Source: Bacillus sp. FSL K6-3431
GTDB taxonomy: Bacteria > Bacillota > Bacilli > Bacillales > Bacillaceae_C
DNA: 64,000 bases
Assembly: GCF_038002605.1 (NCBI RefSeq)
Contig: NZ_JBBOCT010000001.1
Span: 5,270,001 to 5,334,000 of the forward strand
Direction: 5' to 3'
Made by a program: the position numbers and the translations under genes. Shown here piece by piece: positions 1-64,000 of the stretch. Numbering within the stretch: the first letter of the stretch is position 1; the number at the start of each line of letters is the position of its first letter. Under the pieces are notes generated by a model. The model saw only the letters and a program-made list of their open reading frames with translations. It was not told the DNA's origin and made no database searches.

Positions 1-1
1 A

Positions 2-67
2 CCTAATTGGCTATCTGATTTAGAAAGTGAAGAATTACAAGAATTATTGAAACCGAATGAAAAATAA
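2..67 (+). CDS. C-terminal 21 residues of a protein, possibly ComN (post-transcriptional regulator)
   Basis: An open frame runs in from the window edge and ends at TAA. It encodes an acidic tail (PNWLSDLESEELQELL...). In Bacillaceae the gene just upstream of secDF is usually comN (yrzD), a small post-transcriptional regulator of comE mRNA, and the acidic end suits that family. Only the tail is visible, so the identity rests on gene order. Confidence 0.45.
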   Translation, partial: PNWLSDLESEELQELLKPNEK

Positions 68-83
68 ACTCTGAGAATATGAA

Positions 84-112
84 TTGACAGCTTTTTTTAT
101 CTACTTCATAAT
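84..112 (+). promoter_or_regulatory. Likely SigA promoter for secDF
   Basis: TTGACA at 84-89, a 17-bp spacer and CATAAT at 107-112 match the housekeeping promoter consensus. It would give secDF a leader of about 250 nt that includes an intergenic repeat. Confidence 0.55.
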
Positions 113-195
113 AAGCATATTGGCAGAAGATCTTTTTTTGTCTTTGATTTTTAGTTGTGGGACTTATATATAGGTATACATATTTTATTTTTTAG

Positions 196-345
196 CTCCA
201 ACGTTTTTCTTATATCTAGCTCCAACGCCCTGCAAACTTGAGGACTTTTCCTACGATAAGTCACATTGGTGTTGCCACGGAACGTCGCGATTTTAACCGA
301 TGAACATTTTGTTTGTACGTGCTTAACGGACGCTGCGCTTTTATT
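196..345. repeat. Intergenic repeat (GCCACG / GTTTGTACGT family)
   Basis: This GC-richer block contains TAGCTCCAACG twice, then GCCACGGAACGTCGC and GTTTGTACGTGCTTAACGG ending in GCGCTTTT. The GTTTGTACGT...CTTAACGG part recurs at about 59148 and a shorter relative lies at 3480-3525. It looks like a dispersed non-coding Bacillaceae repeat placed just before the secDF ribosome binding site. Confidence 0.55.
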
Positions 346-366
346 AATAAGGGGGATAAATATTTA

Positions 367-2637
367 ATGGTAAAAAGAAGCAGAATTGTCGCCTTTTTTC
401 TCATCATCATTTTCATAGCAAGTGTGATTGGTGGGACATCCAACACAATTGTGAAAAATATTAAATTAGGACTTGATTTACAAGGTGGCTTTGAGGTTCT
501 TTACAAAGTGACACCCGCAATAAAAGGTCAAAAAATTGATAGGGATGCGCTTGTTCATACGACAGATGCATTAAACAAAAGGATTAACGTGTTAGGCGTC
601 AGTGAACCGAATATTCAAGTTGAAGGTAATGACAGGATTAGAGTTCAACTTGCCGGAGTAGAGGACCAAAATCAAGCTAGGGAAATTCTTGGTACACAGG
701 CAACGTTAACCTTCCGTGATGTAAATGACAATATTATGCTTGATGGTACAGATTTAGTAGAAGGTGCTGCGAAATTTACATTTTCATCACAAAATAATCA
801 ACCAATCGTTTTAGTTGAAATGAAAGATCGCAAAAAGTTTCAAGATGTTACTGAGAAGATTGTTAGTATGAAACCAAATAATCAACTTGTTATTTGGCTT
901 GATTTCGAAGAAGGTGTAGATTCTTTTAAAGAATCATATGGGAAGGATAATCCGAAACTATTGTCTGCTCCTAATGTGAATGAAGTATTTAATCAAACGA
1001 GCGTTTCCATTGAAGGAAGCTTTACAAAAGAAGAAGCTGAGAACTTGTCTAATTTATTGAACGCAGGCGCTCTTCCTGTGAAATTAACTGAAGTCTACTC
1101 TACTTCAGTTGGTGCAAAGTTTGGTGAGGCAGCGTTGAATAAAACAGTTGTAGCGGGTGCAGTTGGGATCGCGTTAGTATTCCTCTTTATGTTAGTGTAC
1201 TACCGTTTTCCAGGCCTTATTGCTACTATCACACTTTCTATCTATATTTTCTTAATTCTGCTCATTTTTGATTTAATGAATGGTGTTTTAACTTTACCGG
1301 GGATAGCAGCATTAATTTTAGGCGTCGGTATGGCAGTTGACGCAAATATATTGACATACGAACGATTAAAAGAAGAAATAAGGATTGGTCGTTCCTTAAA
1401 ATCAGCTTTTCAAGCAGGGAATAAATCATCGTTTGTTGCTATTTTAGATGCAAATATTACAACATTGCTTGCAGGTGGTGTTCTATTTTACTTCGGGAAT
1501 AGCTCCGTCAAAGGTTTTGCAACGGTGTTGATTATTAGTATTCTATTGAGCTTTGTTACTGCTGTGTTTGGTTCTAGGCTATTATTAGGCTTTTGGATTA
1601 ATAGCGGTGTAATGAAGGATAAGCCGGGCTGGTTTGGTGTGAAGCGCTCAGACATTCATCAATTATCTGAAAATATAACGGCAAAGGATTTAAAAACACG
1701 ATTCGATCGTTTCGACTTTGTGAAACATCGTAAAAAGTTCTACGTTATTTCGACAGTATTACTATTAAGTGGCTTGATTATTTTATCGATCTTCCGTTTT
1801 AATCTCGGAATAGATTTTTCTAGTGGTACACGAGTAGAGATTGATGGTGGAAAACCACTTACTGCACAGGAAGTGAAAACAGAACTTGATTCAATTAAGC
1901 TAACATCAGAAGAGATTGTTCTATCAGGTACGAATAATGAAATTGCCGTTGCTCGCTATAAAGATGCGCTTTCAGCCGAGAAAGTTGCAATGTTGAAAAC
2001 ACATTTTAATGAAAAATATGGAACTGAACCAAATGTAAGTACAGTTTCACCAACAGTTGGGAAAGAATTATTAAAGAATGCATTTTATGCTTTAATAATA
2101 GCGGCAATCGGGATCATTATATATGTTTCATTCCGTTTTGAATTCGCGATGGGATTATCTTCTGTCCTTGGGCTTGTCCATGACGCATTTTTCATCATTG
2201 CCTTTTTCAGTTTAACGAGGCTGGAGATCGATCTAACATTTATTGCTGCTGTATTAACGATTATTGGTTATTCGATCAATGATACGATCGTAACATTCGA
2301 CCGAATCAGAGAGAATATGGTAGCGAAAAAACGCTTTAAAACGGAAGAAGACATTGCTGAGGTCGTCAACAAAGGATTACAGCAGACGCTAACCCGTTCC
2401 GTTAATACTGTTCTTACAGTGATTGTAACGGTAGTTACATTACTTATTTTAGGTAGCGAGTCCATACAAAACTTTTCGATTGCATTACTTGTCGGACTTC
2501 TCGCAGGGACATACTCATCTATCTTTATTTCTGCACAGCTTTGGTATGACTTAAAAGTGAGAGAATTAAAGAAAAAAGGAACGATTAATACGGTAAAAGA
2601 AAAAAAGAAATGGTCATCAGACGAACCACAAGTATAA
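367..2637 (+). CDS. secDF: SecDF fused protein-export membrane protein
   Basis: The 756-residue product is a natural SecD-SecF fusion, an RND-type membrane component of the Sec translocase that uses ion flow to help exported proteins leave the channel. The first transmembrane segment (about residues 7-24) is followed by the SecD motif LGLDLQGG. The SecD membrane core includes GVGMAVDANILTYER. The SecF half starts near residue 480 with NLGIDFSSGT and has the TIVTFDRIREN core motif. The length is close to B. subtilis SecDF (about 737). ATG 367 was chosen because AAGGGGG lies 11 bp upstream and the first hydrophobic segment follows at once; a longer in-frame start at 313 lacks a ribosome binding site. 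Downstream is a long non-coding stretch. Confidence 0.96.
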   Translation: MVKRSRIVAFFLIIIFIASVIGGTSNTIVKNIKLGLDLQGGFEVLYKVTPAIKGQKIDRDALVHTTDALNKRINVLGVSEPNIQVEGNDRIRVQLAGVEDQNQAREILGTQATLTFRDVNDNIMLDGTDLVEGAAKFTFSSQNNQPIVLVEMKDRKKFQDVTEKIVSMKPNNQLVIWLDFEEGVDSFKESYGKDNPKLLSAPNVNEVFNQTSVSIEGSFTKEEAENLSNLLNAGALPVKLTEVYSTSVGAKFGEAALNKTVVAGAVGIALVFLFMLVYYRFPGLIATITLSIYIFLILLIFDLMNGVLTLPGIAALILGVGMAVDANILTYERLKEEIRIGRSLKSAFQAGNKSSFVAILDANITTLLAGGVLFYFGNSSVKGFATVLIISILLSFVTAVFGSRLLLGFWINSGVMKDKPGWFGVKRSDIHQLSENITAKDLKTRFDRFDFVKHRKKFYVISTVLLLSGLIILSIFRFNLGIDFSSGTRVEIDGGKPLTAQEVKTELDSIKLTSEEIVLSGTNNEIAVARYKDALSAEKVAMLKTHFNEKYGTEPNVSTVSPTVGKELLKNAFYALIIAAIGIIIYVSFRFEFAMGLSSVLGLVHDAFFIIAFFSLTRLEIDLTFIAAVLTIIGYSINDTIVTFDRIRENMVAKKRFKTEEDIAEVVNKGLQQTLTRSVNTVLTVIVTVVTLLILGSESIQNFSIALLVGLLAGTYSSIFISAQLWYDLKVRELKKKGTINTVKEKKKWSSDEPQV

Positions 2638-3098
2638 AGAAGAAAGGCGAAACGATGTTGGTTTATCGTAAGGTGGAGCGGGAAGGTCATAGATAATGCT
2701 ATGTTCGCCACGTCGTGCGGCGCTGGCGGCACTAGTACTTCGTGTCGTCGTAGCTAGACAGTGAGGATTGCAAAGTCAAAGTGCCTTGGTCATCTACGTT
2801 TGTGCAAAGAATGGGGATCAGCTAGGTTGCCACGCGCAACTTAGGAAGCTCCATAAGCCTCTCCTTATCGTAAATGAATGGATTGCACGAACCTTTAATA
2901 GCGCAAGTAGCGCGAGTCCCGCTGTGTACGTTAAGATTGGTTAAGGAAAGGTATATTGCATCCTAAAATTGATCTTTTCTTCGACTGCTAAATGTCGTGA
3001 TACTTTTGTTGTTTTGTGTCTCAACTTAATAGGGTTGATTATCCATATAGGGGGTAAAAGTAAATATCCTATTGCATCAAAGAAAGGTGGACATAAAA
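2638..3098. other. Long intergenic stretch without a recognisable gene
   Basis: About 460 bp separate secDF from the LapA-like gene. In B. subtilis yrvC lies here, but no comparable reading frame is present. The stretch is locally GC-richer, with palindromic bits such as GCCACGTCGTGCGGC near 2706 and GTTGCCACGCGCAAC near 2826 that resemble the intergenic repeats elsewhere in the window. I see no convincing RNA gene. Confidence 0.5.
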
Positions 3099-3371
3099 TT
3101 GAAATTTCAATGGACGCTTATTATGGCAATATTATTTGCACTTCTTGTAGCCATTTTTGCGGTTATGAATGTTGAAGCAGTTACCGTTAATTACTTATTT
3201 GGTAGTGCGGAGTGGCCCCTCATTATCCTAATTCTAGGTTCTGTTTTGATGGGCGGTATCATTACTGGTTCAGTCGGGTTTATTCGAATATACGCCTTGC
3301 AAAAACAAGTGAAAAAACTACAAGCTTCACAAAAAGTAGTAGATGCAAAAGCCCGTGACTTGCTAGAATAA
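3099..3371 (+). CDS. LapA-domain (DUF1049) small membrane protein, YrvD-like
   Basis: The 90-residue protein has two membrane segments (about 5-22 and 40-62) separated by the LapA-type stretch FAVMNVEAVTVNYLFG, then a charged coiled tail (QKQVKKLQASQK). This is the architecture of the LapA/YciS family of envelope-associated membrane proteins; B. subtilis YrvD occupies the same place before recJ. The TTG start at 3099 has AAAGGTGG 8 bp upstream. The exact role in Firmicutes is unclear. Confidence 0.82.
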   Translation: MKFQWTLIMAILFALLVAIFAVMNVEAVTVNYLFGSAEWPLIILILGSVLMGGIITGSVGFIRIYALQKQVKKLQASQKVVDAKARDLLE

Positions 3372-3435
3372 GATATGTTAGTATACGTATCTCAGGACTC
3401 ACTCGAAATGATCAGAAAAAAGTATAAAATAATAT

Positions 3436-3469
3436 AAAAACAGCAGTCAATTTAGACTGCTGTTTTTAT
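3436..3469 (+). terminator. Rho-independent terminator after the LapA-like gene
   Basis: A 13-bp perfect stem (3436-3448 with 3455-3467) closes a 6-nt loop and ends in a T-run. The symmetrical A/T flanks could let it work in both directions. Confidence 0.85.
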
Positions 3470-3477
3470 TACTACTA

Positions 3478-3525
3478 TCGCCACGTCCCGTGGCGTATGT
3501 TTGTACTGGCGTCCTGCGCTTTTCA
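3478..3525. repeat. Short intergenic repeat with GCCACG palindrome
   Basis: The sequence CGCCACGTCCCGTGGCG is a near-perfect palindrome, followed by GTTTGTACTGGCGTCCTGCGCTTTTC. It is a shortened relative of the blocks at 196-345 and 59084-59300 and lies just upstream of the recJ promoter. Confidence 0.5.
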
Positions 3526-3531
3526 CTAACA

Positions 3532-3560
3532 TTGAAACAATAGGTACACTTTTGTATAAT
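3532..3560 (+). promoter_or_regulatory. SigA promoter for recJ-apt
   Basis: TTGAAA at 3532-3537, a 17-bp spacer and a perfect TATAAT at 3555-3560 stand 24 bp before the recJ start. Confidence 0.75.
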
Positions 3561-3584
3561 TAATTAGTCTAAAGGAGTGAGTAA

Positions 3585-5954
3585 ATGTTATTTTCGAAAA
3601 CACGCTGGTCCGTTCAGGAGTCGAATGAGGCAGCCAATATAGAACTTGCAGAACAATTAAACGTTGCTCCATTTGTTGCTGCATTATTAATTAATCGTGG
3701 AATGAATAATGTGGAGAGCGCGAAGAAATTTTTATATACAGAAAATGAACCATTTCATGACCCATTTTTATTTGAAGATATGGAGAAGGCAATAGATAGA
3801 ATAGAAAAAGCGATAGCTGATCAAGAGCCCATTTTAATTTATGGAGATTATGATGCCGATGGTGTAACAAGTACATCAATTTTAATGATAACGATGCAGG
3901 AGTTAGGCGCACATGTAAGTTATTATATACCAAATCGATTTACAGAAGGTTATGGACCAAATGAAATAGCATTTCGTAAAGCTGCCGATGAAGGGATTAA
4001 ACTAATTATTACCGTTGATAATGGCATAGCCGCTTTAAGTGAAGCAAAAGTAGCCAAAGAGCTAGGGGTAGATTTGATCATAACCGACCATCATGAGCCA
4101 GGACCAGAACTTCCTGATGCATATGCTATTATTCATCCGAAGTTACCTGGTACAGCGTATCCATTTTCAGACCTTGCAGGTGCAGGTGTGGCATTTAAAC
4201 TTGTTCATGCATTACTTGGTGATGAACCATCCGATCTCCTTGATTTGGCCGCGATTGGAACGATTGCTGACCTTGTGCCATTGCATGGTGAAAATCGTCT
4301 GATCGTGAAAAAAGGACTAAAAAGCTTGGCTTTATCTACTAGGCCAGGTTTAAATGCATTGTGCAAAATTGCCGGGGCAAAACTTTCTGAGGTGAATGAA
4401 GAAACAGTCGGGTTTGCGATTGCCCCCAGACTGAATGCTGTAGGGAGATTGAAACACGCCGGACCAGCAGTGGAGCTTTTGATGACAGAAGACGTTACTG
4501 TTGCAAAACAGCTTTCCGAAGAAATCGATAATATAAATAAAGAAAGACAGGCGATTGTAGCTGAAATTGAAAAGGAAGCAATCAACATTGTAGAAACGGA
4601 ATATCCTGCTGATGAAAACAGTGTGCTTATAATCGGCAAAGAAGGCTGGAATGCAGGTGTGATTGGCATTGTTGCATCTCGGCTAGTAGAACGCTATTAT
4701 CGGCCTACCATCATGCTAAGCTATGATCGTGAGACGGGTTTAGCGAAAGGATCAGCACGTAGTATACATGGATTTGACTTATTTAAAAATCTATCTGGTT
4801 TATCTCATATACTCCCGCATTTTGGCGGGCATCCGATGGCTGCGGGAATGACGTTGGAGATTCAAAATGTCGAAGAGTTTCGTATGAAATTAAATATGGC
4901 AGCAGCGGACCAACTTATGCCAGATGATTTTATTCCAGTTACGAAATTGGATGCATCTATTATGCTTGAGGCTGTGAGTATCGATACTATAAATCAATTG
5001 GACATGCTTGCCCCTTATGGCATGAAAAACCCAAAACCTAAAGTATTAATTGAAAATGCCGGTATATCCGGGGTCAGGAAAATCGGTGCTAACAAAACTC
5101 ACTTAAAATTAAATTTGGAATATGAGGGAAACACGCTAGATGGAATTGGCTTTCATCTCGGAAATTTGGCAGATGAGATGTCACAAGGAGCAAAAGTTTC
5201 GGTAATAGGTGAACTCTCAGTCAATGAGTGGAATAATATGAGAAAACCGCAAATATTCTTAAAAGATATTGCGGTGAATGAATGGCAACTTTTTGATATG
5301 AGGGGGAATAAGCAGTTAAAACATTGGATGTCCCAACTACCACAAGAAAATTGTTTGTATATCGTTTTTGATGAAAAACAGCTTACAACACTTAACATAT
5401 CTGAGATGCATATGGATGTGGTTGTCATAATAGGTAGTGATCATGCCGAGAGTCTAGATATTAATGGAAAAAATATTGTTCTACTTGATATGCCATCAAA
5501 TCTTGGCATATTGAAAAAGCTGATAGATGGGAAAAGTCCTTCACGTATTTACACACAATTTGTTCATGATCAAGGACATTTCTTTAGTACTTTACCAACG
5601 AGAGAACATTTTAAATGGTTTTATGCATTTTTATTAAAACGCCAGACTTTTGATGTGATTAAGCATGGGACTGATCTTGCTGCTTACCGTGGTTGGACAA
5701 AGGAAACGGTCGAATTTATGTCAAAAGTGTTTTTTGAACTAAATTTTGTTACAATAAAGGATGGTTTGCTTTCCATAAATCCAGATAAAACAAAACAAGA
5801 TTTAACAGCTTCACCAACATATCAAAAAAGGCAAGAACAGCTAGAGTTGGAAAAAACATTAATTTATTCTTCATATGAACAATTAAAAGAATGGTTTGAT
5901 GATAGGTTGGCGCAAAAAGCGCTTAACGAGGAGGAAATAACAGCATGGATTTGA
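3585..5954 (+). CDS. recJ: Single-stranded-DNA-specific 5'-3' exonuclease RecJ
   Basis: RecJ degrades single-stranded DNA 5'-3' in recombination and mismatch repair. The 789-residue protein carries the DHH-phosphoesterase motifs in order: GDYDADG (87-93, metal-binding aspartates), VDN near 146, ITDHH (166-170) and, in the DHHA1 region, GGHPMAAG. An OB-like segment and the Firmicutes C-terminal extension follow, so the length matches B. subtilis RecJ (about 786). AAAGGAG precedes the ATG. Its last codons overlap the start of apt by 10 bp, indicating translational coupling. Confidence 0.96.
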
Positions 5955-6457
5955 AACAATATATAACAATCGTAGAAGATTGGCCAAAAGAAGGAATTAG
6001 ATTTAAGGATATTACGACATTAATGGATAACGGTGAAGCGTACCATTATGCCACAGATCAAATAGTTGAATATGCGAAGGAAAAAGAGATTGATCTTATC
6101 GTCGGACCAGAAGCAAGAGGATTCATTATTGGATGTCCTGTTGCATATGCGCTCGGTATAGGCTTTGCGCCTGTTAGAAAAGAAGGTAAATTACCTCGTG
6201 AAACGATTAAGGCAGTGTACGGTAAAGAATATGGTAATGATGCATTAACCATTCATAAAGATGCGATTACTCCAGGTCAAAGAATCTTAATAACCGATGA
6301 TTTATTAGCGACAGGTGGGACGATTCAGGCAACAATTGAACTAGTAGAAAAACTAGGTGGAGTAGTTGCAGGTATCGCATTTCTTATCGAGTTAACCTAT
6401 TTAGAAGGTCGAGAAAAAATCGGTGACTACGATATACTTTCCTTAATGAAATATTAA
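5945..6457 (+). CDS. apt: Adenine phosphoribosyltransferase
   Basis: Apt salvages adenine to AMP using PRPP in the cytosol. The 170-residue protein has the type I phosphoribosyltransferase PRPP loop [13 protein letters not shown] near residues 116-128 and the Apt segments [10 protein letters not shown] and RKEGKLPRE. The length equals B. subtilis Apt. The start lies inside the end of recJ with GAGGAGG upstream. By position it belongs to the recJ-apt unit that precedes relA, linking purine salvage with (p)ppGpp control. Confidence 0.97.
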
Positions 6458-6958
6458 TGCTGATGGGAAAAGCGAGCACTCCGTTAAAGATCAAGCCGAC
6501 TAACCTAGGTCATGTTTGACCAACGTCTCTTTAGCTTAGTATCCTATGACCATCTTATGTAAGCATATCAACAGTGAAGGTTAATAAGCAGCAGTATAAA
6601 GAAACAATTTCCTTTGCGTATGTAAAAAGCACTCATATTGGAGTGCTTTTTACATACGCAAAAAACGAACAGTAGTTCATGTATTCTGAAAAAACGACAC
6701 TATTTGATCTTTTTTGTAGAAAAATCCTCACTATTTCTTTACAAGTGAGGTTTCATTCTCGATAATAGATAACATACACATTTTTTTACGTGAATAGTAA
6801 GTTTACGTTTTCCGGAGATAAAAGTTTACAAAAAGTTTTTTATTGTCTAGTTTTGTCGTATACGACGTACTAGTGCCACCGGACGTGGATAATTAAGGTA
6901 GCCTAGAAGCTTCCGCTTTTCTTGTGAACTGAATGATAAATTTAAAAAGGTGATCCTC
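6458..6958. other. Intergenic region apt-relA: hairpin and repeat fragment
   Basis: The 500-bp gap holds the hairpin described at 6613-6662 and, at about 6855-6925, a degraded member of the intergenic repeat family (GCCACCGGACGTGG, then GAAGCTTCCGCTTTTC). No reading frame or clear SigA promoter for relA was found. Confidence 0.45.
6613..6662. terminator. Terminator with a 22-bp perfect stem after apt
   Basis: Positions 6613-6634 pair perfectly with 6641-6662 around the 6-nt loop ATATTG. The inner part, A-run/GCACTC then GAGTGC/T-run, is a standard intrinsic terminator; the stem extends beyond it for about 10 more base pairs. The symmetry allows action in both directions. Confidence 0.85.
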
Positions 6959-9148
6959 ATGGCAAAAGATCAAATATTATCAGCTGAAGAAGTGATTGAT
7001 AAAACAAGTGAATATTTAAATGAAGAACATGTGTCCTTTGTGAAAAAAGCATTTGAATATGCTCGCGATGCCCATAAGGAACAATTCCGAAAATCGGGTG
7101 AGCCATATATTATTCACCCTATTCAAGTGGCAGGAATTCTTGCTGATCTAGAAATGGATCCCGCAACGGTAGCATCTGGCTTTTTGCACGATGTCGTGGA
7201 AGATACGCCTGTGACAATTGCAGATTTAGTGCATGAATTTGGTAGCGAAGTTGCTATGCTTGTTGATGGGGTTACAAAACTAGGTAAAATCAAATACAAA
7301 TCGCATGAAGAGCTACAAGCGGAAAACCATCGGAAGATGTTTGTTGCAATGGCCCAAGATATTCGTGTTATTTTGATTAAATTAGCCGATAGACTTCATA
7401 ATATGCGTACACTTAAGCATTTACCACCAGAAAAACAGCGGAGAATTGCAAATGAAACACTTGAGATATTTGCTCCTCTCGCACATCGACTTGGAATATC
7501 TAAAATTAAATGGGAATTGGAAGACACGTCACTGCGCTACTTAAATCCGCAACAGTATTATCGGATCGTTAATTTAATGAAAAGAAAACGGAATGAACGG
7601 GAACAATATCTTGATGATGTTATGGTAGAAATGAAGCATCGTCTTATTGATGTTGAAATCAAAGCAGAATTATCGGGAAGACCGAAGCATATATATTCAA
7701 TCTATCGAAAAATGGTACTTCAACATAAGCAATTTAATGAGATTTATGATTTACTGGCTGTAAGAATTGTTGTTAACAGTATTAAAGATTGCTATGCGGT
7801 TCTTGGTATTATTCATACATGCTGGAAACCAATGCCTGGCAGATTTAAAGATTATATCGCGATGCCAAAAACAAATATGTATCAATCTCTACACACGACA
7901 GTAATTGGACCAAAAGGGGATCCACTGGAAGTACAGATTAGAACACTAGAGATGCATAAAATCTCTGAATATGGTGTTGCGGCCCATTGGGCATATAAAG
8001 AAGGTAAAACGACTAGTCAACAAGCGTCATTTGAAAAAAAACTTTCTTGGTTTAGGGAAATTTTAGAGTTTCAAAATGAGGCAGAAAATGCTGAAGAGTT
8101 TATGGAATCGTTAAAGATTGATTTGTTTTCAGATATGGTGTTTGTTTTTACGCCAAAAGGCGATGTAATTGAACTGCCATCAGGTTCCGTTCCAATTGAC
8201 TTTGCCTACCGAATTCATTCTGAGATTGGTAATAAGACAATTGGTGCAAAAATAAATGGGAAAATGGTTACGTTAGATTATAAATTAAAAACCGGCGATA
8301 TTATTGAAGTTTTAACTTCAAAACATTCATATGGGCCAAGTCAAGATTGGATAAAATTAGTACAAACTTCGCAGGCGAAAAATAAAATTCGACAGTTTTT
8401 TAAACGTCAACGCAAAGAAGAAAATATTGTTAAGGGCAGAGAACTGGTTGAAAAAGAAATTAAAGATATGGACTTTGATCTAAAGACAATTCTTACTGCA
8501 GACAATATAAATAAAGTTGCCGAAAAGTTTAATTTTTCGCATGAAGATGATATGTATGCTGCAGTTGGTTATAACGGAATTTCCGCTATCCAGGTTGCTA
8601 ATCGCCTCACAGAAAAGTGGAGGAGGTTACGTGATGAGGAAGAAATAATTAAAGATATACCTGCGGAACCGAAAATTGAAAATCAGTCTAGTCGTTATGA
8701 AGCAGGTGTAAAAGTAACAGGGGCAGATAATCTACTTATTCGCCTGTCACGCTGCTGTAGCCCAGTACCAGGTGATAATATTATTGGATTTATTACTAAA
8801 GGTCGTGGTGTTTCTGTTCATAGAACGGATTGCCCTAATCTAAAATCTAGTGAAACGCAAGATAGACTCATACCCGTTGAATGGGAAATGGGAACGAGTT
8901 ATGTGAAAGAATATAATGTAGATATTGAAATTAATGGGTATGACCGCCGTGGCTTGCTTAATGAAGTGATGCAAATGGTGAGTGGAACGAAGACAAATAT
9001 TACAGCAGTTTCTGGACGAACGGATCGGAATAAAATGGCGACTATTATGATGTCAATCACGATTCAAAATATAAGCCATCTTCATAAAGTTGTAGATAAA
9101 ATTAAACAGATTCCAGATATATACGCGGTTCGTCGAATTATGAACTAA
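6959..9148 (+). CDS. relA: Bifunctional (p)ppGpp synthetase/hydrolase RelA (Rel)
   Basis: Rel makes and degrades (p)ppGpp during the stringent response on stalled ribosomes. The 729-residue protein shows the full long-RSH order: HD hydrolase (HD at 77-78, ED at 81-82), synthetase domain with GRPKHIYSIYRKM near 240 and the RFKDYIAMPK segment, TGS domain near 390-450 (VFTPKGDVIELPSGS), the helical/zinc-finger region with SRCCSPVPGD, and a C-terminal ACT domain. The intact HD signature predicts active hydrolase as well as synthetase. ATG 6959 was chosen for the AAAAAGGTGAT just upstream. dtd follows after 16 bp, so both are probably co-transcribed. Confidence 0.96.
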   Translation: MAKDQILSAEEVIDKTSEYLNEEHVSFVKKAFEYARDAHKEQFRKSGEPYIIHPIQVAGILADLEMDPATVASGFLHDVVEDTPVTIADLVHEFGSEVAMLVDGVTKLGKIKYKSHEELQAENHRKMFVAMAQDIRVILIKLADRLHNMRTLKHLPPEKQRRIANETLEIFAPLAHRLGISKIKWELEDTSLRYLNPQQYYRIVNLMKRKRNEREQYLDDVMVEMKHRLIDVEIKAELSGRPKHIYSIYRKMVLQHKQFNEIYDLLAVRIVVNSIKDCYAVLGIIHTCWKPMPGRFKDYIAMPKTNMYQSLHTTVIGPKGDPLEVQIRTLEMHKISEYGVAAHWAYKEGKTTSQQASFEKKLSWFREILEFQNEAENAEEFMESLKIDLFSDMVFVFTPKGDVIELPSGSVPIDFAYRIHSEIGNKTIGAKINGKMVTLDYKLKTGDIIEVLTSKHSYGPSQDWIKLVQTSQAKNKIRQFFKRQRKEENIVKGRELVEKEIKDMDFDLKTILTADNINKVAEKFNFSHEDDMYAAVGYNGISAIQVANRLTEKWRRLRDEEEIIKDIPAEPKIENQSSRYEAGVKVTGADNLLIRLSRCCSPVPGDNIIGFITKGRGVSVHRTDCPNLKSSETQDRLIPVEWEMGTSYVKEYNVDIEINGYDRRGLLNEVMQMVSGTKTNITAVSGRTDRNKMATIMMSITIQNISHLHKVVDKIKQIPDIYAVRRIMN

Positions 9149-9164
9149 AGGGGATTAGTAAGGA

Positions 9165-9602
9165 ATGAAAGTAGTGTTGCAAAGATGTAAGACAGCAAAC
9201 GTGAAAGTAGAAGGAAAAGAGGTTGGCAATATCGGTGTTGGTCTCGTTTTGCTTGTTGGGCTTACTCATGATGATACAGAAGAGGCTTGCTCTTGGATTG
9301 CAGACAAAATTGTTAACTTAAGAATATTTGAAGACAGTGAAGGCAAGATGAACCGCTCTTTAATGGAGGAAAACGGTGAAATCTTATCTGTTTCTCAATT
9401 TACATTATACGGAGATTGCAATAAAGGTCGTAGGCCTAACTTTATGAGCGCAGCAAAGCCCGAGCATGCAGAAACTCTTTACGATCGCTTTAATGAACTT
9501 TTGCGAGCTAAAAATATTACTGTTGAAACTGGTATTTTTGGTGCAATGATGGATGTATCCTTGGTTAACGCTGGTCCGGTTACATTGATTTTAGAAAGAT
9601 AA
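9165..9602 (+). CDS. dtd: D-aminoacyl-tRNA deacylase
   Basis: Dtd hydrolyses D-amino acids wrongly attached to tRNA. The 145-residue protein has the two family signatures SQFTLYGD near 78-85 and NAGPVT near 135-140; the latter forms the cross-subunit Gly-cisPro motif. The length is standard. It follows relA by 16 bp, as in B. subtilis (yrvI), and is closed by a strong terminator. Confidence 0.96.
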
Positions 9603-9632
9603 AAAGCATCGGGGGCTCCCGATGCTTTTTTT
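9601..9632 (+). terminator. Intrinsic terminator of relA-dtd
   Basis: A 13-bp stem (9601-9613 with 9618-9630) with loop GGCT and a T-run starts within the dtd stop codon. Confidence 0.92.
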
Positions 9633-9746
9633 ATAGAAAAGTTTAGAAATTAGTGAACTTCTTAGCTGGATAGACGTACCAATCTCACATATATCGATGG
9701 GTAATGCACCAATGCACCCGCGCTTTTCTTAACTATAAATAATCAA

Positions 9747-11009
9747 TTAAAAGTATTCTTCAAGCCCTTTAACAATCGCATCTGTTATTTTTTCTTGGAA
9801 TTTATTTTTATTAATTAAACCTTCTTCATGTGGATTACTTAAATATCCAAGTTCAAGAAGTACAGATGGGCGCTCGTTTTCTCTCGTGACATAATAATTA
9901 CCATAACGGACACCGCGGTTTTTCATATCTACTGCATTAGAAAGATGGCTATGAAGCTTTTCCGCCAGCTCTTTTTCATAAAAATAATAATAATATGTTG
10001 TATGACCATTCACTGTATTATCCTTAATGCCATCATAATGAATGCTAATAAAGGCATCTGCATGGTACTGTGAGGCAATATTGGTTCTATAACTTAAATC
10101 AATATAATCATCCGCACTTCTTGTTAATACGACATTTACGCCTTTGGATTTTAACTTTTTTGCAAGTAGCTTCGAAGTTTTTAGTGTTACGTCTTTTTCC
10201 AAAGTACCATTAGGGCCTTCTGTGCCTTGATCACGCCCACCGTGACCTGCATCTAAAACTATCGTTTTTCCTTTTAACCCTTTGGTACCTTTCGTATTTT
10301 GATTAGGGTAGGAAACAATCCAGTTAGCAATATAACCCGTTTTTCCCGATCCATAATCAATTTTATACCAATCACCTGATTTTTTTATTACATTGAATAC
10401 ATCCCCGGATGAGGCGGTCTTAACTATTTTAGAATCTATTGACGGTTTTTTACGAATGTTTGTCCCATCATACAGAACGCTTATTTCAGAATAGCCGGTT
10501 TCCGTAGATGCATTTTCTGGTTTGGACTGTTTTGATTCCAGATAATTACTACTAACCCATGCATCAGCATTATTAAAACTGATGCGGCTCCAATCTTGTT
10601 TTTCTTCGATCACATGGACGAGGTCACCTTTGTTTAATTTTGCAATTACAGATCCATCTATATTTCCTGCTGATCGCACATTTAAGTCATCAACTGTAAC
10701 AATCGCGCTTTGCGCAGCATTGCTATTGGAAGTTGTTTTTTGGGCTAACCAATCGGCCACCCAGCCACTTTCACCAGAATTCAGCTTGATTTCATACCAT
10801 CCGTCTTTGTGGTTTTTAAGTGGATACGTTTCATCCTTCCGAACTTGGGTAATAACTGAGTAAGATGTGCCCGGAAGTTCGCGAACATTAACTATGTCTC
10901 CGGTTATAGTGATTTTATTTGCATCCGCCGCTAGTGCAGGGAAGTAATACATACTACCAGCTAACAGTAAAATAAATGTTGCAATGATAAAGTATGTTTT
11001 TTTTCGCAA
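9747..11009 (-). CDS. N-acetylmuramoyl-L-alanine amidase with three SH3b domains (YrvJ-like)
   Basis: This secreted cell-wall hydrolase cleaves the amide bond between MurNAc and the stem peptide. The 420-residue precursor has a signal peptide (positive start, hydrophobic 5-24, cut near ALA-AD), three bacterial SH3 repeats (about 33-90, 103-160, 175-232, each with VNVR/LNVR/TNIR and a W-YKI or WSRI core) and a C-terminal Amidase_3 zinc domain: LDAGHGG near 253, ISIHYDG near 320 and LLELGYLSN near 385. It is shorter than B. subtilis YrvJ (about 518) and appears to have fewer SH3 repeats. The start is TTG with AGGAAGGTGGTG upstream. It is transcribed alone, against its neighbours. Confidence 0.92.
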   Translation of the reverse strand: MRKKTYFIIATFILLLAGSMYYFPALAADANKITITGDIVNVRELPGTSYSVITQVRKDETYPLKNHKDGWYEIKLNSGESGWVADWLAQKTTSNSNAAQSAIVTVDDLNVRSAGNIDGSVIAKLNKGDLVHVIEEKQDWSRISFNNADAWVSSNYLESKQSKPENASTETGYSEISVLYDGTNIRKKPSIDSKIVKTASSGDVFNVIKKSGDWYKIDYGSGKTGYIANWIVSYPNQNTKGTKGLKGKTIVLDAGHGGRDQGTEGPNGTLEKDVTLKTSKLLAKKLKSKGVNVVLTRSADDYIDLSYRTNIASQYHADAFISIHYDGIKDNTVNGHTTYYYYFYEKELAEKLHSHLSNAVDMKNRGVRYGNYYVTRENERPSVLLELGYLSNPHEEGLINKNKFQEKITDAIVKGLEEYF

Positions 11010-11184
11010 CTTAGCACCACCTTCCTCTTTATGCTATGTAAATGAAAAGCGCGAAATCAATATTTTACCGATAATATCCAAGTGTACTATATTCATGATA
11101 AAAAACAATAATCGTTTACTAATTTCAATAAAAAAATTATTGATGGACATAATGAAGATAAGTATATTTCAGGAGGTTTATTTC

Positions 11185-11361
11185 ATGAGAATGAATGAAA
11201 GTAATCGGATCATATCGTATAATGCGGTTCAATTATTCAATGTGGATTTTCGTCATCTTGTAGAAAATGAGAATGTTACGATAGTCGGTGAGGCGATAAG
11301 TGAACAAGGTATTGTCTCAAATAAGGTACAGGCACTGAAAAAACAATTGGAAAAGTCTTAA
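11185..11361 (+). CDS. Small hypothetical protein, 58 residues
   Basis: A short frame starts at ATG with a perfect AGGAGGT 7 bp upstream. The product is hydrophilic and probably cytosolic, with no membrane segment or cysteine motif. Its second half (VTIVGEAISEQG...KVQALKKQLEKS) resembles a small strand-helix fold. It lies in the gap where B. subtilis has the small gene yrzK, but I cannot confirm homology. The ribosome binding site argues that it is translated. Confidence 0.65.
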   Translation: MRMNESNRIISYNAVQLFNVDFRHLVENENVTIVGEAISEQGIVSNKVQALKKQLEKS

Positions 11362-11379
11362 TTAATTGCTGAAACGCAA

Positions 11380-11408
11380 TTGACAAATTTCAAATAGATC
11401 CTTATGAT
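11380..11408 (+). promoter_or_regulatory. SigA promoter of the hisS-aspS T-box leader
   Basis: A perfect TTGACA at 11380-11385, a 17-bp spacer and TATGAT at 11403-11408 precede the T-box leader. Confidence 0.85.
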
Positions 11409-11414
11409 TAATGG

Positions 11415-11698
11415 ATATATAAATGAAAATGATATGTAGCTTTTGATGGAGAGAGTAATTGGGACTTGAAATAAAAAGAGATGAAATGCCTTGGCTGAAA
11501 GCATTTCTACCAACTCAATGAAAGACACTCCGTAGGCTTCCCCTTCGAACAGTACATGCTTAGTAGAGGACGGACGAGTACAGGCGTTAACTGTTTAAGT
11601 GGAAGCTGGCGGATTTCAGCTTCAAAAAGGGTGGCACCGCGGGAAAAAACTCTCGTCCCTTGTTTTTCGGAACAAGGGATGGAGGGTTTTTTTATTTT
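11415..11698 (+). promoter_or_regulatory. T-box riboswitch controlling hisS-aspS
   Basis: The leader has a Stem I region (AGAGAGTAATTGGG ... CTTGGCTGAAAGC), the T-box sequence AGGGTGGCACCGCGGG at 11628-11643, and a terminator hairpin (TCGTCCCTTG with CAAGGGATGGAG, then a T-run) ending at 11698. Uncharged tRNA would stabilise the antiterminator. The specifier region reads GACAC (11524-11528), which contains both the Asp codon GAC and the His codon CAC, matching the two synthetases downstream. Confidence 0.93.
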
Positions 11699-11878
11699 TC
11701 TATTATTTAGTTCGACGTACAGATGTAATAGGCCCTTCAACATAGGGCGTGTTGATCTAAGGTGATCAAGATCAACAGAAAAATTGCTACGGTGTCTTAG
11801 GATGTAATGCTCATCTTTGTGCTAGTTACCGATTAGGGAGCACTTGACGCATTTATAAAATTGAAAGGGGTTTTGAAT

Positions 11879-13150
11879 TTGTCCATTCAAATACCAAGAG
11901 GGACACAAGATATCCTCCCAGGAGAAGTGGAAAAGTGGCAGTTAATTGAAGAAACTGCAAAAGAGATTTGCCGGAAGTATCAATATAAAGAAATTAGAAC
12001 ACCGATATTTGAGCATACAGAACTTTTTCAACGAGGAGTTGGCGATACAACCGATATCGTGCAAAAGGAAATGTACTCATTCGATGATCGCGGTGGCAGG
12101 AATTTAACACTTAGACCAGAAGGTACTGCTTCCGTAGTTCGTTCTTTTGCTGAAAATAAAATGTATGGGTACGCGAACCAGCCAGTGAAGCTCTATTATT
12201 TTGGTCCGATGTTCCGTTATGAGCGACCACAAGCGGGGAGATTTCGTCAATTTGTCCAATTCGGCATTGAAGCACTAGGTAGTAATGATCCAGCAATCGA
12301 TGCGGAAGTTATTTCGATTGCAATGCAACTGTATCAAGAACTTGGCTTGAAAAAGCTTCGTCTTGTTGTAAATAGTCTTGGTGACACAGAAAGTAGAGTA
12401 GCACATAGGGAAGCATTGATTAATCACTTCTCGCCAAGAATAGATGAGTTTTGTGGGGATTGTAAAAATAGACTTGAGAAAAACCCACTCCGCATTTTAG
12501 ATTGCAAAAAGGATTCCGATCATGAACTAATGAAAAACGCGCCATCCGTGTTAAATTACTTAAATGAAGAGTCCAAGCAATATTTCGATAAAGTGATGCA
12601 ACATTTGGATGGGATGGAAATCGAATATGTCGTAGATCCAACACTTGTCAGAGGGCTTGATTATTATAATCACACGGCATTTGAAATTATGAGTGAAGCG
12701 GAAGGTTTTGGTGCGATCACAACGCTTTGTGGTGGTGGCCGTTATAATGGGCTTGTTGAAAATATGGGTGGACCAAATACACCGGGAATAGGTTTTGCTT
12801 TAAGTATTGAGCGATTGCTAAGTGCTTTAACTGCAGAAAGTATTGATATTGCACAAACGCAAGAGATAGATTGTTACATCATTGCGCTTGGCGATGAAGC
12901 GAGCGATTATTCTGTGACACTTTTACAAGCATTACGTAAAGAGGGCTATTCTGCTGAAAAGGACTATATGGGGCGGAAAATGAAAGCTCAATTTAAAGCA
13001 GCGGAACGTTTTGGGGCAAAGTATATCGTCATTATCGGTGAAGATGAACTTAAAACTGGCGCGGCAGTAGTGAAGAAATTAGAAGATGGTGAACAAAAGG
13101 AATTATCTCTTCATAATTTTATTGAAGAATTCGATACTTTAAACCGATAA
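11879..13150 (+). CDS. hisS: Histidyl-tRNA synthetase
   Basis: HisS charges tRNA-His. The 423-residue class II synthetase begins [12 protein letters not shown], has motif 2 around [14 protein letters not shown], the HisRS signatures [14 protein letters not shown] and GGGRYNGL, motif 3 [13 protein letters not shown], and a C-terminal anticodon-binding domain. The TTG at 11879 was chosen because AAAGGGG stands 8 bp upstream; upstream in-frame TTGs lack a site. aspS follows 14 bp later, forming the usual hisS-aspS operon under T-box control. About 165 bp without a recognised element lie between the T-box terminator and this start. Confidence 0.97.
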
Positions 13151-13164
13151 GGGAGTGGATATTC

Positions 13165-14955
13165 ATGTTTGGAAGAACATATTACTGTGGGGAAATATCA
13201 GAGCAAGCAATTGGTGAGTTTGTTGTATTAAAAGGATGGGTGCAAAGAAGACGTGATTTGGGTGGCTTGATTTTTATTGATCTTCGGGATCGATCGGGCA
13301 TTGTTCAAATTGTTTTTAACCCTGAGACTTCAAGTGAAGCACTTGTAACTGCGGAAAAAGTTCGTAATGAATATGTACTTGACATTCGTGGGAAAGTAAT
13401 TGCTAGAGATCCTAAAACGGTTAATGATAATTTACTAACGGGTAAAATCGAAATATTAGTAGAAGAAATAACGATTATTAATGAAGCGAAAACCCCTCCT
13501 TTCATGATTGAAAATAGAGCCGAAGCTGCAGAAGATATTCGTTTGAAATATCGATATCTAGATTTAAGAAGACCGGAAATGTTTGACGTGTTTAAAATGC
13601 GTCATGATGTAACGAAAACAATCCGGAACTTTTTGGATAATGAAGGATTTTTAGATATTGAAACGCCGATGTTAACGAAAAGTACGCCTGAAGGTGCACG
13701 TGATTACTTAGTACCTAGTAGGGTACATCCGGGTGAGTTTTTTGCTTTACCTCAATCACCACAAATATTCAAACAACTATTGATGGTTGGTGGTTTTGAT
13801 AAATACTACCAAGTTGCGCGTTGTTTCCGTGATGAAGATTTAAGAGCAGATCGGCAACCCGAATTTACGCAAATCGATATTGAAACAAGTTTTATGAGCC
13901 AAGAAGATATTAGAAGTATGACAGAGCGCATGATGCAGCAAGTAATGCAAGCTGCCAAAGGGGTGGAAATTCAAACATCTTTTCCAATTATGACTTATGA
14001 TGATGCGATGAATCGATTTGGGTCAGATAAACCTGATACTCGCTTTGAAATGGAACTAAAAGATATTTCAAACCTTGTTGAACAATCCGATTTTAAAGTA
14101 TTTGCAAATGCTGTTGCATCGGGAGGACAAGTTAAAGCAATTGTCGTCAAAGGCAATGCTGCTAAATACTCTAGAAAAGACATTGATGCATTAGGAGAAT
14201 TTGCTTCTCGTCATGGTGCAAAGGGGTTAGCTTGGTTGAAAGTGGATGCTGAAGGTGTCAAAGGACCGATCGCTAAATTCTTTAGTGCAGAAGATCAAAG
14301 CCAGTTATGTCATGTACTCGATGCCGAGCAAGATGATCTCATCCTGTTTGTAGCGGATAGCCGAAAGGTTGTTGCAAGTGCACTTAGTGCATTACGATTA
14401 AAACTTGGAAAAGAACTTGGCCTAATTGATGAAGGTAAATTCAATTTTCTATGGATAACAGAATGGCCACTTTTAGAGTTTAGTGAGGAAGAAAACCGTT
14501 ATTTTGCAGCACATCATCCGTTTACAATGCCTGTTAGGGAGGATCTTGAAAAATTGGAGAAAGATCCAGCAAATGTCCGTGCGCAAGCATATGACCTTGT
14601 TTTAAATGGTTATGAGCTTGGTGGTGGTTCGTTACGGATATTTGAACGTGATATTCAAGAAAGAATGTTCGCTACTCTTGGTTTTACTAAAGAAGAAGCG
14701 CAAGAACAATTTGGATTCCTATTGGAAGCTTTTGAATATGGGACGCCTCCACATGGTGGAATTGCATTAGGCCTTGACCGGATGGTTATGCTTCTTGCTG
14801 GAAGAAGCAGTCTACGGGACACCATTGCATTCCCAAAAACAGCAAGTGCAAGTGATCTATTAATGAAAGCACCTGATTCTGTTGATAATGCTCAACTGAA
14901 AGAATTGCATTTATCGATAGAACAAGAGAAAAAAGCACAAGCGGAAAATGCGTGA
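13165..14955 (+). CDS. aspS: Aspartyl-tRNA synthetase
   Basis: AspS charges tRNA-Asp. The 596-residue bacterial-type enzyme has an N-terminal OB anticodon-binding domain ([22 protein letters not shown]), class II motif 2 around [19 protein letters not shown], the bacterial GAD insertion (about 290-420) and motif 3 [13 protein letters not shown]. The length matches B. subtilis AspS (about 592). It is the second gene of the T-box-regulated operon. Whether it also makes Asp-tRNA-Asn cannot be settled from the sequence. Confidence 0.97.
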
Positions 14956-14993
14956 TGAATTTTTATCATCATCATTTTCTATATGATAAATGA

Positions 14994-15022
14994 TTGATAT
15001 ATTTTTTTGTATATGTTAAGAT
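14994..15022 (+). promoter_or_regulatory. SigA promoter of the 6S RNA
   Basis: TTGATA at 14994-14999, a 17-bp spacer and TAAGAT at 15017-15022 would start transcription about 7-15 bp before the mature 6S 5' end. Confidence 0.7.
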
Positions 15023-15036
15023 TTATTCAAGAAGAG

Positions 15037-15225
15037 AAGTCCTGATGTGTTCGTTTTAGTACCTATTAGTTTTGACCGACAAGTTTTTAAATTAGGGAGT
15101 CTGGAGTTTCCGGACTGAGTGCATGCCTCCTTGAGAGGACGCGTGAGGCCTGGAGCAGGGCACCCACCTGCCGAGAGCGGGTTCAAAACAAAGGATGTAA
15201 AGGACGGCACGATTGGGACTTTTCG
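15037..15225 (+). ncRNA. ssrS: 6S RNA (6S-1/BsrA type)
   Basis: 6S RNA binds housekeeping RNA polymerase holoenzyme as a promoter mimic. The 5' end AAGTCCTGATGTG pairs with GGGACTT at the 3' end to form the closing stem. Inside are hallmark 6S-1 segments such as CTCCTTGAGAGGA, GCAGGGCACCCACCTGC, GGGTTCAAAACAAAGG and AAAGGACGGCACG. B. subtilis 6S-1 lies in the same place, between aspS and yrvM. Mature ends are approximate. Confidence 0.93.
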
Positions 15226-15242
15226 TTTAATAAAATGATGAC

Positions 15243-15273
15243 GCAACTGGCTGATGAGCTAGTTGCTTTTTTA
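15243..15273 (+). terminator. Terminator of the 6S RNA transcript
   Basis: The stem GCAACTGGC/GCTAGTTGC (one G-U pair) with loop TGATGA is followed by six T residues. Confidence 0.88.
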
Positions 15274-15420
15274 TTATGATCAATATAGTCCAGTAGTAAT
15301 ACTATCATAAACTAAACTTTGTTATATAAATAAAAGAAAGAGTTGCATTCCAGTTCATTTATCCATTATTCTTAGTCAGTATAGGTAAACAATATGGTAC
15401 TAAATTTGGAGTTGATAAAG

Positions 15421-16188
15421 ATGTTACACCAATTTTCTAGGAATGAATTGGCGATAGGCAAACAAGGAGTTAATTTATTGCAGGATACTTCTGTTGCTAT
15501 TCTTGGTATTGGGGGAGTAGGTACATTTGCTGCCGAAGCACTGGCAAGGTCTGGTGTTGGTAAACTAATTTTGGTTGATAAAGATGATGTTGATATTACG
15601 AATGTAAATAGACAGCTGATTGCACTTTTATCTACTGTTGGACAACCAAAAGTAGATTTAATGAAAGAACGGATTAAAGATATTAACCCCGAATGCGAAG
15701 TTATTACATTGAAAATGTTTTATACGGAAGAGACGTACGAGGAGTTTTTTAAACATCAACCTGACTTTGTTGTTGATGCATCGGATACAATAGCTTATAA
15801 GATCCATCTTATAAAAGAATGTCTAAAAAGGGAAATTCCGATGATCTCCTGTATGGGCGCTGCAAATAAAATGGACCCGACAAGGTTTATGATCAAGGAT
15901 ATATTCAAGACACATACGGACCCGATTGCAAAAGTGATCAGAACAAGACTTCGTAAGGATGGATTCAAAAAGGGTGTTCCAGTTGTATTTTCTGATGAAA
16001 GTCCGATAGTCATAAGAGAAGAAGTAAAAGAAGAAGTAGGAAAGCAAGATTCTGAAATTAGAAAAGCACAAATGCCTCCATCGTCTAATGCATTTGTACC
16101 TTCGGCTGCAGGGCTGATCATGGCCAGTTATGTTGTCAGGGAAATAGTAAAGGATATTCCTATTCACCGTGTGAAGGATGGAAAGTGA
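15421..16188 (+). CDS. tcdA: tRNA threonylcarbamoyladenosine dehydratase (YrvM/TcdA, ThiF/E1-like)
   Basis: TcdA cyclises t6A37 of tRNA to ct6A using ATP. The 255-residue protein has the ThiF/MoeB/E1 nucleotide-binding loop ILGIGGVGTFAAEALARSGVG near 30-50, the following LVDKDDVDITNVNRQ segment, and VVDASDTIAYKIHLIKEC near 120-137, typical of the TcdA branch. The catalytic-domain stretch ISCMGAANKMDPTRF is also present. ATG 15421 was chosen because TTTGGAGT stands 8 bp upstream; an in-frame ATG at 15394 has no such site. The length matches YrvM (about 254). Confidence 0.93.
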   Translation: MLHQFSRNELAIGKQGVNLLQDTSVAILGIGGVGTFAAEALARSGVGKLILVDKDDVDITNVNRQLIALLSTVGQPKVDLMKERIKDINPECEVITLKMFYTEETYEEFFKHQPDFVVDASDTIAYKIHLIKECLKREIPMISCMGAANKMDPTRFMIKDIFKTHTDPIAKVIRTRLRKDGFKKGVPVVFSDESPIVIREEVKEEVGKQDSEIRKAQMPPSSNAFVPSAAGLIMASYVVREIVKDIPIHRVKDGK

Positions 16189-16257
16189 ACTCATTTTAGC
16201 AAGCTGTACTATTTGGGAATCTGAATATGTATCCATATAAAACTCCTGAGCTTTAAG

Positions 16258-16298
16258 AAAAGACAGAAGAGGCGTCTAAGGTGCCCCTTCTGTCTTTT
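16258..16298. terminator. Bidirectional terminator between tcdA and rarA
   Basis: AAAAGACAGAAG (16258-16269) pairs with CTTCTGTCTTTT (16287-16298). The hairpin stands between the convergent genes and includes the rarA stop region. Confidence 0.85.
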
Positions 16299-17565
16299 AA
16301 CTTTTCCTGATTTTTTCATAAACAGTTGCCAATGCTTGTTCGAATTTCCCTGTTTGCTTCGGTAGATAATATTGTTTGTTTTTTAGTTTATCAGGTAAAT
16401 ACTGTTGTTTCACCCAACCACTCTCGTAATCATGGGGATATTTATAACCAATACCTCTGCCAAGGTCTTTCGCACCTTTATAGTGTGCATCTTTCAAATG
16501 CATCGGCACTTCTCCGCTTTTTCCAGCACGGATATCCGCAAGCGCCGCATCTATTGCACTGATTGCCGAGTTGGACTTTGGAGATAAACAAAGTTCAATG
16601 ATGGCATTTGCTAATGGTATTCGAGCTTCGGGAAATCCGATCTTTTCCGCTGTTTGAATGGCGGCAAGCGTCCGTGGTCCTGCTTGTGGATTGGCAAGTC
16701 CAATATCCTCGTAGGCAATAACGAGTAAGCGTCTCGAAATGCTTGGTAAATCTCCCGCTTCAATTAATCGACCTAAATAATGAAGAGCAGCATTTGTGTC
16801 ACTGCCTCGAATCGATTTTTGTAATCCGCTTAACACGTCATAATGAGCATCGCCATCTTTATCGTGGGCAAGGCTTTTTTTCTGTAGACATTCTTCGGCC
16901 ACGGAAGTAGTAATATGTATGATTCCCTCGTCATCAGGTTCCGTAGATAATACGGCAAGCTCCAAAGCGTTTAGAGCACTTCTTGCGTCACCATTACTTG
17001 CTCTTGCTAAGTGCTCGAAAGCTGCGTCGGCAAGATCAATAGTATATTTGCCAAGACCACGTTCTTCGTTAGAAAGTGCCATTCTAATCGTCCGCTTCAT
17101 ATCATCTTCGGTAAGCGGGAACAGTTCGAATATTTGACATCGACTTCTGATCGCTGGATTAATTGCATGATATGGATTACTAGTTGTAGCTCCAATTAGA
17201 ATGATCATGCCGTTTTCTAAATAAGGGAGTAGGAAATCTTGTTTTGCTTTATCCAAACGATGGACCTCATCAAGTAAAAGGATGACTTTTCCACTCATTT
17301 TTCCCTCAGCAGCAACGATTTCCATATCCTTTTTATTATTTGTCACAGCATTTAGAGTTCTGAATGCATATTTTGTACTGCCAGCAATTGCGCTTGCAAT
17401 CGATGTCTTTCCAATTCCAGGAGGTCCATATAGTATCATTGACGCTAGTTGACGGGCTTTAACCATTCTAGCGATTATTTTCCCTTCTCCAACTAAATGT
17501 CGTTGCCCAGAGACCTCATCAATGGATGTTGGACGCATTCTATAAGCTAACGGCTGATTTTTCAT
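16297..17565 (-). CDS. rarA: Replication-associated recombination protein A (RarA/MgsA)
   Basis: RarA is an AAA+ ATPase of the RarA/WRNIP1 family that acts at stalled replication forks. The 422-residue protein has Walker A GPPGIGKTS near 46-54, Walker B LLLDEVHR near 97-104, sensor 1 GATTSNPY and a C-terminal tetramerisation domain with RIPLANAIIELCLSPKSN. The length equals B. subtilis RarA (YrvN). GGAGTGAT stands before the ATG. It is convergent with tcdA and divergent from the YczE-like gene, as in B. subtilis. Confidence 0.96.
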   Translation of the reverse strand: MKNQPLAYRMRPTSIDEVSGQRHLVGEGKIIARMVKARQLASMILYGPPGIGKTSIASAIAGSTKYAFRTLNAVTNNKKDMEIVAAEGKMSGKVILLLDEVHRLDKAKQDFLLPYLENGMIILIGATTSNPYHAINPAIRSRCQIFELFPLTEDDMKRTIRMALSNEERGLGKYTIDLADAAFEHLARASNGDARSALNALELAVLSTEPDDEGIIHITTSVAEECLQKKSLAHDKDGDAHYDVLSGLQKSIRGSDTNAALHYLGRLIEAGDLPSISRRLLVIAYEDIGLANPQAGPRTLAAIQTAEKIGFPEARIPLANAIIELCLSPKSNSAISAIDAALADIRAGKSGEVPMHLKDAHYKGAKDLGRGIGYKYPHDYESGWVKQQYLPDKLKNKQYYLPKQTGKFEQALATVYEKIRKS

Positions 17566-17652
17566 TTATATCACTCCAAACTGGCGTTCTAGTAACTCAT
17601 TAAACCTATCATATCAAATCAAGCAGCTATATGCATATAAGATGGGCGTTAT

Positions 17653-17660
17653 GCTATAAT
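17653..17660 (+). promoter_or_regulatory. Extended -10 promoter element before the YczE-like gene and cymR
   Basis: The element TGCTATAAT is a perfect extended -10 (TGnTATAAT). The -35 place (17632-17637, TGCATA) is weak. It lies 27 bp before the YczE-like start and could drive that gene and cymR. Confidence 0.6.
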
Positions 17661-17687
17661 AAACCAATGCAGAGGAGTAGTATCAGA

Positions 17688-18356
17688 ATGAGAAAAACAG
17701 ATAATTTAATTGCAAGACTTGCTATTTTTACGGTCGGTTTGCTTATTATGTCTTTAGGAATCGTATTTTTGATTATTTCAGGCTTCGGAGCTTCTCCTTG
17801 GGATGTGCTCCATGTAGGTCTTTATTATCAATTGGGGTTGACGATCGGAACATGGTCCATCCTTGTAGGATTTGCCATTCTGGGAAGTGCAGCAATCTTG
17901 ATGAAAGAGTGGCCGCAATTTGGCGCATATTTAAATATGATTTTAATTGGCTTATTTATTGATATGTATATGTTGCTCCCATTTGTTACTGAGCCTGAAA
18001 GTTGGCTTGGGAAAATAACGATGTTTATAATAGGAATGGTTATTTATGCGTATGGGATGGGTATTTATCTCTCAGCACAGCTTGGATCAGGACCTCGCGA
18101 TAGCTTTATGTTAGCATTGCAGGATAAAATGGGTTGGAAAATATCGAACGCCCGCCGGATGATGGAAGTGACAGTGCTTATAGTTGGCTGGTTGCTCGGT
18201 GGACCCGTTTTCATTGGGACAATCGTATTTAGCATTGTTGCTGGTACTTTTATCGGATTAGCATTGCCACAGTGCCAAAAGATTACTGATAAAATATTGG
18301 AAAAAAGAATGAAAGATAAATTAAACAAAGAAATAGATCGGAGTGCAAATATATGA
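17688..18356 (+). CDS. YczE/YyaS/YitT-family integral membrane protein
   Basis: The 222-residue protein has five or six hydrophobic segments, starting at about 10-33, and the family stretch GFGASPWDVLHVGL followed by LGSGPRDSFMLAL in the second half. These glycine-rich GxxPWD/GPRD pairs are typical of YczE-like membrane proteins of unknown or transport-related function. ATG 17688 has AGGAG 10 bp upstream. Its stop overlaps the cymR start (ATGA), so the two genes are coupled. B. subtilis has no such gene in front of cymR as far as I recall, so the link to cysteine control is only positional. Confidence 0.82.
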   Translation: MRKTDNLIARLAIFTVGLLIMSLGIVFLIISGFGASPWDVLHVGLYYQLGLTIGTWSILVGFAILGSAAILMKEWPQFGAYLNMILIGLFIDMYMLLPFVTEPESWLGKITMFIIGMVIYAYGMGIYLSAQLGSGPRDSFMLALQDKMGWKISNARRMMEVTVLIVGWLLGGPVFIGTIVFSIVAGTFIGLALPQCQKITDKILEKRMKDKLNKEIDRSANI

Positions 18357-18772
18357 AAATATCTACAAAAGGTCGATATGGTTTAACGATCATGATCGAA
18401 CTGAGTAAAAGACATGGACAAGGACCGACATCGTTAAAATTAATTGCTCAGACACATAATCTATCAGAACACTATCTTGAACAATTAGCTGGACCGCTAC
18501 GTAATGCGGGACTAGTTCGAAGTATTAGAGGAGCATATGGTGGCTATGTACTTGCTGATGAACCAGCAAATATTACTGCAGGAGATATTATTCGCGTATT
18601 GGAAGGACCTATTAGCCCGGTTGAAGGGATTGAAGATGAGGAGCCAGCAAAACGTGAGTTATGGATGAGAATCCGCGATGCGGTTAAAGATGTGCTTGAT
18701 AGTACAACTATTGAAGATTTAGCCAACCATAAAGATGATGGAAGTTCGGAACCATATATGTTCTATATTTAA
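18353..18772 (+). CDS. cymR: Rrf2-family repressor CymR (cysteine metabolism)
   Basis: CymR represses sulfur-uptake and cysteine-synthesis genes; in B. subtilis it needs CysK as partner. The 139-residue protein begins MKISTKGRYGLTIMIEL, the classic Rrf2 winged-helix start, followed by HNLSEHYLEQLAGPLRNAGLV and GAYGGYVLA. It lacks the iron-sulfur cysteine triad of IscR/NsrR types, as expected for CymR. It overlaps the upstream membrane-protein gene by 4 bp and precedes iscS, matching the cymR-yrvO-mnmA order. Confidence 0.94.
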   Translation: MKISTKGRYGLTIMIELSKRHGQGPTSLKLIAQTHNLSEHYLEQLAGPLRNAGLVRSIRGAYGGYVLADEPANITAGDIIRVLEGPISPVEGIEDEEPAKRELWMRIRDAVKDVLDSTTIEDLANHKDDGSSEPYMFYI

Positions 18773-18794
18773 TATGTGAAAACAGGTGGAAAAC

Positions 18795-21069
<2,275 letters not shown>

Positions 21070-21076
21070 TACTTAG

Positions 21077-21108
21077 GCTGCTCATAAAATCCATGGGCAG
21101 CTTTTTTA
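21077..21108 (+). terminator. Intrinsic terminator after mnmA
   Basis: GCTGCTCAT pairs with ATGGGCAGC (one G-U) around a 7-nt loop, followed by six T residues. Confidence 0.88.
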
Positions 21109-21419
21109 TTGGGGAGTCAATGGCGGTTTATAAATTAGCCGAAGCACTGCGAGCCTATTAGAAAGGTGAATTGGCAAACAAATAGCTGCATTGCCATGAC
21201 GCATAGAAAGATCGGTTTTTCATTGTCTAAATGATTAATTATGTAGCAACTTTGCAACAAGATCACCAGATTGCTTTGTGGGAACTAAATTTCACAGGGG
21301 AAAAGTAAAATTCATCGTGTGGTGAAAAACGTTTGTAAGGTGTCCATCGATGTTTGGTTTATGTGAGCACATTGAATGTGCTATAATTCTTTTATCAAAT
21401 ACTGCGCGGAGTGTGAATT
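21109..21419. other. Intergenic region mnmA-yrrB with an extended -10 promoter
   Basis: The 310-bp gap has no reading frame. TGCTATAAT at 21379-21387 is a perfect extended -10 element 32 bp before yrrB; the -35 position is weak. Nothing else stands out. Confidence 0.5.
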
Positions 21420-22094
21420 ATGGATAAAAATTTACAAGGCATTGAATATTTACAACAGGGAAATTATGAAAAGGCAATTCAAATGTTTACAGAAACAATT
21501 GAGGAAAATCCGGGTGATCCAGTCGGCTATGTAAACTTTGCCAATGTGCTCATTTCTGTAGGGGATCCGTTGCGTGCGGAGGAGTTCTTAAAGCGTGCGC
21601 TTGAAATGGATGATAAAGCATCTGCGGCTTACTACAGCTATGGGAATCTTTATTTTAATCAAGAAAAATATGAAGAGGCTGCAGGCATGTTTGAAAAAGC
21701 CCTTCTTAATGGCTCTGAATCAAATGATTTGCTCTATATGCTAGGAATGTCCATGGTTAATCTTGGACAAAATGAACTTTCTCTGCCTTATTTACAAAGA
21801 AGTGTAGAGCTTGATGATAACGATACAGAAGCAGCTTTCCAATTTGGACTAGCACTAGCGAGAAATGGTGTATATGATGAGGCCATTAAACAATTGGAAA
21901 AAGTGGTGGAAGCAGTTCCGGAGCATACAGATGCTTATTATAATCTTGGCGTTGCATATGCAGCTCATTTTGAAGATGCAGAAAAAGCATTGGCAACATT
22001 TAATAAAGCACTTGCTATTCAACCTGATCATGTACTAGCTGGCAATGGAAAAAAACTGATGGAAACAGCATTAGCTGAAGGCAAAGAATCATAA
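21420..22094 (+). CDS. Tetratricopeptide-repeat protein YrrB
   Basis: The 224-residue soluble protein consists almost wholly of TPR units of 34 residues (for example GNYEKAIQMFTETIEENPGDPVGY, EKYEEAAGMFEKALLNG, GVYDEAIKQLEKVVEAVPEHTDAYYNLG), about six in a row. TPRs form a superhelix for protein-protein contact. B. subtilis YrrB (about 206 residues) lies in the same place between mnmA and recD2. Its partner is not indicated by the sequence. CGGAGTG precedes the ATG. Confidence 0.92.
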   Translation: MDKNLQGIEYLQQGNYEKAIQMFTETIEENPGDPVGYVNFANVLISVGDPLRAEEFLKRALEMDDKASAAYYSYGNLYFNQEKYEEAAGMFEKALLNGSESNDLLYMLGMSMVNLGQNELSLPYLQRSVELDDNDTEAAFQFGLALARNGVYDEAIKQLEKVVEAVPEHTDAYYNLGVAYAAHFEDAEKALATFNKALAIQPDHVLAGNGKKLMETALAEGKES

Positions 22095-22259
22095 ATTAAT
22101 TCATGGATAGCTTTAGCCTAGCTACATCGGGACATTCACAAGGTTAGATCTCACGGACGTTACAATTCTTAGTCTGTGCTCTATTCTTAAATGTTGCAGA
22201 CTTATACATATGTCGATGAGAAAGGTGCATGAACTTTCATATGAGAGGGGGTTCTAAAT

Positions 22260-24668
22260 ATGGAACAGCAAAATTCTCTTGATCTGTTTACGGAAAATGA
22301 AAAATATATTAAAGGTCGCCACTTAGTGACGATTTTCCATAATGAACAAAATTTATATTCTGTTATTCGAGTAAGAGTAGAAGATACAAATGATGAGAAT
22401 AAAGATAAGGAAGCTGTAATCACAGGATATTTTCCAAAAATACATGAACAAGAAACATATATATTTTACGGGCAATATAAGGATCATCCTAAATTTGGTG
22501 TACAGTTTCATGCCAGTCATTTTAAAAAGGAAATGCCACAAACTAAACAAGGTGTTGCTACATACTTATCTAGTGGTCTGTTTAAAGGGATTGGTAAAAA
22601 GACAGCGGAGCGAATTGTAGATGAGCTAGGTGAAAATGCAATTAGTCAAATTCTTCAACAACCTTCCCTGCTCGACAGCATCCCTAAACTACCTCCTGAA
22701 AAAGCGAAGGATTTATATGATTCGTTACTAGAGCATCAAGGTTTAGAACAAGTGATGATAGGCCTTAACCAATACGGATTTGGTCCACAAATATCAATGA
22801 AAATTTATCAAGCCTATAAAGAAGAGACATTGAAGGTTATAGAAGAAAATCCCTATCAGCTTATCGAAGCTGTGGAAGGGATAGGATTTGGAAGAGCAGA
22901 TGAACTAGGCTCTCAACTAGGTATAAATGGAAACCATCCAGACCGAATAAAAGCAGGCTGTCTATATGTTCTTGAACAAGCATGTTTACAAAATGGTCAT
23001 GTTTATTGTGATGTGGCTGATTTGCTAGAAGAAGTAAAAAGATTGTTGGAGGATAGCCAACCTATTGAGATTGCTTTCCAAGATATTTCTTCGGAATTAA
23101 TCAAACTAGAAGAAGAAGGAAAAATTGTTGGTGAAAACAAACGTGTATATATGCCATCACTTTATTTTTCGGAAAAGGGTATAGTCACAAATATTCAGCG
23201 AATACTGCAACAAAAAGAATATGCAGAGCAATTCCCTGAATCAGAATTTTTGATTGCGCTTGGTGATTTGGAGGAGAGACTTGATGTACAATATGCTCCA
23301 TCACAGAAAGAAGCGATCCAAACTGCATTAATGAGTCCTATGATGATTTTGACAGGTGGACCTGGTACAGGTAAAACAACTGTCATTAAAGGGATTGTGG
23401 AACTTTATGCAGAACTGCATGGCTGTTCACTGGACCCATACGCTTATAAAAAAGAAGAACCTTTTCCGGTATTATTAACTGCACCAACTGGTCGCGCAGC
23501 AAAAAGAATGTCCGAATCTACAGGTTTACCCGCAATGACCATTCATCGTTTGCTAGGAATGACTGGCCAAGAGGGTCTCGATAATGAGGACGAGCGGGAA
23601 ATTGACGGGAAGCTAATAATCGTCGATGAAATGTCAATGGTAGATACATGGCTGGCACATCAGCTTTTAAAAGCTTTACCAGAGCATATTCAAGTAATAT
23701 TTGTTGGCGATGAGGACCAACTTCCGTCTGTCGGGCCTGGTCAAGTGTTAAAAGATTTACTTAAATCTGAAACCATTCCAACCGTTCAATTAACCGACAT
23801 TTATAGGCAAGCTGAGGGTTCATCCATTATTGAACTTGCACACGAAATTAAAAAAGGGAAACTTCCTTCTGATTTGGTTAAACCACAAAGGGATCGTTCA
23901 TTTATTAGATGTCAATCCGCGCAAATTGGTGAAGCTGTGGAGAAAGTTGTCAAAAATGCAAAGCAAAAAGGGTATACGGCAAAAGATATTCAAGTGTTGG
24001 CTCCTATGTACAGGGGACCAGCAGGTATTGATAACTTGAATCGAATTTTGCAGGAGATTTTCAACTCAAATCCAGATGGTAAAAGAAAAGAACTTAATTT
24101 CGGTGATGTAAAGTATCGAATCGGCGATAAGGTTTTACAGCTCATTAACCAACCTGAGCAACATGTATTTAATGGAGATATGGGTGAAATAATCTCGATT
24201 TTTTATGCAAAAGAAAATACTGAGAAGCAAGATATGATCATCGTTGCTTTTGAAGGAACGGAAGTAACATATACAAGGGCCGATTTAAATCAAATTACCC
24301 ATGCATTTTGTTGCTCTATTCATAAGTCACAAGGAAGTGAATTTCCAATTGTCATTCTTCCAGTAGTAAAAAGCTATTATCGAATGCTCCGTAGAAATTT
24401 ACTTTACACCGCGATTACAAGAAGTAAGCAATTTTTAATATTATGTGGAGAAGAAAGTGCTTTTCGGATCGGAATTGAAAGGGAAGATGATCAAAAAAGA
24501 AAAACATCACTTTTTGAAAAACTATCCGAAGTAACCCCAGTTGTTTTTGATAATGAAAATGATGACGGTGAAAATATTTTGCCAGAGGTACTAACAGAGG
24601 AGTCTATGCACTTTATCAATCCTATGATTGGCATGGAAAATCTTACTCCTTATGATTTTGTTGGCTAA
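22260..24668 (+). CDS. recD2: ATP-dependent 5'-3' DNA helicase RecD2 (YrrC)
   Basis: RecD2 is a superfamily 1B helicase of bacteria lacking RecBC-type use of RecD, acting in replication-fork maintenance and repair. The 802-residue protein has the RecD2-specific N-terminal part (OB-like, then helix-hairpin-helix LFKGIGKKTAERIVDELG near 110), Walker A TGGPGTGKTT near 366, Walker B IIVDEMSMVD near 455, GDEDQLPSVGPG, and the C-terminal UvrD-like motif AFCCSIHKSQGSEFP. The length matches B. subtilis YrrC (about 798). GAGAGGGGG precedes the ATG. Confidence 0.96.
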   Translation: MEQQNSLDLFTENEKYIKGRHLVTIFHNEQNLYSVIRVRVEDTNDENKDKEAVITGYFPKIHEQETYIFYGQYKDHPKFGVQFHASHFKKEMPQTKQGVATYLSSGLFKGIGKKTAERIVDELGENAISQILQQPSLLDSIPKLPPEKAKDLYDSLLEHQGLEQVMIGLNQYGFGPQISMKIYQAYKEETLKVIEENPYQLIEAVEGIGFGRADELGSQLGINGNHPDRIKAGCLYVLEQACLQNGHVYCDVADLLEEVKRLLEDSQPIEIAFQDISSELIKLEEEGKIVGENKRVYMPSLYFSEKGIVTNIQRILQQKEYAEQFPESEFLIALGDLEERLDVQYAPSQKEAIQTALMSPMMILTGGPGTGKTTVIKGIVELYAELHGCSLDPYAYKKEEPFPVLLTAPTGRAAKRMSESTGLPAMTIHRLLGMTGQEGLDNEDEREIDGKLIIVDEMSMVDTWLAHQLLKALPEHIQVIFVGDEDQLPSVGPGQVLKDLLKSETIPTVQLTDIYRQAEGSSIIELAHEIKKGKLPSDLVKPQRDRSFIRCQSAQIGEAVEKVVKNAKQKGYTAKDIQVLAPMYRGPAGIDNLNRILQEIFNSNPDGKRKELNFGDVKYRIGDKVLQLINQPEQHVFNGDMGEIISIFYAKENTEKQDMIIVAFEGTEVTYTRADLNQITHAFCCSIHKSQGSEFPIVILPVVKSYYRMLRRNLLYTAITRSKQFLILCGEESAFRIGIEREDDQKRKTSLFEKLSEVTPVVFDNENDDGENILPEVLTEESMHFINPMIGMENLTPYDFVG

Positions 24669-24706
24669 GAGAAATAATAGAAATGTTCGAAAGGGTGGTG
24701 GATTCT

Positions 24707-25225
24707 TTGCGGACATTTTCTCTTTTAAAAGGGATGCCTGTTTATGGTGAACAAGGAGATATACTTGGGGAAGTTTGTGACATTTGTATTTGTGAGAATG
24801 GGAAAGTATCAGCTTTCCTACTCCAAGGTAAAGGATTGATTGGTAAGAAATTCAGACTTCCAATGGAACAGGTGTTTTCTTTTGGTGAAAATGGAATAAA
24901 GATTTCGGATCAAGGTGGTTTGTCGACATATAAAGAAAATGAAGGCGAATTTACAATGCACCATGCTCAGTCCATTTCAAAAAAAAATACCCTATCCAAT
25001 GATGGAGAGCAGTTAGGTTTACTTGATGATGTATATTTTTTGGAAGAAGTGGGAACAATCGTTGGATATGAACTGACCGATGGTTTCTTTTCTGACATAG
25101 CTCAAGGAAAACGAGTAATTCGGACTCCCAATCCACCACAGATTGGAAAGGATGCCATGATCGTGTCGGTTAATAAGCTGCGAGGTGGCAAAACCAATGA
25201 TGAAATGTCCGAATTGCCAAAGTAA
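24707..25225 (+). CDS. PRC-barrel domain protein (YrrD-like)
   Basis: The 172-residue protein contains two PRC-barrel-like halves, the first at about 8-70 (GMPVYGEQGDILGEVCDICI) and the second at about 95-165 (NDGEQLGLLDDVYFLEEVGTIVGYELTDG). PRC barrels occur in RNA-processing and photosynthetic proteins; the role of YrrD is unknown. The TTG at 24707 was chosen because AAGGGTGGTGG stands just upstream, giving MRTFSLLKGMPV. It follows recD2 as in B. subtilis. Confidence 0.85.
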   Translation: MRTFSLLKGMPVYGEQGDILGEVCDICICENGKVSAFLLQGKGLIGKKFRLPMEQVFSFGENGIKISDQGGLSTYKENEGEFTMHHAQSISKKNTLSNDGEQLGLLDDVYFLEEVGTIVGYELTDGFFSDIAQGKRVIRTPNPPQIGKDAMIVSVNKLRGGKTNDEMSELPK

Positions 25226-25385
25226 GGACCTTGGTAAAATAGGCGTCAACCAATACTATTGTTGGAACTGCTTCATTGAACTTTCAGTGGGCTCTAAAAC
25301 CATTCATACTCACCAAGTGGAAGAAGATGGTTCATTAAGCTCATTGGATGATTTGTTTGATGAGCGGGCAAGAAATTTAGGATAG
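25197..25385 (+). CDS. Small zinc-ribbon protein, 62 residues
   Basis: The frame begins at ATG 25197 with GAGGTGG 8 bp upstream, inside the end of the YrrD-like gene (29-bp overlap in another frame). The product has two CxxC knuckles, KCPNC and YCWNC, about 16 residues apart, which should bind one zinc, followed by an acidic tail (EEDGSLSSLDDLFDERARNLG). This is a typical Firmicutes zinc-ribbon peptide of unknown function. The strong site and following terminator support expression. Confidence 0.78.
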   Translation: MMKCPNCQSKDLGKIGVNQYYCWNCFIELSVGSKTIHTHQVEEDGSLSSLDDLFDERARNLG

Positions 25386-25390
25386 TAAAG

Positions 25391-25428
25391 TAAAAGTCGC
25401 CAATATTTGTGGCGGCTTTTATTTTTTT
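25391..25428 (+). terminator. Intrinsic terminator of the recD2-yrrD unit
   Basis: TAAAAGTCGCCA pairs with TGGCGGCTTTTA (one G-U) and is followed by a run of seven T residues. Confidence 0.9.
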
Positions 25429-25479
25429 GTAAGACACCTTTCCTAAAGGTTTATCTGTATGTAGTTTAGGTTTAGTAGC

Positions 25480-25575
25480 CCAAGGGCTACAAACCCCAGG
25501 ATTCTTTTACGAAATCCGTCTCATAAACCTAACCTTCGCGGCCTTAAAAGAGCCTTGCGCTTGCACATTTCTTTA
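25480..25575. repeat. Degraded intergenic repeat before the AI-2E transporter gene
   Basis: The stretch contains AAGGGCTAC, CCTTCGCGGCC and GCGCTTGCAC elements that resemble the ends of the other intergenic blocks. Similarity is weak and boundaries are uncertain. Confidence 0.3.
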
Positions 25576-25631
25576 TTTTTCAGTTATATTCTTGCTTGTT
25601 TACGGAAAACTACCTCTATGGAGGGGATGAA

Positions 25632-26702
25632 TTGAAGCAATCACGATTAACGATACTATATAGATTTGGTCTCATTTTGCTTGTTTTTATTATCTTATAT
25701 TGTTTTTTATTACTAAAACCATTATGGAAACCAGTTCTTATGGTGGTATTAATTGGCTTGATTCCTTTCATATTAGGTGGCTTTATTGCCTTTTTACTTA
25801 GTCCGCTTGTAGAAAAAATGGAAGCATTAGGATTAAAAAGAAATTGGGCAATAACAGTTATATATGTCTTATTTTTTGGCGGTATTGGTTTTGGTCTTTA
25901 TTTAGGTTTCCCATTGCTGATTAAACAGATGAAGCAATTTTCTGATCAGATTCCCGAATTAGCTGGATATTATAAGCATTTGGTGCAAAATATAGAGGCC
26001 TCGACTTCTCGTTGGCCAGATGGTGTACAATTGCAAATGGAAGAGCGTATAAATGACTTCGAATTATGGCTGAATGGATTCATTGAAAAAAGCATTAAAT
26101 TGTTAATGGGGCTCCTAAATTTTATTTTAGTACTTCTTGTCATTCCTTTCATATCGTTTTATTTATTAAAAGATATTCACTTAGTAAAAAGAGCGGCATG
26201 GTATATGACTCCAAAGAAATGGCGTAGTAATGCCATTGAGTTTATGTCGGCTGTGAACATATCATTAGGTAGCTATGTGAGAGGACAAATGATTGTATGT
26301 GGGATTGTAGGTGGGGCAGCGGCGGTGCTGTTTTGGATCATTGGGATCCAATATCCAATATTGCTTGGTGCAATCATCGCTATAACAAATATTATTCCAT
26401 ATTTCGGGCCATTAATTGGTGTTATCCCCGTATTAGTTATTGCATTATTATCTTCTGTAAATCAAGCTATTCTCGCAGCAGTTATCGTCTTTGTTTTGCA
26501 ATTTATTGAGGGGAATATATTATCGCCCTATATTGTCGGGAAATCTCTACAAATGCATCCTTTATTCATTATTGGTGCTTTAATTATAGGTGGAGAGGCT
26601 GCTGGAGTCATTGGATTAATTATTGCAGTGCCGATTTTAGCTATTATAAAAATTGCTGTCGTCCATTCCCGAGATTATTTAATCAAAGAAAAACAACCTT
26701 AA
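25632..26702 (+). CDS. AI-2E family membrane transporter (YrrI-like)
   Basis: The 356-residue protein has about eight hydrophobic segments: two near the N terminus, one near 75-95, one near 155-180, then a cluster from about 215 to 345. It shows the family pattern PFILGGFIAFLLSPLVEKME and the C-terminal region IEGNILSPYIVGKSLQMHPL. AI-2E/PerM-family members export small molecules or act in Na+/H+ exchange; the substrate here cannot be read from sequence. The TTG at 25632 follows GGAGGGG. The position next to alaS matches B. subtilis yrrI. Confidence 0.9.
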   Translation: MKQSRLTILYRFGLILLVFIILYCFLLLKPLWKPVLMVVLIGLIPFILGGFIAFLLSPLVEKMEALGLKRNWAITVIYVLFFGGIGFGLYLGFPLLIKQMKQFSDQIPELAGYYKHLVQNIEASTSRWPDGVQLQMEERINDFELWLNGFIEKSIKLLMGLLNFILVLLVIPFISFYLLKDIHLVKRAAWYMTPKKWRSNAIEFMSAVNISLGSYVRGQMIVCGIVGGAAAVLFWIIGIQYPILLGAIIAITNIIPYFGPLIGVIPVLVIALLSSVNQAILAAVIVFVLQFIEGNILSPYIVGKSLQMHPLFIIGALIIGGEAAGVIGLIIAVPILAIIKIAVVHSRDYLIKEKQP

Positions 26703-26755
26703 CATTGACAAGAGTACATTTCATTTCTATAATTTTCATATACATTTATATTTAA

Positions 26756-26970
26756 GTGCGTGTTCAAATAGGAGGATAAAAAGGGCCAAGAAGTTCTAGG
26801 AAGCGAAGCCTTCAAGTACCGGAGTGCTTGCTCAGGATGTGCTGGCTTCTGTGTTGCTCACAGGACGTGAGCGATCTTATCAGAAGATCCATTCCCATAC
26901 GTGAGGAGCGGAGAAGCAAGCTGACAATGAAATTCGACAGCCATTTTTACCAAACTTTTTGAACATCGTC
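26756..26970 (-). mobile_element. MITE-like element, copy 1 (215 bp)
   Basis: The ends GTGCGTGTTCAAA and TTTGAACATCGTC form imperfect terminal inverted repeats. A perfect 5-bp direct repeat TTTAA flanks the element (26751-26755 and 26971-26975). The core hairpin GCTCAC-AGGAC-GTGAGC (26856-26872) and the flanking CTTCTGTGTT are shared in reverse complement with the copies at 55193 and 58546. There is no transposase frame. Confidence 0.82.
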
Positions 26971-26995
26971 TTTAATGAAAAATTGAGGACGGATC

Positions 26996-27001
26996 TATAA
27001 T
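26996..27001 (+). promoter_or_regulatory. -10 element of the alaS leader
   Basis: A perfect TATAAT stands just before the T-box leader. The -35 region (about 26972-26978, TTAATGA) is weak and overlaps the duplication made by the upstream MITE-like element. Confidence 0.55.
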
Positions 27002-27007
27002 GTTAAC

Positions 27008-27232
27008 ACCCATCTGAGCAAATTATTTTGCGGAAGAGAGGAATTTCCAAGGCTGAAAGGAATTCTAGATGAAGGATAACATTCGCTAATCCTGAGAGCA
27101 GCTAATCCCTGCCGTTCACCGCGTTAAGGTACTGAGGTAAAAGAGGCATATTCTTTGCTCTTTTAAAATCAGGGTGGTACCGCGATCAAAAAGCTTCGCC
27201 CCTGTCCAGGGATGGAGCTTTTTTTGTTTTTT
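27008..27232 (+). promoter_or_regulatory. T-box riboswitch controlling alaS
   Basis: Stem I (GAAGAGAGGAATTTCCAAGG, GCTGAAAGGAATTC) leads to the specifier GCT (Ala) followed by A at 27085-27088. The T-box sequence AGGGTGGTACCGCG lies at 27171-27184 and the terminator (AAAGCTTCGCCCCTG with CAGGGATGGAGCTTT, then a T-run) ends near 27230. Uncharged tRNA-Ala should allow readthrough into alaS. Confidence 0.94.
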
Positions 27233-27255
27233 TAAAATAAATTGGAGGTAATTTA

Positions 27256-29889
27256 ATGAAGAATTTAACTGGTGCGCAAATTAGGCAAATGTATGTAGAC
27301 TTTTTTACAGAAAAAGGACATCAGGTGGAACCAAGCGCTTCCCTCGTTCCCCATGATGATCCGACGCTTTTATGGATTAACAGTGGAGTGGCAACATTAA
27401 AGAAATATTTTGATGGGCGCGAGATCCCGGAAAATCCTAGAATTGTAAACGCGCAAAAGTCGATTAGAACAAATGATATAGAAAATGTAGGAAAAACCGC
27501 TAGACATCATACCTTTTTTGAAATGCTCGGTAACTTTTCCATTGGTGACTATTTTAAAGAAGAAGCGATTGAATGGGCATGGGAATTTTTAACGAGCCCG
27601 AAATGGATTGGATTTGAACAAGAAAAGCTATCTGTTACGATTCACCCTGAAGATGATGAAGCATTTGATCTATGGAATAAAAAGATCGGATTGCCTGAAG
27701 AACGTATCATCCGGTTGGAAGAAAACTTTTGGGATATTGGTGAGGGACCAAGTGGCCCTAATACAGAAATTTTTTATGACCGCGGACCTGATTATGGAAA
27801 TGATCCAGAAGATCCTGAACTATTCCCAGGTGGAGAAAATGAACGCTATTTGGAAATTTGGAATCTTGTATTTTCCCAATTCAACCATAATCCAGATGGA
27901 ACATACACGCCACTACCAAAGAAAAACATTGATACAGGTATGGGACTGGAACGTATGGCCTCTGTTATCCAAAATGTTCCGACGAACTTCGATACGGATT
28001 TGTTTATCCCAATCATAAAAGAAACAGAAAATATTTCTGGTCGTTCATATGGATCCAATAATGAAACAGATACAGCCTTTAAAGTAGTGGCAGATCATAT
28101 TCGAACTGTAACTTTTGCTATTGCGGATGGAGCGCTACCTTCAAATGAAGGAAGAGGTTATGTATTAAGGAGGTTGTTACGCCGCGCTGTTCGTTATGCA
28201 AAAAAGATCAACATTAACAGACCTTTCATGTATGAACTCGTTTCTGTTGTTGGAGAAGTGATGAAGGACTATTATCCTAATGTTGTTGAAAAAACGGAGT
28301 TTGTCCAACAGGTGATTAAAAATGAAGAAGAACGTTTTCATGAAACGTTGAATGAAGGCCTAGCGATCCTATCTGCTGTTATTCGCAACGCAAAAGCAGA
28401 AGGTAAAAAAATGATTCCGGGTGCAGAAGTCTTTAAATTATATGACACATATGGATTCCCAGTAGAATTAACAGAAGAATATGCAGAAGATGAACATATG
28501 CAAGTCGATCATGCTGGCTTTGAAGTGGCAATGACTGAACAGCGTGAACGAGCTCGTTCTGCACGTCAAGATTCAGGATCGATGCAAGTGCAAGGTGGAA
28601 TTCTGGGAGAAGTGAAAGCTGCAAGTGAATTTATCGGCTATAATCAATTGTCAGCTGAGACTGTCGTCAATACAATTATTAAAAATGACGAATTAGTCAA
28701 TGAGGCATATGTAGGAGAAAAAGTAGAATTTATTCTGGATGAAACACCTTTCTATGCGGAAAGCGGTGGACAGATCGCTGATAAAGGAATACTTATAGCT
28801 GAGGGATTACTCATTAAAGTGGAAGAAGTGCAAAAAGCACCGAATGGACAAAATCTTCATTCAGCAATCGTCGAACAAGGTGTGTTTAAATCTGGCATGC
28901 AGGTAATAGCTAAAGTAGATGAGCAAAATCGCGGTAAAGTAGTGAAAAACCATACGGCAACTCATTTACTACACCAAGCATTAAAAGATGTCCTTGGCAC
29001 ACATGTGAATCAAGCAGGTTCTCTTGTTGGACCCGAACGTCTTCGGTTTGACTTTTCTCACTTTGGCCAAGTGAAACCAGAAGAATTAAAACGAATTGAA
29101 ACGATTGTTAATGAGAAAATATGGGCTAATATGACAGTTGATACATCAAATAAAAATATCGAGGAAGCAAAAGCGATGGGTGCTATGGCACTATTCGGCG
29201 AAAAATATGGTAATATCGTTAGGGTTGTTGCTATTGATGGTTATAGTTTAGAATTATGCGGTGGCTGTCATGTCACAAATACTTCTGCAATTGGTTTATT
29301 TAAAATAGTTTCTGAAGCAGGAATTGGTGCGGGAACACGTAGAATTGAAGCTGTGACGGGTGAAGCAGCTTACGAACTAATGAATGGAGAAATTGAAAGA
29401 ATCCAAGTAATTTCCGGTCTTTTAAAAACAAAGCCTAAAGATGTTGTTAATCGTACCGAAATGCTCCTTAACGAGCTAAAAGAACTCCAACGCGAAAAAG
29501 AATCACTTACAGCCAAATTGGCAAATATTGAAGCAGGTAGTATGCTTGATCACATCCAAGAAGTGGAAGGTATAAAAGTGGTTGTTCATCAAGTGCAAGC
29601 AGCTGATATGAACACACTTCGTAATATGGCAGATGATTTAAAACAAAAATTAGGATCAGGTATTATCGTATTAGCTTCAGGACAGAACGGTAAAGTAAAT
29701 ATTATTGCTGCTGTCACGAAAGATCTGATTGAAAAAGGTTACCATGCTGGAAAACTAGTGAAAGAAGTAGCAACTAGATGCGGTGGTGGTGGCGGTGGAC
29801 GCCCGGATATGGCTCAAGCAGGTGGAAAAGATCCAAGTAAAATAGAAGAAGCACTTGCATTTGTTGCAGATTGGGTGAAAACCGTTTGA
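27256..29889 (+). CDS. alaS: Alanyl-tRNA synthetase
   Basis: AlaS charges tRNA-Ala and edits Ser and Gly mischarging. The 877-residue protein has the N-terminal class II core ([24 protein letters not shown], the first residues of motif 1), the editing-domain zinc/active-site motif HTATH near 567-571 and CGGCH near 669-673, and a C-terminal oligomerisation domain ending in [17 protein letters not shown]. The length equals B. subtilis AlaS. GGAGGTAAT precedes the ATG, and expression is set by the T-box just upstream. Confidence 0.98.
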
Positions 29890-29978
29890 TTCTATACTGA
29901 ATTCATGTACAATGAAAGTAATGTTAATTTAACAATTAAGTCTATCTAGAAATGATAGTCTTAAGAGGGGTGTTGTCA

Positions 29979-30245
29979 ATGAGCTCTTTTGATAAAACGA
30001 TGCGTTTTGATTTTCAAGAAGACCCGATGGAGCAGGAAGTCAAGGACGTACTTCTACATGTACACGGTGCACTTCAAGAAAAAGGTTATCATCCAATTAA
30101 CCAAATTGTTGGCTACTTGCTGTCTGGAGACCCTGCATATATTCCAAGACATCAAGACGCACGCAATATTATCAGAAAGCTGGAACGGGACGAAATCATC
30201 GAGGAACTGGTGAAGTCGTATTTAAAACAACATCGTGAGGGATAA
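29979..30245 (+). CDS. ireB: IreB family regulatory phosphoprotein (YrzL, UPF0297)
   Basis: The 88-residue protein starts [12 protein letters not shown] and includes [21 protein letters not shown], the conserved core of IreB. In Enterococcus faecalis IreB is phosphorylated by the Ser/Thr kinase IreK and affects cephalosporin resistance; the threonine pair used there is less clear here. AAGAGGGG precedes ATG 29979. It stands in the conserved ireB-ruvX-yrzB row, with ruvX 3 bp downstream. Confidence 0.93.
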
Positions 30246-30248
30246 TAG

Positions 30249-30665
30249 ATGAGAATTATGGGCCTTGATGTTGGAACCAAAACGATTGGTGTGGCTCTAA
30301 GCGATGAAATGGGATGGACTGCCCAGGGATTGGAAACCATAGCAATTAATGAAGAAAAAAAAAGGTTTGGATTCCAGCGAATTGGTGAAATTATTAAAGA
30401 GTACGATGTACAGCAAATCATTGTAGGTTTGCCTAAAAACATGAATAATACGATCGGCCCGCGCGGGGAAGCCTCACAACATTTTGCTGAAATGTTAATC
30501 GACACATTTCAGCTTCCCGTTAAGCTTTGGGATGAAAGACTAAGCACCGTTGCAGCAGAACGTGTGCTACTTGAAGCTGATGTTAGCAGAAAAAAGCGCA
30601 AGAAAGTTATTGATAAATTGGCGGCTACAATGATTTTGCAAGGGTTTTTAGATAGTCAACAATAA
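30249..30665 (+). CDS. ruvX: Holliday junction resolvase-like protein RuvX (YqgF/YrrK)
   Basis: The 138-residue RNase H-fold protein has the family pattern [16 protein letters not shown] with the catalytic aspartate at residue 6, [15 protein letters not shown] near 59 and [13 protein letters not shown] near 97. In E. coli YqgF takes part in 16S rRNA 5' maturation and in Mycobacterium it resolves Holliday junctions; which role dominates here is open. It is coupled to ireB and yrzB. Confidence 0.95.
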
Positions 30666-30678
30666 TGAGGTGAAGAAA

Positions 30679-30969
30679 ATGGAAAACGGTGAAAAACATA
30701 TTACAGTAGTAGATGAAAACGGTAATGAACAATTACACGAAGTTCTTTTCACATTTGATTCAGATGAATTTAATAAATCTTACGTACTATACTTCCCGGT
30801 GGGTGCCGAAGAAGATGAGAATGAAGAAATTGAAATTCAAGCTTCTGCCTATGTGCAAAATGAAGAAGGCGAAGAAGGCAGCCTTCAGCCAATTGAAAGC
30901 GATGAAGAGTGGGAAATGATCGAAGAAATGTTAAATACCTTCCTTGATGAGGAAGAAACAGCAGAATAA
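30679..30969 (+). CDS. DUF1292 acidic protein (YrzB, UPF0473)
   Basis: The 96-residue protein is strongly acidic, with the DUF1292 pattern [24 protein letters not shown] then KSYVLYFP and a Glu-rich tail ([20 protein letters not shown]). Function is unknown, but linkage to ireB and ruvX is widespread in Firmicutes. GAGGTGA stands 7 bp before ATG 30679. Confidence 0.93.
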
Positions 30970-30973
30970 AGTT

Positions 30974-31004
30974 AAAAGCTGGTCCAATATGGATCAGCTT
31001 TTTT
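30974..31004 (+). terminator. Intrinsic terminator after yrzB
   Basis: AAAGCTGGTCCA pairs with TGGATCAGCTTT (one G-U) around ATA and ends in a T-run. It closes the alaS-ireB-ruvX-yrzB unit. Confidence 0.88.
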
Positions 31005-31034
31005 GATATGAATAGACAATGTTTTTAAGATAAG

Positions 31035-31277
31035 AAGTAACGCGCGAACATGATGTGGAGGTAAGCTCTTACCATATAAGGTCACACAGACGCGATAGAC
31101 AACCAGGACGAGGGGCTACAAGACTCAATGTCCCCAGTCCAAACATTGGGGAATGAGCAAGGTGCCTGTGCTTTTCGTTGATTTAACATTTTTCGAGTGA
31201 AAAAAACAAATTATATAGTATAATGAACAAGTGTATTTATTAGATGCGAACATGTATCCGGAAGGGGGATTGCCGAA
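31035..31277. other. Intergenic region before mltG with repeat remnant and -10 element
   Basis: A GC-richer 145-bp block (31035-31180) ends in GTGCCTGTGCTTTTCG like other intergenic repeats and has a small hairpin TCCCCA/TGGGGA near 31131-31152. TATAAT at 31219-31224 is a perfect -10 hexamer for mltG, but I see no good -35. Confidence 0.45.
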
Positions 31278-32465
31278 GTGGCGAATGAAGATAGCCGAGA
31301 AGCGGAAAAACTAAATATAAAAACTAAGATAAGAAATCATTTAATGGAAAGACGAAATGAGGCGAAAGTAATTAGAAAGATTGTGGGGATTATCGCACTT
31401 ATTCTTATTCTTATTGCTGGAGGTACGGCCTTGGGCGGTTATATATACATTAAATCTGCTTTAAAGCCTGTGAATCCAGAAAATAATAAACAAATTAAAG
31501 TTGAAGTTCCGATTGGATCATCGACAACTTCGATTGGGATGTTGCTCGAGAAAAAAGGAATTATTAAAAATAGCACTGTTTTTAAATATTATGTGAAGTT
31601 AAATAATATTTCAGGATTTCAAGCAGGTAACTATGCCTTAACTCCTTCTATGACATTAGATGAAATTACGCAAACCATCCAGACTGGAAAACTTGTTAGA
31701 GAAGCCTTATTTAAAATGACCATACCTGAGGGGCTTTGGTTAGATCAAATAGCTGAAATCATTGCAAAGAAATTAGATGTACCAGTCGCTGATGTAACAA
31801 AAAAAATGACGGATGATGAAACACTGAAACGATTAATGGCTAAATATCCTAGTTTACTTACAGATGATATTTTACAAAAGCAAATCCAGCAACCGCTTGA
31901 AGGTTATTTTTTCCCAGCTACATATCCGTTTTATGAAGAAAAGCCCTCTATTGAGTCAGTGTTAGATATGATGTTGAATCAAACGCAAGTAGTTATTGCA
32001 AAATATGCTGAGACGATGGAAGAAAAAAATATGTCCACACATGAGCTACTAACAATGGCTTCGTTAGTAGAAAAGGAAGCAACGGAAAAAGCGGATCGCC
32101 ATTTAATATCAAGTGTTTTTTATAATCGAATAAAAAACAAAATGCCGTTGCAAACAGATCCAACCGTTGCATATGCGCTTGGAAAACACTTAGATAGAAC
32201 GCTATATGAAGACTTAGAAGTAGATTCTCCTTATAACACGTATAAAAATCAAGGTCTACCACCTGGACCAATTGCTAATGCTGGAGAAGCTTCGATTGAA
32301 GCTGCATTAAATCCAGAGAAATCTGATTATCTATATTTCTTGGCTGAATATGGAACTGGTGATGTATATTATGCGAAAACATTGGACGAACATAATGAAT
32401 TAAAAGCAAAGCATATTACGAATAAACGGAAAGAGTCTACGGGAGGCAATAAAGAAAATGAATGA
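31278..32465 (+). CDS. mltG: Endolytic murein transglycosylase MltG (YrrL)
   Basis: MltG cleaves nascent glycan strands at the membrane and sets glycan chain length. The 395-residue protein has a basic cytosolic start, one membrane anchor at about 36-57 and an external YceG domain: a LysM-like subdomain (IPEGLWLDQIAEIIAKKL), then the catalytic region LLTMASLVEKEATEKADR with the conserved glutamate, and QTDPTVAYALG...YNTYKNQGLPPGPIANAG. The GTG start follows GAAGGGGG. Its 3' end overlaps trmR by 8 bp. Confidence 0.94.
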   Translation: MANEDSREAEKLNIKTKIRNHLMERRNEAKVIRKIVGIIALILILIAGGTALGGYIYIKSALKPVNPENNKQIKVEVPIGSSTTSIGMLLEKKGIIKNSTVFKYYVKLNNISGFQAGNYALTPSMTLDEITQTIQTGKLVREALFKMTIPEGLWLDQIAEIIAKKLDVPVADVTKKMTDDETLKRLMAKYPSLLTDDILQKQIQQPLEGYFFPATYPFYEEKPSIESVLDMMLNQTQVVIAKYAETMEEKNMSTHELLTMASLVEKEATEKADRHLISSVFYNRIKNKMPLQTDPTVAYALGKHLDRTLYEDLEVDSPYNTYKNQGLPPGPIANAGEASIEAALNPEKSDYLYFLAEYGTGDVYYAKTLDEHNELKAKHITNKRKESTGGNKENE

Positions 32466-33111
32466 TGCAATGAAACACTATCTTGAAGGGTTGCTTCCTG
32501 TTAGAAATCAACACTTTAAACAGCTAGAAAAGTTTGCTAAGGAACACCGCGTACCAATTATGGAGCCGACGGGCATAGAGTCAATGCTGCTTATGATGAA
32601 AATGCAAAGCCCTAAACGGATTTTAGAAATTGGTACTGCAATTGGCTATTCGGCTCTAAGAATGGCAGACGCGCTTCCAGAGGCAAAAGTAATCACGCTA
32701 GAATTGGATGAGGAAAGAGTCGAACAAGCCTTAACAAATATTAACAATGCGGGAATGGATGAGCGAATTAAGGTCATTACAGGGGATGCACTTGAACTTT
32801 ATGATGAAACTGCAGCACAAGGTCCATATGACGCTATCTTCATTGATGCGGCGAAAGGCCAATATATAAAATTTTTTGAAATGTATAGTGAGCTTTTAAC
32901 AGAGCAAGGCTGTGTATATACAGATAATGTTTTATTTAAAGGACTTGTTACAGAAGATAGTATAACGAATAAGCGGTTGTCTGGGCTAGTGAATAAAATT
33001 AAAACGTATAATAGATGGCTCATGGATCATAATGGATTTGATACTGTTATCCTACCAGTAGGGGATGGATTAGCTGTTAGTAGAAAAAGGTCAGGTGTTA
33101 GTAACGAATGA
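32458..33111 (+). CDS. trmR: tRNA 5-hydroxyuridine O-methyltransferase TrmR (YrrM)
   Basis: TrmR methylates ho5U34 to mo5U34 in tRNA using SAM. The 217-residue O-methyltransferase has the SAM loop [16 protein letters not shown] near 59-74, [14 protein letters not shown] near 80-93 and the metal-binding region [13 protein letters not shown] near 122-134. The length equals B. subtilis YrrM. It overlaps mltG and is itself overlapped by udk (ATGA). In B. subtilis the hydroxylation genes yrrN-yrrO (trhP1/P2) follow; here they are absent. Confidence 0.92.
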
Positions 33112-33743
33112 ATAAGAAACCAGTAATTATCGGTATCGCCGGTGGCTCAGGATCGGGAAAAACGAGTGTGACAAATACGATCTATGATATTTTTAAAGAG
33201 CATTCGATTCTCATTATGGAACAGGATTATTATTATAAAGACCAAGCGGATCTACCTTTAGAGGAACGGTTAAAAACAAACTATGACCATCCGTTTGCAT
33301 TTGACAATGATTTATTAATTCAACACCTTGAGCAATTATTGCAATACGAAGCAGTTGAAAAACCTGTTTATGATTACACATTGCATACACGTTCTTCAGA
33401 AGTAATCCAAGTAAAGCCAAAGGACGTTATCATTCTTGAAGGTATTTTAGTATTAGAAGATGAAAGATTGCGCAACTTAATGGATATTAAGCTTTTTGTT
33501 GATACAGATTCTGACCTTCGTATCATTCGTCGTATCCTTCGTGATATGAAAGAGCGTGGAAGGTCGATTGATTCCGTTGTTGCACAGTATGTTAATGTGG
33601 TGCGTCCGATGCATAATCAATTCATAGAACCGACAAAAAGATATGCAGATGTAATTATCCCTGAAGGGGGACAAAATCATGTTGCAATCGATCTTGTGGC
33701 AACAAAGATCCAAACAATTCTTGAACAAAAGTCATTTTTGTAA
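33108..33743 (+). CDS. udk: Uridine kinase
   Basis: Udk phosphorylates uridine and cytidine in pyrimidine salvage. The 211-residue protein has the P-loop GGSGSGKTS near 11-19, [18 protein letters not shown] and the lid region [13 protein letters not shown]. The length matches B. subtilis Udk. The start overlaps the trmR stop by 4 bp. Confidence 0.97.
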
Positions 33744-33787
33744 TACGATAGCATAGATACTAATATATGTATTGTCATGAAACGAGA

Positions 33788-33810
33788 AGCGCGCCTGTAA
33801 AAGGCGCGCT
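33788..33810. other. GC-rich hairpin between udk and greA
   Basis: AGCGCGCCT (33788-33796) pairs perfectly with AGGCGCGCT (33802-33810). No T-run follows, so it may slow or separate transcription or protect the udk mRNA end rather than terminate strongly. Confidence 0.6.
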
Positions 33811-33878
33811 GTCATGTATTACATACAAAAACATCCTGAACCATTTTGGGATGGTGAAATGATAAGGAGTGAAGGGAA

Positions 33879-34355
33879 ATGGCTACAGAAAAAGTATTTC
33901 CGATGACAGAAGCAGGTAAAGAAAAACTCGAACAGGAATTAGAACAATTAAAATCAGTGAAACGTAAAGAAGTAGTAGAACGCATTAAAATTGCACGCAG
34001 TTTCGGTGATCTCTCAGAGAACTCTGAATATGATTCGGCGAAAGAGGAACAATCATTTGTTGAAGGGCGTATCACAACTCTTGAACATATGGTCCGTAAT
34101 GCGAAAATCATTAAGGACGATGAATTAAATTCTGATACTGTAACGCTTGGAAAAACGGTTACATTTATCGAGCTTCCTGATGGAGATGAAGAAACATACA
34201 CAATCGTTGGAAGTGCAGAGGCTGATCCATTTGAAGGGAAAATTTCAAATGATTCACCTATTGCTAAAAGTTTACTTGGACATAAAGTAAATGAAAAAGT
34301 GACAGTACAAACACCTGGTGGAGAAATGAAAGTGAAATTAGTATCAATTAGTTAA
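33879..34355 (+). CDS. greA: Transcription elongation factor GreA
   Basis: GreA rescues backtracked RNA polymerase by stimulating transcript cleavage. The 158-residue protein has the N-terminal coiled coil with the GreA signature [24 protein letters not shown] (acidic tip residues near 41-45) and the C-terminal FKBP-like domain ending in the GPxG-free [13 protein letters not shown]. The length matches B. subtilis GreA (157). AAGGAGTGAAGGG precedes the ATG. Confidence 0.98.
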
Positions 34356-34360
34356 TAAAG

Positions 34361-34389
34361 AAAAACGCGGTTTATAACCGTGTTTTTTT
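34361..34389 (+). terminator. Intrinsic terminator after greA
   Basis: AAAAACGCGGTT pairs with AACCGTGTTTTT (one G-U) around a 3-nt loop and runs into Ts. Confidence 0.88.
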
Positions 34390-34481
34390 ATTCTTTATAA
34401 TCTGTTATGAGATGGACAGGTTATTGATTCAAGTTTTATCGCGTCCATGATATTATTAATGATAGAAATGGAGGAGATACA

Positions 34482-35126
34482 GTGCCAATTGATTTTAAAA
34501 ATTCTGGGCAACGCTTTGAACAACGAGCAAAGCGTAGAAAAACAAATATTATATTAAATTCATTAATTACCATCGTTATAATTCTAATTATCCTTGTTGG
34601 TAGCTACATCTTTTTCGGTGGAGATAATAAAGATCAAGAGAAGACTAGTAGTGGTGCAACTGGTAAAGATAAAACAGAACAAAACATAGAGGATTCTAAG
34701 AAAAAAGATGAGCAGTCGGTTGATGATCAAGAAGCAACAGATGAAAATAGTGCTGATGAAACCGAAAAAGATGAACCGATTGAAACCGAAAGTGATGAAC
34801 CAAATGTAGAAAAAGTAATTGTTAATCCAGCATGGAAACCGATCGGGACAGAGCAAACCTCTGGTCATCAGTCGTCTTCTGAAATGGGTAGTGTAGATTG
34901 GAATGAGAAGTTAAAGGCTGCTGCCTATGCAGTGAATATATCTGTAGATAATATGACACCTTGGTGGGTAGAACGTGGGGAAGACCGGGAAAATCAGGCG
35001 ATTTTAACTGTTTCCGAAAAAAGTGCTGGCTCAGATGTTTTTCGAGTATATATTGAGTGGGTCGATGGTGAAGGTTGGAAACCAACTGAAGTGAAAAAAT
35101 TAATTGAAAATGATAAAAAGCAATAA
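34482..35126 (+). CDS. DUF1510 membrane-anchored protein (YrrS-like)
   Basis: The 214-residue protein has a basic N terminus with one membrane segment (about 26-46), a long disordered acidic linker rich in D, E, K and S (about 50-110), and a C-terminal DUF1510 domain ([41 protein letters not shown]). It should face the outside, near the wall. In B. subtilis yrrS is co-transcribed with pbpI under SigF in the forespore; pbpI is not present here. The GTG start follows GGAGGAGA. Confidence 0.88.
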
Positions 35127-35154
35127 TGTAAACATGGGGAAATGGGGTTTAAGG

Positions 35155-35847
35155 ATGATAATTGCTATAATTGGGGCGATGGAAGAAGAAGTCTCATTAT
35201 TACGTGAACAAATAGAAAATAAACAAACGGAAGTTATTGCTGGATGTGAATTCATCGCGGGAACTCTTGGTAATAAAGAAATTATTTTATTACGCTCTGG
35301 TATCGGTAAAGTAAATGCAGCTATGTCTACAACCATTCTGATGGAAAGATACCAACCGGATGTCGTAATTAATACAGGCTCTGCTGGCGGTTATAACCCT
35401 GAATTAAAAGTAGGAGATCTCGTCATTTCCACTGAAGTGCGACATCATGATGTTGATGTTACGATTTTTGGGTATGAATATGGACAGGTGCCACAACTGC
35501 CACCCGCTTTTAAAGCAGACCAAGGCTTGATAGATGCTGCAGCAAAGGCAGCATTACAACTTGAAGATATTCAAGCTGTAACTGGATTAATCGCTACAGG
35601 TGATTCATTCATGAATGATCCAGTGAGAGTAGAATTTGTACGAGAGAAATTCACCGATCTACAAGCTGTGGAAATGGAAGGGGCAGCGATTGCCCAAGTT
35701 GCACACCAATACAGCGTGCCATTTGTTGTTATTCGTTCTTTATCCGATATAGCGGGTCAAGAATCAAATATCTCTTTTGATCAGTACTTGGAGACAGCAG
35801 CAGTTAACTCTGCGAATTTGGTGTTGGGGATTGTTAAATCAATATAG
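35155..35847 (+). CDS. mtnN: 5'-methylthioadenosine/S-adenosylhomocysteine nucleosidase
   Basis: MtnN removes adenine from MTA and SAH, recycling sulfur and limiting SAH inhibition. The 230-residue protein starts [13 protein letters not shown] (Glu near residue 11 conserved), has [27 protein letters not shown] near 170-184 for the ribose, and [13 protein letters not shown] with the catalytic aspartate. ATG 35155 was chosen because it gives the usual family N terminus; an in-frame ATG 21 bp upstream is possible. The yrrT and mccA/mccB neighbours of B. subtilis are missing. Confidence 0.95.
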
Positions 35848-35849
35848 GG

Positions 35850-35881
35850 AAAAAACCAAGGGCAGCTGCTCTTGGTTTTTT
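35850..35881 (+). terminator. Intrinsic terminator after mtnN
   Basis: A stem of at least 15 pairs (AAAAACCAAGGGC with GCTCTTGGTTTTT) closes on loop AGCT and ends in T residues. Confidence 0.9.
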
Positions 35882-35951
35882 CTTATATTATCTTTGTTGT
35901 TTCACCATTCTATAATAAATAAAATAAAGGATATATCTAGGAGGAGGAGGA

Positions 35952-36530
35952 ATGATGGAATTAATTTTTATTAGACATGGGCAAGGCGAGCATACATTAG
36001 ATTTACCTGAGAGCCTAAAAATTTCTGATCCATCATTAACCAAACTGGGTATAGATCAAGCGATTTCTTTAAGAGAGAAAATCGCCCTTACTGAAAATGA
36101 CATTATATTAATTAGTCCCATTAGAAGAACGCTAGAAACGGCATTATTATGGAGTGGCAATATAAAATGCCGTAAAGTCGTTCATCCCTTGGTCTCGCCT
36201 AGAATGTTTCCTATTCATCCAGAATGGAGCACACTTCCCTGCGATAAAATTCTTGATATAGAATTAATAGAAAGTGATTTTCCAACATTTGAAATTGAAA
36301 ATAGTTTTTCTAAGAGTATATGGCTTGAAGGAATCAATGTTTTACCTGAGAACCTTTTTTTATTATTAGTAGAAGAATTCGTTACATACTGCAAACAGTT
36401 TCAAAAAGAAAAAATATATATCGTGTCACATGATGGAACTATTACATCTTATCGTCAGTCTATTTCCGGTAAAAAGCTTACTCGTAAAGATTTTCCTGAA
36501 GAAATAGCCTGGTTTACATTAACCTGTTGA
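35952..36530 (+). CDS. Histidine phosphatase family protein
   Basis: The 192-residue protein carries the phosphoglycerate-mutase-like signature LIFIRHGQGEHT (catalytic His near residue 9), the phosphate pocket ISPIRRTLETAL near 55, and a second catalytic histidine in IVSHDGT near 160. The substrate cannot be predicted. AGGAGGAGGAGG precedes two consecutive ATGs (35952 and 35955), either of which may be used. It stands beside rpiA in a block absent from this place in B. subtilis, which might suggest a sugar-phosphate role. Confidence 0.85.
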   Translation: MMELIFIRHGQGEHTLDLPESLKISDPSLTKLGIDQAISLREKIALTENDIILISPIRRTLETALLWSGNIKCRKVVHPLVSPRMFPIHPEWSTLPCDKILDIELIESDFPTFEIENSFSKSIWLEGINVLPENLFLLLVEEFVTYCKQFQKEKIYIVSHDGTITSYRQSISGKKLTRKDFPEEIAWFTLTC

Positions 36531-36670
36531 ACGCAAGGGCAAAGTAACGAACTTCAATAAAAAACTGAGTCTTTACGTATTCAAATAAAGAGGTTCATGT
36601 TAGATTAGTCTTAATGAGGATAAATGTATTGATAAATAAAACGTTTATTCGAGATGGGTTGTGATGAGGA

Positions 36671-37354
36671 ATGAACGCTAAAAAAGCTGCTGGGGAAAAA
36701 GTAGTTGAATTTGTGAAGGATGGAATGATATTAGGATTGGGAACGGGCTCTACAATTTACTGGACCATCCTTAAGCTCGGTGAATTGGTTAGAAATGGAT
36801 TATCTATTCGTGGTGTAGCTACCTCCCTTAGTACGGAAGAACTTGCTATTAAGATGGGAATTCCATTAGTAAATCTTGAGGAAGTTGATGAAATTGATTT
36901 GACGATAGATGGTGCTGATGAAGTTAATTCTAATTTAGAATTAATAAAAGGTGGCGGTGGAGCGTTATTACGTGAAAAAATAGTTGCAACAAATTCACGG
37001 AAAAATATTATTATTGCGGATTATACAAAATATGTTTCTGATTTAGGGGATTTTCCTTTACCGATAGAGGTGGTTCCATTTGGTTGGAAATTGACATGTA
37101 GACAAATATGTAAATTAGGTTGCAGATTTAGTTTAAGAATGGATAATCATCTTCCTTTTATTAGTGATAATGGAAATTATATACTCGATTGTCAATTTGG
37201 GAAGATCCAAAACCCAAAAGAATTAGCCGTTTGTATTAATATGATTCCTGGAGTAGTGGACAACGGACTTTTTGTAGGTATGACAGATATAGTTCTCATA
37301 GGTTCTAATGATGGTGGAATTGAGACTCTAAATAAAAATAGCTTTAATCTATGA
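36671..37354 (+). CDS. rpiA: Ribose-5-phosphate isomerase A
   Basis: RpiA interconverts ribose 5-phosphate and ribulose 5-phosphate. The 227-residue protein has GLGTGSTIYW near 21-30, DLTIDGADEV near 79-88 with the catalytic aspartates, and LIKGGGGALLREKIVA near 93-108 with the catalytic glutamate. All key loops are intact. B. subtilis relies on an RpiB-type enzyme, so rpiA is an addition here. The ATG has a modest site (GATGAGGA). The gene is AT-rich and cysteine-rich in its middle (TCRQICKLGC), slightly unlike its neighbours. Confidence 0.94.
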   Translation: MNAKKAAGEKVVEFVKDGMILGLGTGSTIYWTILKLGELVRNGLSIRGVATSLSTEELAIKMGIPLVNLEEVDEIDLTIDGADEVNSNLELIKGGGGALLREKIVATNSRKNIIIADYTKYVSDLGDFPLPIEVVPFGWKLTCRQICKLGCRFSLRMDNHLPFISDNGNYILDCQFGKIQNPKELAVCINMIPGVVDNGLFVGMTDIVLIGSNDGGIETLNKNSFNL

Positions 37355-37484
37355 ATACAAATAAATTAGATTTTAAGAAAGAAAATAGTTCATCCATTTT
37401 CCCAATTGGCGTTTCTACAACGAGTAGGAATGCCCTTTTTACGTCAATTTTAGAAAGAAAATATAATTCTTTTGTTAATTATGT

Positions 37485-37506
37485 AACCTTTTTCCTTTTC
37501 AATCGT
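37485..37506 (+). promoter_or_regulatory. Candidate ECF (SigM-type) autoregulatory promoter
   Basis: TGTAACCTTTT at 37482-37492 gives the -35 core AAC (37485-37487), then exactly 16 bp, then CGT (37504-37506). AAC-N16-CGT is the spacing of Bacillus SigM/SigW/SigX promoters. It lies 24 bp before the start of the SigM-like gene. Confidence 0.65.
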
Positions 37507-37529
37507 GCTATTAGTGAGGGGAGGAGTAA

Positions 37530-38018
37530 ATGAAGGAATCAATTGAATCGATTTATGACTATTATTTTAATGATATCTACCGCTTCCTCCTTTCACTCAG
37601 TCGTGACCATCATACAGCTGAGGACTTAGTTCAGGAAACATTTTTGCGCGCGTATTTACATGTAGATAAACACGATAATGAAAGCATAAAATCATGGCTT
37701 TTCACTGTCGCACACCATGCGTTTATTGATTATTATCGTAAACAAAAACGGATAGAATTGAAAAAGCAAGGCTTCTTTTCGAAACTATTAGATAAAAGAA
37801 ATACGCCAGAAGAATCAATCGTTATTCAAGAGGATATCCAAGAAATTATCAATCTTTTGGACGGTTTACCGGAAAAACAAAAATATGCTGTTCTCTTACA
37901 CGATTTTCATGAACTTAGTTATTTGGAAGCAGCTACAGTAATGAATGTGTCACTAGCCAACTTCAAAGTGATTTTATACCGAGGCCGACAAGCGGTGAGA
38001 AGGAAGAAAGGTGAATGA
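37530..38018 (+). CDS. sigM: ECF RNA polymerase sigma factor, SigM-like
   Basis: The 162-residue protein has sigma region 2 at about 8-75 (YDYYFNDIYRFLLSLSRDHHTAEDLVQETFLRAY and WLFTVAHHAFIDYYRK) and region 4 at about 100-155 (LPEKQKYAVLLHDFHELSYLEAATVMNVSLANFKVILYRGR). The wording of both regions and the length are close to B. subtilis SigM (163), which answers cell-wall stress. Downstream lie two membrane proteins in the order of YhdL and YhdK, its anti-sigma pair. GAGGGGAGG precedes the ATG, and an ECF-type promoter stands just before. In B. subtilis the sigM operon lies elsewhere on the chromosome. Confidence 0.88.
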   Translation: MKESIESIYDYYFNDIYRFLLSLSRDHHTAEDLVQETFLRAYLHVDKHDNESIKSWLFTVAHHAFIDYYRKQKRIELKKQGFFSKLLDKRNTPEESIVIQEDIQEIINLLDGLPEKQKYAVLLHDFHELSYLEAATVMNVSLANFKVILYRGRQAVRRKKGE

Positions 38019-38021
38019 GAA

Positions 38022-39152
38022 ATGAGTGATGAATTTAAGAGAAAACTCGAAGCCTTTGAAAATGGTCAGTTAAAAGGCGAGGAGTTAATAGAGTTTGAAA
38101 AGGAATTAGCTAAACTAGAACAGTATCAAGAATATCTTGAAGAAAAAAGTCCGAAACAGAAACTGCAAATGAATGTAGAAAAGCAGAAGAAAATTCTGAG
38201 AAGAAGTAAGTGGAGGGCTCGTTTTCAAACAGCTGCATTGGCGTTAGGTATTTTTATTGTTGTTTTGATCGCTTCAATAATTTTGACAGGAGTGTATTAT
38301 TCTTGGGGAAATCCTGATCGGAGCGATGTATTTACAGATGTAATTGATTACACGTTGACAGTCACCGAACCTTACGGTGATGTAGGGAGTACAAGTTCGA
38401 ATGCGAAACCATTTTTTGGAATGGAGATGTCGAGAGATCTAAATAAAAAAGTTGGTAAAGAGATTATCCAAATGGGCGAGTTGAAAGTTAATTTTCTTTT
38501 TTCACTAATGAGTTATCCAGAGCGAAATTATACAGGTAATATATCACAGAATCAACCGTCATTTACTTATCCAGGGTTCGGAGATCTAAGTATGGCAGAA
38601 TGGGATAGATTGAAAAAGCTCCCAGAAGGGACAGTCGTTTCAGCTTATCTCTCTTTCAATAAGTTAGTAGAAACGAGTGATGTTTTTCAACAATTTGCTG
38701 ATATGAATTTTGACATCACTTGGTTTACGGTTGATACAGGTATTGAAGGCCGGGATGATTGGTATGGCGATTTTATTGGCTTTCCTGCCTCCCCAATTTG
38801 GCATGATGATGACATGATTCGAGGCTCTCGTGAAGAACAAAAAGATTTTCTGTTCGGAAAGGTTGTTTCAGAAATGTATTCTTCCCCGGATTACGAGGCA
38901 GGGGATAGTGTGATTCTTCATAAACAGTTTTTAAAAACATTACAATTTCTTGAAAAACATGAAAAGAAAGCGGAACAATTATACGGTAGAGCGGACCTAG
39001 ATCTTGATAAACGAATCAAATACCTTGAAAAGAATGGAATAAAACATTATGGAATTGTCGTCACTGGACCGACGAAAGAGATATTAAAGCTAAAAGAGGA
39101 GAAATTAATTAGTTCTGTTGAGGTCGACGAGGTTGGTTTTTGGAACTGGTAA
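38022..39152 (+). CDS. Membrane anti-sigma factor, YhdL-like
   Basis: The 376-residue protein has a charged cytosolic N-terminal part (1-65) able to hold the sigma factor, one membrane segment at about 69-92, and a large outer domain with the pattern MSYPERNY, LSMAEWDRLKKLPEGTVVSAYLSFNK and GIVVTGPTKEILKLKE, as in the sigma-regulator N and C domains of YhdL. It starts 3 bp after the sigma gene. YhdL is about 358 residues in B. subtilis. It probably keeps the sigma factor inactive until envelope stress. Confidence 0.85.
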   Translation: MSDEFKRKLEAFENGQLKGEELIEFEKELAKLEQYQEYLEEKSPKQKLQMNVEKQKKILRRSKWRARFQTAALALGIFIVVLIASIILTGVYYSWGNPDRSDVFTDVIDYTLTVTEPYGDVGSTSSNAKPFFGMEMSRDLNKKVGKEIIQMGELKVNFLFSLMSYPERNYTGNISQNQPSFTYPGFGDLSMAEWDRLKKLPEGTVVSAYLSFNKLVETSDVFQQFADMNFDITWFTVDTGIEGRDDWYGDFIGFPASPIWHDDDMIRGSREEQKDFLFGKVVSEMYSSPDYEAGDSVILHKQFLKTLQFLEKHEKKAEQLYGRADLDLDKRIKYLEKNGIKHYGIVVTGPTKEILKLKEEKLISSVEVDEVGFWNW

Positions 39153-39176
39153 GGTTGATAAGAAATATGTGGAGGG

Positions 39177-39473
39177 ATGCATGGAGGAAGTAAAAGTAAA
39201 TCAATTGCTTTCCTTTACTTAGGTATTTTATCAATAATCGTAATTTATGCTGGTTTAATCTTAGGTATTATCGGATTTGTTATGGCACGAAAAGTCATGG
39301 AAGAAATCGATAATCAAAGCAATAATAGCAATAGTTTAGCTGTTTCTGGAAGGATATTAAGTACTGTAGACATATGTATTCAATCACTTTTATTCATATT
39401 AACTATCCTCGGATTCGCGGTGTATTATGTTAAATCAAAAGGGTTCGGAGTCAATCACTCCGAACCCTTTTAG
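39177..39473 (+). CDS. Small two-segment membrane protein, third gene of the SigM-like operon
   Basis: The 98-residue product has membrane segments at about 9-34 (IAFLYLGILSIIVIYAGLIL...) and 60-83, with an Asn/Ser-rich loop between. By place it corresponds to YhdK, the small second negative regulator of SigM, although its sequence also recalls DUF4190 membrane proteins. The start is odd: GGAGGG touches ATG 39177 with no gap, and the better-spaced ATG 39181 is in another frame that stops after 13 codons (MEEVKVNQ...). The end lies inside a terminator stem. Confidence 0.7.
   Translation: MHGGSKSKSIAFLYLGILSIIVIYAGLILGIIGFVMARKVMEEIDNQSNNSNSLAVSGRILSTVDICIQSLLFILTILGFAVYYVKSKGFGVNHSEPF
39437..39471. 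terminator. Bidirectional terminator between the SigM-like operon and pepF
   Basis: AAAAGGGTTCGGAG (39437-39450) pairs perfectly with CTCCGAACCCTTTT (39458-39471). It lies within the last codons of the small membrane protein and just beyond the pepF stop. Confidence 0.87.
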
Positions 39474-39475
39474 CA

Positions 39476-41269
39476 TTATTTATTCACCATCTCCATAAAA
39501 TCCTCTACATCTTTAATACAAAGCTTTACGCCAGCTTCCCAGAATTCGCGCTTTGTTAAATCAACACCAAGATGTTTTTGCGCTAGATCCTCCACTGTCA
39601 TCGAGCCTGTATCCTCAAGCATCGCCATGTATTTTTTCTCATAGCCTTTGCCTTCTTTTACAGCTTGGGCATAAATTCCAAGAGAGAACAAATAGCCAAA
39701 CGTATACGGGAAATTATAGAAAGGAACACCGGTAATAAAGAAATGCAGTTTAGAACCCCAAAATAACGGATGGTAATCCTCAAGTGAGTCGGCATATGCT
39801 TCTTTTTGAGCATTCTCCATCAGTTCATTCAACCTTTTTTTATTAACCATGCCTTTTTTGCGTTCTTCGTAAAAGCGTGTTTCAAACAAATAGCGTGCGT
39901 GAATATTCATCAATAAAGCAACAGAGCGTTGAATTTTATCTTCTAGCAATGCCAGTTTCACATCTTCATTTGCTGCATTGTTTACGGCGGCATCAGAGAC
40001 GATCATTTCTGCAAAAGTAGAAGCTGTTTCAGCTACATTCATTGCATAGCTTCTATTCAATGGGTGTGCGTCCTTTAGTGCATAGGAGTGAAATGCGTGA
40101 CCAAGTTCATGAGCAAGAGTCGAAACATTGGACGGTGTACCTGAATACGTCATGAAAATTCTAGATTGATCACTAAGAGGGAAAGAGGTGCAAAATCCAC
40201 CTGGCCGTTTCCCAGCGCGATCCTCTGCTTCAATCCAGCGGTCTTCAAAGGCTTTTATTGTAAAGTCTGTGAGTTCGTCTCCAAAATCGCCAAAATGCTT
40301 TAGAATGAATGCTGCGCCTTCTTGGTAGTTATATGTTGTTTCTGTTTTTCCCACGGGTGCATCTAAATCAGCCCAACTTAATTTTTTTACTCCGAGCAAT
40401 TCCGCTTTCTTTTTTAGAAAATCAGCAAATGGTTGTTTGTTGTCTGATATTACTTCCCACATGACATCGAGTGTTTCTTGCTTCATTCTGTTATATGTCA
40501 GTGCTTCCGTTAATACATGGTCCCAGCCTCGCTGTTTATAAACAGATAAACGGAAGCCTGATAGATGGTTTAATGTGCCCGCAAGTAAATCAGATTGCTT
40601 GTCCCAAGCCTTTTCCCATTCCTGGAAAATTTGTTTTCTTATTTTAGGATCGGAACTGGAAAATTTATTAGCTGCCTGTCCTACAGATAAGTTCAGTTTT
40701 TCTCCATTTTCTTCAAATGGGATTTTAACCTGAGAGACGATCGTATCATACATTTCTCCCCATCCGTGATAGCCATCGATACTTAGAGCATTGATCAATG
40801 CTTCCTGTTCTTTTGAAAGTTTTTCACCCGCATTTTTGCGTCGCTCATTCAGTACGAAGCTAAGTTCTTTTAATGAATCTTGCTTAAGTAATCCGTTCCA
40901 TATGTCTTTTTCGATGTTTAAAAGCTTTTCATCAAAACTTGTTAAAAGCGTGCTGAATCTAGAACTTAGAGTAGTCACCATGCCCCGCAATTCATTTGCC
41001 CTTGTGTCAGTCGTATCTTGTGCTTGTAAACAGCTAACAAAAGCACCTGCTTGTCTTATATTTTGTGATGTAGATTGAAATAAATGAAGTAGATCAGATA
41101 GACTTTGATCATTAGCAGATACTGGGATTTCCCAATTCTCGATGGATGACTGGAAATGCTCCAATTGACCTTTTACTTTTTCCAAATGATTGATAAACTC
41201 GCGAGACGCACTTCCATCTTTAAAAAAAACATCGATATCCCATGTTAAATCATATATAGCTACCGCCAA
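39476..41269 (-). CDS. M3-family oligoendopeptidase (PepF-like)
   Basis: This zinc metallopeptidase should cut short peptides in the cytosol. The 597-residue protein has the M3 signature LAHELGHAFHSYAL (HExGH, near residue 385) with a downstream glutamate in NVAETASTFAEMIV, and the PepF-type C-terminal stretch HFFITGVPFYNFPYTFGYLFSLG. The TTG at 41269 was chosen because TGGAGGG stands 6 bp upstream; a start at 41296 would be 9 residues longer without a site. It is convergent with the SigM-like operon and divergent from sigK. Confidence 0.92.
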   Translation of the reverse strand: MAVAIYDLTWDIDVFFKDGSASREFINHLEKVKGQLEHFQSSIENWEIPVSANDQSLSDLLHLFQSTSQNIRQAGAFVSCLQAQDTTDTRANELRGMVTTLSSRFSTLLTSFDEKLLNIEKDIWNGLLKQDSLKELSFVLNERRKNAGEKLSKEQEALINALSIDGYHGWGEMYDTIVSQVKIPFEENGEKLNLSVGQAANKFSSSDPKIRKQIFQEWEKAWDKQSDLLAGTLNHLSGFRLSVYKQRGWDHVLTEALTYNRMKQETLDVMWEVISDNKQPFADFLKKKAELLGVKKLSWADLDAPVGKTETTYNYQEGAAFILKHFGDFGDELTDFTIKAFEDRWIEAEDRAGKRPGGFCTSFPLSDQSRIFMTYSGTPSNVSTLAHELGHAFHSYALKDAHPLNRSYAMNVAETASTFAEMIVSDAAVNNAANEDVKLALLEDKIQRSVALLMNIHARYLFETRFYEERKKGMVNKKRLNELMENAQKEAYADSLEDYHPLFWGSKLHFFITGVPFYNFPYTFGYLFSLGIYAQAVKEGKGYEKKYMAMLEDTGSMTVEDLAQKHLGVDLTKREFWEAGVKLCIKDVEDFMEMVNK

Positions 41270-41368
41270 ATGAATCCCTCCATAATATGTATTCATTACA
41301 TTATACGAGAAAATTAGTTATTATCCCAATATTACATCTCCTTCATTACGGTTATTTCAACGACAACA

Positions 41369-41376
41369 CATACATA
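41369..41376 (+). promoter_or_regulatory. Candidate SigE -10 element for sigK
   Basis: CATACATA matches the SigE -10 consensus (CATACAnT) about 38 bp before the sigK start; a convincing -35 is not clear. In B. subtilis sigK is read by SigE with SpoIIID. Confidence 0.4.
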
Positions 41377-41413
41377 TATATAAATATAGGCTAAAACTGT
41401 GGGGGGTGAGGCA

Positions 41414-42142
41414 TTGTCCAGTATTCTTACGGCAATAGGTTATTTATTTAAAGAACTCGTATTTCTCGTTTCATATGTTAAAAATAATGCATTTCCTCAG
41501 CCGCTTTCAACTGAAGATGAAAAGAAATACTTACAACTAATGGCAGAAGGTGATGAAAATGCTCGGAATCTCCTAATAGAGCATAATTTACGGCTTGTCG
41601 CCCATATTGTGAAGAAATTTGAAAACACTGGGGAGGATGCTGAGGATTTGATCTCGATCGGAACGATTGGTTTGATTAAAGGAATTGAAAGTTATTCTTT
41701 TGGAAAAGGCACGAAACTTGCTACCTATGCTGCTCGCTGTATAGAAAATGAAATTTTAATGCATCTACGAGCGTTAAAAAAGACCAAAAAGGATATTTCT
41801 TTACACGACCCGATTGGCCAAGATAAGGAAGGGAATGAAATATCGCTAATTGACGTATTAAAGTCTGAAGCGGAGGATGTTTTTGACACAATCCAACTAA
41901 ATATGGAGTTAGAAAGAGTCAAAGAATACGTTAGTGTGTTAGATGAACGAGAGCGGGAAGTCATTGTTGGCAGATTTGGCTTAAGTTTAGAAAAAGAGCG
42001 AACGCAAAGGGAAATAGCAAAAGAACTCGGCATATCAAGAAGCTATGTATCGCGTATAGAAAAAAGGGCGTTGATGAAAATGTTCCACGAATTTTATCGA
42101 GCAGAAAAAGAAAAACTTAAGAAAGCGAAAGAAGATGAGTAA
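41414..42142 (+). CDS. sigK: Sporulation sigma factor SigK, intact pro-SigK
   Basis: SigK directs late mother-cell transcription (coat, cortex release). The 242-residue protein is almost identical in layout to B. subtilis pro-SigK: residues 1-20 form the membrane-associated pro-sequence ending LVFLVS, followed by [12 protein letters not shown], so the SpoIVFB cut (S20/Y21) is kept exactly. Regions 2 ([20 protein letters not shown]), 3 and 4 ([24 protein letters not shown]) follow. The gene is continuous, with no skin-type interruption. The TTG start has GGGGGGTGAG upstream; a CATACATA motif nearby suggests SigE control. Confidence 0.97.
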
Positions 42143-42188
42143 AAGTGCGGGACGGAAATTACCTTTTTTAAAAAGGGTGGAAGCATAA

Positions 42189-42323
42189 ATGAACAACAAT
42201 AAAAAGTCACAAGAAAATATCGATTATGAACTTGAAGTGGCACGGATGATATACGAAGGTGGGGCTAATTGTCAAGATTATATTATCTCCACTAATAATG
42301 AATCCAATCGAGTAGAGGAATAA
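42189..42323 (+). CDS. Small hypothetical protein, 44 residues
   Basis: ATG 42189 has GGGTGG 8 bp upstream. The product is acidic and soluble (NIDYELEVARMIYEGGANCQDYII), with one cysteine and an Asn-rich end. It lies 46 bp after sigK in the same direction with no terminator between, so it may be read in the mother cell with sigK. I do not recognise a family. Confidence 0.6.
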   Translation: MNNNKKSQENIDYELEVARMIYEGGANCQDYIISTNNESNRVEE

Positions 42324-42601
42324 TCATCAAATATTGATATAATACAGGGAAGAACCTACTTTATAATGCTGTGATGTATGGCTAGTTAAAAAAACATTAT
42401 ATTCATTTCAAGGAAAATTAGTATTTCCGGAACAAAGAAGTTGGCCATTAGTTATCGATGGAGAGGAAACGGAAAAATTAATATAGCCAACTGACCATAA
42501 TCATGTTATATTTATATAGCGATGAGCTGATTTGCATAAGTCGACTGACATGCTTAAATGCACACATGCTGTGAACATGTGGTCTTTCGCCGCAAACGCA
42601 T
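42324..42601. other. Gap after the 44-residue peptide, with a coding-like remnant
   Basis: The stretch contains a frame open from 42367 to a TAG at 42486 without any start codon (see findings) and a lone GATATAAT near 42336. Otherwise nothing is recognised before the terminator at 42602. Confidence 0.35.
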
Positions 42602-42631
42602 AAGACGCCTGCATTTATGCAGGCGTCTTTT
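42602..42631. terminator. Bidirectional terminator between the sigK unit and pssA
   Basis: AAGACGCCTGCA pairs perfectly with TGCAGGCGTCTT around TTTA, followed by T residues; it lies between convergent units. Confidence 0.9.
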
Positions 42632-42647
42632 ATCATATCTTATTGTA

Positions 42648-43187
42648 TTAAATCTTTTTTAATGTAAAAGTGCTGATCATCATTAATGATAAGGTTAAAA
42701 TAATAAAAATGAATGAGTACGATGGAAAATATGGGACAAATAAATAACTAAGTGTTAATAAGCAACCCGCTGAAGTAATTGGAAGTCCTGTAAAATAACC
42801 ATTGCTTTCGGAGACGTTAAATCTTGCAAGGCGGAAAGCTCCACAGGCTATATAAAATATAGTGAAAAACACTCCGGGAAAACCGAACAAGAATAAGATA
42901 CCTTGGTATAATAATAAGGCGGGTGCTACGCCAAAAGATACAATATCACTCATAGAATCCAGCTGTTTACCAAGATCAGATTCAATTTGAAGTTTTCTGG
43001 CAGCCATTCCATCGAAACGATCAGCCAGTGCAGCAATAAAGATAAAAACTACACTTAAATGAAGTTGGCCATTGATACATGAAATAATCGCGAAGCTACC
43101 TAATCCTAAGTTTACTAAAGTAAGAAAATTGGCGGTTTGTGCTTTTATTTTTCTAATTGTACTGTCTACGACATCTGATAAAAACAA
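42648..43187 (-). CDS. pssA: CDP-diacylglycerol-serine O-phosphatidyltransferase
   Basis: PssA makes phosphatidylserine from CDP-diacylglycerol and serine in the membrane. The 179-residue protein has about six hydrophobic segments and the CDP-alcohol phosphotransferase motif: DRFDGMAAR then, after eight residues, GKQLDSMSD, giving all conserved aspartates. The length matches B. subtilis PssA (177). The TTG start has AGGGGG upstream. psd, the next enzyme of the pathway, is divergently placed 115 bp away. Confidence 0.95.
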   Translation of the reverse strand: MFLSDVVDSTIRKIKAQTANFLTLVNLGLGSFAIISCINGQLHLSVVFIFIAALADRFDGMAARKLQIESDLGKQLDSMSDIVSFGVAPALLLYQGILFLFGFPGVFFTIFYIACGAFRLARFNVSESNGYFTGLPITSAGCLLTLSYLFVPYFPSYSFIFIILTLSLMMISTFTLKKI

Positions 43188-43301
43188 ATAAATTCCCCCT
43201 TCCTTTTTGATGTAATTAAGTGCCTTGTATCTATTAATACTTAATTATATTCTTTTTAGACATTAAAGTTAAGGGAATCTTTTTGGAAGGAGTGAAAAGT
43301 A

Positions 43302-44117
43302 TTGAAGGGTAAGCTGTATCGCGGGCTTATTCAATCTTTGAATGGACCGGTCGTTTCAAACGTATTACTAAAATATGCGCAATCTAAATGGAGTAAGCCA
43401 ATAATTAAATTTTATGCAAGAGCCTACCGAATTAATGTAGCGGAAATGCGCGATAATATGGAAACCTATCCTAATTTGCATGCTTTTTTTACGCGAAGAT
43501 TGAAGACTGATTCTAGACCCATTAATTTTGAACCAAATACCATTGTCAGTCCAGTGGATGGTATCTTAGAGGATTGTGGAACCATCTCTCCTGCGTGTGA
43601 AATAATTGTGAAGCATAAGGCTTATTCCATTAGCGAAATGCTAGGTGGGGAAGATAAGGCAAACAAATATATTGGTGGTACATATTTGATTCTTTATTTA
43701 AGCCCTTCACATTACCATAGAATTCACTCTCCAATTGATGGTAAGGTCGTTTCTACATATTCTTTAGGTGGAAAATCTTACCCCGTTAATCGATTAGGAT
43801 TAAAATACGGTAATAGTACATTAGCTAAAAACTTTCGAATTGTTACAGAACTTAAGCATCATACCAATTCTATGGCGATGGTAAAGGTTGGAGCAATGTT
43901 CATTAATTCTGTCAAAGTAGTGAATCAGCATCATGAATGGAAAAAGGGCGATGAGGTAGCTTATTTTTCATTTGGTTCTACTGTTGTCCTGCTGTTTGAA
44001 AAAGGAATGTTTCAACTAAAACAATCATTATCTACACCGGCGGAAATAAGAATGGGGGAGCATTTGGGGAAGTGTGTTGAGATTAGAAAAGAGAGAGGGT
44101 TGTATGAGGTGCAGTGA
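43302..44117 (+). CDS. psd: Phosphatidylserine decarboxylase
   Basis: Psd converts phosphatidylserine to phosphatidylethanolamine. The 271-residue proenzyme has SPVDGILEDCG near 86-96, the metal/charge-relay region LSPSHYHRIHSPIDG near 135-149, and the self-cleavage motif GST at 225-227; cleavage before S226 makes the pyruvoyl group. The length is near B. subtilis Psd (263). GGAAGGAGTG precedes the TTG start. With pssA it gives the complete PE branch. Confidence 0.95.
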   Translation: MKGKLYRGLIQSLNGPVVSNVLLKYAQSKWSKPIIKFYARAYRINVAEMRDNMETYPNLHAFFTRRLKTDSRPINFEPNTIVSPVDGILEDCGTISPACEIIVKHKAYSISEMLGGEDKANKYIGGTYLILYLSPSHYHRIHSPIDGKVVSTYSLGGKSYPVNRLGLKYGNSTLAKNFRIVTELKHHTNSMAMVKVGAMFINSVKVVNQHHEWKKGDEVAYFSFGSTVVLLFEKGMFQLKQSLSTPAEIRMGEHLGKCVEIRKERGLYEVQ

Positions 44118-44203
44118 CTGAGGACTATTAGAATGTGTACATCAAGATAAGCGTAAAAAAGACTAATGATTCAAGGCGATTCTAAAACCAGTCATTTATT
44201 CTA

Positions 44204-44231
44204 AAATAAAAAGCGCCTTATCATAGGCGCT
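44204..44231 (-). terminator. Intrinsic terminator of sda
   Basis: Read on the minus strand, AGCGCC pairs with GGCGCT and is followed by TTTTATTT. It lies 22 bp beyond the sda stop. Confidence 0.7.
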
Positions 44232-44253
44232 AAAGTAATCATATTTATATATA

Positions 44254-44403
44254 TTATCCAACAACATAGGTTATTTTTATTTGATTCACCAATGATCTCC
44301 GTTGAAGCTCAGATTCAATTAAATCAATAAATTCGGAACTTAGGTTTAATTCTTTCGCTTTTTCGTAGGATTCTATTAGTAACTCATCAGATAATCTGTT
44401 CAT
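44254..44403 (-). CDS. sda: Sporulation checkpoint protein Sda
   Basis: Sda blocks the sporulation kinase KinA (and KinB) when DNA replication is disturbed. The 49-residue product reads [19 protein letters not shown], then [14 protein letters not shown], clearly the two-helix hairpin of Sda (46 residues in B. subtilis). GGAGGTG precedes the ATG. A cluster of DnaA boxes lies upstream, and a TTACTA-17-TAGAAT promoter-like pair is seen at 44434-44462 on the minus strand. The place next to yqeG matches B. subtilis. Confidence 0.95.
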
Positions 44404-44520
44404 TAGCTTCACCTCCAGGAATTTTTTGTTCTAATTCTAATGGGTCATGAATAAATTAGTAAGATATCCCTTTAATAACCATTACATTATCAGAAGAAAT
44501 GAATTGGAACAAGCGTTCCT

Positions 44521-44619
44521 TTATCCACAGGTACTGGTGGATAACCTGTTGGTAAGAAGATATTATCGCATAATAAAGTAGCCCCTACGCAATACTTCAT
44601 GTTTATAAAGTTATCCACA
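44521..44619. promoter_or_regulatory. DnaA-box cluster between sda and yqeG
   Basis: Two perfect TTATCCACA boxes lie at 44521-44529 and 44611-44619 on the plus strand, and TTATCCACC on the minus strand at 44536-44544. In B. subtilis DnaA binds upstream of sda and activates it, tying the checkpoint to replication start. Confidence 0.85.
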
Positions 44620-44741
44620 ATTGTGGAAATGGTAGAAAATTGTCGAAAACTTTTCTCCCCTATTTGGAAAAAGATGCGAACGAACCGAATATTGGTTAAA
44701 ATAAACATAATGACAAAGATTAATTAATGAGGTGCAGATGA

Positions 44742-45263
44742 TTGTTAAAAAAATTTTTACCAAGTGAATATGTTAAAAATATATTTCTAATAAAACCTGA
44801 GGATCTAAAAACAAGAGGAATAAAAGGAATTATCACAGACTTGGACAACACGCTCGTTGAATGGGACAGGCCTAATGCTACACCAGAGCTTATTGAATGG
44901 TTTGCTGAAATGAAGCAACATGATATTAAGATAATCATTGTATCGAATAATAATGAAGATCGTGTGAAATTATTTTCCGATCCATTAGAAATCCCATTTA
45001 TTCATAAGGCGAGAAAGCCACTTGGCGCTGCTTTTAAAAAAGCAATCACTGTAATGGGAACATCAAGGGAAGAGACGGTGATTATTGGTGATCAGTTATT
45101 GACAGATATACTTGGCGGAAATAGAGCCAGTTTATATACAATTCTGGTCGTTCCGGTAGCAAAATCGGATGGTTTTTTTACTCGATTTAATCGAGCGATT
45201 GAACGAAGAATTATGGCCAATTTTAAGCGAAACGGATTAATTAAATGGGAGGACGACAAGTGA
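44742..45263 (+). CDS. YqeG family HAD IIIA-type phosphatase
   Basis: The 173-residue protein has HAD motif I ITDLDNTLVEW (aspartates near 31-33), motif II IIVSNNNE near 66, a conserved lysine in KARKPLG and motif IV IIGDQLLTDILGG near 124. It belongs to the YqeG/PGP1 family; some relatives dephosphorylate phosphatidylglycerophosphate, so a phospholipid role is possible. The TTG start follows AGGTG. It overlaps yqeH by 4 bp and leads the conserved yqeG-yqeM row. Confidence 0.92.
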   Translation: MLKKFLPSEYVKNIFLIKPEDLKTRGIKGIITDLDNTLVEWDRPNATPELIEWFAEMKQHDIKIIIVSNNNEDRVKLFSDPLEIPFIHKARKPLGAAFKKAITVMGTSREETVIIGDQLLTDILGGNRASLYTILVVPVAKSDGFFTRFNRAIERRIMANFKRNGLIKWEDDK

Positions 45264-46366
45264 AGAACGCAGATATTACCTGTATTGGATGCGGAATTTC
45301 AATCCAAACAGAAGACCAAAATACAATAGGTTATACACCTTCTTCTCAACTTGAAAAAGAAGAGATTATTTGTCAAAGATGTTTCCGATTAAAACATTAC
45401 AATGAAGTGCAAGATGTATCACTTACGGATCAGGACTTTTTAAATATTCTTCACCAACTGGGAAAAACTGACAGTTTAATTGTAAAAGTTATTGATATCT
45501 TTGATTTTAATGGCAGTTGGCTAACGGGATTACATCGATTTGTTGGGAAGAATCCGATTTTACTTATTGGAAACAAAGTAGATTTACTTCCTAAGTCAAT
45601 CAAAAAGAATAAATTGGTTCAATGGATGAGAGGGCAAGCAAGAGAACTTGGCCTTCACCCAATTGATGTGCTTCTAGTAAGTTCTAAAAAAGGCCTACAT
45701 ATTGAGGAAGCAATGGAAAAAATTGATCAGTACCGTGCTGGTAAAGATGTTTATGTTGTTGGCTGTACAAATGTGGGGAAATCTACTTTTATTAATAGAA
45801 TTATTAAGCATGTGGCCGGAGAAGAAGATGTAATTACAACATCTCATTTTCCAGGGACAACACTTGATATGATAGACATACCATTAGATGATGGAAAATC
45901 CTTATATGATACTCCGGGAATCATCAACCATCACCAAATGGCACATTTTGTAGATAAAAAAGATTTAAAAATCATTACACCAAATAAAGAAATTAAGCCT
46001 AGAGTATTTCAATTGAATGAGGAACAGACACTTTTCTTTGGTGGATTAGCAAGACTGGATTATGTACAAGGTGGACGCAGATCTCTCGTATGTTATTTAG
46101 GGAATGAGATTAACATCCACAGAACGAAGCTAGAAAACGCTGATGAATTATACAAAAACCATGTTGGCGATATGCTACAACCACCTCGGAAAGATGAATT
46201 GGATACATTTCCGAAACTTGTTCGTCATGAATTTATGATTAAAGAGGGAAAAACGGATATTGTATTTTCAGGGCTCGGTTGGGTAACGGTGAATGATCCA
46301 GGTGCAAAAGTCGCTGCTTATATACCAAAAGGAGTAAATGTCACGCTACGTAGTTCGCTTATTTAA
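45260..46366 (+). CDS. yqeH: Ribosome biogenesis GTPase YqeH
   Basis: YqeH is a circularly permuted GTPase for 30S subunit assembly. The 368-residue protein starts with a zinc finger (CIGC near 8-11, CQRC near 40), then the permuted order G4 GNKVDLLPK, G5-like VSSKKG, G1 GCTNVGKST, G2 TTSHFPGTT and G3 DTPG, and a C-terminal RNA-binding domain with DIVFSGLGWVTV. The GTG start has GGGAGG upstream and lies in the yqeG stop (GTGA). Confidence 0.96.
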   Translation: MKNADITCIGCGISIQTEDQNTIGYTPSSQLEKEEIICQRCFRLKHYNEVQDVSLTDQDFLNILHQLGKTDSLIVKVIDIFDFNGSWLTGLHRFVGKNPILLIGNKVDLLPKSIKKNKLVQWMRGQARELGLHPIDVLLVSSKKGLHIEEAMEKIDQYRAGKDVYVVGCTNVGKSTFINRIIKHVAGEEDVITTSHFPGTTLDMIDIPLDDGKSLYDTPGIINHHQMAHFVDKKDLKIITPNKEIKPRVFQLNEEQTLFFGGLARLDYVQGGRRSLVCYLGNEINIHRTKLENADELYKNHVGDMLQPPRKDELDTFPKLVRHEFMIKEGKTDIVFSGLGWVTVNDPGAKVAAYIPKGVNVTLRSSLI

Positions 46367-46570
46367 AAAAGCAGCATAGGCACCATAAACAGATAGACAT
46401 ACGTGAGGGAAGACAGGGAATGGAATATCATTTAAGACCGGATGAAAGGCACTGACAAATGAACTAGCTCCTGTTCCACGTCTACGTACCACAATGTATT
46501 TGTATCCTTGTAATATCTGTGTTGCCTCATCATGTGTGTCCAAATTAATTTAAAAGATAGGGTGAGGTGT

Positions 46571-47419
46571 TTGCAAAAACTTTATGGCGTTATTGGTAAG
46601 CCAATTGCACAGTCCATGTCTCCGCTTATGCATAATGAGGAGTTCCGACAGCTTGGAATAAACGCAAACTATCAGCCATTTCATATTTTAGATCATGATT
46701 TGAAAACGGCTGTAGAAGGAATGAAAGTAATAGGCATAGAAGGATTTAATGTAACAAGCCCACATAAAACAGCAATTATGCCTTTTTTAGACAGTATCGA
46801 TCCGCTTGCTAACGCAATAGGTGCAGTGAATACAATTGTTCGTGAAAATGGGGACTTTCGTGGTTATAATACAGATGGAACAGGATTTATCCAAGCCCTA
46901 CAATCTGCATGGAAAAAAGATTTTATGAATGAACAGACACGTACACTAATTGTAGGAGCTGGTGGTGCGTCAAAAGCAATATATTATACGCTCCTAGCAA
47001 AAGGCATGAAATATGTGGATATTTGTAACCGTTCAGTAATTAATGCGCAGCAATTAATAGAGGATTGTCCTTATGAAGGTGTTTCTAAAGCATTGTCACT
47101 TCATGAAGCTGAACTGGAGCTAGTTGACTATGATCTCGTTATCCAAACCACATCTATTGGTATGTATCCAGATATAACGAATAGTCCACTGGATCTTGAG
47201 CATTTGCGTACTAATGCATTTGTTTCGGATATTATTTATAATCCTTCTGAGACTGCTTTTTTACAGCAAGCGAAGCACAAGGGAGCGCAAACGCAAAACG
47301 GCATAGGTATGTTTATACATCAGGGGGCGCTTGCTTTTAAAATGTGGACAGGAATAACCCCTAACTTTGAACGTATGACAAATATTGTAACAGAGAAATT
47401 AGGAGGAACAACATGTTAA
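46571..47419 (+). CDS. aroE: Shikimate dehydrogenase
   Basis: AroE reduces 3-dehydroshikimate to shikimate with NADPH. The 282-residue protein has YGVIGKPIAQSMSPLMHN at the start, GFNVTSPHK with the catalytic lysine near 65, GYNTDGTGF near 98, and the NADP loop VGAGGASKA near 131. The TTG 46571 was chosen for AGGGTGAGGTG just upstream. The 200 bp between yqeH and aroE have no recognised feature. It overlaps yhbY by 7 bp. Confidence 0.96.
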   Translation: MQKLYGVIGKPIAQSMSPLMHNEEFRQLGINANYQPFHILDHDLKTAVEGMKVIGIEGFNVTSPHKTAIMPFLDSIDPLANAIGAVNTIVRENGDFRGYNTDGTGFIQALQSAWKKDFMNEQTRTLIVGAGGASKAIYYTLLAKGMKYVDICNRSVINAQQLIEDCPYEGVSKALSLHEAELELVDYDLVIQTTSIGMYPDITNSPLDLEHLRTNAFVSDIIYNPSETAFLQQAKHKGAQTQNGIGMFIHQGALAFKMWTGITPNFERMTNIVTEKLGGTTC

Positions 47420-47706
47420 CTGGTAAGCAAAAACGTTATTTACGATCTAAGGCACATCATCTTGACCCAATTTTTCAGGTAGGTAAAGGTGGAGTCAATG
47501 AAAATATGACAAAACAAATAAGTGAAGCTTTAGAAGTACGAGAATTGATAAAAATAAGCATATTGCAAAACTGTGATGAAAACAAAGAAACAGTAGCTGA
47601 GGCACTTGTGGCCGGTACCAAAGCAGAACTCGTTCAAATTATTGGTAAGATTATTGTTCTTTATAAAGAGTCTCACGAGCGTAAAACCATTAATTTGCCT
47701 GTATAA
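47413..47706 (+). CDS. yhbY: Ribosome assembly RNA-binding protein YhbY (YqeI, CRM domain)
   Basis: The 97-residue protein is a single CRM/YhbY domain: LTGKQKRYLRSKAHHLDPIFQVGKGG with the GxGG RNA-binding loop, then EALEVRELIKISILQN and AELVQIIGKIIVLYK. The family binds 50S precursors. It overlaps aroE by 7 bp, with AGGAGG inside the aroE end. Confidence 0.95.
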   Translation: MLTGKQKRYLRSKAHHLDPIFQVGKGGVNENMTKQISEALEVRELIKISILQNCDENKETVAEALVAGTKAELVQIIGKIIVLYKESHERKTINLPV

Positions 47707-47718
47707 GGACGGATAATC

Positions 47719-48318
47719 ATGAAGAGAAAAATTGGGATATTAGGAGGGACATTTGATCCTCCTCATCTTGGTCATTTAATTATTGCGAATGAAGTACTTC
47801 ATCATTTAGCGCTGGATGAAATACATTTTATGCCCAACCAAGAGCCACCTCACAAAGAGAGAGTAAGTGGTACTACTGCAGAAGATAGATTGCGAATGCT
47901 CGAACTTTCTATCGCGGGAAATAGTCAATTCGCTGTGGAAAGTATAGAACTTGAGAGAAAAGGCCGTTCCTATACGATAGATACGATAAAAATTTTACAA
48001 GAATTACATCCGGATTTTGATTATTATTTTATTATCGGAGCTGACATGGTGGAATATTTGCCGAATTGGCACGAAATAGATGAACTTGTACAACTGATTC
48101 AGTTTGTAGGTGTGAATAGACCGAACTATCAAATGGAAAGTCGGTACCCAGTGACACATGTAGATGTACCACAAATAGATATTTCTTCGACGGCAATGAG
48201 AGAAAAAATAAAACAAGACATCTCTACAAAATACTTAATTCCTGATAGCGTAATTGGCTATATAAAGGAGCGCGGTTTATATGAATATGGAGCAAGCAAT
48301 AAAGATAGTTGGAGGTAA
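47719..48318 (+). CDS. nadD: Nicotinate-nucleotide adenylyltransferase
   Basis: NadD joins NaMN and ATP to form deamido-NAD. The 199-residue nucleotidyltransferase has GGTFDPPHLGHL (HxGH type) near 9-20, FMPNQEPPHK near 44, IIGADMVEYLPNWH near 108, and the ISSTAMRE loop near 156. It overlaps yqeK by 38 bp, one of the deepest overlaps in the window. Confidence 0.97.
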   Translation: MKRKIGILGGTFDPPHLGHLIIANEVLHHLALDEIHFMPNQEPPHKERVSGTTAEDRLRMLELSIAGNSQFAVESIELERKGRSYTIDTIKILQELHPDFDYYFIIGADMVEYLPNWHEIDELVQLIQFVGVNRPNYQMESRYPVTHVDVPQIDISSTAMREKIKQDISTKYLIPDSVIGYIKERGLYEYGASNKDSWR

Positions 48319-48862
48319 AATAGCAGGGCCACGCTATGATCATACGCTTCGGGTGTTAGATACAGCCCGTGAACTAGGGAAAAACGTTGGTGTTGATGTG
48401 AAAAAAACAGAAATAGCAGCAGTTTTTCACGATTATGCAAAACTTCTTTCGATCCCTGAACTTAAAGTAAAAGTAAGTGATGCCAGGGAAGACCCGCGCT
48501 TACTTGCTTATCATCCTGAGCTATGGCATGGCCCTGTTGCTGCACAAATCGTTCTAGATGAATTCGATATTAGCGACAAGGATATACTTAACGCTATTCG
48601 CTTTCATACGACGGGTCGAGCAAATATGTCTATGCTTGAAAAGGTTATTTTTTTGGCAGACTATATTGAACCAGGTCGTAGCTTTCCGGGTGTGGAAGAA
48701 GTAAGGGAACTGGTAAAAGAAGATATTAATAAGGCTTTACTTTATGCCTTAGGAAACACGATTCAATTTTTAATCATAAAGAAAGCGTTGATCTTTCCCG
48801 ATACATTTGAAGCGTACAACCATTTGATATTTAAAAAGGAGCGAAATTATATTGGAGACTAG
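48281..48862 (+). CDS. yqeK: HD-domain hydrolase YqeK (Ap4A hydrolase, symmetrical)
   Basis: The 193-residue HD protein has YDHTLRVLDTA, the HD pair in VFHDYAKL near 50-55, HGPVAA near 82 and a final aspartate in FLADYIEPGR near 128. Recent work on the YqeK family shows Ap4A cleavage into two ADP. AAGGAG stands 9 bp before ATG 48281; ATG 48287 is an alternative. It overlaps both nadD and rsfS. Confidence 0.93.
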   Translation: MNMEQAIKIVGGKIAGPRYDHTLRVLDTARELGKNVGVDVKKTEIAAVFHDYAKLLSIPELKVKVSDAREDPRLLAYHPELWHGPVAAQIVLDEFDISDKDILNAIRFHTTGRANMSMLEKVIFLADYIEPGRSFPGVEEVRELVKEDINKALLYALGNTIQFLIIKKALIFPDTFEAYNHLIFKKERNYIGD

Positions 48863-49208
48863 GGAATTATTAAAGATAGTTGTTAAAGCAGCAGATGATA
48901 AAAACGCAGAGGATATTGTTGCATTGAATATGGAGGGTATCTCATTAATTGCAGACTACTTTGTTATTTGTAGCGGGAATTCTAGCAAACAAGTTCAAGC
49001 AATCGCCCGCGAAATGAGAGAGATGGCTCTAGAAGCTGGCATCGATGTGAAGAAAATGGAAGGTTTTGATGAAGGGCAGTGGATTCTCGTAGATATGGGT
49101 GACGTCATTGCTCATGTCTTCCACCGAGATGAGCGAAGCTATTATAATTTAGAAAGACTATGGGGCGATGCTCCATTCGAGGATGTACTGGGAGAACTTG
49201 CTCAGTGA
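48852..49208 (+). CDS. rsfS: Ribosome silencing factor RsfS
   Basis: RsfS binds uL14 and blocks subunit joining in starvation. The 118-residue protein has the family pattern ISLIADYFVICSGNSSKQVQAIA and GQWILVDMGDVIAHVFHRDERSYYNLERLWGDAP. The TTG start has AAGGAG upstream and overlaps yqeK by 11 bp. Confidence 0.96.
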   Translation: METRELLKIVVKAADDKNAEDIVALNMEGISLIADYFVICSGNSSKQVQAIAREMREMALEAGIDVKKMEGFDEGQWILVDMGDVIAHVFHRDERSYYNLERLWGDAPFEDVLGELAQ

Positions 49209-49954
49209 GTTACGAAAGACTGGCTTATGTATACGACTTTTTAATGGCTAATGTTCCGTATGAGAAATGGCTACAATTTTTAACGATAGAAAAACGGCGT
49301 CATCAAGTTCGAGGGAATCGGGTGCTCGATTTGGCATGTGGAACAGGTGAATTATCTATTCAGCTTGCCAAAGAAGGTTTTTTGGTAACTGGTGTTGATT
49401 TATCAAGCGATATGTTGATGGTTGCCCGCGAAAAAGCTGAACAAGCATCTGTACCAATGGAATTGTTTCAGCAGGATATGAGTGCGCTCGAAGGGCTTGG
49501 CACATTCGACCTGATCACGGTATTTTGTGATTCGCTCAATTATCTTCAAACTCCAACAGATATGAAAAGTACTTTTTTACATGTTCATGAGCATTTAGAT
49601 GAGAATGGACTGTTTTTATTTGATGTACATTCTCCATATCAAATGGATCATATTTACATGAATGAAACATTTGCTTTAAGTGAAGATGATGTGGCATACA
49701 TTTGGCATTGTTTTCCCGGAGAACATATATATTCCGTAGAACATGAGTTAACCTTTTTTGTGATGGATGAAGATTCAGGATTGTATCAACGATTTGAGGA
49801 ATTGCATAAACAACGTACATATCTCTTGGAAGATTATGAGGCATGGCTAGATGATGCTGGTTTTATAGTAGAATCTGTAACAGCAGATTTTACCTCGAAT
49901 CGACCAGTTGATACATCAGAACGAATCTTTTTTACATGTAAAAAAAAGAAATAA
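49205..49954 (+). CDS. SAM-dependent methyltransferase YqeM
   Basis: The 249-residue class I methyltransferase has VLDLACGTGELSIQLA near 40-55 (SAM loop), VTGVDLSSDML near 62, and FDLITVFCDSLNYL near 104. The substrate is unknown; linkage to rsfS and nadD is conserved in Bacilli. The GTG start lies in the rsfS stop (GTGA), though the usable ribosome binding site is weak, so translation is likely coupled. Confidence 0.92.
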   Translation: MSYERLAYVYDFLMANVPYEKWLQFLTIEKRRHQVRGNRVLDLACGTGELSIQLAKEGFLVTGVDLSSDMLMVAREKAEQASVPMELFQQDMSALEGLGTFDLITVFCDSLNYLQTPTDMKSTFLHVHEHLDENGLFLFDVHSPYQMDHIYMNETFALSEDDVAYIWHCFPGEHIYSVEHELTFFVMDEDSGLYQRFEELHKQRTYLLEDYEAWLDDAGFIVESVTADFTSNRPVDTSERIFFTCKKKK

Positions 49955-49998
49955 GCGGAGATTAGGAGGAAACTCCTTTTCCTCCGCTTTTTTTATTT
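49953..49998 (+). terminator. Terminator after the yqeG-yqeM row
   Basis: AAGCGGAG pairs with CTCCGCTT, with an inner AGGAGGAAACTCCTT fold, followed by a T-run. It lies between convergent yqeM and comER. Confidence 0.85.
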
Positions 49999-50041
49999 TT
50001 TAAAAAAGAAAGGATTTTTAGCGTGTGTGTAGAATTAGTTA

Positions 50042-50863
50042 TTAAAGATGATGTTTTACCTCTATTTCTTTCACTTCAAGATTAAACTTCTGATGTGTGG
50101 CTTGAAATAATTTCTCAAACACATCATGGAGCTCAACTTCTAACACGTCAATTCCAATCCCTGTTATTCCACCTTTTACACACACTTTCTCTTCTAAAGT
50201 AGGTAATGAATAATAACCTTTTTTCAGTAAATCTCCAAGTCCGATCAGCATCTGCTCAGATAGCAATGTTGCAGTTTCTCTGTCAATTTTCGTTTCAGCA
50301 ACTGCTGCATCAATAAATCTTCTTGTCATATAACTGAAAAAAGCTGGCCCGCAACTGACGATATCCGAAGCTACCCGCGTGATATTATCATTAATATCTA
50401 TTGGAAAGGATATCTTATCAAACATATTTATAAGTTTATTTTGCCATTGTTGATCGCACTTTTTACCAAAGCTGAATAAAGACACACCTGAGAGAGCCCT
50501 ATTCGTTATACTTGGAATAATTCGCACACAAGAACATGGAATAATACTTTCTAACCATTCGACTTTAATGGGGCTTGTTATGGATACAATACAATGTTCC
50601 GCAGTTAGATCTTGAAGATGACTTTTAAGTAGCGGTAGAATATCATGCGGTTTCACACAAATGAAAATAAGTTTGGCCTTGTTTATTGTTTCTTTAGGGC
50701 TATTTGCCACTTCGATACCTTCAAATTTATATTTAAGCTCATCAGCTTTAGCTTTCGTCCGATTGACGACAATTAAATCTGAAGGAGAAACTGCTTTCCC
50801 TTCTAGCAATGCTTCAGATAAAATTGTTCCCATGTTTCCGGTTCCGATGACTCCGACCTTCAT
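50042..50863 (-). CDS. comER: Late competence protein ComER (pyrroline-5-carboxylate reductase-like)
   Basis: The 273-residue protein has a Rossmann loop at the start (MKVGVIGTGNMGTIL), the ProC-like stretch FICVKPHDILPLL, and SCGPAFFSYMTRRFIDAA in the C-terminal dimer domain. It belongs to the ProC superfamily; its substrate is unknown, and in B. subtilis its loss affects sporulation more than transformation. AAGGAGGGG precedes ATG 50863. It lies divergent to comEA, the conserved arrangement. Confidence 0.93.
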   Translation of the reverse strand: MKVGVIGTGNMGTILSEALLEGKAVSPSDLIVVNRTKAKADELKYKFEGIEVANSPKETINKAKLIFICVKPHDILPLLKSHLQDLTAEHCIVSITSPIKVEWLESIIPCSCVRIIPSITNRALSGVSLFSFGKKCDQQWQNKLINMFDKISFPIDINDNITRVASDIVSCGPAFFSYMTRRFIDAAVAETKIDRETATLLSEQMLIGLGDLLKKGYYSLPTLEEKVCVKGGITGIGIDVLEVELHDVFEKLFQATHQKFNLEVKEIEVKHHL

Positions 50864-50946
50864 GCTTTCCCCTCCTTCTAATCTACTCCTACCAAATGTA
50901 TGCTGCATCTAAAATAATATTCCTTTCTGATAAGAGGTGATTCTTT

Positions 50947-51561
50947 TTGAAAATTTGGTTTGAAAGTTATAAAACGATGTTCATTTGTGGAATAGTTATT
51001 CTGATAGCGATTTTTCTTTATTACAGCAGACCCCAAGAGCAAGCATTTTCGGAACCAATAAACACGGATATGCAACCCTTGGAAAGCAAACCACCAGAGG
51101 CGAATATGGAGGAAATGGAAGAAAATAATATTCGTATATTTGTAGATGTTAAAGGTGCTGTTCATAAACCTGGCCTTTATGAGGCTGTTGAAGGTGAGCG
51201 CATATTTGATATAATTGGACAAGCAGGTGGGTTGCTAGATGATGCTGATGAGAATCAAATTAATTTTGCCGAAAAACTCCATGATGAAATGGTTGTTCAT
51301 ATTCCAAAAGTGGGTGAAGATTTAGATGAAATGCCGGCAAATGTTAATTCGGGGACAAAGAAAGATGGGATAATAAACATAAATAAAGCAGATAGTACGG
51401 AATTGGAATCCCTCCCAGGTGTGGGGCCTGCAAAAGCGAAAGCGATTATCGAATATAGGGAACAAAATGGCCCATATCAGCAAATTGATGATTTGCAAAA
51501 AATATCTGGAATTGGTCCGAAGTCATTTGAAAAGCTTCAGGATTTAATAAGTGTAAAATGA
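50947..51561 (+). CDS. comEA: Competence DNA receptor ComEA
   Basis: ComEA is a membrane-bound outer DNA receptor for transformation. The 204-residue protein has an N-terminal anchor at about 9-26, an SLBB domain at about 60-120 (RIFVDVKGAVHKPGLYEA) and a C-terminal double helix-hairpin-helix (INKADSTELESLPGVGPAKA and LQKISGIGPKSFEKLQ) for double-stranded DNA. The TTG start follows AGAGGTG. All domains are intact, as expected of a working uptake system. Confidence 0.96.
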   Translation: MKIWFESYKTMFICGIVILIAIFLYYSRPQEQAFSEPINTDMQPLESKPPEANMEEMEENNIRIFVDVKGAVHKPGLYEAVEGERIFDIIGQAGGLLDDADENQINFAEKLHDEMVVHIPKVGEDLDEMPANVNSGTKKDGIININKADSTELESLPGVGPAKAKAIIEYREQNGPYQQIDDLQKISGIGPKSFEKLQDLISVK

Positions 51562-51623
51562 AGGTATTAACTTCATAGAAATACATCAATAAATTAGAGA
51601 ACAAAGCAGAGGGAGAAGAGGAT

Positions 51624-52094
51624 ATGGAAAGAATATCATGGAATCAATACTTTATGGCGCAAAGTCATTTACTTTCATTTCGAAGCACATGCACAAGGCT
51701 TACAGTAGGTGCAACGATTGTTAGAGACAAAAGGATAATAGCTGGCGGTTATAATGGATCAATTACAGGTGGGGTTCATTGTATTGACGAAGGTTGTTAT
51801 GTGATCGACGATCATTGTGTAAGAACGATCCACGCTGAAATGAATGCGATATTGCAATGTGCAAAATTTGGTGTACCAACAGAAAATGCAGAAATTTATG
51901 TTACTCATTTTCCTTGTCTTCAATGTTGTAAAGCAATTATTCAAGCAGGTATAAAAGCAGTTTACTATGCAAAAGATTACAAAAATCATCCGCATGCGAT
52001 CGAATTGTTTGAACAAGCAAACGTAAGGATGGAGAAAGTTCCTGTAAATAAGGAAATCTTTCTTTCGTTTGCGGAGCAAACAAACGGTTTGTGA
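51624..52094 (+). CDS. comEB: ComEB, deoxycytidylate deaminase family
   Basis: The 156-residue protein has the cytidine-deaminase zinc site: HAEMNA near 73-78 with the catalytic Glu, and PCLQC near 97-101. It probably turns dCMP into dUMP. It is shorter than B. subtilis ComEB (about 189). It stands between comEA and comEC, but in B. subtilis it is not needed for DNA uptake itself. GGGAGAAGAGG precedes the ATG. Confidence 0.94.
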   Translation: MERISWNQYFMAQSHLLSFRSTCTRLTVGATIVRDKRIIAGGYNGSITGGVHCIDEGCYVIDDHCVRTIHAEMNAILQCAKFGVPTENAEIYVTHFPCLQCCKAIIQAGIKAVYYAKDYKNHPHAIELFEQANVRMEKVPVNKEIFLSFAEQTNGL

Positions 52095-52097
52095 TCA

Positions 52098-52137
52098 TTG
52101 GCTCACACCCTCAGCCATGCTGAAAGATGTGAGCCAA
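52098..52137. other. Hairpin after comEB
   Basis: TTGGCTCACA (52098-52107) pairs perfectly with TGTGAGCCAA (52128-52137); the loop itself contains TCAGC-CAT-GCTGA. No T-run follows on the plus strand. Confidence 0.55.
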
Positions 52138-52160
52138 AAAACAACAGTAGCATTTTCTGA

Positions 52161-52336
52161 GGGCACTGAAAAACATTCGGCTATTCAATGAAATTTATTT
52201 GCAAGGTTAAAAAAACCGGGCGAAAAACATGCCCGATCTTTTTACAACTATTCGAATAGGAGTGTTGATTTCCGTGGGCGGAAAGCAACAGGATTCTATA
52301 ATAGATCCTTGCATTAGAAGGACTTTTTCAGTGCCC
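52161..52336. mobile_element. Small MITE-like element with 13-bp perfect terminal inverted repeats
   Basis: GGGCACTGAAAAA at 52161-52173 is repeated in inverse at 52324-52336. The 176 bp between comEB and comEC hold no reading frame, but include a terminator-like fold (CCGGGC...GCCCGA then CTTTTT near 52216-52243). No clear target duplication is seen, so the element may be old or cut by an unusual mechanism. Confidence 0.68.
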
Positions 52337-52387
52337 ACCAAATTCTTGCTGTTTGCGACCCATAGATGAAGTCGGAAAGGAGTATAT

Positions 52388-54706
52388 ATGGCTGGTAAAT
52401 GGTTTTATGTAGCAAGCGCAGCACTTGCGGGAATATTACTTTCGCTAGAATGGCACCTATTAACATTTTTATTTTCTTGTTTAATAATTGTACGAGTAAT
52501 GAAAGAAAAAAACAAACACTTGTTGATTCTACTTTTTACTGTCTTGCTGCTTTTTTTTAGTACAGGTATGAAAAGTGAAAAGGATAAGCATTCAGCTTTT
52601 TCCGCAGGCATTATCCACGAATATATTACCTTTCAAGCGTTCCCCGAAATAGATGGTAACCGCCTAAAGGCTGTTGTCACAGCTTCTAATAATGAAAAAC
52701 TACTACTCACCCACATCATTCAAAATGAAGAAGATAAACATTTATTAGAGAGAAAGTTAGAATCAGGAGCTTCGTGCCATATTACTGGAGAACTAATAAA
52801 GCCACAAAAAAATAGTAATGAAAATGGATTTAATTATCAACAATATTTATTTAGACATAACATACACTGGTTACTTGAAACAGACAAGATCAGCCTAGAG
52901 AATTGTTCATTCTCTGCCCTTCATATGATTAATAAATTACGGAATATAAGAATGAAGGGAATAAAGAAAGTGGAGGAAAACTTTCCAATAGCATTAATAC
53001 CTTATGCAAATGCACTAATATTTGGCGAAAGATCAAATTTTACGGATGAAACGTATCGGGCATATCAGCAAATTGGTGTTGTGCACTTACTTGCAATTTC
53101 GGGATTGCATATTGGTTTGTTAGTTAGTGTTTTATATTTTGGCTTATTACGTGTAGGATTTACGAAAGAGAATGTATTTTGGATATTATTCTGTCTATTG
53201 CCAATATATGCGGTTCTATCTGGTGGAAATCCACCTGTCATGAGGGCTGTTTTAATGGCGTTATTGCTTTTAGCTGGACAAAAATGGCGGCTACCATTTA
53301 CAACGTTAGATGCGCTATCAATTAGTTTTATTGCATTCTTATTTTATGATCCGTATCTCGTTTACCACGTAGGATTTCAACTTACATATTGTGTAAGTTT
53401 TGCTCTCATTGTCTCGTCACGAAGAATTCTTCAGAAAACAGCAACATACATCAAAAAAATGATCAATATTTCTATCGTTTCTATGCTCGCATCATTTCCG
53501 GTACTTTCTTTTCACTTTTATGAATTTTCAATTATTAGTATAATAGCAAATATAGTCTACATTCCATTTTACACAATTATTGTTTTACCCTTCATGTTCT
53601 TTTTGTTTTTTTTACAATTTATCCAAACTTCTCTTTTTCATCTTTTGTCAGAATGGGGAGCTAAGTTGCTATTATACTCCGAACAATTTGCAGCATTTGC
53701 AAGCTCATTTAACTTCTCAATGATTGTTACTGGGAAACCAGGAATTATTATGATGGTGTTTATGATCGTTGGAGTGATAATGTATTTGTTATTTAGTGAA
53801 CAAGGGAAATCAATGCTCTATTCTGGGGTACCGTTGGTTCTGATCTTTTTTATTTTCTTTTTGGTAAATCAATATTCAGCAAAAGGTGAAGTCATTTTCA
53901 TTGATGTTGGTCAAGGTGATAGTATTTTGATTAATTTGCCTTATAATCGTGGGACTTATCTGATAGATACTGGAGGTAGTATCCAATTTCCTGTACCGGA
54001 TTGGGAAAAAAGGAGCAATTCCTTCCAAGTTGGCGAAGACATATTGTTGCCATTATTAAAAAGTAAACGAATTAATCGAATCGATAAATTGATTTTGACA
54101 CATAGCGATATGGATCATATGGGTGCTGCACATGAATTACTGGGGAAGGTAATGATTAAGGAAATTATAATCACTCCTCGTTCATGGGAAAAAACGATAA
54201 TGGCAGACCTAATTGTACAGGCTCAATCATTAGGAATTCCTGTTAATGAAGAAAAGGTAGGATCAGGTTGGCATAATAAATCAGGAAAATTCCAATTTAT
54301 TTATCCGTTTAATGATGATTATGAAGGAAATAATGATTCGCTTGTCCTCTTTGGGGAATTTGGCGGATTAACATGGGTTTTCACTGGAGATTTAGAAAAA
54401 GAAGGGGAAGAAGAAATAATTAAGAAATATGGTAATTTACAAACGGATGTATTAAAGATTGGGCATCATGGTAGCAGAAGCTCTACAACCTCAGCTTTTT
54501 TAGAAAAAGTACAACCTAAATACTCGATCATATCTGCAGGAAGAAATAACAGATATGGGCATCCGCATCCAGAGGTATTAGCTGTTCTAAATGAATTTAA
54601 CACAGCTATCTTTCGGACGGATGAACATGGAGCTATTCATTACGAATTTACAAAGAAAGGAGGAACCTTTAAGACCCAATGGCAATATGATAAAGCAATG
54701 AAATGA
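52388..54706 (+). CDS. comEC: DNA internalisation channel ComEC
   Basis: ComEC forms the membrane channel for single-stranded DNA uptake. The 772-residue protein has two N-terminal membrane segments, an OB-like outer part, the Competence domain with about seven segments (IPYANALIFGERSNF, LLAISGLHIGLL near 235), and a C-terminal metallo-beta-lactamase domain with THSDMDHMGAAH near 576 and KIGHHGSRSST near 695, which may be the nuclease. The length matches B. subtilis ComEC (776). It appears full and intact. AAAGGAG precedes the ATG. Confidence 0.96.
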   Translation: MAGKWFYVASAALAGILLSLEWHLLTFLFSCLIIVRVMKEKNKHLLILLFTVLLLFFSTGMKSEKDKHSAFSAGIIHEYITFQAFPEIDGNRLKAVVTASNNEKLLLTHIIQNEEDKHLLERKLESGASCHITGELIKPQKNSNENGFNYQQYLFRHNIHWLLETDKISLENCSFSALHMINKLRNIRMKGIKKVEENFPIALIPYANALIFGERSNFTDETYRAYQQIGVVHLLAISGLHIGLLVSVLYFGLLRVGFTKENVFWILFCLLPIYAVLSGGNPPVMRAVLMALLLLAGQKWRLPFTTLDALSISFIAFLFYDPYLVYHVGFQLTYCVSFALIVSSRRILQKTATYIKKMINISIVSMLASFPVLSFHFYEFSIISIIANIVYIPFYTIIVLPFMFFLFFLQFIQTSLFHLLSEWGAKLLLYSEQFAAFASSFNFSMIVTGKPGIIMMVFMIVGVIMYLLFSEQGKSMLYSGVPLVLIFFIFFLVNQYSAKGEVIFIDVGQGDSILINLPYNRGTYLIDTGGSIQFPVPDWEKRSNSFQVGEDILLPLLKSKRINRIDKLILTHSDMDHMGAAHELLGKVMIKEIIITPRSWEKTIMADLIVQAQSLGIPVNEEKVGSGWHNKSGKFQFIYPFNDDYEGNNDSLVLFGEFGGLTWVFTGDLEKEGEEEIIKKYGNLQTDVLKIGHHGSRSSTTSAFLEKVQPKYSIISAGRNNRYGHPHPEVLAVLNEFNTAIFRTDEHGAIHYEFTKKGGTFKTQWQYDKAMK

Positions 54707-54783
54707 TAAAAAAAAGAGCAAGCGCCTTGAACCACAAGTTCATTACTTATGATTACCGAGGTACCAAGACGCCTGCCATTTTG

Positions 54784-54918
54784 TTACTTCCCTAGCAATT
54801 GAATGACTGTTCCGATCACAAATATTGCAGTGAAGAATACAAAGGAAACGGCAAATCCAATACCAGAATCGATCGCATCATTGCGTTTTGATTGGACATT
54901 TTGTTCAAATTCGTTCAC
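54784..54918 (-). CDS. YqzM-family small membrane protein
   Basis: The 44-residue peptide has a charged start (MNEFEQNVQSKRNDAIDSG) and one membrane segment (about 20-42). B. subtilis yqzM is also a short minus-strand gene between comEC and holA. The GTG start has AGGAGGGG upstream. Function is unknown. Confidence 0.85.
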   Translation of the reverse strand: MNEFEQNVQSKRNDAIDSGIGFAVSFVFFTAIFVIGTVIQLLGK

Positions 54919-55192
54919 AATTACCCCTCCTATATCCACTATAGTATAGACGAATGTAGTAGAAAAATCCACTGTTCAATTACCACTGCTGACAAGAGTT
55001 AACAGCCATATTTTTGGCTTGAAAGGCTAAGCTAAGATCAGCAAGAAAAATTGGTTCTTGATTACCGCTTCCGACTAAGTATCCTAGGCCTTAATCCGAA
55101 GCGTTCATCATAGATTGGAGGACATCCATCACATCTGTGAAGTTTGTCCTCTTTACCCCTTGTCAAAAGAAGCAAATTTCCATACGATAGTA
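54919..55192. other. Intergenic region upstream of the second MITE-like copy
   Basis: No gene is visible. A hairpin with arms GAGGACA (about 55112) and TGTCCTC (about 55150) encloses about 25 nt and is followed by TTTACC; it may be a weak terminator or another repeat remnant. Confidence 0.4.
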
Positions 55193-55416
55193 GGGGATGT
55201 TCAAAAAGTCACCAAATGATAAATGGCGAATTTCTTCGTTGGCTTGTCTTTTCGGTCCTCATGTAAAAAGGATCCTCTGTTAAAGAAGAGAGGAACCTCT
55301 GTTAAGATCGCTCACGTCCTGTGCAAGTACGTCCTGTGAGCAACACAGAGGTCAGCACAAGCCCTACGCCGCCTCGAACTTCTTGTTTTTAATTTGGCTC
55401 CTTTTTGAATATGCAC
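55193..55416 (+). mobile_element. MITE-like element, copy 2 (224 bp)
   Basis: The element starts GGGGATGTTCAAAAAG and ends CTTTTTGAATATGCAC, giving imperfect inverted ends. The 5-bp TAGTA stands on both sides (55188-55192 and 55417-55421). The interior has CTCTGTTAA repeats and the core GATCGCTCACGTCCTGTG, with a partial internal duplication, and no coding frame. Confidence 0.85.
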
Positions 55417-55455
55417 TAGTAGGAAGAATGCTTTAGAAGAGGGGACACTAATTTT

Positions 55456-56475
55456 ATGAATGCATGGAAAAAAATTGAACAGAAACAATTTTCGCCTTTA
55501 TATTTATTATACGGAACAGAGACCTTTTTAATCAATGAGACAAAACAAAAATTAGTGGCAAATGTGTTAACGAAAGAAGATATGGATTTTAACTTATCTG
55601 TTTATGATTTAGAGGAAACACCTATAGAAATGGCGATTGAGGATGCTGAAACCATACCTTTTATGGGAGATAAAAAATTAATTATTTTACATAAACCAGC
55701 ATTTTTAACTGCAGAAAAGTCAAAATCAAAAATCGAACATGATTTCAAAAAACTGGAGACATATATACAGGCCCCCCCTCCATTTACGATCATGGTGTTT
55801 GCAAGTACATATGAAAAATTAGATGAACGCAAGAAAATAACGAAGTTGCTAAAAAAATCAGCAGAAGTTATTGAAGTGAAAAAGATGAATGAATCTGAAT
55901 TGAAGGTATGGGTAAGGGAGAAAACTGCCGAAAATGAAGTGCAAATGGATGAAACAGCAATGGATCTTTTGCTAGTTTTAGTTGGTTCAGATTTGATGAA
56001 GTTGGATACTGAAATTCAAAAATTATCTTTATTTGCCGCTGATACAAAAAGAATTGATGTAAGTATGGTGGAAAACCTGACATCTAGATCTATTGAACAA
56101 AATATTTTTTCTTTAGTAGATAAAGTGGTTCATCGGAGAATGGATGAAGCATTTCGAATATATTACGATTTGAGAAAGCAAAATGAAGAACCGATAAAGA
56201 TTCTGGCACTTTTAGCTAGTCAATTTAGATTGATTTACCAAGTGAAGGAGCTAATGAAAAGAGGGTATGGACAGCAGCAAATCGCCTCAACATTAAAGAC
56301 TCACCCATTTCGCGTTAAACTTGCATCTGGACAAGCTAATTCTTTTTCCGAAGAAGCGCTTGGGGAAATTATGAATTTGCTTGCTATTAGTGATGAGCAA
56401 TTAAAAACAGGTGCTAGCAGTCGCGACCTTGCAGTTGAATTATTTCTATTTAAATTAGGGAGCTTGAAAATATAG
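55456..56475 (+). CDS. holA: DNA polymerase III delta subunit
   Basis: HolA opens the sliding clamp as part of the clamp loader. The 339-residue protein shows the family start PLYLLYGTETFLINETKQKL, a degenerate nucleotide site, KLDTEIQKLSLFA near 180, and the C-terminal collar domain (ILALLASQFRLIYQVKELM, AVELFLFKLG). AGAGGGG precedes the ATG. It follows the second MITE-like element by 39 bp, so the promoter region of holA may have been altered. Confidence 0.95.
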   Translation: MNAWKKIEQKQFSPLYLLYGTETFLINETKQKLVANVLTKEDMDFNLSVYDLEETPIEMAIEDAETIPFMGDKKLIILHKPAFLTAEKSKSKIEHDFKKLETYIQAPPPFTIMVFASTYEKLDERKKITKLLKKSAEVIEVKKMNESELKVWVREKTAENEVQMDETAMDLLLVLVGSDLMKLDTEIQKLSLFAADTKRIDVSMVENLTSRSIEQNIFSLVDKVVHRRMDEAFRIYYDLRKQNEEPIKILALLASQFRLIYQVKELMKRGYGQQQIASTLKTHPFRVKLASGQANSFSEEALGEIMNLLAISDEQLKTGASSRDLAVELFLFKLGSLKI

Positions 56476-56487
56476 CGCAATACAAAT

Positions 56488-56519
56488 AAAAAAACGACTC
56501 CAATTGGGGTCGTTTTTTT
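56488..56519. terminator. Bidirectional terminator between holA and rpsT
   Basis: A-run/CGACTCC pairs with GGGGTCG/T-run (one G-U) around AATT between convergent genes. Confidence 0.9.
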
Positions 56520-56524
56520 CTGTA

Positions 56525-56788
56525 TTATGCAGTTGCTTTATTTAACTTTTTTGCAAGACGTGCTTTTTGACGATTTGCTGTGTTTTTATGGATTAAACCT
56601 TTTGTTGCAGCTTTGTCCAAGTGCTTGATAGCAACTTTAAACAAATCTTTTGCAGTTTCTTCTTTTTGGTCAGCAGCAGTTTCAAATTTCTTCACTGCAG
56701 TACGCATAGCAGATTTAACTGCAATGTTTTGAGCGCTTTTTTCTTCATTGATTCTCACACGTTTAATAGCTGATTTAATGTTTGGCAA
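56525..56788 (-). CDS. rpsT: 30S ribosomal protein bS20
   Basis: bS20 binds 16S rRNA early in 30S assembly. The 87-residue basic protein starts MPNIKSAIKRVRINEE and has SAMRTAVKKFE and GLIHKNTANRQKARLAKKLN, as usual. The TTG start at 56788 follows AGGAGGTG by 6 bp. It is divergent from gpr. Confidence 0.97.
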   Translation of the reverse strand: MPNIKSAIKRVRINEEKSAQNIAVKSAMRTAVKKFETAADQKEETAKDLFKVAIKHLDKAATKGLIHKNTANRQKARLAKKLNKATA

Positions 56789-56986
56789 TACATTCACCTC
56801 CTGACGAGTATCGAGGTTTTATTGTCACTCGAATTTCACGGTTCATTAACAATAAGAACAAGAGATATTTTATCAAATGAATGCTAAGAAAGCAATAGAA
56901 TTCCATTTGCATTGGAAGTTTGAATGAAAAATCGGGCAATAGGAAAAGCTTGGGAGTAAGAAGTTTTTTATCTGGAGGTATAAGTG

Positions 56987-58114
56987 ATGGGAAAAAAGGA
57001 ATTGGATTTGAGTTGTTACAATGTGAGGACAGACTTAGCTTCAGAATCGTTTGAAATGGCACTTGCACAACTAGATGCCAAACAAAAGGGGAAAAAAGTA
57101 CATAAGGAAATTGAAGGTGTGATTTTTAAGGAAAAGATGGTTGGAGATATTAAAATATCATCAACGGAAATTACAGAAGAAGGGGCGAACCGACTAGGGA
57201 AAAAACAAGGAAATTATATAACGATGGAAGTTCAAGGTATACGAGCACAGGATAGTGTGGTGCAGCAAAAGGTACAAGAGGTGTTTTCGCAAGAATTTAG
57301 TGCTTTTTTACAAAAGTGTCAGATACCGAAAACAGCAAGTTGTTTAATTGTAGGGTTAGGAAATTGGAATGTGACGCCAGATGCGCTTGGACCACTTGTT
57401 TGCGAAAATCTAATCGTCACTAGGCATCTGTTTGAATTGGATCCAGATAATGTCGATGATGGTTATCGTTCAGTTAGTGCGATTTCCCCAGGTGTTATGG
57501 GGATAACTGGTATTGAAACGAGTGACATCATCTTTGGTGTAGTGAGAAATTCAAAACCTGACTTTATTATTGCAATAGATGCACTTGCATCAAGATCTAT
57601 TGAAAGGGTCAATTCAACTATTCAAATTTCTGATACGGGTATTCATCCAGGTTCAGGGGTTGGAAATAAACGTAAAGAGATCAGTAAAGAAACACTAGGT
57701 GTGCCAGTTATATCGCTTGGTGTACCGACTGTTGTTGATGCAGTAACAATTACAAGTGATACGATTGATTTTTTACTTAAGCATTTTGGTAAAGAGCTGG
57801 GTGAATCTGGAAGACCGTCACGTTCCCTAGCGCCTGCTGGACTTACGTTTGGGGAGAAACGCATGCTTACTGATGAGGATCTACCTGAGGAAAAAGAAAG
57901 AAAGACTTTTTTAGGTATTGTTGGAACTTTAGAAGAAGAGGAGAAACGGAAGTTAATCCACGAAGTTCTTTCTCCTCTTGGTCATAATTTAATGGTCACA
58001 CCGAAGGAAGTGGATGTTTTTATTGAAGATATGGCAAACTTGCTTGCGGCAGGATTAAATGCAGCACTTCATTCTTCGGTAGACAAGAGTGATACAGGTT
58101 TTAAAACAAGATAA
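56987..58114 (+). CDS. gpr: Germination protease Gpr
   Basis: Gpr cuts small acid-soluble spore proteins at germination. The 375-residue zymogen has a short pro-peptide before [13 protein letters not shown], where the self-cleavage site of the family lies, then [15 protein letters not shown] near 124, [15 protein letters not shown] near 194 and [16 protein letters not shown]. The length is close to B. subtilis Gpr (368). ATG 56987 follows GGAGGT. It should be read by SigG in the forespore, but I could not fix a promoter. spoIIP, usually next, is missing. Confidence 0.96.
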
Positions 58115-58213
58115 AGTACTGTCTATCATTTACTTATGTATCAACGTCGAAAATAGTAGTTCTATCATTTCAAAAATAATCATATAAGTATACTAGAACT
58201 AGGAGGTGCTGAA

Positions 58214-58540
58214 ATGAGAGGCTTTATCGTAAAGTGCTTACTGCTAGTGCTTGTATTGTATGCAGGTGTGTTAATTGGAATGGAGAAGGCTAGTGACGAG
58301 AAAAAGCAAAGTAATTACGAAACATACTCACTTCAGGCTCCTAGTCTTATTAATGAGCAGGATGTACAAAACATTGAAACTACACTGGTAGAAAATAATA
58401 TAGCAGGGAATGGCGAAGGAGAAAATGTCCAAGAAAATATCGAATCAAATAATATTTTTTCAAAAGCTGGAAGTACCTTGGCTGAGACTATCACTAACAT
58501 AATGAAAAAAACGATAGATGTTTTATCTAGCTTTATTTAA
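58214..58540 (+). CDS. YqxA-like protein (DUF3679)
   Basis: The 108-residue protein has one N-terminal membrane segment (about 5-22, with GVLIGMEKAS after it) and a soluble, Asn/Glu-rich outer part ending in a hydrophobic helix. In B. subtilis yqxA follows spoIIP; here it follows gpr directly. The function is unknown. AGGAGGTG precedes the ATG. Confidence 0.8.
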   Translation: MRGFIVKCLLLVLVLYAGVLIGMEKASDEKKQSNYETYSLQAPSLINEQDVQNIETTLVENNIAGNGEGENVQENIESNNIFSKAGSTLAETITNIMKKTIDVLSSFI

Positions 58541-58617
58541 TATAAGAGGATGTTCAAAAAGTCACCAAATGATAAACAGCAAATTTCTTCGTTGGCAATT
58601 AGGTACTTTTACTAAAG

Positions 58618-58716
58618 TAAGGAATCTCTGTTAAGGGAGAGAAAAGGATCCTCTGTTAAGGAATGAGAGGAGGATCCTCTCTCTGTTAAGGAAGAGAAAA
58701 GGATCCTCTGTTAAGA
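58618..58716 (+). repeat. Tandem CTCTGTTAAG repeats inside MITE-like copy 3
   Basis: Four variants of a unit of roughly 20-30 bp (TCTCTGTTAAGG plus AAGAGAAAAGGATC) follow one another. Confidence 0.75.
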
Positions 58717-58724
58717 TCGCTCAC

Positions 58725-58893
58725 GTCCTGTGAGCAACACAGAGGTCAGCACATCGTGTGCAAGTACGTCCTGTGAGCAACACAGAGGTCAGCACATCGT
58801 GTGCAAGTACGTCCTGTGAGCAACACAGAGGTCAGCATGTCGTGTGCAAGTACTTTCTATGGGCAGCGTAGAGTCAGCGCATCCTGTGCAAGT
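58725..58893 (+). repeat. 43-bp tandem repeat array, about 3.9 units
   Basis: Units begin at 58725, 58768, 58811 and 58854 with GTCCTGTGAGCAACACAGAG. Units 1 and 2 are identical, unit 3 differs at two bases, and unit 4 is diverged. Confidence 0.9.
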
Positions 58894-59083
58894 CTGTTCC
58901 TCAAAACCTTCTCGTCTCGAAATTTTTGTTTCTAATTTGGCGCTTTTTTGAACACGCACTATAATACATAATCTTACTGACTTTTAAAAAATTATATGAT
59001 GAAAAGAGATGAAGCGTATTCTATCAGATGCGCTTTTTGTTGTGGTTACATTGTCACCTGTAAATACACATGGAGCGTCGACT

Positions 59084-59300
59084 AAAACCGCCACGTCCTG
59101 TGGCAACGTTGACGAATCGGCATCCTGTGGGAGCAGTTTGTACGTCACTTAACGGGCGCTTCCACATTTCTATATGTCTAGTTGCAGGCGCTAATGAATC
59201 GAGGTCATAAGTCAATCCGTCAAGCAGGTAAAGATCAACCTTCTCACTGTCTTGTCTTATGCTTGTCGCCCCTAAACGAGCGCCTTCCGCATTTCTATAT
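59084..59300. repeat. Composite intergenic repeat before lepA
   Basis: The first part has the palindrome GCCACGTCCTGTGGC and GTTTGTACGTCACTTAACGG, also seen at 196-345. The second part runs from TCTAGTTGCAGGCGCT to GAGCGCCTTCCGCATTTC. The string CGCTTCCACATTTCTATAT at about 59159 recurs as CGCCTTCCGCATTTCTATAT at about 59281, so two units seem joined. Confidence 0.65.
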
Positions 59301-59329
59301 TTGCTCATTGAATTATTCGCTGATATAAT
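59301..59329 (+). promoter_or_regulatory. Promoter for lepA
   Basis: TGATATAAT is a perfect extended -10 (hexamer TATAAT at 59324-59329). TTGCTC lies 17 bp upstream at 59301-59306, directly after the intergenic repeat. Confidence 0.65.
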
Positions 59330-59370
59330 TTAATCTAGCATACATGCGCCGATTAACAGGAGTGAAGAAA

Positions 59371-61206
59371 ATGAATCATGATGAAAAAGTAAGAAGACGG
59401 GAAAAGATCCGTAACTTTTCGATTATTGCCCATATTGACCATGGGAAATCGACGTTAGCTGATAGAATTTTAGAACAGACGAAGGCATTAACTTCACGTG
59501 AAATGAAAAGCCAACTGCTTGATTCCATGGATTTGGAACGTGAGCGCGGCATTACGATTAAATTAAATGCGGTTCAATTAAAATACCGTGCTAAAGATGG
59601 TGAAGATTATATTCTTCATCTAATCGATACACCTGGACATGTCGACTTTACATACGAGGTTTCTAGAAGTCTTGCGGCTTGTGAAGGGGCGATTCTCGTT
59701 GTAGATGCTGCCCAAGGGATTGAAGCACAAACTTTAGCTAATGTTTATTTAGCTTTAGACAATGAATTAGAAATTCTACCCGTCATTAATAAAATTGATT
59801 TGCCAGCTGCTGAACCTGAACGAGTGAAACAAGAAATTGAAGACGTGATCGGTTTAGATGCTTCAGACGCGGTCCTTGCATCTGCTAAGGCTGGCATTGG
59901 CATTGAAGATATTCTTGAACAGATTGTAGAAAAAGTTCCCGCACCTCAAGGAGATCCAAGTGCACCATTAAAAGCTTTGATTTTCGACTCTTTATACGAT
60001 GCATATCGAGGTGTCATCGCGTCAATTCGAGTGGTTGAAGGGACAGTAAAAGTTGGCGATAAAATTAAAATGATGGCTTCTGGGAAAGTATTTGAAGTAC
60101 TAGAAGTTGGCGTTCATGCACCAAAGCCAGTGCTTGTGGATGAGTTAACCGTTGGAGATGTTGGATTTTTAACTGCCGCTATTAAAAAAGTGGGAGATAC
60201 GACGGTCGGGGATACGATTACCCATGCAGTCAATCCAGCGACAAAGGCTTTACCGGGATATAGAAGAATGAATCCAATGGTTTTTTGTGGACTTTATCCA
60301 ATTGATTCAGCAAAATTCAATGATCTACGTGAAGCATTGGAAAAATTAGAACTGAATGATTCAGCACTAGAGTATGAACCGGAAACGTCACAGGCGCTTG
60401 GATTCGGTTTTCGCTGTGGATTCTTAGGACTTTTGCATATGGAGATTATTCAAGAGCGAATTGAACGCGAATTTAAAATTGATTTAATTACTACTGCGCC
60501 AAGTGTTATTTATAAGGTGTATATGTCAGATGGAACAGAACTATCGGTTGACAATCCTTCCAATATGCCTAATCCGCAACTGATCGACCATGTGGAGGAG
60601 CCATATGTGAAGGCCTCGATGATGGTTCCAAATGATTATGTCGGTGCGGTGATGGAATTGGCTCAGGACAAACGAGGTAATTTTGTTGATATGCAATATC
60701 TAGATGATATCCGAGTAAGTGTCGTTTATGAAATCCCGCTTGCTGAAATTGTCTATGACTTTTTCGATCAATTAAAATCGAATACAAAGGGTTATGCTTC
60801 ATTTGATTATGAATTAATTGGTTATAAACCGTCGACCTTAGTTAAAATGGATATTTTACTTAATGCAGAAACGGTGGATGCTTTGAGCTTTATCGTGCAT
60901 AGTGATTTTGCATATGAGCGTGGTAAAACGATCGTAGAAAAATTAAAAGAGCTCATTCCACGTCAACAATTTGAGGTACCGGTTCAAGCTGCAATTGGTC
61001 AAAAAATTGTAGCTAGATCAACAATAAAATCAATGGGTAAAAATGTGTTGGCCAAATGTTATGGCGGTGATATTTCCCGAAAGCGTAAATTATTGGAAAA
61101 GCAAAAAGCAGGTAAAAAACGTATGAAACAAGTTGGTTCTGTCGAAGTTCCTCAGGAAGCATTTATGGCAGTATTGAAGAGAGATGACTCAGGAAAAAAT
61201 AGTTGA
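59371..61206 (+). CDS. lepA: Elongation factor 4 (LepA)
   Basis: LepA/EF4 is a ribosome-dependent GTPase linked to 30S maturation and translocation control. The 611-residue protein has G1 AHIDHGKST (20-28), G2 with RGITIK, G3 DTPGHVDF near 84, G4 NKIDLP near 138, the EF-G-like domains and the LepA-specific C-terminal end ([23 protein letters not shown]). ATG 59371 was chosen for CAGGAGTG upstream, giving the length of B. subtilis LepA (612). Confidence 0.97.
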
Positions 61207-61230
61207 GGAATTACTTTCGATTTTAATAAT

Positions 61231-61279
61231 AAAAGGGAGGTTCAGCCTGATGCCTGCATCATGCTGTACTTCCCTTTTA
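61231..61279 (+). terminator. Probable terminator after lepA
   Basis: AAAAGGGA pairs with TCCCTTTT, with inner pairing CAGC/GCTG and TGATG/CATCA around CCTG. The T-run is only the four Ts of the arm. Confidence 0.65.
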
Positions 61280-61342
61280 GCGTGTGTTTGAACGATCCTC
61301 ATTTACTATGTTTTTCATTTTTTATATAAGGTTGTGAACGAA

Positions 61343-62470
61343 ATGAAGGCAGCATATATCCATATTCCTTTTTGCGAACATATTTGTCATTATTGTGATT
61401 TTAATAAAGTGTTTCTTCAAGGACAACCAGTAGACGAATATATCGATTTATTAATTAAAGAGTTTGAAATCGCCGTTAATCAACAGCCGTTCCAACAATT
61501 AGAAACGATATTTGTTGGTGGCGGTACGCCAACTGCATTAAATGAAAAGCAATTGGAAACTCTTTGTAGGGGTATAGTTAAACATTTGCCATTGGAAAAT
61601 GGAGAATTTACTTTTGAAGCAAATCCAGGTGATATGTCCATAGAGAAGTTACAAATATTGGCAGACCATGGTGTGAATCGGTTAAGCTTTGGTGTCCAAG
61701 CTTTTAATGACGAATTATTAGCAAAGATCGGAAGAGCGCATCGTGTCAAAGATGTGTATACAACGATTGAAAGGGCACAGAAAGTTGGATTTTCTAATAT
61801 AAGTATTGATCTAATATATGCGTTACCGACTCAAACCATTGATGATTTTCATGCAACTTTAGTAGCGGCCCTTGCTTTAGACCTCCCACATTATTCAAGT
61901 TATTCATTAATTGTTGAACCGAAAACTGTCTTTTATAATTTAATGAGAAAAGGAAAACTTCATTTACCAGGCCAAGATGCTGAAACGGAAATGTTTGGTA
62001 TGTTAATGGAGGAAATGGGGAAAAAGGGACTAAGCCAATATGAAATAAGTAATTTTTCTAAACCAGGTTTCGAAAGTCGTCATAATTTAGTGTATTGGAA
62101 TAATGAAGAATATTATGGATTTGGAGCCGGGGCCCATGGATATGTAAATGGGAACCGTTATTCAAATGCAGGACCGATAAAAAAATATATGGAGCCACTT
62201 CAAGTTGGGAGGCTTCCTGTTTTTGAAAAGAATGAGGTCACAAAAAAAGAAATGATGGAAGAGGAAATGTTTCTAGGGCTAAGAAAAACTTCTGGTGTGC
62301 ATATGGGACATTTTAAAGAAAAATATGCAGTGGATCCTTTAGATATTTTTGCGTCATCCATATCTGAAATGAAAAATAAAAATTTGTTAAAAATAGAAGG
62401 GGATTCCTTACGTCTCACAAAGAAAGGTTTCTTTCTTGGGAATGAAGTATTTCAATCATTCCTTCTTTAA
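61343..62470 (+). CDS. hemW: Radical SAM heme chaperone HemW (formerly HemN-like)
   Basis: HemW binds heme and hands it to respiratory enzymes; it is often named HemN, but lacks the true coproporphyrinogen oxidase N-terminal features. The 375-residue protein has CxxxCxxC at C11, C15 and C18 (PFCEHICHYCDF), then GGGTPTAL, and the HemW-type motif HNLVYW near 250. ATG 61343 matches the usual MKxAYIHIPFC start. It stands before hrcA as in B. subtilis. Confidence 0.94.
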   Translation: MKAAYIHIPFCEHICHYCDFNKVFLQGQPVDEYIDLLIKEFEIAVNQQPFQQLETIFVGGGTPTALNEKQLETLCRGIVKHLPLENGEFTFEANPGDMSIEKLQILADHGVNRLSFGVQAFNDELLAKIGRAHRVKDVYTTIERAQKVGFSNISIDLIYALPTQTIDDFHATLVAALALDLPHYSSYSLIVEPKTVFYNLMRKGKLHLPGQDAETEMFGMLMEEMGKKGLSQYEISNFSKPGFESRHNLVYWNNEEYYGFGAGAHGYVNGNRYSNAGPIKKYMEPLQVGRLPVFEKNEVTKKEMMEEEMFLGLRKTSGVHMGHFKEKYAVDPLDIFASSISEMKNKNLLKIEGDSLRLTKKGFFLGNEVFQSFLL

Positions 62471-62482
62471 AGAGTAAAACCG

Positions 62483-62511
62483 TTGACATCAACAAATCAT
62501 TTTGATATTTT
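62483..62511 (+). promoter_or_regulatory. SigA promoter of the hrcA-grpE operon
   Basis: TTGACA at 62483-62488, a 17-bp spacer and TATTTT at 62506-62511 lie just before the CIRCE operator. Confidence 0.75.
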
Positions 62512-62521
62512 AATTATAGAT

Positions 62522-62548
62522 TTAGCACTCGTTTGAATAGAGTGCTAA
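62522..62548 (+). promoter_or_regulatory. CIRCE operator (HrcA binding site)
   Basis: TTAGCACTC, a 9-bp spacer and GAGTGCTAA form a perfect CIRCE inverted repeat. HrcA bound here would block the class I heat-shock operon hrcA-grpE-dnaK. Confidence 0.98.
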
Positions 62549-62560
62549 CAGAGGTGATAA

Positions 62561-63592
62561 ATGTTGTTAACAGATCGTCAACTACTCATACTTCAGGTTA
62601 TAATTGATGACTTTATCAGATCTGCCCAACCAATTGGCTCGCGAAGTCTTTCCGAAAAGCAAGGTATTCTTTTAAGTTCAGCGACAATTAGAAATGAAAT
62701 GGCTGATTTAGAAGCAATGGGATTTATTGAAAAAACTCATACATCTTCTGGGCGTGTTCCTTCTGAAAAAGGGTATCGTTACTATGTGGATCATTTATTA
62801 TCGCCACACGCGTTACATGCTGATGACATCAAAAAAATCCATGCTGTTTTTGCTGAAAGAATATATGAACTAGAAAATATCGTTCAGAATTCAGCAAGGA
62901 TATTATCTGAGCTGACAAATTATACCGCCATACTGCTTGGCCCTGCCGTCAAAGAAAATAAGCTAAGAAAGTTGCAAATCGTTCCGCTTAATCAAGAGAC
63001 GGCAGTAGCAATAATTATTACTGATACTGGGCATGTAGAGAATCGAATCTTTTCTCTTCCGGATAATATTGCACCAGAGGAAATTGAAAAGCTTGTAAAT
63101 ATTTTAAATCACAAGTTACAAGGTGTCTCGATCTCAGAATTACGGGACACAATGTTCAAAGAGGTTGCAGATTTATTGCACCAGAATATTCAAAAATATG
63201 ATTACTTGCTTAAATCGATTACTGAAACAGTGAATATACCTGCCGCAGAAAGACTTTTTTTTGCCGGAAAAATGAATATGTTGTATCAACCTGAGTTCCA
63301 TAATATTGATAAAGTCCGTTCATTATTGGACATGATAGAACAGGAACAGGGAATATACGAGTTATTCAAGCACACACCGGTCGGAATACATGTTAAAATC
63401 GGTAAAGAAAATACCCATTCGATAATGGCGGATTGCAGTTTAATAACAGCAACATATTCTATTGGTGAGGAGCCCGTTGGCACAATAGCTATTTTAGGGC
63501 CGACAAGAATGGAATACTCGAGAGTAATTACATTGCTCGACTTTTTAAGTAAAGATATGAGTCTAGCTCTATCTAGGCTTTACCAACAATAA
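62561..63592 (+). CDS. hrcA: Heat-inducible transcription repressor HrcA
   Basis: HrcA represses the class I heat-shock genes through CIRCE, with GroEL as helper. The 343-residue protein starts with a winged helix ([57 protein letters not shown]) and continues with the GAF-like and dimer domains ([30 protein letters not shown]). The length equals B. subtilis HrcA (343). GAGGTGAT precedes the ATG, and a CIRCE element lies 13 bp before it. Confidence 0.97.
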
Positions 63593-63685
63593 CGTTGTCG
63601 TAGGTGCTATCGAATGGGGCCCCACAGCCTCGGACAAGCACTTTAACCAATTCATATCGTATAACTATTTTAAGGAGGTGAAGTC

Positions 63686-64000
63686 ATGATAGATGAAACA
63701 AAGGTTACATCTGAAAAAGCGCATGATACAGAAGAGGAAACAGTTACATCCACGCAAGAAGAAATTCTAGAAGAAGTGGAAACTGTTGAAGGTGATGTAG
63801 AGGTTACTGAACCTGAATCTGATGCATCGACATTGCAAATTGCCGAACTTGAAGCAAAACTAGAAGAATCTGACAGCCGTTATTTGCGCTTGTATGCGGA
63901 TTTTGAAAATTTCCGTCGTCGTACCCAACTTGAAAGGGAAGCGGGCGAAAAATATAGAGCACAAAACTTAGTAACAAATCTTTTGCCAGCCATTGATAAT
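63686..64000 (+). CDS. grpE: Nucleotide exchange factor GrpE (5' part, cut by the window edge)
   Basis: GrpE releases ADP from DnaK. The first 105 residues are seen: an acidic disordered start ([17 protein letters not shown]), then the long coiled-coil helix with [22 protein letters not shown], the GrpE signature. AAGGAGGTG precedes the ATG. The frame is open to the last base. Confidence 0.95.

Follow-up and report, generated by a model that had tools for sequence, protein, structure and literature searches.

A family of MITEs with 5-bp target duplications in Bacillus sp. FSL K6-3431, its probable IS1182/IS5-like partner and its Bacillaceae-1 RNA hairpins

The window, a 64,000-nucleotide stretch of the genome of Bacillus sp. 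FSL K6-3431, contains three short elements that share their end sequences. A preliminary description of this DNA had placed each of them inside a different perfect 5-bp repeat, and direct reading confirmed this. Its borders were also right, although the ranges given included the 5-bp repeats and the elements proper are shorter. The features of the three copies and of the alaS leader are as follows.

26705..26733, + strand: promoter-like site TTGACA-17-TATAAT upstream of copy 1 (12/12, consensus match only)
26751..26755, no strand: target duplication TTTAA, left copy (copy 1), direct reading
26756..26970, - strand: 215-bp MITE copy 1 with type II ends, within the alaS 5' leader, end-based delimitation
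26829..26896, - strand: Bacillaceae-1 RNA motif (RF01690) in copy 1, 51.6 bits (gathering score 35)
26971..26975, no strand: target duplication TTTAA, right copy (copy 1), direct reading
26977..27206, + strand: alaS T-box leader, immediately following copy 1 on the downstream side, 48.2 bits, E 1.9e-9, under the gathering score of 93
27256-29889: alaS (TIGR00344)
55188..55192, no strand: target duplication TAGTA, left copy (copy 2), direct reading
55193..55416, + strand: 224-bp MITE copy 2 with type I ends, lying upstream of holA, end-based delimitation
55417..55421, no strand: target duplication TAGTA, right copy (copy 2), direct reading
58541..58545, no strand: target duplication TATAA, left copy (copy 3), direct reading
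58546..58959, + strand: 414-bp MITE copy 3 with type I ends, end-based delimitation, RNA fold z-score -4.13
58695..58762, + strand: Bacillaceae-1 RNA motif (RF01690) in copy 3, 66.7 bits
58723..58893, + strand: tandem array of four 43-bp hairpin units in copy 3 (Tandem Repeats Finder, 4.0 copies, 89% matches)
58960..58964, no strand: target duplication TATAA, right copy (copy 3), direct reading

The ends of the elements are imperfect inverted repeats with 13 of the 16 outer positions in common. Positions 2, 4 and 5 differ, and the outer five bases read GAGGA on the left and GTGCG on the right; both versions recur in several species. The outer end design, GnGnnTGTTCAAAAAG, is also that of the coding elements described below, and the outer 16 bp are the part common to the different element types. 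Copy 1 begins 23 bases past the end of the promoter consensus and stops shortly before the T-box of alaS, so that it is probably transcribed. Another type II member of the family lies in the alaS leader of genome G011 (L171), there between the T-box and alaS. The window also holds matches to a second T-box leader (11434-11663), 6S RNA (15036-15223) and BsrF RNA (42519-42627).

We then delimited the family across the 5.5-Mb host genome, which we assign to Lederbergia by inference; the nearest named relative of the HolA encoded in the window is that of Lederbergia lenta (88%). The left-end pattern (27 bases, up to 3 mismatches) gave 74 matches against none for the reversed control, and the right-end pattern (15 bases, up to 2 mismatches) gave 102 against 21. 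The surroundings of all 74 left-end matches and 100 of the 102 right-end matches were used, and ends were paired by end similarity alone, leaving the 5-bp repeats out of the pairing. The 103 raw rows were reduced to 80 elements free of overlaps and duplicates, 61-422 bp long and without a transposase gene. The family is non-autonomous, as had been proposed. By their ends, 65 elements are type I (inner ...GTCACCAAATGATAA), 10 are type II and 5 are unclear.

The 5-bp flanks were identical in 49 of the 80 elements, differed at one position in 15 and at two or more in 16, while shuffled partners gave an expectation of 6.8 identical pairs and the next five bases outward were identical in none of the 80. 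The duplications are thus general across the family, as predicted. We attribute the missing perfect duplication in the other 31 elements to decay or misplaced ends, and count it against our own explanation. The 49 perfect duplications are of 11 kinds and all fit the target pattern TWNWA suggested from the three window copies; the pattern held less well for the insertion sequences treated below, whose duplications fit it in five of eight cases. Among 24 relatives, the exact end pattern occurred in 16, and the reversed control gave a single match in each of 3. In a list selected for duplications, the elements of relatives that are bracketed by perfect ones range in length between 43 bp (L057) and 335 bp (L053). 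The shortest such elements, L057:463-505 and the 45-bp L064, consist of barely more than two ends and still have perfect 5-bp duplications. Searches of plasmid and phage collections with copy 3, and of plasmids with a query made of the two MITE ends, returned no match.

Insertion sites in relatives were compared for all three copies. The copy 2 site in the window reads CCATACGA-TAGTA-[element]-TAGTA-GGAAGAATGC, and the same place in L. lenta reads CCATACGA-TATAG-AAAGAATGC and has no element. This is a near-exact empty site, not letter-perfect and from a single relative. Copy 1 is absent from the uninterrupted alaS leaders of three relatives, G004, G008 and G015. Nine relatives were compared at this position, of which three had a readable promoter and T-box and four (G011 among them) did not. 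Counted on the sequence, the distance from the TATAAT box to the TTGA that opens the leader is 29 bases in the window after subtraction of the element and one TTTAA, and 28, 28 and 25 bases in G004, G015 and G008; in G008 the 5-bp target is not recognisable. The expectation that relatives would have empty sites was thus borne out for copies 1 and 2. Two apparent matches to the copy 1 site (L175, L178) proved to be false, lying inside coding sequence, and were dropped. Around copy 3 the intergenic sequence of L. lenta is too diverged to reveal an empty site.

The preliminary description had suggested looking for an insertion sequence with the same ends. One that shares the end design and also makes 5-bp duplications was found outside the genus. 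At least nine complete coding elements with MITE-like ends were recovered: four in G094 and four in G198, both genomes of the order, and one on a plasmid of Alicyclobacillus fastidiosus (1636 bp). A coding element in G094 measures 1631 bp and has the ends GAGCGTGTTCAAAAAG and GAGTCTGTTCAAAAAG. Flanks were readable for eight of the nine, and all eight had a 5-bp duplication (GTTTA, TAATA, TATAA and TTATA in G094; TAGAA, TTTAA and TGTAA in G198; TTTAT in Alicyclobacillus). Since every G198 copy contains a 10-N assembly gap (L283, L288, L291, L293), the two halves of each of the three G198 duplications lie on either side of a scaffold join; leaving them aside, the count is five of five. The one G198 copy tested, L288, has a 138-bp internal duplicate, and the apparent length of 1780 bp in this genome probably reflects misassembly of an element of ~1.63 kb. 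Beyond 16 bp the ends of the insertion sequences and the MITEs are not clearly alike. The whole Alicyclobacillus transposase had matches at E<=1e-20 in at least 5 of 397 genomes of the order, with the best four candidates per genome scored (4 of 93 in G094). Partial matches were seen in G097, G297 and G061; in G097 a pair of ends surrounds the partial gene, with no duplication.

The partner transposases are 58-89% identical to one another. The Alicyclobacillus enzyme, the only one scanned against Pfam, contains PF05598 (DUF772) and PF01609 (DDE_Tnp_1), and for the three transposases IS1182 (NF033551) was the best NCBIfam model. Their scores of 107, 88 and 94 bits stay below the cut-off of 270, compared with 434 bits for an IS1182 copy of the host genome and 449 bits for one in G002. 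The partner transposase is a divergent IS1182/IS5-like enzyme, and the ~1.63-kb elements of G094, G198 and the Alicyclobacillus plasmid are probable autonomous partners of the MITE.

Within the genus the enzyme was met as a relic. A 637-bp element in G003, found in the PF01609 search, has the MITE-like ends GAGGTTGTTCAAAAAG and GAGGGTGTTCAAAAAG and retains a 63-aa open piece that matches the A. fastidiosus transposase at 55%; this piece alone gave no Pfam or NCBIfam match. The relic is 80% identical to the G094 element over its first 252 bp, with further matching stretches, and its flanks, TATAA and TACTA, are unequal. We interpret it as a decayed copy with internal deletions, as would be expected on the way to a MITE. 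Across 34 genomes of the family the 63-aa piece had a strong match in G003 only and weak partial matches in G024 and G172. The host genome gave no match to the 63-aa piece and, among the best 4 of 6 candidates, none at E<=1e-20 to the whole Alicyclobacillus transposase. The PF05598 and PF01609 transposases of the genus (30 of 49 and 30 of 82 matched loci) included no intact element with MITE ends. This search covers these two transposase types; an element of another family (IS3, IS256, Tn3 or others) could have similar ends. Left and right ends that lie 6-7 kb from each other in G001 and G006, considered as long elements, turned out to be separate short elements around housekeeping genes. In the genomes searched, partner and MITE were not found together in working form.

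The inner part of the elements is variable. The core hairpin of the window copies, GCTCAC-GTCCT-GTGAGC, is part of the Rfam family RF01690, 'Bacillaceae-1 RNA', a candidate RNA of 2010 that Rfam lists as an sRNA gene. RF01690 reached its gathering score in copies 1 and 3 and in many further elements; copy 2 did not reach the 35 bits. The hairpin had been presented as a feature of the family. It is present, but in 41 of the 80 elements (one to six matches to the hairpin pattern) and not in all; 39 have no match, and elements of 154 bp have none. At 40 loci picked for holding elements, RF01690 hits at the gathering score fell inside delimited elements in 27 of 28 cases (13 of 13 in a set of 20 loci and 14 of 15 in 20 more). 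Two RF01690 matches of the window lie outside the MITEs, at 59066-59131 (+) and 248-312 (-); a similar stretch occurs, by eye, upstream of lepA in L. lenta, so that one match is probably older.

We also asked what surrounds RF01690 elsewhere. Of 150 genomes of the order, 78 contained the motif, and 17 of these had at least 31 matches. High-scoring copies, 35 of the 40 whose surroundings were retrieved (L210 and L215-L218 left out), were then compared in five genomes chosen for high copy number rather than at random. In 32 of the 35, a stretch of at least 60 bp outside the motif recurs around another copy, which places them in longer interspersed repeats; the three without such shared surroundings (L185, L187, L188) are from the host genome. 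With the motif masked, eight representative carriers had no mutual similarity except in two pairs, one formed by the bcr1-like repeat of the host and that of G097 (L181/L202) and the other by two repeats of G056 (L190/L192). Both pairs hold the motif in opposite orientation within the shared carrier. Besides the MITE, at least four other unrelated repeats carry the motif, in two cases in both orientations. Unrelated carriers and opposite orientations imply repeated acquisition of the motif, or its inversion, and RF01690 appears to be carried as cargo by mobile repeats and not to be an ordinary sRNA gene. A second repeat family of the host (L179-L184, L186), with bcr1-like ATAAA (TTTAT) borders, also carries RF01690; ATAAA stands at both ends in six of the seven copies read.

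The genomic position of the copies was examined by simple ORF calling, for which five of the 80 were dropped at locus edges. Only 4 of 75 lie within an ORF. Fifty-eight copies lie between codirectional genes, 12 between divergent and 5 between convergent ones. Of the 58 codirectional copies, 39 are on the strand of the genes and 19 on the opposite strand, a bias equal in elements with and without hairpins (19:10 vs 20:9), which thus lends no support to a hairpin function.

These data bear on the alternatives. One is that the elements are selected functional RNA genes or leaders of the Bacillaceae-1 type, for example CsrA sponges, with border repeats that are incidental. The RF01690 matches in the elements support this, as does RNA folding better than that of shuffled sequences (z -2.85, besides the value given for copy 3). 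CsrA is present in the host, and a CsrA sponge has been proposed for the reverse complement of RF01690 (PMC4333381). The 39 same-family elements without a hairpin-pattern match speak against such a role. Moreover, RF01690 occurs in three of seven genomes without a CsrA match (2 copies in G058, 10 in G075 and 6 in G076) as against 75 of 143 with one, and it is the RF01690 strand, not its reverse complement, that runs along the genes in the 39 of 58 codirectional copies, with or without hairpins. These sequence comparisons are weak contrary evidence to the published CsrA idea, and we consider the RNA-gene reading quite unlikely. That the elements are site-specific bcr1-type repeats associated with TTTAT, and not made by a transposase, might be suggested by the bcr1-like family of the host; 11 kinds of duplication in place of a fixed TTTAT border, and very different ends, make this highly improbable.

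The closest alternative concerns the enzyme. Canonical IS1182 elements are present in the host genome, one with three similar copies, and their transposase might have moved the MITE. One IS1182 copy of the genus, in G002, has related ends (GGGGCTGTCCAAAAAGTC) with a G-rich start and CAAAAAG. However, the two host IS1182 copies whose borders were read (L229, L239) have the ends GAGGCTGGGACA and no 5-bp duplication, and L239 has inverted flanks (AATA/TATT). The coding elements that do make 5-bp duplications have ends closer to those of the MITE, and movement by a canonical IS1182 enzyme is therefore unlikely. We favour the explanation that the elements are a MITE family going back to an IS1182/IS5-like insertion sequence whose gene was lost and whose middle was replaced by other sequence, and hold this to be probable. 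The ends and the duplications are direct observations, as are the lack of copies 1 and 2 in relatives and the existence elsewhere of coding elements that match in end design and duplication length. Transposition, the origin first put forward for these elements, is supported by the generality of the duplications, the empty sites and the matching insertion sequence.

Under this explanation, a DDE transposase acting in trans would recognise the outer ~16 bp (GnGnnTGTTCAAAAAG, in distinct left and right versions) and insert the element at T-W-N-W-A sites cut with a 5-bp stagger, so that a 5-bp duplication is left on either side. The IS1182/IS5-like enzyme, of which the genus has yielded just a relic, presumably moved the MITE copies. 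The middle of the element would be free to change, holding short filler or one to several 43-bp Bacillaceae-1 hairpin units whose number probably varies by slippage or recombination. The copies, mostly intergenic, are probably transcribed with neighbouring genes, and the hairpins would then act, if at all, as folded RNA. On the simplest view they may be tolerated cargo that keeps the inserted RNA folded. A bolder and more tentative proposal, which we regard as possible but less than even, is that the hairpin is a module captured again and again, in either orientation, by unrelated mobile repeats of the Bacillales since it benefits the carrier; it might, for example, fold the inserted RNA and so preserve an interrupted transcript, or bind a host factor that is widely conserved. 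If true, RF01690 would be a cargo that mobile repeats carry generally, instead of a family of sRNA genes.

The family resembles several known systems in part. It shares with the Bacillaceae-1 RNA its inner hairpins, which here lie inside a transposable repeat, are in tandem in some copies and are missing from about half. The layout, and the layout only, recalls the BOX element of Streptococcus pneumoniae, described as having constant ends around a variable number of tandem middle units (PMC3049150). A MITE of Porphyromonas gingivalis with a minisatellite is likewise reported to hold a tandem repeat, in another host (PMC4596501). The bcr1 repeat, reported to be restricted to the Bacillus cereus group (PMC6542083), is also an abundant short mobile Bacillaceae repeat with a 5-bp A/T-rich border motif, but that motif is TTTAT; the comparison is by border motif, not by end sequence. 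Searches of the open-licence literature, which leaves ISfinder and subscription papers outside, showed no description of the MITE family or of a mobile RF01690 carrier. Passages there on RF01690 or Bacillaceae-1 RNA contain nothing on mobile repeats, and the titles listed for the MITE end sequence were unrelated.

We describe a MITE family, newly propose a partner for it, and note that unrelated repeats have its RNA cargo in common with it. The preliminary description, though supported in its reading, had missed that the hairpin belongs to a known Rfam family, that about half of the copies are without it, and that an IS1182/IS5-like partner is likely. An orphan repeat family is linked in this way to a probable transposase, and RF01690 would be recast from an sRNA gene to a cargo of several mobile repeats. 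The question would accordingly shift from regulation by an sRNA to the effect of the hairpin on the transposon or on the host transcript, for which copy 1, in the T-box leader of alaS, offers a natural test place.
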